A stretch of DNA of 23,463 bases from IMG/VR virus record IMGVR_UViG_3300044799_000902, positions 1-23,463 of that record. One strand, written 5' to 3'. Positions 1 through 23,463 of the stretch are shown here, piece by piece; within the stretch, counting starts at the first letter, position 1; every line of letters begins with the position of its first letter. This DNA is from a virus. Made by a program: the position numbers and the translations under genes. The notes under the pieces were generated by a model, which was not told the DNA's origin, did no database searches, and saw only the letters and a list, made by a program, of their open reading frames with translations.

Positions 1-465
1 CTATCTCACCGCCTGAAACGTCAGGCTCATCAGGGCCGTGAAGACCCTTTTCTGGTCCAGGTGTCTGGGGTAATAGATCGTGTCGAACTCGACCTTGGAC
101 AGGCTCGCTATTCCGTCGCCCAGTTCTGCCCGGCTAAAAAAGTAGTCCGCGAACTCCACCAGCAGGTCCAGCAGGGCATCGACATCCGAGCCGATCTCGT
201 CGGCGACCCTCTGGTGCACGCCTATCCAGACTTCCACCTCCCAGGCGTTGTCGCTGTGGCTGGCCGGCTCGATGGAGACCGTCTTGGGCACGACAAAGAC
301 CTTGAGCAAAGAGGGCGAAGAGTCCTTGAACTGCTCCAGCTTCACGCGCGGGATCTGGTGTCGGCTGGCCGTGAAGGCCAGGCTCCAGGTCGTGCCGCCG
401 ACTTTATCGACTGGAGAGTTCAGTTCGGCGACGACGGCGTCTGCGATGTCTTTGATGGTGGACAT
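1..465 (-). CDS. Tail-terminator / tail-completion-like protein (154 aa)
   Basis: The protein probably caps the tail tube or forms part of the neck. This is inferred from gene order (capsid, connector, then this gene) and from a size and fold pattern typical of phage tail terminators: about 150 residues, an N-terminal helix (MSTIKDIADAVVAELN), then alternating strands and one long amphipathic helix (DALLDLLVEFADYFF). The end, YYPRHLDQKRVFTALMSLTF, looks like the terminal beta-strand pair of this class. I chose ATG at 465 rather than the longer open frame to 603, because the extra 46 residues are Arg/Gly/His-rich and overlap the upstream gene. With this start the gene overlaps its neighbour by 46 bases and has no strong Shine-Dalgarno, so translation is probably coupled. 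The stop TAG is the first codon of the window. No catalytic motif is visible. Confidence 0.6.
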   Translation of the reverse strand: MSTIKDIADAVVAELNSPVDKVGGTTWSLAFTASRHQIPRVKLEQFKDSSPSLLKVFVVPKTVSIEPASHSDNAWEVEVWIGVHQRVADEIGSDVDALLDLLVEFADYFFSRAELGDGIASLSKVEFDTIYYPRHLDQKRVFTALMSLTFQAVR

Positions 466-794
466 GGTTCGATAGCGTTCGCTTTGTTTTTCCAGAGCCC
501 CATGGCAAAGCCCAGTACGGCCAGGATGACCCCGGCGATGACGATCTGCGCCACGCCCTGAAGGATGGCGCCGCCGATTCTGGGTGCGTGGCGGGTCTTG
601 CATCCCTCTTCGATGCTCTGGACCTTTTCCTTCAGGCCCGGCTGGCCATCGCCGTAGAGCGTCTTTTCCACATCAGTAACCCGCTTGACCTGATCCTCGT
701 GGTGCACCTTCAGCTCGCGGAGATCCCCGAGCATCTCATCCTGCTTCTGGTCGATGGTGCATATCTTCTGGAGGATGATCTGGAGTTCGTTCAT
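420..794 (-). CDS. Coiled-coil protein with one C-terminal TM segment, XhlA/holin-like (124 aa)
   Basis: Residues 1-65 are strongly helical and charged (MNELQIILQKICTIDQKQDE, then RELKVHHEDQVKRVTDVEKT), with heptad-like spacing of hydrophobic residues that suggests a coiled coil. About residues 72-98 form one hydrophobic segment (GGAILQGVAQIVIAGVILAV), followed by a short basic and Ser/Pro-rich tail. A coiled coil followed by one membrane span is the layout of XhlA-type accessory holins, and also of some phage membrane proteins of unknown role. The position among head-tail connector genes is unusual for a lysis gene, and the only lysozyme-like gene is 21 kb away. Lysis is therefore only one possibility. 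ATG at 794 is the natural start. Confidence 0.7.
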   Translation of the reverse strand: MNELQIILQKICTIDQKQDEMLGDLRELKVHHEDQVKRVTDVEKTLYGDGQPGLKEKVQSIEEGCKTRHAPRIGGAILQGVAQIVIAGVILAVLGFAMGLWKNKANAIEPCPPSKTSQTPSSPN

Positions 795-813
795 GGACCT
801 TTCTCAAAATCCT

Positions 814-1200
814 TTAACTTTCCTCATCCACGCGGCGGGTGTGGATCCTCAACACCTTGCCCTGGACGTCGCAGGCCCGGAAACACGGCTCGTTGTCCAG
901 GCCGCCGACCTCAAAAATCTGGTAGCCGTCCTCTTGTGCTAATGTGATTCGGTCGCCCGGCTGGGGCTTGATTGCCGAGCCTTTTTGTGCAACAAATTCC
1001 AAGGCGGCGGCCTCCACGATCCAATCGATCTGAAGGTCCTCGTGGATCGCGCCGTCCTCGGTCTGAACCTCCGTCCGGCGATTGCCCGGCACGGCCACGA
1101 GCTCCACGGCCTCGTACCCGCGGCTATAGACGATCGTCAGGCCCCGAGAAGCCCTGGCTGCCGCGTGCAGGCCGAGCATTGCGTTGTGAAATTCCGTCAT
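814..1200 (-). CDS. Head-tail connector / head-closure-like protein (128 aa)
   Basis: A small beta-rich protein. The N-terminal part is helical (MTEFHNAMLGLHAAARASRG). The C-terminal part (GDRITLAQEDGYQIFEVGGL, then EPCFRACDVQGKVLRIHTRRV) has the pattern of phage head-closure proteins, in which a beta-barrel binds the portal-adaptor ring. Gene order supports this: it lies downstream of capsid and upstream of the tail-terminator-like gene. Its ATG overlaps the stop of the glycosyltransferase gene in an ATGA arrangement, indicating coupled translation. The assignment rests on size, context and overall pattern, with no diagnostic motif. A small tail-assembly role is an alternative. Confidence 0.6.
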   Translation of the reverse strand: MTEFHNAMLGLHAAARASRGLTIVYSRGYEAVELVAVPGNRRTEVQTEDGAIHEDLQIDWIVEAAALEFVAQKGSAIKPQPGDRITLAQEDGYQIFEVGGLDNEPCFRACDVQGKVLRIHTRRVDEES

Positions 1201-2087
1201 CGTCTTTCGCTCCCTGGCACGGGTACGGCTCGTGCCGTGGCCGGCTCACCGGCCGGGATCGTTTGCATGGCTGCCTGGGATTTCGATATCCACCAGGCCG
1301 GGTCGATGCCGCAGGCCCGGCAGATTTCCTGACACTCTGCTTCATCTGTGATTGGCTCGAAGTTCCGAATGCCGACGGGTTTTTCCCTCCCAACCGTCCA
1401 TGGGTGAAGATTTTCGGAGGTCTTGACATCGACGACATAAACCCCCGGTGTTGTCGAAGGGTCGAATAGGTCCAGGCCGAAGCCCGCCTTCTCCAGGTGC
1501 GCGCCGCTCAAAAGGTCCAGCTTGCGGTCGGCGTCGAAGGGCCAGACCTGCCAATCCACGGCATCCAGCATGACCCTCCCGAACACCCTGCCTGCCCCGC
1601 AAGGCGTCTTTTTGCCCAAATTGCCGGAAGGCAAAAACAGGCTGCTCCGCCACAGACCCATCCGCCCCGTCTCGGCATCCAGTATCCAGCAGCGGTCCGG
1701 TCCGAACCCGCCGATCCATCCCCGGCCAATCCGGCGGGCCGCGAAACGGACGTACTCGATGCTCAGAAAATCGTCGCTGCCGGCATAGATCACGGCCTTG
1801 ACATCTGAGCCTGTTTGACAAAACTCCCGCAGTGCGTCCAGGCCGGCCTGATGCTTTCGGGATATTGGAGATAAAGGGCGATTGGGCCAGCGGATCCACC
1901 GAATGCCGGCTGCATCACAGACCGGACTGATCGCCTGGGCATCTTCGGGGCTGAGCACCGCCAGGGTTGTCAGGCGGCATTCCCCGGACATTTCCATCCG
2001 GGCCGCCAGCTCGGCGATGTGGGCCAGGCTGCGGCGAACGATCTCGTGCCGCCCGTGAACAACCGTCAAGTAAGCTAGTTCCAGCAT
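1197..2087 (-). CDS. GT2-like glycosyltransferase (296 aa)
   Basis: Predicted to transfer a sugar from a nucleotide-sugar donor. The N-terminus (MLELAYLTVVHGRHEIVRRS) is the first beta-strand and helix of a GT-A fold. An acidic pair sits in YAGSDDFLS (D105-D106), where family 2 enzymes hold the metal and donor. Downstream, GAGRVFGRVMLDAVDWQVWP and the DADRKLD segment resemble an acceptor-site region. I prefer ATG at 2087; the longer frame starts with TTG at 2105. The gene follows the capsid gene after a 3-prime hairpin, so it may be co-transcribed with capsid and glycosylate a virion protein, although DNA or cell-surface sugars are also possible acceptors. Its 3-prime end contains one copy of a 31-bp palindromic repeat (1212-1242), which encodes the C-terminal TARAVPVPG segment. 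Confidence 0.6.
   Translation of the reverse strand: MLELAYLTVVHGRHEIVRRSLAHIAELAARMEMSGECRLTTLAVLSPEDAQAISPVCDAAGIRWIRWPNRPLSPISRKHQAGLDALREFCQTGSDVKAVIYAGSDDFLSIEYVRFAARRIGRGWIGGFGPDRCWILDAETGRMGLWRSSLFLPSGNLGKKTPCGAGRVFGRVMLDAVDWQVWPFDADRKLDLLSGAHLEKAGFGLDLFDPSTTPGVYVVDVKTSENLHPWTVGREKPVGIRNFEPITDEAECQEICRACGIDPAWWISKSQAAMQTIPAGEPATARAVPVPGSERR
1212..1242 (+). repeat. 31-bp palindromic interspersed repeat, copy 1
   Basis: This 31-base stretch begins CCCTGGCACGGG and ends CGTGCCGTGGCC. It recurs at 19920-19950 in reverse complement with a single mismatch (base 16). The core is an inverted repeat, GGCACG and CGTGCC around a 9-base loop. This copy lies inside the 3-prime end of the glycosyltransferase gene, and the other lies inside an unrelated gene. 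The flanks diverge quickly, which points to an inserted mobile palindrome or a conserved binding site rather than a gene duplication. Confidence 0.85.
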
Positions 2088-2128
2088 CTTTCTCGAATTT
2101 CTCAAAATCTTTCAGCCCCCGCCGGCCA

Positions 2129-2159
2129 GGGTCCCCCTTTCGGTTGGTCAGGAGGACCC
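2129..2159 (-). promoter_or_regulatory. GC-rich hairpin downstream of major capsid gene
   Basis: In the 104 bases between the capsid stop and the next gene start, the plus-strand arms GGGTCCCCC (2129-2137) and GGAGGACCC (2151-2159) pair over 9 positions. In minus-strand RNA one of these pairs is a G-U wobble, and the loop is 13 nt. No U-tract follows, so this is not a standard intrinsic terminator. It could protect the 3-prime end of capsid mRNA or partially attenuate transcription into the late genes downstream. Confidence 0.5.
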
Positions 2160-2191
2160 CGGCCCTACATTCAGCGCTTTCGCGTGGGTTA

Positions 2192-3133
2192 TTAACTTTC
2201 TTCCGGTTCCGCTTCCAGCAGCGTCTCGGTGTCTGTGATCCCCAGCGTGGGATGGATCTGCACCTTTTGTACGTTTTCCGGCAAAGGTGCTTCTTGGCCG
2301 GTCGGCGTGGTCGCCGTCCGGTGGGACTGAATCTGACCCCAGGACCGATACGACATGAAGCATCCATCCGGCATGATGCCGTACCGCTGGGCGAACAGCA
2401 CGATGGCCCTGGTGACCAGGGCGTCCGTGGCGTCGTGGCCGCTGTCGGCCGTGATGTTGGCGATCCGCACGATCGACTTGGCGTTGGTGATCTGGAGGCC
2501 CGCCCAACCCTCGATCTTCTGGGCCTTGCCCAGGTAGGGCTTGCCCTCGCCGTCGTAGAGCTGGGTCTGGAAGATCTCGCCTTCCTCGATCCGGCCTTCC
2601 TTGCCCCAGGGCACGCAGACGTCCTGGATGCCGGTCCGCACCAGATAGATGCTGCTTCCGGTCCCTGCGGACGAGCCGGTGGCGTCCACGACGCCCTCGC
2701 TGTCGGCGTAGGGGAACAGGCTGGCCATGCCGGGGAAGCCGTCGGCATTGGCCAAGGTGCCATCGTAAACCTGCCGTTGCCAGGCCTTGAAGGCCGCCAA
2801 CAGGTGATCGCTCTGAAGCTGACGGACTGGATCGCCCCAGTTGATGCCGCTCAGGGCCGCGTTGTCGGCATCCCAGGAGGCATCCAGGTACTTGCAGGCC
2901 ACCGTGCGATTGACGTACACGCCGGAAGTCCGGGTGCGCCCGCTGTTGATGGCGCGGAACCCGGCGGTGGGCAGGGCCGTGCAGACCAGCGTGTCGTAGC
3001 TGATCTTGGGCACGGGCGAGGCCGCGAAGAAGTCCAACTCCGGGATCGACTTGGCGATCTCGGAAATGATGCCGACGATCTCCTCGCTGGAGTTGATCGC
3101 GATGACGTCGGCGGAAGTGATGCGCTCTGCCAT
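2192..3133 (-). CDS. Major capsid protein (313 aa)
   Basis: Predicted shell protein of the head. It follows portal and prohead protease/scaffold in the canonical order, and its size suits an HK97-fold capsid protein. The N-terminal helix (DVIAINSSEEIVGIISEIAK) is followed by a segment containing SWDADNAALSGINWGDPVRQ and then beta-rich parts (GEIFQTQLYDGEGKPYLGKA and IEGWAGLQITNAKSIVRIAN). The last of these resembles the strand-rich region found in capsid proteins of prophages with lambda-type portals. A clear AAGGAG lies 7 bases before ATG 3133. Hairpins lie on both sides of the gene, as is common where capsid is expressed more strongly than its neighbours. No protease cleavage site can be assigned by eye. 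Confidence 0.82.
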   Translation of the reverse strand: MAERITSADVIAINSSEEIVGIISEIAKSIPELDFFAASPVPKISYDTLVCTALPTAGFRAINSGRTRTSGVYVNRTVACKYLDASWDADNAALSGINWGDPVRQLQSDHLLAAFKAWQRQVYDGTLANADGFPGMASLFPYADSEGVVDATGSSAGTGSSIYLVRTGIQDVCVPWGKEGRIEEGEIFQTQLYDGEGKPYLGKAQKIEGWAGLQITNAKSIVRIANITADSGHDATDALVTRAIVLFAQRYGIMPDGCFMSYRSWGQIQSHRTATTPTGQEAPLPENVQKVQIHPTLGITDTETLLEAEPEES

Positions 3134-3162
3134 GATCGGCTCCTTGTCTTTTTTGCTTTTTC

Positions 3163-3187
3163 ACACAGAGACGCCATGCCTCTGTGT
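3163..3187 (-). promoter_or_regulatory. Perfect 8-bp hairpin in the capsid 5-prime leader
   Basis: ACACAGAG (3163-3170) and CTCTGTGT (3180-3187) form a perfect stem with a 9-base loop, in the 68 bases between the protease/scaffold stop and the capsid start. On the minus strand an A-rich stretch and the AAGGAG ribosome site follow it. There is no U-run, so a leader stabiliser, an RNase processing site or a translation-control element is more likely than a terminator. Confidence 0.5.
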
Positions 3188-3201
3188 CGCATCTTCAGCT
3201 T

Positions 3202-3759
3202 TTACTGCGCCTTCTTGGCCCGCAACTTCATGACCCGCCGGGCTCGGGCCTCGCCCTCGGCGCCGCCGCCGAAGGCCTCGACGAGCGCGGCGAACTTTTC
3301 AGCCGTTTTGTCCGCCTCCTCGTCCGCCGGGGTTCGGCCGGCGCTCAGAGGAGAAGCTTCTCCGCCGCCGGCCTGGGCCAGGCGATGGCGAAGCTCGGCG
3401 TTCTCGGCCGATAAGACCTTGGCGTGCTCGGCCTGGGCTTGTTCGAATGTCAGGCCCGCGGCGAACCACTCGCCGCCCCTGGCGCCGAAGGCCTCGACGA
3501 ACTTCCTGCACTCGGCGCGGTCCGCCGGGATTGCCGCTTCAACGGCCTTGGGCTCGGCCTTGGCCTCGACGGGTGGTGCTACTGCCGCTTCGACGGATCC
3601 AGGGGCTTCTTTGCCCTCGACTTTGATAGCCGGATCCTTGGCGGGTTGAGACTTTGCCGCTTCCACAGTCCCGGGGGATTCCGGGGCTTTGGCGGGGTCC
3701 TGCTTGGATGCTTCCACGGCCGCCGATGCGGCGGCCTCCGCTGGGGGTATCTGTGTCAT
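3202..3759 (-). CDS. Internal in-frame start: scaffold protein alone (185 aa)
   Basis: Inside the protease/scaffold gene the minus strand reads AGGAG (3773-3769), then ATGAAGATC, then ATG at 3759, in frame. The distance of 9 bases suits ribosome entry at 3759; ATG 3768 is too close to the same site. The product would begin MTQIPPAEAAASAAVEASK, exactly where the low-complexity scaffold half begins. This mirrors lambda, where the scaffold Nu3 is made from an internal start within the protease gene C. The start is inferred from sequence and not proven. Confidence 0.55.
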   Translation of the reverse strand: MTQIPPAEAAASAAVEASKQDPAKAPESPGTVEAAKSQPAKDPAIKVEGKEAPGSVEAAVAPPVEAKAEPKAVEAAIPADRAECRKFVEAFGARGGEWFAAGLTFEQAQAEHAKVLSAENAELRHRLAQAGGGEASPLSAGRTPADEEADKTAEKFAALVEAFGGGAEGEARARRVMKLRAKKAQ

Positions 3760-4611
3760 GATCTTCATCTCCTGAATGATCCTTTTTGCTCGTTCTGCGC
3801 CTCCGTGGGCGCAAAACTCGCTGACTGTGTTCATGTCGGCCCCGTAAGGGCAGATTGCCACGCCGCGCAAATGCCATTGCCGAAAGACCGCCAACGGCCC
3901 CTGAAAGACCTGTCCGTTGACCTCCGTCGTCTGCCCCGCGGGGATATCCTCGATGACCAGATTTTCAAAGGAACTGAGGATCGACGCCTCGTAGGGCACG
4001 CCGGCCTTGGCCTTCTCGATGATCTCCGTCGCCCGGTCGTTATCCTTGAAAGGCACCAGGGCCCCGTGCAGCACGAGTCCCTCATCCTCCGAGATCATCA
4101 CCCGGTTGAAATATCCCACGATCTCCTTCATGTCGTGGAGGTAATCGATGGGCATGCGCTCCTTGTGCATCAGCAGGCCGTCCATGTCCCGGACGAACGG
4201 ACCCCAGAACCAATGATGAGCCATGCCCGGCGTGGCCGCGACGATGCGAACGGGGGCCGACTTGGCCTTTTCGCCGTTGTCGCCCAGGGCGAAATCCGCC
4301 GCGAAGCAAAGGACTTCTCGGGGCAATTCCTCTTCCTGGGAAAGATGATGTTCGACGGCCTTTTTCCCTCCCGTGGCCGGCTCGAAACGGATGGGCTTGC
4401 ACCCGTGCTTTTTCAGCCAGGCGCGAGCCTCGGCCACGGTCCATCGGGAGGAATCGAACCGAATGGCCTGTTCGACTGTCGGGCCATCGGGATTGGATTT
4501 CAGAGGTCCGCCGAGCGCTCGGACGCCCTCATCATTTCCCCAGAGTTGCACGATACGAACAAACTCATCCGGTTCCCGAAGCCGGGCCGCGTGTTCATTG
4601 GCATAAGGCAT
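3202..4611 (-). CDS. Prohead protease with C-terminal scaffold domain (469 aa)
   Basis: Predicted to mature the procapsid and provide scaffold. Residues 1-90 include a helical module (SSRWTVAEARAWLKKHG). Residues about 95-225 carry the protease pattern: PIDYLHDMKEIVGYF with candidate His159, then EDEGLVLHG, and GVPYEASI with candidate Ser210. The remainder, from about 285, is Ala/Pro/Glu/Lys-rich (AAASAAVEASKQDPAKAPES) and ends in a predicted coiled coil (AEHAKVLSAENAELRHRLAQ) and a basic tail, as in phage scaffolds. The start at 4611 has AGGAG 8 bases upstream, and this site includes the portal stop TAG. A second in-frame start at 3759 probably yields scaffold alone. Family: caudoviral prohead serine proteases; the catalytic assignment is from pattern only. 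Confidence 0.82.
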   Translation of the reverse strand: MPYANEHAARLREPDEFVRIVQLWGNDEGVRALGGPLKSNPDGPTVEQAIRFDSSRWTVAEARAWLKKHGCKPIRFEPATGGKKAVEHHLSQEEELPREVLCFAADFALGDNGEKAKSAPVRIVAATPGMAHHWFWGPFVRDMDGLLMHKERMPIDYLHDMKEIVGYFNRVMISEDEGLVLHGALVPFKDNDRATEIIEKAKAGVPYEASILSSFENLVIEDIPAGQTTEVNGQVFQGPLAVFRQWHLRGVAICPYGADMNTVSEFCAHGGAERAKRIIQEMKIMTQIPPAEAAASAAVEASKQDPAKAPESPGTVEAAKSQPAKDPAIKVEGKEAPGSVEAAVAPPVEAKAEPKAVEAAIPADRAECRKFVEAFGARGGEWFAAGLTFEQAQAEHAKVLSAENAELRHRLAQAGGGEASPLSAGRTPADEEADKTAEKFAALVEAFGGGAEGEARARRVMKLRAKKAQ

Positions 4612-4622
4612 CGGTTGTTCTC

Positions 4623-6248
4623 CTAAGCGTTTTCGTCGCTTTTTCCTTCCTTGTCCGTGACGCCCGGTGCTTTTGACGAAGAAGGCCGCGGCAGGGGCGG
4701 CAGGCCCAGTGTGGCTCGCTGCTCATTGATCCATTTCTCAAATGCCATCCGCTCTTCGGCGATCTCGTAGGCGTCCTGGCCGCTGCGGCGGGCGGCGCGG
4801 ACCTCGCTGTCCAGGTTGTAGGAAATGGCCAGCGTGTCGCCCTTGATGTCGCGGAGCTTGTCCGTCCAGGGCATCCCGGCGGGGATCCACTCCCAGTCCA
4901 GATCGTCCACCGTCCTGCCCGCCGGCAGCATCATCGAGCCGTTCAGCACCATCAGCCGCACTCGCCAGGCGACCCACTCGTCCATGAGCTGCTGGTTGTC
5001 CTCGCGCTTGGCCTTGGCGGAGTTCTCGTATTTTGTGATGTCCGCCTTCTGGCCGTAGTAATTGGTCTTGCTGGAGTCGTAGAAGCTGTAAGGGATGTCC
5101 AGGGCCTTCAGCGAGATGTCGGTGGTGAACTGCATCGCCGCCAGCAGCTCGCTCTCGGGTGTGTTGGTGGTGAGGAATCCCGCCCGGTCCTGGCCTTCCA
5201 GTTCCAGCTTGAACGGACCGGCCCCCGGGTCCACCTCGTACCGTTCGGTGTCCTTGGCGGTCCCTTCCCCGCCCTCTTCGCCTTCCTCGGCTTCTTCTGT
5301 GGGAGTGCCGGTCTGAGACGTGCCCCAGCCCGCGTGCTCCTCCAGCTTCTCGCGGTAGATCACCAGACCGAACATCTGGGCGACCTTGGCCTTGGCCATC
5401 GCCAGGTCGATGCCCTCGTAGATGTCCTTCAGCGTGTTCAGCGCCGGGGCCAGGGGCGTGATGCCCCTCACCTGGTCCACGCGGTAGGTCGTGTCCCAAT
5501 AAGCGTGCAGCCAGAAGTTTTTGACCGGTATGATCCGCTCGAAGGAGTAGCCGGTGCCATCGGAGTTCCGCTTGCAGACGCACGCCGCATCCATCCGGCC
5601 CCAGGTGTTGCAGGCGATGCCCTCGACGAAATCTTCCGGCTTATAGCCCGTCCCGATCGGCAGGCCGCCGGTGGGCGTGCGGACGCGGTCGCCTTCAATG
5701 AGTTGGATCGCCCCGCCGGCCAGCTTCGCCCAGAGGATGTCACCGTCCAGGACCCGCCGGGCCTCGGAGACCCGCATGGCCTTGGCCAGGTTCCATCGCC
5801 CGGCCACGTCGAAGTTTTTCCGCAGGCTCGCCTCGGCAATCCTCGCCTCCAGCAGGTCGTCCAGCTTCGAGTCGCCTGTACGGGCCTGGAAGCTGAATCG
5901 CGACACGTAGTCCAGGTGGCAGCGGATCATCCACGCGGCGGTGCAGTAGTTTCGGATGACGTCCCGAGCCGTGCCGATGAGCCGCTTGCGCTTGGCCGAA
6001 GGTAGAATCTTCTCCTCGGAAGAGGTCAAAGGAATGGTCGGGCGGCGGCGCGTGGAATCCTCGGCGGCGTCGTAGCCGAAGGCCCTTTTGTCCGAGTGTC
6101 CCTCCCGACTACGGCGAATCCGGCCCCCAACGGCGGCCCTGGCCTGCCGGGCGAGCTGAATCATCTCATCCGTCCCGGCCGTCCCGGCAAGCCGGGCGAA
6201 CTGGCGTGCTTGAGATTTCCTGCGTCGCACGATGGTCTTGGTCGTCAT
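4623..6248 (-). CDS. Portal protein, lambda family (541 aa)
   Basis: Forms the dodecameric ring through which DNA enters and leaves the head. The length and features fit the lambda gpB-type portal family: an Arg-rich N-terminus (TIVRRRKSQARQFARLAG), the early helical region SAKRKRLIGTARDVIRNYCT, the segment IQLIEGDRVRTP, the wing region YWDTTYRVDQVRGITPLAPA followed by LNTLKDIYEGIDLAMAKAKV, and the C-terminal helices near YENSAKAKREDNQQLMDEWV. An acidic Glu/Gly-rich loop lies near residues 315-330. Its ATG overlaps the stop of the gpW-like gene in an ATGA arrangement, as expected for a coupled head operon. The C-terminus (SSSKAPGVTDKEGKSDENA) is polar and likely disordered. Confidence 0.9.
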   Translation of the reverse strand: MTTKTIVRRRKSQARQFARLAGTAGTDEMIQLARQARAAVGGRIRRSREGHSDKRAFGYDAAEDSTRRRPTIPLTSSEEKILPSAKRKRLIGTARDVIRNYCTAAWMIRCHLDYVSRFSFQARTGDSKLDDLLEARIAEASLRKNFDVAGRWNLAKAMRVSEARRVLDGDILWAKLAGGAIQLIEGDRVRTPTGGLPIGTGYKPEDFVEGIACNTWGRMDAACVCKRNSDGTGYSFERIIPVKNFWLHAYWDTTYRVDQVRGITPLAPALNTLKDIYEGIDLAMAKAKVAQMFGLVIYREKLEEHAGWGTSQTGTPTEEAEEGEEGGEGTAKDTERYEVDPGAGPFKLELEGQDRAGFLTTNTPESELLAAMQFTTDISLKALDIPYSFYDSSKTNYYGQKADITKYENSAKAKREDNQQLMDEWVAWRVRLMVLNGSMMLPAGRTVDDLDWEWIPAGMPWTDKLRDIKGDTLAISYNLDSEVRAARRSGQDAYEIAEERMAFEKWINEQRATLGLPPLPRPSSSKAPGVTDKEGKSDENA

Positions 6249-6460
6249 GTCGGCTTTCGGTCCAGGCGGATCGTGGAGATCGTCGGGGCCTTTCCGCCTT
6301 CCTTCAGGACGCGCGCTCGCCAGAACTCGTACTTTTTCTCCAGGTCCGCGTAGGTGACGTCCTGGCCATCGATGTTGATGCGCTCCACCCCGGCGTTCTG
6401 CTCCAGGAGCGTCTCGTACTTTTCAAGCATCCGCTGGGCGAATGTTTTTGCCACGGCCAT
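6245..6460 (-). CDS. gpW-like head-to-tail joining protein (71 aa)
   Basis: Lambda gpW (68 aa) sits between large terminase and portal, and this gene has the same place and size. The sequence MAVAKTFAQRMLEKYETLLE is an amphipathic helix; it is followed by INIDGQDVTYADLEKKYEFW, a beta-hairpin leading into a second helix, as in the gpW family. I chose ATG 6460 because it gives the family length. An in-frame ATG at 6529 would add 23 residues (MNKARRIVHDDLAGF and so on) but has no properly spaced ribosome site. The end overlaps the portal start by 4 bases. Function is inferred from context and fold pattern. Confidence 0.7.
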   Translation of the reverse strand: MAVAKTFAQRMLEKYETLLEQNAGVERINIDGQDVTYADLEKKYEFWRARVLKEGGKAPTISTIRLDRKPT

Positions 6461-6540
6461 GGTTTTGTCCGTTCGCCCAAGAGAAAAGCCCGCCAGATCG
6501 TCGTGCACGATTCGACGGGCTTTGTTCATCTCACCAAGAC

Positions 6541-6556
6541 CGGCCCTGCCGGGCCG
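6541..6556 (-). promoter_or_regulatory. GC-only hairpin upstream of gpW-like gene
   Basis: CGGCCC (6541-6546) and GGGCCG (6551-6556) form a 6-bp all-GC stem with a 4-base loop, just upstream of the first possible gpW start. It has no U-tract. It could separate the zinc-protein gene from the portal operon or shape the leader. The rest of the roughly 220-base gap to the zinc-protein gene holds the AT-rich hairpin at 6630-6663 and no other gene that I can support. Confidence 0.35.
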
Positions 6557-6629
6557 TCCCCTGGGCGGTATTCAGTTTTTTACTTCACGATGGAATTCTG
6601 CGCGATAACTTTCTTGAGTGGCAAGGGTC

Positions 6630-6663
6630 AAAAAAAGAAAATACTACGTTTTGTAATATTTTC
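6630..6663 (-). terminator. AT-rich hairpin followed by seven T (minus strand), terminator-like
   Basis: On the minus strand the arms GAAAATATTA and TAGTATTTTC pair over 9 of 10 positions around a 7-base loop, followed immediately by seven T residues. This lies 21 bases after the stop of the zinc-protein gene, where a terminator or attenuator would be expected. The stem is unusually AT-rich for an intrinsic terminator in such a GC-rich genome, so termination may be weak. The same stretch could instead be an AT-rich regulatory or protein-binding site. Confidence 0.5.
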
Positions 6664-6683
6664 TTTTCTCGTCCCGGGGCCGG

Positions 6684-7049
6684 CTACCAGGGCACATCCT
6701 CGTCCTTCAGACCCATGACCCGTTGTTGTTCCCTGGGGTCATCATTGGTTTCCAGGCGGAGCTTGAAATGCTGGCCGCAGGCCTTGCACTGCACGTTGGC
6801 CCAGACGATGAACCGGTAGGGTTGCCCCGTGACCTTGCTGACCCCCGAATGTTCCATGACGGTCGGCGGGTATCCGGGCGTGCGACGGTAGAGGCTGCTG
6901 CCACAGGCGGCATTCGGGCAATGCACCGGCACCGCCGGCACGATCGGACGGGGAATGTTGGCGCTGCCGGCGGGCCGGCCGGGCCTGCGCTTGGTACTTT
7001 GCTTCCGTGCCTTCCTTGACATCCTTGCCATCCTTGCCATCCTTGCCAT
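6684..7049 (-). CDS. Zinc-ribbon protein with AT-hook-like motif, Ogr/Com-like (121 aa)
   Basis: Likely a small nucleic-acid-binding regulator. A basic N-terminus (about residues 1-25) contains RRPGRPAG, which resembles an AT-hook core. Four Cys (44, 49, 88, 91) in HCPNAACG and VQCKACGQHF suggest one zinc site. An Arg-Thr pair after the first Cys pair and an aromatic stretch before the second recall the Ogr/Delta late activators and Com of Mu-like and P2-like phages. AAGGAG lies 8 bases before ATG 7049. The first ten residues (MARMARMARM) come from a 9-bp tandem repeat that also provides several alternative starts. Its place inside the packaging cluster is compatible with control of late transcription, but this is inference. 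Confidence 0.65.
   Translation of the reverse strand: MARMARMARMSRKARKQSTKRRPGRPAGSANIPRPIVPAVPVHCPNAACGSSLYRRTPGYPPTVMEHSGVSKVTGQPYRFIVWANVQCKACGQHFKLRLETNDDPREQQRVMGLKDEDVPW
7021..7047 (+). repeat. 9-bp tandem repeat, three perfect copies
   Basis: The unit ATCCTTGCC occurs three times in a row (7021, 7030, 7039), with a degenerate fourth copy at 7012-7020 (7/9). It encodes the repeated Met-Ala-Arg at the start of the zinc-ribbon protein. Because the unit is 9 bases, copy-number change keeps the frame and only alters the number of N-terminal Met-Ala-Arg units and alternative starts. Confidence 0.85.
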
Positions 7050-7060
7050 AAGAGTTCTCC

Positions 7061-8392
7061 TTATTTTTTGAGCCGTGATTGCGTTCCCACGTGCCGCACG
7101 TAGCCCTGGAGCGTGTGGGCCATCTTCCAGCCTTCTTTTTCGTAGGCCGCGGCCATCGTCCACTCCGGCCGGTCATCGCAGACCGGATGCTTCCTGAGAC
7201 ACTCGACGACGTGCAGGCTGGGGTTCCAACTGAACGGACCCCAGTGGCTGTCAGAATAATTCCGGTATCCCTTCGGACCGATGGTGCTGATCTTCTCATG
7301 CAGGCGATAGGCAAAGCCCCCGAATCGCACGACCGGATCCGGCCAGTAGCGGAAGGTCACGCACTTGATCGCCGGGTCCATCGTCAGAACGGCCTCGGCC
7401 TCGGTGATGATCTCGCCGGCGCGATAAGTCTCCCAATCGTCCTCCCACAGCAGCGCCAGGCGCGTCCGAGGGGCGTCGATCATCTTCTGGCGGGCCTGGG
7501 TGTAGCTCATCGACCGCGGGAGAGAGATCATCTCCCAGTCCAGGAAATTGAATCGCTCCAGGATTTCGCGGCGATCGTCGGCCTCGCTGCCGTGGTCCAC
7601 GACGATCCATCGCACGATCCGGTGCCTGTCCAGGCAGTTGGCCAGGAAACTCTTCATCGTCCGGCAGAACAGTTCCAGCCGCTGGCAGGTGAGGATCGCG
7701 AAGGTCACGCCCTCGGATTCCCCCTTGAGATAGTTGGGTTGTCGCAATGTCGCGAAGTACAGATTGGCCTCGGACCGGCGATTGGCGTGGCTGAACTCCC
7801 GCGGGGTGTGGCGGACGTGCATCAGGGGAAAATCCGCCGTAACGACCGTCTCAATCCCCGCCTCGGCGATCCTGGCATGGAGCACGTCATCCTCCCCGCC
7901 CCAGCCGGTGCATCGCTCATCCCACCCGCCGATCCGCCGCCAGTTCGCGGCGCTCAAGGCGTTCCAGGAGCCCGTGCACGTCCCGTGGGGCCGCGATTCG
8001 GTGGCGACGTGGATCTTCAGGCTCATCCAGTGGGCCCAGGACCGTAGGGGTGCAAGCTCGGCGGGGATGTTTCGACGCAGGGCCCACAGATGTTTTTCCC
8101 CCGTCTGGAAGGCCGTGTAGTCCACCAGACCGGCCGGGACGAGGTAATCCACGTCGGCGCAGACGATAATCGGACAATCGTCCAGGCAGGCCCTGATGCC
8201 GGCGTTCCGTGCTCGGGCGGCGTTGAAGGCCATGCCCTGATCCGGCCCGCGGACGATCTCCAGCCTGATCTTTGCGGTCGTATTCTCGTGCTCCAACAGG
8301 CAGTCCGTGAACCGCTGAATGGTCGGCTCATCAATGCCCACCGCCGGAACGACGATGCCCAGATCGTACACAGGAGAACTCAGATCTGTCAT
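7061..8392 (-). CDS. Double-domain glycosyltransferase (443 aa)
   Basis: Two GT-A-like halves are visible. Residues about 8-225 start LGIVVPAVGIDEPTIQRFTD, carry a DxD motif in CADVD (D80, D82), and have GWGGEDDV at 163-170, the acceptor-site signature of galactosyltransferase-like family 7/27 enzymes. Residues about 228-443 begin FAILTCQRLELFCRTMKSFL and carry an acidic WEDDW at 316-320. This suggests two sugar additions or a polymerising enzyme. No signal peptide or membrane span is seen, so it should act in the cytoplasm. It lies one base after the large terminase gene, inside the packaging operon, so expression with late genes is likely. Capsid or tail protein, phage DNA and host surface glycan are all possible acceptors. 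Confidence 0.75.
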   Translation of the reverse strand: MTDLSSPVYDLGIVVPAVGIDEPTIQRFTDCLLEHENTTAKIRLEIVRGPDQGMAFNAARARNAGIRACLDDCPIIVCADVDYLVPAGLVDYTAFQTGEKHLWALRRNIPAELAPLRSWAHWMSLKIHVATESRPHGTCTGSWNALSAANWRRIGGWDERCTGWGGEDDVLHARIAEAGIETVVTADFPLMHVRHTPREFSHANRRSEANLYFATLRQPNYLKGESEGVTFAILTCQRLELFCRTMKSFLANCLDRHRIVRWIVVDHGSEADDRREILERFNFLDWEMISLPRSMSYTQARQKMIDAPRTRLALLWEDDWETYRAGEIITEAEAVLTMDPAIKCVTFRYWPDPVVRFGGFAYRLHEKISTIGPKGYRNYSDSHWGPFSWNPSLHVVECLRKHPVCDDRPEWTMAAAYEKEGWKMAHTLQGYVRHVGTQSRLKK

Positions 8393-8393
8393 T

Positions 8394-10700
8394 TCAGGCC
8401 GCTCCTCTGTTTCCTCTGTTGAAATACCTGGCCTTGATCTTCCTGGGCTTTATCTGCCGGGCCTTCGGCACGGCCGGGCGCAATAGCCGCACGCCCAGGA
8501 TCGAGGCCCCCGCCATGCAGCCGGCGGCGCAGTCCAGGAAATGGTTATCCGGCTTGTGGGCCGGCACTTTCCATTCCTCCAGCTTCCTGCCGCGCCCCTC
8601 GGTCTTGACCGGCTGCTCGGCCGTCAGGTGCTCGGCGAACAGGCGATGGGCGCTCTCGGCCTTGCCGAAGATCGACAGGCACCCGGCGTCGCCGACGGCC
8701 ACGGCCAGGCGGGCGTGCAGAAAGCTCTTCCAGAAGTTCGTGTCGATCAGCGCCAACCTCACCGAGTAGGCCCCCTGGCTCCCGGTGATCCGCCAGTTGT
8801 CGCCCACCTCCTCGCCCCGCTTTCGCGGCCGCTCGTCCAGGGGCACGCTGGAGGCCGTTACCGGAAAACCCTTGGCCGACAGGATGATCGGGGCATATTT
8901 GCTCTGCCGGCAGAACAACTCCACGGGGTCCTTCTTGTAGCCCGAGTCGATCAGGCAGAGGTTGATCCGCATGGCCGCCCCGTCGTCGCGGAAAAAGGGC
9001 TTGCCGATCTTCTCGGCGGCCAGGGTCTCCAGGCCGGCGTAGATCGCCGCCTCCTCGCCCTTGCCGCGGTGGACTCCCATCAGCGTCCGCCGGATCTCGC
9101 GCATGGAGTAGTGCTGCCGCTTGGGGTCCGGGTAGGCCCCGTAGTCCACGACGTAGCCGGTGAAGTTCGGCTCGAAGGCGATTGCCGTGAAATACAGCAG
9201 CTTTTTGTGGACGTCGATGTAGAGGACCAGCTTGCTGCACGCCGTGGGGATCTTTGCCTGCGGGCGGCGGTTGATCTTTTCGGAGATCTGCTCGACCGTC
9301 AGGACCTCCAGCTCGGCCTGGTCGGACAGCGGGGCGTTCTGGTACTCGGCGAAGAACGCCGCCTCGTCGGCCAGCTTGAGGTTCATCGCGTGCTGGATCG
9401 CCGAGATGCAGTCCGGCGGGAAGCGGTGCTCCCAGGCCACCTTCGAGCCGGCGTCCATGGCCGCCCGGTTTCCCCTGTAGAACTCCGTCGCCTTGGCGCC
9501 GCCATCGTTTCGCCGCAGCCCATCGGCGCGAAGAGAGGCGTATTCCTCCCAGAGTTTTTCGTTCTTCGGCCATGCATAGACCATCGCCATCCGCTCGCCG
9601 TGCCATTCGGGGTGCTTGGCCGTGTCGAGGATCTGGTCGGCCAGGTCCCCCGGCATGATCACGGTGCAGGGCAGGATCCCGGCGATCTTGCGGTCCGGCC
9701 CGGCCATGCCCAGCACGTCGCCCAGCAGCAGCTCCATCCGCTCGTCGGTCTGGGTCCGGCTCCGGGCGGAGGCCCGGGTCTGCGGATCGTCCACCAGCAC
9801 CAGGCTGGGCCGCACGAATCGGCCGTCGGGCATGTCCTTGATCTGGCCGCGGACGTCGCCGCCCGTCAGGCCGCAGACCGTGATGGTCGCCCCGCTGGCG
9901 GCGCTGCCGGCGATGGTCGGAAGGACGATCTCGTTCCGCGTCCAGGTCATGGAGGTGTATCGTCCGCTGGATTTCTGCTTGTGAGTCCGCTGGGGCGTCC
10001 GCTCCAGCTTGCGGATGGGGTGGCAGATTTCGGGGAAATCCCCGAAGAGGCGGTCGTTCCGCTCCAGGACGTTGTAAACTTTTTCCAGCAGCTTGCGGGC
10101 GCGGTACTCGGTGGCGGCGATCAGCGTGACGAACAAGTGGTGCCCGCAGAGCGTCGCCCAGACCACCGCCGCCAGGCACAGGCTGGTCTTGCCGTCCCCG
10201 CGGGGCATGGCGAAGGCGAACAACTCCCCGGCCAGCACCGCCCGCTCGATCTTGGCGATGACCTTGAGCTGGTCGGCCGACCAGGGCAGGTAGAAGATTT
10301 CAGGAAAATACTCCTCGCAGAATTTCCTGAAATCCCTGCGGCATCGCTCCCGGCGCTGGGGGTCGGAGACCGGCGGCGGGGCGCCGATCTCCTGGCCGAC
10401 CTCGGCGATCAGGGCCTGCCGCGCCGCCGCCGACCGGCGGTGCTGCTCGTACTGCCGCTGGCGCTTTTCGAGATGGCTTTGTTTCTTCGCCACGTCGTCA
10501 AACTCCGTTTGACCGTCCAGCCGCTCGATCAGCCATGCGACGTATCGCGGCAGATGGATGTTCCTGCCGTCTCCGATCCGCAGGCCGGCCAGCTGGCGAT
10601 GGCGGTAGAGCCGCCGTTCGGTGAGGACCTCGCCCAGGGGAGTGGAGTTGAGCAGCCGCACCAGTTCCGCCGGCGCGACTTGCCTCAAGTCGATGGCCAT
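8394..10700 (-). CDS. Terminase large subunit, GpA-like (768 aa)
   Basis: The packaging motor, cutting and pumping phage DNA into the prohead. The ATPase half has Walker A MPRGDGKT (165-172) and Walker B LVLVDD (about 300-305), with a following coupling segment. The nuclease half has Asp residues in LYIDVHKK (D496), CLIDSGYK (D585) and NHFLDCAAG (D723), which fit the three-acid RNase-H-like site of lambda GpA-type terminases. A basic tail (KARQIKPRKIKARYF) follows. Residues 10-65 add an extra N-terminal module (PAELVRLLNST, then GDGRNIHLPRYVAWLIERLD) resembling the small upstream protein at 10802-11041. No good ribosome site is seen near ATG 10700; CAAGGA lies 13 bases upstream. The length is somewhat large for the family, consistent with the extra N-terminus. 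Confidence 0.92.
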   Translation of the reverse strand: MAIDLRQVAPAELVRLLNSTPLGEVLTERRLYRHRQLAGLRIGDGRNIHLPRYVAWLIERLDGQTEFDDVAKKQSHLEKRQRQYEQHRRSAAARQALIAEVGQEIGAPPPVSDPQRRERCRRDFRKFCEEYFPEIFYLPWSADQLKVIAKIERAVLAGELFAFAMPRGDGKTSLCLAAVVWATLCGHHLFVTLIAATEYRARKLLEKVYNVLERNDRLFGDFPEICHPIRKLERTPQRTHKQKSSGRYTSMTWTRNEIVLPTIAGSAASGATITVCGLTGGDVRGQIKDMPDGRFVRPSLVLVDDPQTRASARSRTQTDERMELLLGDVLGMAGPDRKIAGILPCTVIMPGDLADQILDTAKHPEWHGERMAMVYAWPKNEKLWEEYASLRADGLRRNDGGAKATEFYRGNRAAMDAGSKVAWEHRFPPDCISAIQHAMNLKLADEAAFFAEYQNAPLSDQAELEVLTVEQISEKINRRPQAKIPTACSKLVLYIDVHKKLLYFTAIAFEPNFTGYVVDYGAYPDPKRQHYSMREIRRTLMGVHRGKGEEAAIYAGLETLAAEKIGKPFFRDDGAAMRINLCLIDSGYKKDPVELFCRQSKYAPIILSAKGFPVTASSVPLDERPRKRGEEVGDNWRITGSQGAYSVRLALIDTNFWKSFLHARLAVAVGDAGCLSIFGKAESAHRLFAEHLTAEQPVKTEGRGRKLEEWKVPAHKPDNHFLDCAAGCMAGASILGVRLLRPAVPKARQIKPRKIKARYFNRGNRGAA

Positions 10701-10760
10701 CTTGGTCGATGCGTCCTTGCATGGCGGGCAGGATCCTTGTAAGTAAATCTGCTCGCTACA

Positions 10761-10788
10761 GGGGCGGTGCGTTCACGCGCGCCGCCCC
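10761..10788. promoter_or_regulatory. Strong 11-bp hairpin between small and large terminase genes
   Basis: GGGGCGGTGCG (10761-10771) and CGCGCCGCCCC (10778-10788) pair over 10 of 11 positions with a 6-base loop; the odd pair is G-U if read as plus-strand RNA. Five bases later the plus strand has TTTTT (10794-10798), so as a terminator it would act on plus-strand, antisense transcripts. On the coding strand it would be a leader hairpin before the terminase. It fills most of the 101-bp gap. A packaging-site (cos/pac) role is also conceivable. Confidence 0.45.
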
Positions 10789-10801
10789 GCTCGTTTTTCG
10801 T

Positions 10802-11041
10802 TCAACCCTTCGATTGCTTCAGCAGCCACGCAGCATAGTGGATCAGGTTGATCGTGCCTCCAGCGCCCACCGGCGCCCCGGCCGCCGCGTGCTGGCGTAC
10901 CTTCTCCTCCGGCATGGCCAGCATCTGCGCCAACTGGGTCACGGTCATCGCTGTGGGATTCACCGGCCCTGGCTCGCCGAGGGCGGAGGATCCTGCCACG
11001 GGTGACGTGGGATTCATCGCGGAACCTTCGCTAGTCGCCAT
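10802..11041 (-). CDS. Small helix-turn-helix protein, candidate small terminase subunit (79 aa)
   Basis: Placed directly before the large terminase gene, where small terminase genes lie. After a flexible Pro/Ser/Gly-rich start, residues 32-78 (MTVTQLAQMLAMPEEKVRQH, then GAGGTINLIHYAAWLLKQ) look like a short helix-turn-helix or winged-helix DNA-binding module. The ending resembles residues 41-60 of the large subunit (RIGDGRNIHLPRYVAWLIER), which suggests a shared module. It is short for a small terminase (lambda Nu1 is 181 aa), so it may be a recognition subunit with oligomerisation supplied elsewhere, or a regulator. It overlaps the methyltransferase gene by 11 bases. Confidence 0.55.
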   Translation of the reverse strand: MATSEGSAMNPTSPVAGSSALGEPGPVNPTAMTVTQLAQMLAMPEEKVRQHAAAGAPVGAGGTINLIHYAAWLLKQSKG

Positions 11042-11852
11042 AAGTCTTTGCCACCCCGGCCTGCTCGGCCGGGGTTCTCTCTCCCGAAGTGTTCGCCGCG
11101 ATCCGCTCGGCTTTCTTCCCGGTGAACTTCTCCCATCGCTGCACGATCACGTCGCAGTAGAGAGGGTCGATCTCCATCAGGAATGCCCTCCGGCTGGTCT
11201 GCTCGGCGGCGACGAGCGTGCTCCCGGAGCCCCCGAAGAGGTCCAGCACGACCTGTCCAGTCCGCGAGGAATTGGTAACGGCACGCGCGACCAGCTCGAC
11301 GGGCTTCATGGTCGGGTGGTCGTCGCTGACGCGGGGGCGGGCGATCTCCCACACGTCGTCCAGATCCCGCCGGTCGCAGAACGAGGATTCCCCCTTCGTG
11401 TGCCAGCCGTACCAGAGCGGCTCGTACCGGCGGTGGTACTTGCTCCGGCCCAGGACGAAGAGATCCTTGACCCAGATCACCGTGGCCGACCAGTGGAATC
11501 CGCAGCCACGAAGGACCGCGTCCAGGCGCGGCCACTCCGACGCGCCGAGGATGCAGTACACGTCGCCCGTCACGACGGCCGGGACCCGCGTGATCCAGGA
11601 CTCCAGGAACGCCTGGTACTCCGCCGGGGAGAGATCGTCGTTCTGCAACCCCGGTCGTTGCCGGTGCCTGGGGTTCGCGTCGCCCCCGATGGCGACGTTC
11701 CACGGGGGGTCGGTGAACAGCATGGTCGCCTTCTGACCCTCCATCAGCGTCGCCAGATCGGCACCCTTCGTGGAATCCCCGCAGAGCAGCCGATGCCGGG
11801 ATTGGACCGGGGCATCGAAGGGCTTGCCGCACTTCTTGCAGGTGCAGGTCAT
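11031..11852 (-). CDS. DNA amino-methyltransferase, DPPW type (273 aa)
   Basis: Predicted to methylate adenine N6 in phage DNA. The order of motifs is that of the beta group: catalytic motif IV DPPW at 48-51 first, S-adenosylmethionine motif VLDLFGGSGSTL at about 202-213 last, with the typical HPTMKPVELVAR just before it. The N-terminus MTCTCKKCGKPF carries a Cys-x-x-Cys, then SRHRLLCGDST, the usual linker seen right after a ParB domain in fused ParB-methylase proteins. ATG 11852 overlaps the stop of the ParB-like gene by 4 bases (ATGA), so the two products are probably made in similar amounts and may act together. No restriction endonuclease gene is nearby. Confidence 0.9.
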   Translation of the reverse strand: MTCTCKKCGKPFDAPVQSRHRLLCGDSTKGADLATLMEGQKATMLFTDPPWNVAIGGDANPRHRQRPGLQNDDLSPAEYQAFLESWITRVPAVVTGDVYCILGASEWPRLDAVLRGCGFHWSATVIWVKDLFVLGRSKYHRRYEPLWYGWHTKGESSFCDRRDLDDVWEIARPRVSDDHPTMKPVELVARAVTNSSRTGQVVLDLFGGSGSTLVAAEQTSRRAFLMEIDPLYCDVIVQRWEKFTGKKAERIAANTSGERTPAEQAGVAKTYGD

Positions 11853-12382
11853 GTCGGGTTCTCTTCGCCGCAGTGCGGGCACTTGACGTAGGCACCGAGC
11901 AGCCACAGGTCGCCCGGCTTGGTGATGGCCTCATCCGGGAGCATCGGCACCTCGTTGGGATCGGTGAGGCCAGCTTGGACACCCCCGTCCAGCAGCTTGG
12001 CCAGTTCCTTCTCGTCGAATCCGAGCAGGGACAGGTCGAAGTCGGCCGCCTGGAGATCCTTCAGCTCGATAGGCAACAGCTCGTAGTTCCACTCCGACAG
12101 CGCCGCCGTCTGATTGTCCGCGATGCGGTAGGCCCTGGCCTGCTCGGGTGTCATGTCTGCGGCGATGTGCACGGGGATCTGCGCCAGGCCCAACTTCACG
12201 GCAGCCTTCCAGCGAACATGACCGACGATGATCACCCCTTCGCTGTCGATCACGACCGGCTGGCGCCACCCGAAGGCCCGGATCGAGGCCGCCACGGCGT
12301 CTACACCTCGATCGTTGATGCGCGGATTTTTCTCGTAAGGCCGGATCTCCTCAGTTTTTCGCCATTCGATCTTCATGCTCAT
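11849..12382 (-). CDS. ParB-like nuclease-domain protein (177 aa)
   Basis: Residues 1-100 follow the ParB/Srx fold pattern: IEWRKTEEIRPYEKNPR, VDAVAASIRAFGWRQPVVID and VIIVGHVRWKAAVKLG, the last in place of the usual GH-x-R box. The ending ITKPGDLWLLG is the phrase that normally joins a ParB domain to a DNA methylase in one phage protein, but here it is followed by YVKCPHCGEENPT and a stop. The next gene restarts with a Cys-x-x-Cys and the methylase. The likely role is to aid or target the partner methylase, or DNA binding. Two starts are possible: ATG 12382, and ATG 12376, which is better spaced from the GGAAGGG ribosome site. Confidence 0.88.
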   Translation of the reverse strand: MSMKIEWRKTEEIRPYEKNPRINDRGVDAVAASIRAFGWRQPVVIDSEGVIIVGHVRWKAAVKLGLAQIPVHIAADMTPEQARAYRIADNQTAALSEWNYELLPIELKDLQAADFDLSLLGFDEKELAKLLDGGVQAGLTDPNEVPMLPDEAITKPGDLWLLGAYVKCPHCGEENPT

Positions 12383-12575
12383 CCCTTCCTATCCACCCGA
12401 TGCGGCCCCACTGGCTGAAACAAAGTCCGCCCCCCTTTGCGACTGTTCCCAAAAAGGTCGCCCTTTTTTATGAGTCGACCAGTACCTAAAAACCGTGGCA
12501 AAAAACCGCGAGATGGCCCGACCACGGGGATTGAGGAATGACAAAGGGTTACGTGTCAATAACCTAAACATAACG
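12383..12575. promoter_or_regulatory. Intergenic region after integrase: operator-like repeat, candidate promoter/attP
   Basis: The largest gap in this half of the window (193 bp). TGACA (12539-12543) and TGTCA (12554-12558) form an inverted repeat with 10 bases between, overlapping a minus-strand TTGACA hexamer (12559-12554) that could be a -35 box for the ParB-methylase-packaging operon. I cannot find a convincing -10. Other small inverted repeats are CCGTGG/CCACGG (12493-12498, 12522-12527), GGTCG/CGACC (12456-12460, 12476-12480), and ATAAC/GTTAT around the integrase stop (12570-12583). Its position beside the integrase gene also makes it the best place for an attachment site. A 60-codon open frame here is not convincing. 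Confidence 0.4.
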
Positions 12576-13520
12576 CTAGTTATCCGTAGCTTGTGGTTCC
12601 GTGCGGAAATACGCCCCCCTGACCAGGAGCTCCGAGGCCTGTCTCATGTTCTTCGCACGGGTATCATCGTAGGCCATGAACGTCTTGGGGTCGGCGTGTC
12701 TCGTTAGGGCCATACCCCACTTGACGTTACCGTGGGTTAGCCGGGCGATCTCGCTTGCCGCCGTGTGTCGGAACCCATGCGGATGGCATTGCACTCCGAC
12801 CTTTCGCCCCAGTTCCCGAACCACCGCATACAGGCCGTCATACGTCAGCCGCTCTCTTTGGCGACAGCCTTTCCCCATCGTTACAAACAGAGCTCCAGGC
12901 CAATCACCGCGGGCGGCGATCCATCGTTCAAGGGTTTCTCGGGTCTTCATCGGCACGGGCAATCGCTCGCGATCCCAATGGCCCTTAGTCGCCACGCGGA
13001 GTTCGCCTCGCAGCAGATCCACGTGGGCAAGGTCCAGGCTCAGCACCTCTTCCGCCCGCATGGCCGAGTAGAACAGCAGGCACACGATGGCCAGATCCCG
13101 CTTGCCCTTGTCGTCGGCCCGTTGCTGGCAGACCGTCATCATCCGCTCGATGGCGTCGCGTCCAGGCCCGGTGGTATCCCGGCACGTTGTCGCGGCAGGC
13201 AGGCGAAAGCGGATCCCCCAGGGGATGACGCCGAACTCCTGGGCCATGGCCAGCAGCGCCAGGATGCTGCTGATCCGCCGGCGGGTCGTGGCCAGGCTCT
13301 GGCTCTGGGCCCGGTTGAAGTTCTTCCAGTCCTCCAGGATCCTCTTGGCCGCCCCCTGTTCGCTGTGGATCAGTTTCTGTGCGGCCTCGGTCATGGTCTT
13401 GACCTTCAAGAAATCCGCCAGTGCCCGCAGGTCTGCCGCGTAGGCCCGCCGCGTATTTTCTCCGCGGTTCAGGTGCGATCGGACGAGCTGCTTGGGGCTT
13501 GTGTGTTTCCAATTAGCCAT
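12576..13520 (-). CDS. int: Tyrosine recombinase / phage integrase (314 aa)
   Basis: Catalyses site-specific integration or excision. The N-terminal core-binding SAM-like domain spans about 1-110 (NTRRAYAADLRALADFLKVK). The catalytic domain has Arg155 in YSAMRAEEVL, Lys179 in the beta-hairpin ATKGHW, the His-x-x-Arg box HGFRHTAAS (H248, R251), His275 in LTRHADPKT and nucleophile Tyr284 in FMAYDD. All expected residues are present, so it should be active. The start ATG 13520 lies 12 bases after the replication-gene stop, and the leader contains a repeated ATGGC-A-rich unit with no strong ribosome site. It is transcribed with the surrounding genes rather than divergently from a repressor, which is unusual. 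Confidence 0.95.
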   Translation of the reverse strand: MANWKHTSPKQLVRSHLNRGENTRRAYAADLRALADFLKVKTMTEAAQKLIHSEQGAAKRILEDWKNFNRAQSQSLATTRRRISSILALLAMAQEFGVIPWGIRFRLPAATTCRDTTGPGRDAIERMMTVCQQRADDKGKRDLAIVCLLFYSAMRAEEVLSLDLAHVDLLRGELRVATKGHWDRERLPVPMKTRETLERWIAARGDWPGALFVTMGKGCRQRERLTYDGLYAVVRELGRKVGVQCHPHGFRHTAASEIARLTHGNVKWGMALTRHADPKTFMAYDDTRAKNMRQASELLVRGAYFRTEPQATDN

Positions 13521-13532
13521 TTTTCGCCATTT

Positions 13533-14684
13533 TTAGCCATGCTGGATTGCTATCCCTGATCCCTCGCGGTCCTGCCACGCCATCTGAGCGGCCACGTACC
13601 GAATGACGTCCAGCCTTCGCGGCATGAAAGGTCCGGCCATCGCCTTTTCCATGTAGGTTTTCTGCAACTCATCCGGCAGGCCGTCGAAGTATGCCCTTCG
13701 CTGGTCTGCCTGGGCCGCTTGAGCGGCTTTTTCCGCCTCGGCCTGCGTGTCGGATTCTTCCTGGGTTGTCTGACTTGTTTGACGATTTCGGTTCGCCTCG
13801 GCCCTGGCGATCCTGGCAGCCGCCTGGTCGGACAGGTATCGCAGCACCCAGCCGAACCCGAAGGTCCGTTCTTTCTTGTTCGCCAGCTTGATACCGCCCC
13901 GGATGGCCTTTTCGTCGATCTCCGCCAGGCTCTCCCGATCCCCCAACCGGTATTCCCGCTTGATCTTCCTTCGCCAGCTCGCTGGCATCCCCCTGGCGTG
14001 GATGGTCCGGTAGGCCTTGTCCGCCTGGACGATCAGGATCTCCAGTTCCAGGGTTGGGATGGTGCTTGGGTCAAGAAGGTCAAGAAGACCAGAAACGCGC
14101 ACACACTCCCCCGCTTGCGGGGGGGTAGGGGGGGTGTTGTTTAAGAATGAGGGGTTAAGAATCGCTCCGCCTGGCAGAGCGCTAGGCCCGCCGGAACGGA
14201 GCGCCTCTTGTCTAATAAGCTCCCCCGAATCGTCCGTAGCGCTCTGCTGGCCGGAGCGCCTTTCCTCCTGCTGATTTCTCCCCGGCGCTCTGCTGGGCGG
14301 TGCGCTGTCCATGACCGGCAAGGTAGGTTCGGCGCTCTGCTGGACGGAGCGCTCTAGCAGGTGAGTCAGGACCTGGTAGCAGACCGCCCCAGCCCGGCCG
14401 ACCGCCTGGACCTCCAGGTATCGCCCGATCGCCGCCCCTATACCCCCTACGGCCCCTGGGATGCCCTTGCGGAGCGTGGACGCCACGGCATCGCTGGACA
14501 GGCCGAAGTCCCGCCTGAGCTGGCGGTAACTAGCCCATGCCCGTCCGGTGGCGGCATCGGCCTGGCCGATCACCGCCGCCACGACCACGCGCTGGGCGGG
14601 CGTCAGCCGGGGGTCTGCCAGTGCGGCCCGGATCAGCCGCAGGGCCTTTGTGGCCGGCAGAGTCAATGGGGTTACTTGTCCCAT
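13533..14684 (-). CDS. Replication-initiator-like winged-helix protein carrying iterons (383 aa)
   Basis: Residues about 25-75 (DPRLTPAQRVVVAAVIGQAD, then WASYRQLRRDFGLSSDAVASTLRKG) match the winged-helix start of phage replication initiators and replisome organisers. Residues about 110-174 are a Ser/Gln/Pro/Gly-rich linker whose DNA consists of 21-bp palindromic repeats. The C-terminal half is charged and helical (KAYRTIHARGMPASWRRKIK, a Gln/Glu/Ala coiled stretch near 300-330, and PRRLDVIRYVAAQMAWQDRE). The layout of a DNA-binding N-terminus, repeats in the middle of the gene and a partner-binding C-terminus parallels lambda O. It lies just upstream of the integrase gene. I do not see helicase or primase motifs. 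Confidence 0.65.
   Translation of the reverse strand: MGQVTPLTLPATKALRLIRAALADPRLTPAQRVVVAAVIGQADAATGRAWASYRQLRRDFGLSSDAVASTLRKGIPGAVGGIGAAIGRYLEVQAVGRAGAVCYQVLTHLLERSVQQSAEPTLPVMDSAPPSRAPGRNQQEERRSGQQSATDDSGELIRQEALRSGGPSALPGGAILNPSFLNNTPPTPPQAGECVRVSGLLDLLDPSTIPTLELEILIVQADKAYRTIHARGMPASWRRKIKREYRLGDRESLAEIDEKAIRGGIKLANKKERTFGFGWVLRYLSDQAAARIARAEANRNRQTSQTTQEESDTQAEAEKAAQAAQADQRRAYFDGLPDELQKTYMEKAMAGPFMPRRLDVIRYVAAQMAWQDREGSGIAIQHG
14108..14162. other. G-tracts and AT-rich direct repeats beside the iterons, candidate unwinding element
   Basis: CCCCCGC (14108-14114) and GCGGGGG (14117-14123) form a near-palindrome. It runs into two seven-G tracts (14119-14125 and 14128-14134), which could form a quadruplex. 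An AT-richer stretch follows with TTAAGAAT twice (14141-14148 and 14155-14162). It lies directly beside the palindromic iterons, in the relation that the A/T-rich unwinding region has to the iterons of lambda ori. Still coding within the replication gene. Confidence 0.45.
14162..14352. repeat. Four 21-bp palindromic iterons inside the replication gene, candidate origin
   Basis: Units at 14239-14259, 14285-14305 and 14332-14352 share GCGCTCTGCTGG followed by one variable base and then CGGAGCGC (the second unit has CGGTGCGC). A more diverged unit lies inverted at 14162-14182, and a half unit CGGAGCGC lies at 14197-14204. Each unit is itself an imperfect palindrome (GCGCTC and GAGCGC arms). Start-to-start spacing is 46 and 47 bases. 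They encode a non-conserved-looking Ser/Gln/Pro linker. Iterons within the initiator gene are the hallmark of lambda-type origins. Confidence 0.7.
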
Positions 14685-14688
14685 AATC

Positions 14689-14928
14689 TCACGGATTTCT
14701 GTTCCAAGCCACCAGGCCCGCGATGCTGAGGATCAGGAAAAGTGCGTCCCGCACGGCCAGTGCGATCATCCCGGCCGAAAGGTGCAACACCCCCGAGGCC
14801 GCGTTGGAGACCATCCAGATGAAAAAGCATCCTCTGTGCCTGCGGTTGTTCAGCAGCACGCCGGTTACGGCCAGTGCCGTCACGGCCCAGCCGATGATTT
14901 CAAGGGCAGGTAGATGCAATCCGGCCAT
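14689..14928 (-). CDS. Small integral membrane protein (79 aa)
   Basis: Three likely membrane spans are visible: LEIIGWAVTALAVTGVLLN, CFFIWMVSNAASGVLHLSAG, and ALAVRDALFLILSIAGLVAW. The middle FFIWMVSN segment and the following helix are reminiscent of one repeat of PnuC-type transporters, but this may be only composition. Arg/His-rich loops would face the cytoplasm. A perfect AGGAGG lies 6 bases before ATG 14928. The gene overlaps the end of the SPPY methyltransferase gene by 29 bases, so it is expressed with it. The role is unknown; superinfection exclusion or lysis control are guesses without direct support. Confidence 0.75.
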   Translation of the reverse strand: MAGLHLPALEIIGWAVTALAVTGVLLNNRRHRGCFFIWMVSNAASGVLHLSAGMIALAVRDALFLILSIAGLVAWNRNP

Positions 14929-15880
14929 CCATGGCCTCCTGGAACAGTGGGGCGATCTTGTTTAGGCGCTTTTTGGTCAGTTCAATCTGCGACGGGCGAA
15001 TGTCGATGCCGATGGCCTGCCGGCCGGTCTTGAGCGCCACGGACAGCGTCGTTCCCGATCCGCAGAATGGATCCAGGACCACGCCATCCGGCGGGCAGAA
15101 GGAGCGGATGAAAAACTCAGCCAGGGCCTCGGGGAACGGGGCCTCGTTTTCGTGGGCCAGCGGATCCCCCATCAGCCCGCCGCCGACCTTGCAGGCAATC
15201 ACATTGCCGGGGTTGGCAAGAGTGGGCGGCTTGTAGAATTGTTCCCTCATCTCCCCAGAGGCTTCGCGTTTCGTATGAAAACGATGGCTCGGACGAATGC
15301 AAGGGCGGCGTTTCCCGTGTTTGTCTCGTTCGCCGCAGAGATTATTTGGGCTTCCTCCCCACTGATTCCGCCTTGTCCCGTCGCTGATCCGGTAACTCAT
15401 CTCTCCACCCGGTGCCCATTTGGGTGGATTCCCCATGACCGTGTTATCGTTCCAGAGCAAGCGCCCGGGCGCTGCGGCGGCGCAGAGAATGAGCTCGTAG
15501 TCATTCCGCAGCCAGTCTGGCCCGCCGGAACCCGGGATGCCGATTCTGTGGAAGATCGGCGGCTTGCGGAGATGGATGCCCTGGCGGTGCAGATCGGCGG
15601 CGAGCAACATCGGCACGGCCGACCATCGGAACTTTTTGGTCTTACCCTCCACGACCCAAGCCACTAGGCCTCGGCAGACGCGCAGACATAACAGGAACCG
15701 CTTAGCCGCCCAATCGACCCAATCCTGGCCCCGCAGAGAAAAGTCGATGCCGTAGGTCCGAGCATCTTCATAGGGCGGGGAGCAGAACACCAGGTCCACG
15801 CTGGCTGCCTCCATGCCAGCCAGGACCTCAAGGCAGTCGCCTAGCAAAATCTGGATTTTGTCAGCGGGCGGCCGGGCCAT
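14900..15880 (-). CDS. DNA amino-methyltransferase, SPPY type (326 aa)
   Basis: Catalytic motif IV is SPPY (34-37, in DLVFCSPPYEDARTYG) and the cofactor motif LDPFCGSGTT lies at about 269-278, followed by GRQAIGIDIRPSQIELTKKR. SPPY is commonly seen in N4-cytosine enzymes and DPPY/DPPW in adenine enzymes, so N4-methylcytosine is my preferred product, but motif alone does not prove this. The middle region (about 110-230, including PPKWAPGGEMSYRISDG) should hold target recognition. AGGAGG 6 bases before ATG 15880 overlaps the stop of the beta-helix gene. No partner endonuclease is present, as is typical of solitary phage methylases that protect DNA from host restriction. Confidence 0.9.
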   Translation of the reverse strand: MARPPADKIQILLGDCLEVLAGMEAASVDLVFCSPPYEDARTYGIDFSLRGQDWVDWAAKRFLLCLRVCRGLVAWVVEGKTKKFRWSAVPMLLAADLHRQGIHLRKPPIFHRIGIPGSGGPDWLRNDYELILCAAAAPGRLLWNDNTVMGNPPKWAPGGEMSYRISDGTRRNQWGGSPNNLCGERDKHGKRRPCIRPSHRFHTKREASGEMREQFYKPPTLANPGNVIACKVGGGLMGDPLAHENEAPFPEALAEFFIRSFCPPDGVVLDPFCGSGTTLSVALKTGRQAIGIDIRPSQIELTKKRLNKIAPLFQEAMDGRIASTCP

Positions 15881-15890
15881 CCGTGGCCTC

Positions 15891-17810
15891 CTATCCTATT
15901 TCTCCGAACGGGATTTCTTGCCAACCTGTAACGCCAACGACTTGAAGCGTTCTGGCAACCTCGTCGAGCAGGATGGTCGCGTTGGGCTGGTTGTCTTTCA
16001 CGGACGCATACCATCCGAACGCCCCCGGTCCGCCTAAAGAGCCTTCGGTGATCCATTTGGTGTTCCCACTTCCGGCATTGCGGGCGAAGGTCGAGCCGCC
16101 GGGGTTCTTCAGGTCGCCGAGGGCGGCGAAATCGCTGGGGACGGGCTGTAACTCAGGATATGCCTTCATCCAGGCGGCGTTGCCGTGGAAGTCATTACCT
16201 TCCGTCCTACAGGCGATGCGGAGCTTCTGGAGGAAGTTGCAGTCATGGCCCGCGGCGTTCGTGATGATCGCCACGCCGCGCCGGTCGGCACGGTGGGCGG
16301 TGTAGCACCCGATAATCACATTGTTGGCGAAGTGGTTGTCTCTCCCACCTCCGTTGAACATGGCGATGCCGCCAAGACGGGCAAAGACGTTGCCGTAAAC
16401 CTCCGTGCCGCTCTGGGCGTCGTCAAGGTACACCCCGAAGATCTCCCAGGGCGTGTAGGGGCTGGCCAGGTCGTGGATGAAGTTGTACCGGATCACGTTG
16501 CCACGGTAGTCCCAACTCCGTCCGGCATAGATCGCCCCGGCGTCGGCGGTCTCCTGGCAGACGTGGTGGATATCATTGAACTCGATGATGTGGTTATTGC
16601 CGTAGAACCAGATCGCCTGGTGGGGCGCGTCGTGCATCGTGTTGCGGGCGACGATCTGGCCCACGCCCTCGATGTGGACGGCGACCTTGCTGGTCCGCAC
16701 CCACCGGCCCCAGTCGTGGACGTTGCAGTGGCGGACGAAGTTCTCAGCGGGCTTCAGCGCCGCACGGTCCCCGCCCGTCAGGTGAACTCCCCGCTCGCCC
16801 GCATGGGCGATGATGCAGTCCTCCAGGCCATTGCGGCTGCCGGAGACGACCGCCCCGCCGCGCCCGAAGTTGCGGAGCGTGCATTTCGACAGGCAGCAGT
16901 TCGATCCGCCCTCGATCCGCACCAGGTCCCCGCGAACGGCCTCTAGGGTGAGCTTTTCAAACCGGACGTAGTTTGCGCCTGTCAACGTCAGGAGAGGTTG
17001 TTCCATCATCGAGACGACAATATCCGCGTTGGCCAGGTCCACGCCCTCCGGCGGGATCAGGAACAGTTGCCCCGTGAAGCGGTCGATGAAGTATTCCCCT
17101 GGTTCGGTCAACTCCTCCAGTAGATTGACGACGCGGTAGAATCGGTCGAGCTTGACCCCGTACTTGGGCACCATCGCCAGGCCGATCTCGTGGGTCGCCG
17201 CGTTGTAGGAGGCGACCCTGATAAGCTCGTTGTACCAGAAGGCCCCCAGGTTCCCATGCACCCAACCGTGGGCGATCAGGTTGTCGGCAGAAGCCGAACC
17301 AAAGTACAGAATCTTGCCGTCCGGCCCGATCCGCAGCGTGTCCGTGCCCGCCAGGGCCATCGGCACGCCATTGATGAACAGTTCCATCGGCGCGTTGGCG
17401 TCGGGGCCGAATCCGCCTCGCGGACACAGTTGTCCGTAGTCCTCGATGCCGTGCCCGGCGAGGTCATAGACTAGTTCGCCAACAAGGATGCCCGACGGCA
17501 CACCGGACCTGGGCACAAAACAGGCCCCATTGAGCCGCACGCCGCCGATGATCCGCACTTTCTCTGTGCCGTAGGCTTTGTAGGCTACGTATCGGCCAGC
17601 CCTGCCGCTATCGGCCTCCGACATGGCGAAACTCGCCGATCGCAGATAGACGCCACTGCGCAGATAGATCACGATGCCGCCGGAGGGGATGCCGGAAGCG
17701 ATCACGGCGCGGGCGGCCCGTTGCGCGGCTTCCAGCGTAAGGAAAGGCTGCGTGCTGGTGCCGAGGTTGCCATCGTTGCCTTTGGGCGAAATGTAGAAAG
17801 ACTTACTCAT
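15891..17810 (-). CDS. Right-handed parallel beta-helix protein (639 aa)
   Basis: The start MSKSFYISPKGNDGNLGTST plus PFLTLEAAQRAARAVIASGI is the classic N-terminal cap of secreted beta-helix (pectate-lyase-like, DUF1565-like) proteins. Residues about 290-520 form repeated short strands rich in Asn, Gly and His (LVRIEGGSNCCLSKCTLRNF, IVARNTMHDAPHQAIWFYGN, NHIIEFNDIHHV, GAIYAGRSWDYRGNVIRYNF). No signal peptide is visible. It is therefore either cytoplasmic or a virion tailspike/depolymerase released at lysis. It sits among modification genes rather than tail genes. ATG 17810 overlaps the preceding stop (ATGA), and upstream codons of the open frame are spurious. Catalytic residues cannot be assigned by eye. 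Confidence 0.85.
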   Translation of the reverse strand: MSKSFYISPKGNDGNLGTSTQPFLTLEAAQRAARAVIASGIPSGGIVIYLRSGVYLRSASFAMSEADSGRAGRYVAYKAYGTEKVRIIGGVRLNGACFVPRSGVPSGILVGELVYDLAGHGIEDYGQLCPRGGFGPDANAPMELFINGVPMALAGTDTLRIGPDGKILYFGSASADNLIAHGWVHGNLGAFWYNELIRVASYNAATHEIGLAMVPKYGVKLDRFYRVVNLLEELTEPGEYFIDRFTGQLFLIPPEGVDLANADIVVSMMEQPLLTLTGANYVRFEKLTLEAVRGDLVRIEGGSNCCLSKCTLRNFGRGGAVVSGSRNGLEDCIIAHAGERGVHLTGGDRAALKPAENFVRHCNVHDWGRWVRTSKVAVHIEGVGQIVARNTMHDAPHQAIWFYGNNHIIEFNDIHHVCQETADAGAIYAGRSWDYRGNVIRYNFIHDLASPYTPWEIFGVYLDDAQSGTEVYGNVFARLGGIAMFNGGGRDNHFANNVIIGCYTAHRADRRGVAIITNAAGHDCNFLQKLRIACRTEGNDFHGNAAWMKAYPELQPVPSDFAALGDLKNPGGSTFARNAGSGNTKWITEGSLGGPGAFGWYASVKDNQPNATILLDEVARTLQVVGVTGWQEIPFGEIG

Positions 17811-18808
17811 CTTTGATCTCCTTTTCCCCCGCCGCCTCGCAGGGTTTCGGGGAACTCCTCGTGCATCCGGCCATCGAGCATCCGGCCGGCCTTGACTTTG
17901 CCGCATCGCCACAACTCAACTGATCCAGGATGATCCCGCCCATATCCGAATGGAGTGCCCTTCCACCATTGACCGTCCGGCGCAACCACACCCCGGTGTT
18001 CAGATGCCGGATTGCCCGCAGACCACTCACCCCAACTCTTGAAGAAGAACGGCACATCAGCGGCGGCGCACTGGTCGCGGACCTTGCGCACCCAGTCGGG
18101 GTGCATGGGCCGGGCGCCTGGGCCCGTCTCCCCGCCGATGATCACCCAGTCGATAAGAATATCGCTAATAAAATCAGGATGTGTCTGTGTTCCCGTGTAT
18201 TGACTATTCCAAATCCACTCCAGACGAAGCGTTATCGGCCCCAGCATCGGCTCTAGGCTGACGATGTGGACGGCGGCGGGGATTTGCATCAGGATCGGGA
18301 TTCGCTCATCGGCGGTGGCCTGGTCCTCGACGGAGACGCCGGGCCACAGGTTCGGCAACGGCCAGGCGAAACTGTCCGGCAGTCCATGGTCATGAGCCAC
18401 CATTACATGCTGTTTTTTCAGGCGAGTTATTCCCCCTCGTTCATGCAGGTCGAGCAGGTACTCTGTTATGCGTTCTGCCCGTTTGGTCAGCACGATGAAG
18501 GTATGGCGCGGACAGTTTGAGATACGGGCAAGGACACGATCCACAAATTCATCCGGCACGGCCGGATGAAACAAATCTCCCATCGAGCAGACGAAGATGC
18601 GGCTGGGCTTGCGCCAGTGAAGGGGCTCATCGAGACGTTCGGGATGGAGCGTGACGGCGAAGGGTTTGTCGGCGGGATAACCACACCGCCCGGCCAGGCG
18701 CCGGGCGAAGCGGGCGGCGTAGCAGTGCTCGCAACCCCGGCTGACAGGCGTGCAGCCGGTGACGGGGTTCCAGACCTTTTGCGCCCACGGGATCTTCGTG
18801 TCACCCAT
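17807..18808 (-). CDS. Phage Gp37/Gp68 family protein (DUF5131) (333 aa)
   Basis: Residues 13-35 read WNPVTGCTPVSRGCEHCYAA, with Cys19, Cys26 and Cys29 followed by Tyr. This is the family's Cys cluster, thought to be related to radical-SAM or spore-photolyase-like iron-sulfur sites. Other family blocks are present: FVCSMGDLFHPAVPDEFVDR, FIVLTKRAERITEYL, WPGVSVEDQATADERIP, VSLEPMLGPI, DWVIIGGETGPGARPMHPDW, and VPFFFKSWGEW. The length suits the family. The biochemical role is not established to my knowledge; nucleotide or base chemistry is a common guess. It overlaps the Cys-rich gene upstream by 8 bases and the beta-helix gene downstream by 4, so it belongs to the same operon as the methylases. 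Confidence 0.92.
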   Translation of the reverse strand: MGDTKIPWAQKVWNPVTGCTPVSRGCEHCYAARFARRLAGRCGYPADKPFAVTLHPERLDEPLHWRKPSRIFVCSMGDLFHPAVPDEFVDRVLARISNCPRHTFIVLTKRAERITEYLLDLHERGGITRLKKQHVMVAHDHGLPDSFAWPLPNLWPGVSVEDQATADERIPILMQIPAAVHIVSLEPMLGPITLRLEWIWNSQYTGTQTHPDFISDILIDWVIIGGETGPGARPMHPDWVRKVRDQCAAADVPFFFKSWGEWSAGNPASEHRGVVAPDGQWWKGTPFGYGRDHPGSVELWRCGKVKAGRMLDGRMHEEFPETLRGGGGKGDQR

Positions 18809-19067
18809 TGGCGATCTCCAGGAGCACGTCGCTCTCCCACAAGTCGCAGTGCCCGGCCTCGGAGACGAAGCATCCGCGTATCGGGCACCTGACCCCGATG
18901 CACGCGATGAACGTTATATCCTTGTGCTTGCAATTGCGGCACAACGGGGCGCAATAGACCCGGTAGGTCTGGTTGGCGATCTCCTGGAGGGCGGCGGGGA
19001 CCGCTGACCGAGAGGCGCGGAAATCCGGCATCGCTTTCAGCCTTTTGATGGTGTCCGATTCGCTCAT
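18801..19067 (-). CDS. Small Cys-rich protein (88 aa)
   Basis: Seven Cys (39, 43, 46, 56, 61, 66, 74) in CAPLCRNCKHKD, ACIGVRCPIRGCFV and GHCDLW suggest one or two zinc or iron-sulfur sites. The N-terminus is a polar helix (MSESDTIKRLKAMPDFRASR). It immediately precedes the DUF5131 gene and overlaps it by 8 bases, and its ATG overlaps the upstream stop (ATGA). This tight coupling hints at a partner or metal-handling role for DUF5131. I do not recognise the family. The longer open frame upstream is Arg-rich and unlikely. Confidence 0.7.
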   Translation of the reverse strand: MSESDTIKRLKAMPDFRASRSAVPAALQEIANQTYRVYCAPLCRNCKHKDITFIACIGVRCPIRGCFVSEAGHCDLWESDVLLEIANG

Positions 19068-19573
19068 TCCACTACTGCGCCGCCGGCGGCGGGCACGGGC
19101 ACGTAGCGGCCCTTGACTTTCTTGACGATGACCGCCCGGTTGACGTTCCAACGGAAATCCTCGGCCCCGCGGAAGGCGTCGCGCTCGTCGCGGTAGTCGT
19201 CGGGCAGCGGTTCGCCGTTGAGGGCAATCACGCGGATGCCGAACCGCCGCTTGGGGTCCTTCGTGCGCCGGGGATAGATCTCGATGCGGGCTTTTTTAAC
19301 AGGGGGTTCGCTCATGGGTTTTGTCCTTTGGTCGAAAAGTTGGTCGAAAAGTTCGATTAGTGCTTCGCCTTGAGGCGAGAGAGAACACACATCTTGAAAA
19401 TGGCTTTTAGGCAACAAGGACGACAAGGGCGGCGGTGGTGGCGGGAACGGCCAAGGACAGTCCGGCACCTTCGAATGACGATCAGAGCTTGTCCCCCGGT
19501 TCAAATAGATCGCGGCCAGCACCAGCAGCGCCAGTGCGATGCCGAGCAGGATTGTCATAAGCAGTTCGGGCAT
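19064..19573 (-). CDS. TM segment joined in frame to a YegP-like domain (169 aa)
   Basis: Residues 6-24 (MTILLGIALALLVLAAIYL) are one membrane span; residues 38-50 are Pro-rich; residues 87-169 (KKARIEIYPRRTKDPKRRFG, then IRVIALNGEPLPDDYRDERD and AFRGAEDFRW) resemble the small YegP/DUF1508 fold. ATG 19573 has AGGAG 7 bases upstream and lies 10 bases after the previous stop. An internal ATG at 19315 with AAAGGAC upstream would give the 83-aa YegP-like domain alone, so two products, or a recent fusion of two genes, are possible. The junction carries a perfect 12-bp tandem duplication. The function of YegP-like domains is unknown. Confidence 0.6.
   Translation of the reverse strand: MPELLMTILLGIALALLVLAAIYLNRGTSSDRHSKVPDCPWPFPPPPPPLSSLLPKSHFQDVCSLSPQGEALIELFDQLFDQRTKPMSEPPVKKARIEIYPRRTKDPKRRFGIRVIALNGEPLPDDYRDERDAFRGAEDFRWNVNRAVIVKKVKGRYVPVPAAGGAVVE
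19329..19352 (+). repeat. Perfect 12-bp tandem duplication
   Basis: TGGTCGAAAAGT occurs twice in a row, encoding a repeated Leu-Phe-Asp-Gln in the minus-strand gene. Because it is 12 bases, it keeps the frame. It lies at the join between the Pro-rich linker and the YegP-like domain. Confidence 0.9.
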
Positions 19574-19583
19574 GGAGATTCTC

Positions 19584-20525
19584 CTATGAGTCATCTCCTG
19601 GTACGGCCATCTCGGCCCCCGGCATGGCCGCCTCGGCCTTGTCAGGGGTTTTTCTTCTGGCCCTATTGGCCCTATTGGCCCAAAAGGCTTCCAGTGCGGC
19701 CTCGATCTGTTCTCGGCCTTTTCCTGCCAAACCGCCCAGGCCACGGACGTCCGCCGCCCAGAAGTCGCCTTTTTGGGCTTGCCAGTCGGCCAGCTCGCCC
19801 ATCGTGGTGACCGGCGGATCATGTTCGGCCAAGGCGTTGATGTAGCGATCCTGGATGCCGAGTTCCATCAGTGGGATTTCGCGCCAAGCATCCTGATCAA
19901 AAGGGCGCGGGGGTTGGCTGGCCACGGCACGAGCTGTACCCGTGCCAGGGTCGGGCCCGTCAGTCTTGTCAAAAAGCGGCAGCGGGCCTAGATCGCCCAG
20001 CAGTCGCCCTGCGGCCTGGCGGAGGCGGCCGAAGGCGTCGGTGAGGGCCTCGTGGCACTTCTTGGCCTCCTCCCTGGCCTGGGCGTAGGCGATCTCGGCG
20101 TCGCGGAGATTGCTGTAGGCCGCCGCCAGCTCGTCCTTCGCCGGTTGCCATGCCTCGGCGGGGGGTTTGGCCGAAAGATCAAGTGATTCAGCCACAGAAG
20201 ATTCGGCGGGCCGATCCTCCTTGGGCATATCCGTGTAGCCGATGCAATACGGGGCGATCCGATCGTGCCAGTCCGCCAGCGAATAGTGGATGAAGGCGCC
20301 GTAATCCTCCTGGAACCGAAGGAGGTTGTTCTGGGGATCCACGCCGAGATAGATCAGCGTGTAGACTTTTCCGTTTTTGCCGTCCTTTTCAATCTCGAAG
20401 GTCCGCCACTTGGGCGTCTTTTCGATGTCGATGTGGCCGTAGTTGACCTGGGGCTGCTGGGGTTCCGGGATCGAACTGCCTGATGGATCATTGACCGGCG
20501 AATTGCATTTCTTTTTACGTCCCAT
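19584..20525 (-). CDS. Protein with C-terminal RNA polymerase alpha-CTD-like module (313 aa)
   Basis: Residues about 220-290 read IPLMELGIQDRYINALAEHD, TTMGELADW and DVRGLGGLAGKGREQIEAAL. This follows the alpha-CTD order: a first helix with a Leu-x-x-Leu-like start, a short helix around GEL, and the helix-hairpin-helix LGxxGxxQIxxAL that binds DNA in RNA polymerase alpha. The middle (about 120-175) is a predicted coiled coil (EAWQPAKDELAAAYSNLRDA and on). The N-terminal 100 residues are of unknown fold (KWRTFEIEKDGKNGKVYTLI). ATG 20525 overlaps the ASCH gene by 11 bases; the longer open frame is a shadow of that gene. A role in transcription takeover or DNA binding is inferred. One copy of the 31-bp repeat lies at residues about 192-202. 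Confidence 0.65.
   Translation of the reverse strand: MGRKKKCNSPVNDPSGSSIPEPQQPQVNYGHIDIEKTPKWRTFEIEKDGKNGKVYTLIYLGVDPQNNLLRFQEDYGAFIHYSLADWHDRIAPYCIGYTDMPKEDRPAESSVAESLDLSAKPPAEAWQPAKDELAAAYSNLRDAEIAYAQAREEAKKCHEALTDAFGRLRQAAGRLLGDLGPLPLFDKTDGPDPGTGTARAVASQPPRPFDQDAWREIPLMELGIQDRYINALAEHDPPVTTMGELADWQAQKGDFWAADVRGLGGLAGKGREQIEAALEAFWANRANRARRKTPDKAEAAMPGAEMAVPGDDS
19920..19950 (-). repeat. 31-bp palindromic interspersed repeat, copy 2
   Basis: Reverse complement of the element at 1212-1242 with 30 of 31 bases identical; similarity fades over the next 8 bases on one side and stops at once on the other. Here it encodes GTGTARAVA in the alpha-CTD-like gene, in a linker just before the CTD module. 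The two copies are read in opposite orientation relative to their host genes. Confidence 0.85.
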
Positions 20526-21033
20526 GGGCTTCTCCAATCCGGCTACGGCTCGGCGCTTCGCCGAGACGAGTGGCCTGCCTGACTTGCCGGCCGGCCGGGC
20601 CCAGGTCCTTACGTAGGGGATAGTGCAGGTAGCACAGGCCGCAGTGTAGGGCCTGTTTGGTGCACCCCGGCATCCGGCAGCGATCTTTGGCGGTCGGTAG
20701 AGATGCCGCCGCGCCCGGTAACTGGACCTCAAAAAGTCGCAGGCTCCCCCGCACACGGAAGGGTTCGAGCCGCCGGATGTTTTTCAGCACCCAAGCGATG
20801 GCACCGGGATAGCATTCACAGCAGGCGGCCGGCTCGTCCTGGGGAGTCATCGGCCTGCAATCCACCAGTTCGGCGACGGCCAGGGCGTAGCCGGCCAGAT
20901 CAATGGCTGGTGATCGGGCCGAGCAGATCAATAACTCCCCGCGATAACTCGTCCGCCACCGGCGGGTCTCGATCGTCTTTTTGCCGTAGGCGATCAGGCT
21001 CGCCCACGGCTGCTTGACGGATAGGGCCTTCAT
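20515..21033 (-). CDS. ASCH-domain protein with C-terminal Cys cluster (172 aa)
   Basis: MKALSVKQPWASLIAYGKKT plus IETRRWRTSYRGELLICSAR is a textbook ASCH start: a PUA-like beta-barrel with the G-x-K-x-x-E-x-R pattern, known in RNA-binding or modified-nucleoside-processing proteins. GSLRLFEVQL closes the barrel near residue 105. A Cys/His cluster follows (C119, C124, C131, C134, H137 in CRMPGCTKQALHCGLCYLHY), probably one zinc site, and then a basic tail. ATG 21033 directly follows the stop of the C5-methyltransferase (TGAATG), so the two are made together; recognising or processing a modified base is an attractive but unproven idea. Confidence 0.88.
   Translation of the reverse strand: MKALSVKQPWASLIAYGKKTIETRRWRTSYRGELLICSARSPAIDLAGYALAVAELVDCRPMTPQDEPAACCECYPGAIAWVLKNIRRLEPFRVRGSLRLFEVQLPGAAASLPTAKDRCRMPGCTKQALHCGLCYLHYPLRKDLGPAGRQVRQATRLGEAPSRSRIGEAHGT
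20552..20575 (+). repeat. 24-bp interspersed repeat with hairpin, copy A
   Basis: GGCGCTTCGCC, then G, AGACGA, and GTGGCC. It matches the reverse complement of 22733-22756 at 21 of 24 bases. Here CTCGGCG (20549-20555) and CGCCGAG (20559-20565) around CTT make a compact hairpin. It lies in the basic tail of the ASCH gene. With only 21 matches, chance similarity is not excluded. Confidence 0.45.
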
Positions 21034-22190
21034 TCACTCGCCCTCTTGTCGAATTTGTTGGAAAAGTAGACAAGCCCACAGAGACAAGAACGCATACGCC
21101 GCCGCCACCGGGACAACTCCGTTGCCGAGCATCGCCAGCCGGTCCATCCGAGGGGCCAGCCCATCAGCCATTCCACAAATCGCGGGTTCAAGCGACGGGT
21201 CGATGGCGAGGACCTCGACCCATCGGGCAAGATCGTTGGGGGCTGGGGGGAAAACCGGGAGGCGATCTCGGTCAATGGCCTGGAATTCCTGGCCAGCGTC
21301 TCCTTGCTTACCTGGCCACTGCGGACGTCGGCTGATTTCGGCGGCGACCAATTGGTGACCATCTTGGCGAACTCGCCCCCGGCGCCCTGTTTGCCGGTCG
21401 AATCGACCCCGGCCATCCCCATCGGCGTCGGCCAGTTCGCTGTTTGTGAGCAACGCTGGAGTCGGCCCGATTTGTCCCTCATGTTCGGCCCACCCTTTTC
21501 GGCGTGGCTGGCCTTGGGCGTATCCCAGAGTTTTGCTTGTGTCTGTAGGTCCACGCCGCCCGCATCCGGTCTGTGGACCTTGCTCTCCGCCGTCTCCGGC
21601 CCGCGATTCGGGACATTCGGCGTATGCCAGGATGAACAGCCGTTGCCGTTTGTGGCTTGCGCCGATCTCCGCCGCCTCGAACAGTCCCGCCTCAACCCGG
21701 TAGCCCATTCTTCTGAGGTCTTCTCGGACCTGCTGAAACCCGAGAACAAGGTGGCCGGAGACGTTCTCCAGGAACACGAATGGGGGTTCAATCTCGCCAA
21801 TGATTCGAGCGATGTGCGGCCATAGGTGGCGAGGATCGTCTCGGCCAAGGCGCTTTCCGGCGCAACTGAACGGCTGGCACGGGTAGCCCGCAAGGACGCA
21901 ATCCACGACTCCGCGCCATGGGCGGCCGTCGAAGGTTCGCAGATCCGTCCAAACAGGCGCCTCGTCCAGCCCGCCCGCTTCCATCGCCTCAGCCAGAGAC
22001 TCGCAGCAGAAGGCTTCGTTCTCCACGTAGCAAACCGTTCGAGCAGTCGGGATCGCCAGTCGGAGGCCGAGGTCGAGTCCCCCGCCTCCGGCGCACAGGC
22101 TGAGCATGTTGAAGGCATCACGATCCACATGGATTTCTCAGGTGTTCCTTCACTCGCCGCCAGTAGTCGCCCGCGTTCGCAGAGCACCAC
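21030..22190 (-). other. Second open frame (+1) across the C5-methyltransferase gene, WPTP / WLMGWP family-like
   Basis: Read one base later than the methyltransferase, this frame contains PHSCSWRTSPATLFSGFSRS, WHTPNVPNRGPET, DLQTQAKLWDTPKASHA, NWPTPMGMAG, SGQVSKETLARNSRPLTE and LNPRFVEWLMGWPLGWTGWR. These are the phrases of a family of phage and bacterial proteins that I know as separate genes (SWRTS, repeated WPTP, LNPxFVEWLMGxPxGWT). SWRTS is the shifted reading of the LENVS of motif VI, and WLMGWP of the MADGLA before motif X. Open frames in GC-rich DNA are common, so only the family match is evidence. No clear start or ribosome site is seen; a +1 shift from the main frame is another route. 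Confidence 0.35.
21034..22128 (-). CDS. C5-cytosine DNA methyltransferase (364 aa)
   Basis: All main motifs are in order: I (LSLCAGGGGLDLGLR, 9-23), IV with catalytic Cys84 (GYPCQPFS, 81-88), VI (FLENVSG, 119-125), VIII (GASHKRQRLFILA, 156-168) and IX-X near the end (ICGMADGLAPRMDRLAMLGN and GVVPVAAAYAF). The region about 170-300, which should recognise the target sequence, is unusually polar and Gly/Arg/Gln-rich. A +1-shifted frame over the same DNA is also open for the whole length and carries its own family-like sequence (see 21030-22190). The gene overlaps the lysozyme-like gene by 11 bases and is followed without a gap by the ASCH gene. The likely role is protection from host restriction or the first step of a further modification. 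Confidence 0.94.
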   Translation of the reverse strand: MDRDAFNMLSLCAGGGGLDLGLRLAIPTARTVCYVENEAFCCESLAEAMEAGGLDEAPVWTDLRTFDGRPWRGVVDCVLAGYPCQPFSCAGKRLGRDDPRHLWPHIARIIGEIEPPFVFLENVSGHLVLGFQQVREDLRRMGYRVEAGLFEAAEIGASHKRQRLFILAYAECPESRAGDGGEQGPQTGCGRRGPTDTSKTLGYAQGQPRRKGWAEHEGQIGPTPALLTNSELADADGDGRGRFDRQTGRRGRVRQDGHQLVAAEISRRPQWPGKQGDAGQEFQAIDRDRLPVFPPAPNDLARWVEVLAIDPSLEPAICGMADGLAPRMDRLAMLGNGVVPVAAAYAFLSLWACLLFQQIRQEGE

Positions 22191-22771
22191 AGTTCCGGTC
22201 CGCCGTTGTGGTAGCGGGCGAGCGTCTCATAATCCCTGGCCCGCAGGGCCGCCGGGCAGCGCCGCCGCCAGTAGCCATACATCTCGCATTCAGAGACCAT
22301 CTTGTTCCGGCAGAACGGCTCGTAGGGCAGGCCCATTTCTCCTTTTTCGCCAAGACCCGAGTCGGTCCAGTGTACCCGCTGGATCTGGTAGGGTCCGCGT
22401 GACTTTCCCCCGTCGCCGTCGCGGAGGTTTTTCCCGCTGGCGGTCTCCTCGGCGTAGATTGCGTCGTACAGGTCCCGCAGTTCCCCGATGGTCGGCCAGT
22501 TTTTTGGCAAATGGCAAAAAGTCGGGGGGCGGGCCCAATGGACCTGTCCCACTAGACCCGCCCCCTCGTCATTCGCGGGAGCCGGCTGCATGGAGGAAGA
22601 TGCAACCGTCTCAACCGCTATCGCCGCCGTGATCGCGGGGGAGGTGGCCGCAATCGTCCGGCGGTTTTGGCGAAATCGCTCCTGGACACCTACGGCGACG
22701 GAAACCAAGGCGAAGAGCAGGAGACTCATCTCGGCGATTCGTCTTGGCGAAGCGCCGGTTTGAAAAGTCAT
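22118..22771 (-). CDS. Membrane-anchored lysozyme-like protein (217 aa)
   Basis: A positive start and hydrophobic segment (residues 15-29, MSLLLFALVSVAVGV) suggest a signal-anchor. After a low-complexity linker, the C-terminal domain (about 90-217) has ELRDLYDAIYAEETASGKNL, GDGGKSRGPYQI and ARYHNGGPELW. The G-x-YQI block and the HNGGP block are hallmarks of i-type/destabilase-like and related lysozyme folds; Glu108 or Glu109 is the likely acid. Paired Cys (154, 162, 172, 196) could form disulfides after export. It would cleave peptidoglycan, as an endolysin or at entry. ATG 22771 shares its A with the upstream TGA (TGATG); GTG 22774 is less likely. Confidence 0.75.
   Translation of the reverse strand: MTFQTGASPRRIAEMSLLLFALVSVAVGVQERFRQNRRTIAATSPAITAAIAVETVASSSMQPAPANDEGAGLVGQVHWARPPTFCHLPKNWPTIGELRDLYDAIYAEETASGKNLRDGDGGKSRGPYQIQRVHWTDSGLGEKGEMGLPYEPFCRNKMVSECEMYGYWRRRCPAALRARDYETLARYHNGGPELWCSANAGDYWRRVKEHLRNPCGS
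22733..22756 (-). repeat. 24-bp interspersed repeat, copy B
   Basis: The minus strand reads GGCGCTTCGCC, A, AGACGA, ATCGCC, matching 20552-20575 at 21 of 24 bases. It lies at the start of the lysozyme-like gene, before its hydrophobic anchor. It has no long hairpin of the kind seen in copy A. Confidence 0.4.
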
Positions 22772-23463
22772 CACGCTTTTATCCGATCTATATTTGGGGG
22801 TGGCGGTGGCGGTTGTGGGGTATCCGTTTGTTCTTTGGTCAACATGGGGCGTGCGAACAGTTCCATCATCATCCTGCGATGCTGGCGGAGTCCTTCGGTC
22901 ATGCGGGTCGCTCGCTCGGCCAGCCAGGCCGGAAGATAGACGAGCAATTCCTGGGACGTGGTCTTTCCCCCAAAAAGTTCCAGCGCCAGGTTGTAGATCA
23001 GGAGCCGTTCGATCTCCGTCGCCATGGCCTTGACGGACTCGACGGTCTGCATCGTGGTGTTGACTTGGCTGCGGAGATCTTCCAACACCGCATAGAAACT
23101 GCCGCCTCGGCGCTCTTGTTTTTGGGCGGGTTCATTCTTCGCGGCATTTGTCGAGAAAGCTTTGGCGACGAGCTGGCGGAGAGCTTGGAGCTTGTCTTGA
23201 TAGCCGGCCGGGCAATCGATCTCGCTGGTCAAAAGCCGCTGGAGCATCCGCTCGACGGCTGCGGATGAGCGTCCGAGTTTGGCGGCGATCTGCTCGATGG
23301 ACCGTCGAGGATCCCCCGGGTCGTACTGGTCGATCAGGCATCCGAACTCCCAGTCGTGCCAGTGCGTGCCGGTCCTTTCTGTCAAATCTATCAAGTCTGT
23401 CGCTTCCCCTGTGCCCCCGCCTTCCGTGGTTTGCGTCGCCGGTGCGTTTCCGTTCGCGTCCAT
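22771..23463 (-). CDS. Putative DNA-binding protein, HTH-like (230 aa)
   Basis: Residues 35-80 (HDWEFGCLIDQYDPGDPRRS, then IEQIAAKLGRSSAAVERMLQ) look like a Myb/SANT-like or sigma-region-4-like helix-turn-helix. Next come helical segments (SFYAVLEDLRSQVNTTMQTV and ATEIERLLIYNLALELFGG), a basic stretch (ATRMTEGLRQHRRMMMELFA) and a Pro-rich tail with seven prolines. The start codon is the last triplet of the window, so a longer N-terminus or upstream signals cannot be judged. It is the first gene of this run and overlaps the lysozyme-like gene (TGATG). It could be a regulator; I do not recognise the family. Confidence 0.6.
   Translation of the reverse strand: MDANGNAPATQTTEGGGTGEATDLIDLTERTGTHWHDWEFGCLIDQYDPGDPRRSIEQIAAKLGRSSAAVERMLQRLLTSEIDCPAGYQDKLQALRQLVAKAFSTNAAKNEPAQKQERRGGSFYAVLEDLRSQVNTTMQTVESVKAMATEIERLLIYNLALELFGGKTTSQELLVYLPAWLAERATRMTEGLRQHRRMMMELFARPMLTKEQTDTPQPPPPPPNIDRIKA

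Follow-up and report, generated by a model that had tools for sequence, protein, structure and literature searches.

A probable lambda-O-style replication origin inside the initiator gene of a putative Planctomycetota phage

We analyzed a 23,463-bp fragment of a viral genome (the window, i.e., the whole stretch of DNA) and found, midway through a minus-strand open reading frame of 383 amino acids, an array of 21-bp repeats. On sequence comparison, we consider it likely that a Planctomycetota phage has its replication origin here, inside its own initiator gene, with the repeats bound by the N-terminal helix-turn-helix of the encoded protein. A lambda-O-style origin with in-gene iterons had been put forward in an earlier, sequence-only reading of this DNA; it is the best explanation of the region, backed by the layout, a codon-shuffle test and a comparison of O-like genes, and the region is probably one more origin of a familiar kind and no new type. 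Counted for the origin reading were the repeats, constraint at the DNA level, the order of domains, an O-like N terminus, a shared layout in many O-like genes, the confinement of the motif to this gene and the replication genes that relatives carry in the corresponding position. Counted against it were the failure to find a homologue, sub-threshold family matches, the missing loader, a short AT-richer stretch, the missing GC-skew signal and the roughly half of O-like genes without significant in-gene repeats. The features of the region are as follows.

13533–14684, minus strand: O-like replication initiator gene, 383 aa (HTH_36, phrog_391, phrog_270, hhalign)
14332–14352, minus strand: iteron 1, GCGCTCCGTCCAGCAGAGCGC (coding strand), an imperfect inverted repeat (repeat search, dinucleotide and codon shuffles)
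14285–14305, minus strand: iteron 2, GCGCACCGCCCAGCAGAGCGC (coding strand; repeat search, dinucleotide and codon shuffles)
14239–14259, minus strand: iteron 3, GCGCTCCGGCCAGCAGAGCGC (coding strand; repeat search, dinucleotide and codon shuffles)
14197–14204, minus strand: lone half-site GCGCTCCG, possibly a remnant or weak site (sequence, half-site list)
14162–14182, plus strand: iteron 4, inverted and diverged, with 3 mismatches (repeat search, codon shuffle)
14137–14162, no strand assigned: AT-richer stretch with TTAAGAAT twice, a weak candidate unwinding element (composition, nearest-neighbor energy)
14108–14134, no strand assigned: C5/G7 hairpin and two G7 tracts adjoining the AT-richer stretch, encoding TPPTPPQAG (sequence)

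A repeat search recovered the 21-bp imperfect palindrome where it had first been noticed, with three copies in direct orientation and a fourth inverted. The direct copies are spaced 46 and 47 bp apart (4.4–4.5 turns), and the repeats sit 330–520 nt into the initiator gene. Dinucleotide shuffles gave 0.06 expected matches in the window, and four matches were reached in 0 of 100 shuffles. The motif was found nowhere else in the window and, with up to 2 mismatches allowed, nowhere in 2.2 Mb of related loci; a search of all viral contigs returned three contigs with one match each and no array. Several iterons, each an imperfect inverted repeat, lie inside the gene and after the DNA-binding domain.

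Beside the repeats, TTAAGAAT occurs twice (14141–14148 and 14155–14162), and the two seven-G tracts lie at 14119–14125 and 14128–14134, again as first described. The AT-richer stretch that had been claimed there is present, but it is weak and much shorter than that of lambda. At 68% AT, 14138–14162 is the gene's most AT-rich 25-bp segment and ranks within the top 0.5% for the window, and by nearest-neighbor energy the stretch is the gene's least stable 25–30 bp (top 0.3–1% of the window). It lies on the C-terminal side of the iterons, where such an element is expected, and at 25 bp is weak compared with lambda's. The C5/G7 hairpin had a DNA folding energy of −6.7 kcal/mol (z −1.4), which was not significant. 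AT content in the window peaks at 6608–6690 (as much as 85% over 20 bp), between two late-region genes. A similar order of elements in another locus, L085, prompted us to consider the FLNNTP-encoding stretch with its C-tract as a widespread DNA element; this candidate was rejected, the pattern matches in viral contigs being unrelated.

To assess constraint on the DNA itself, we used a codon shuffle, in which synonymous codons are permuted while the protein and its codon usage are kept (100 shuffles; k = 14, 18 and 21). The repeat score of the initiator gene was reached in 0 of 100 shuffles at all three values of k; at k = 18, it was 9, against a shuffle mean of 1.55. Lambda O served as the positive control: its four annotated iterons were recovered, and its score of 7 at k = 18 (shuffle mean 0.68) was likewise reached in 0 of 100 shuffles. 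The repeat signal of the window's gene exceeds that of lambda O. Three control genes of the window gave no significant result. The direct copies start in codon phases 2, 1 and 2, with copy 4 on the opposite strand, so the copies are not a protein repeat. Together, the shuffles and the differing reading frames of the copies argue that selection acts on the DNA.

The encoded protein comprises a helix-turn-helix (approximately residues 13–73), a linker (approximately 110–195) and a helical C-terminal half. The HTH_36 profile matched its N terminus with an E value of 0.003, which falls short of Pfam's cut-off and is weak alone, and phrog_270, a replication initiator family, matched the N terminus with an E value of 0.008, also weak alone. 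For phrog_391 (“replication initiation O-like”), the E value was 0.011 in a library scan and 6e-5 in a one-genome search. When residues 13–72 were aligned by hhalign with a profile built from 15 O-like proteins encoded in Planctomycetota genomes, P was 4.4e-5, compared to 0.56 for the neighboring integrase as a negative control. Searches of NCBIfam and of the Rep_3 family gave no match. These profile comparisons place the N terminus, as a predicted DNA-binding helix-turn-helix, in the O-like class. We searched viral contigs, annotated phages, genome contigs, relatives and 294 Planctomycetota genomes for homologues of the whole protein, its N terminus and its C terminus, and none that was usable emerged; the sole match covered 28 residues (L106). 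Single-sequence structure predictions were poor (pLDDT 42 and 65) and were not used, giving no support for the winged form of the N terminus suggested in the sequence-only reading, and a fold search returned no significant matches.

We propose that the N-terminal helix-turn-helix (residues ~13–73) would bind, probably as a dimer, the four 21-bp imperfect inverted repeats, which lie in the segment coding for the flexible linker. The resulting protein–DNA complex may strain or wrap the DNA and so open the adjacent AT-richer stretch at 14137–14162, and the C-terminal half may then recruit a helicase or a loader, from either the phage or the host.

We compared the gene with phrog_391 genes drawn from 294 genomes of Planctomycetota as well as from genomes and records carrying terminase relatives. 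Significant in-gene repeats, as judged by codon shuffle, were present in 18 of 35 O-like genes but in only 3 of 39 neighboring ORFs, which were not curated as genes (Fisher P 5.8e-5); about half of the O-like matches, some of them weak or partial, had no significant in-gene array. In the O-like genes, the repeats mostly lie just after the helix-turn-helix, have a sequence private to each gene and are often palindromic, e.g., GAAGTGCAAAATCTGCACTTC in L192, TGCCGACGCGGAATCCGCGTCAGCA in L241 and CCGCCACCAGTGGCGG in L249. Their spacing ranges from 16 to 68 bp, and the 46–47 bp of the window falls inside this range; in L241, the spacings are 34/35/34/23 bp, while L195 has 47 bp between its first two copies, like the window. 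Unlike the window's protein, that of L195 is fused to what by eye is an ATPase-like C terminus, and the O-like genes differ from the window's in their iteron sequences, their linkers and their stronger phrog_391 scores. This comparison indicates that the in-gene iteron layout is common in phages and prophages of Planctomycetota. Three of the O-like matches (L234, L235 and L244) contain in-frame TGA or TAG codons inside the matching part, which suggests that they belong to decayed prophages.

These comparisons also bear on how novel the origin is. The sequence-only reading had held that the palindromic unit differs from lambda iterons and, from this and the 46–47-bp period, had raised the idea of a new origin type. 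However, lambda iterons are themselves inverted repeats bound by O dimers (PMC5043065), so the palindromic unit is a shared feature and no difference, and since spacings of 16–68 bp are normal in O-like genes, the argument for a new type fails. We regard it as unlikely that the region represents a distinct origin subtype of Planctomycetota phages, in which an O-like initiator would load the host helicase without a phage loader, and a wide 46–47-bp array, one inverted site and a G-tract/hairpin aiding opening would stand in place of a strong AT-rich element.

The record also carries genes for a gpA-type terminase, a lambda-type portal, a GP7-like capsid protein, a head protease, an integrase, a ParB_N protein and DNA methyltransferases. 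Relatives of this terminase, ~52% identical, are numerous in viral contigs and in genome assemblies, and since the assemblies are nearly all from Planctomycetota, the host very probably belongs to that phylum. Directly downstream of the initiator gene lies the integrase gene, instead of the loader or helicase of an ILH-type module (initiator, loader and helicase in a row), and no helicase or helicase loader was recognized among the scanned proteins of the 23-kb fragment. GC skew, a check proposed in the sequence-only reading, was run and gave no clear turning point or origin signal in the window, where the main genes are all on one strand.

In relatives with the same terminase, methyltransferase and ParB, the slot upstream of ParB is usually occupied by an ORF of ~700–800 aa; in the five relatives scanned, it contained Prim-Pol and/or DUF3987 or DUF5906. 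One ORF further upstream, all three of those genomes that were scanned there have a DEAD-type helicase. In the window, the O-like gene and the integrase fill the slot where relatives carry this primase/helicase module. The Prim-Pol/DUF3987 module in the relatives' slot suggests that one replication module has been swapped for another, and it lends independent support to a replication role for the initiator gene. Like the window's gene, the module (L006, L046, L083 and L183) occupies the slot between the early genes and ParB, with arrays nearby in several cases; unlike in the window, its proteins are of the primase-helicase type and the repeats lie after the gene, not inside it.

The relatives were first scanned for repeats across their whole genomes; this proved too noisy to use alone but pointed to arrays near ParB. 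Direct and inverted arrays lie between the Prim-Pol/DUF3987 gene (or a matching large ORF) and ParB at L006:4509–4750, L083:6394–6560, L145:6774–7003, L012:4763–4850 and L010:565–675, and the repeat GGGTGAAACGTGGG occurs in two of them. These arrays before ParB are possibly origins or regulator sites of the primase-helicase replication module. Two further relatives, one a viral contig and the other a Pirellula MAG, carry an array of GCGAGGTTAGCGAGGTTA in the slot before ParB, with three direct copies and one inverted copy (L069:1730–2170 and L173:1420–1860). In the window itself, the ParB_N gene is followed by an N6/N4 methyltransferase gene (11031–12382), a cassette next to the terminase that is conserved in many relatives, the best ParB matches among which are 62–70% identical. 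Directly upstream of the initiator gene, 14689–14928 encodes a 79-aa membrane protein resembling the NMN transporter PnuC (C-terminal part only), and the genes upstream also include those for a right-handed beta-helix protein (15891–17912), a DUF5131 protein (17807–18808) and an ASCH-domain protein (20515–21033). In a Gemmatales MAG, an ORF close to a terminase relative matches the CRISPR-associated DevR/Csa2 family (L155:52–1353).

Of the other explanations for the repeats, the one that survives best, though we give it only a small chance, is that they are operators: the helix-turn-helix protein, or some other regulator of the phage, would act there on transcription or on its own expression, with no origin involved. 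Repressors, too, pair a helix-turn-helix protein with palindromic sites, and the initiator gene has no helicase loader after it. However, the sites are 330–520 nt inside the gene, away from its start, and are spaced like an iteron array; the same in-gene layout recurs in genes that match a replication-initiator profile, and the gene occupies the slot of the relatives' primase/helicase module. It is less probable still that the repeats serve another phage protein, as integrase arm sites or as sites for ParB or a methyltransferase. The integrase gene is directly downstream, but over 600 bp separate it from the nearest repeat, and no copy lies near it or elsewhere in the window; ParB_N and methyltransferase genes are nearby as well, but both are common to relatives, none of which has the motif (≤2 mismatches, 2.2 Mb). 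Hairpins of the mRNA, acting in stability or attenuation, and an inserted palindromic repeat element were also considered; every unit can fold as a hairpin, but both readings are very improbable. In copy 2, one stem base is altered without compensation, while the loop-side CCAGCAG stays the same across the three direct copies, a pattern more in keeping with a DNA site than with a stem; Rfam gave no match, and no dispersal of the motif was seen in either the window or the viral contigs (three single matches). Finally, a by-product of a repetitive protein linker, to which the shared frame of copies 1 and 3 (encoding RSVQQSA and RSGQQSA) might point, is refuted by the codon shuffle (score reached in 0 of 100 synonymous shuffles); copy 2 also uses a different frame, and copy 4 is on the opposite strand.

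A search of the open-access literature with Planctomycetes, phage and iterons as joint terms returned no paper, so the origins of this phylum's phages seem to be little described. For phage genomes that lack annotation, the codon-shuffle test offers a simple route to in-gene origins, and its results indicate that these recur widely in Planctomycetota, each with iterons of its own. The O-like genes thereby provide many natural initiator/iteron pairs in which to study how binding specificity shifts while the site still encodes protein.

The in-gene origin proposed here is best compared with that of lambda, with which the window's initiator shares no detectable sequence identity beyond the helix-turn-helix class. 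The window differs from lambda in the sequence of its iterons, in their spacing (46–47 bp versus 20–24 bp in lambda), in having one inverted copy, in a shorter and weaker AT-rich stretch and in the downstream gene, which is an integrase here and P in lambda. The O proteins of the Stx phages P27 and 933W, unlike that of the window, are close lambda relatives with lambda-like iterons; in these phages, added iterons lengthen the O linker, the linker and the iterons being the same DNA (PMC7466680). The order along the window's gene is helix-turn-helix, three iterons, half-site, inverted iteron, an AT-richer stretch of ~25 bp, C/G-tract hairpin and C-terminal half. Lambda gene O (NC_001416) likewise has a helix-turn-helix, iterons, an AT-richer stretch and a C-terminal part, in that order, and in both, iterons of 18–21 bp that are imperfect inverted repeats lie in the middle of the initiator gene (PMC5043065).
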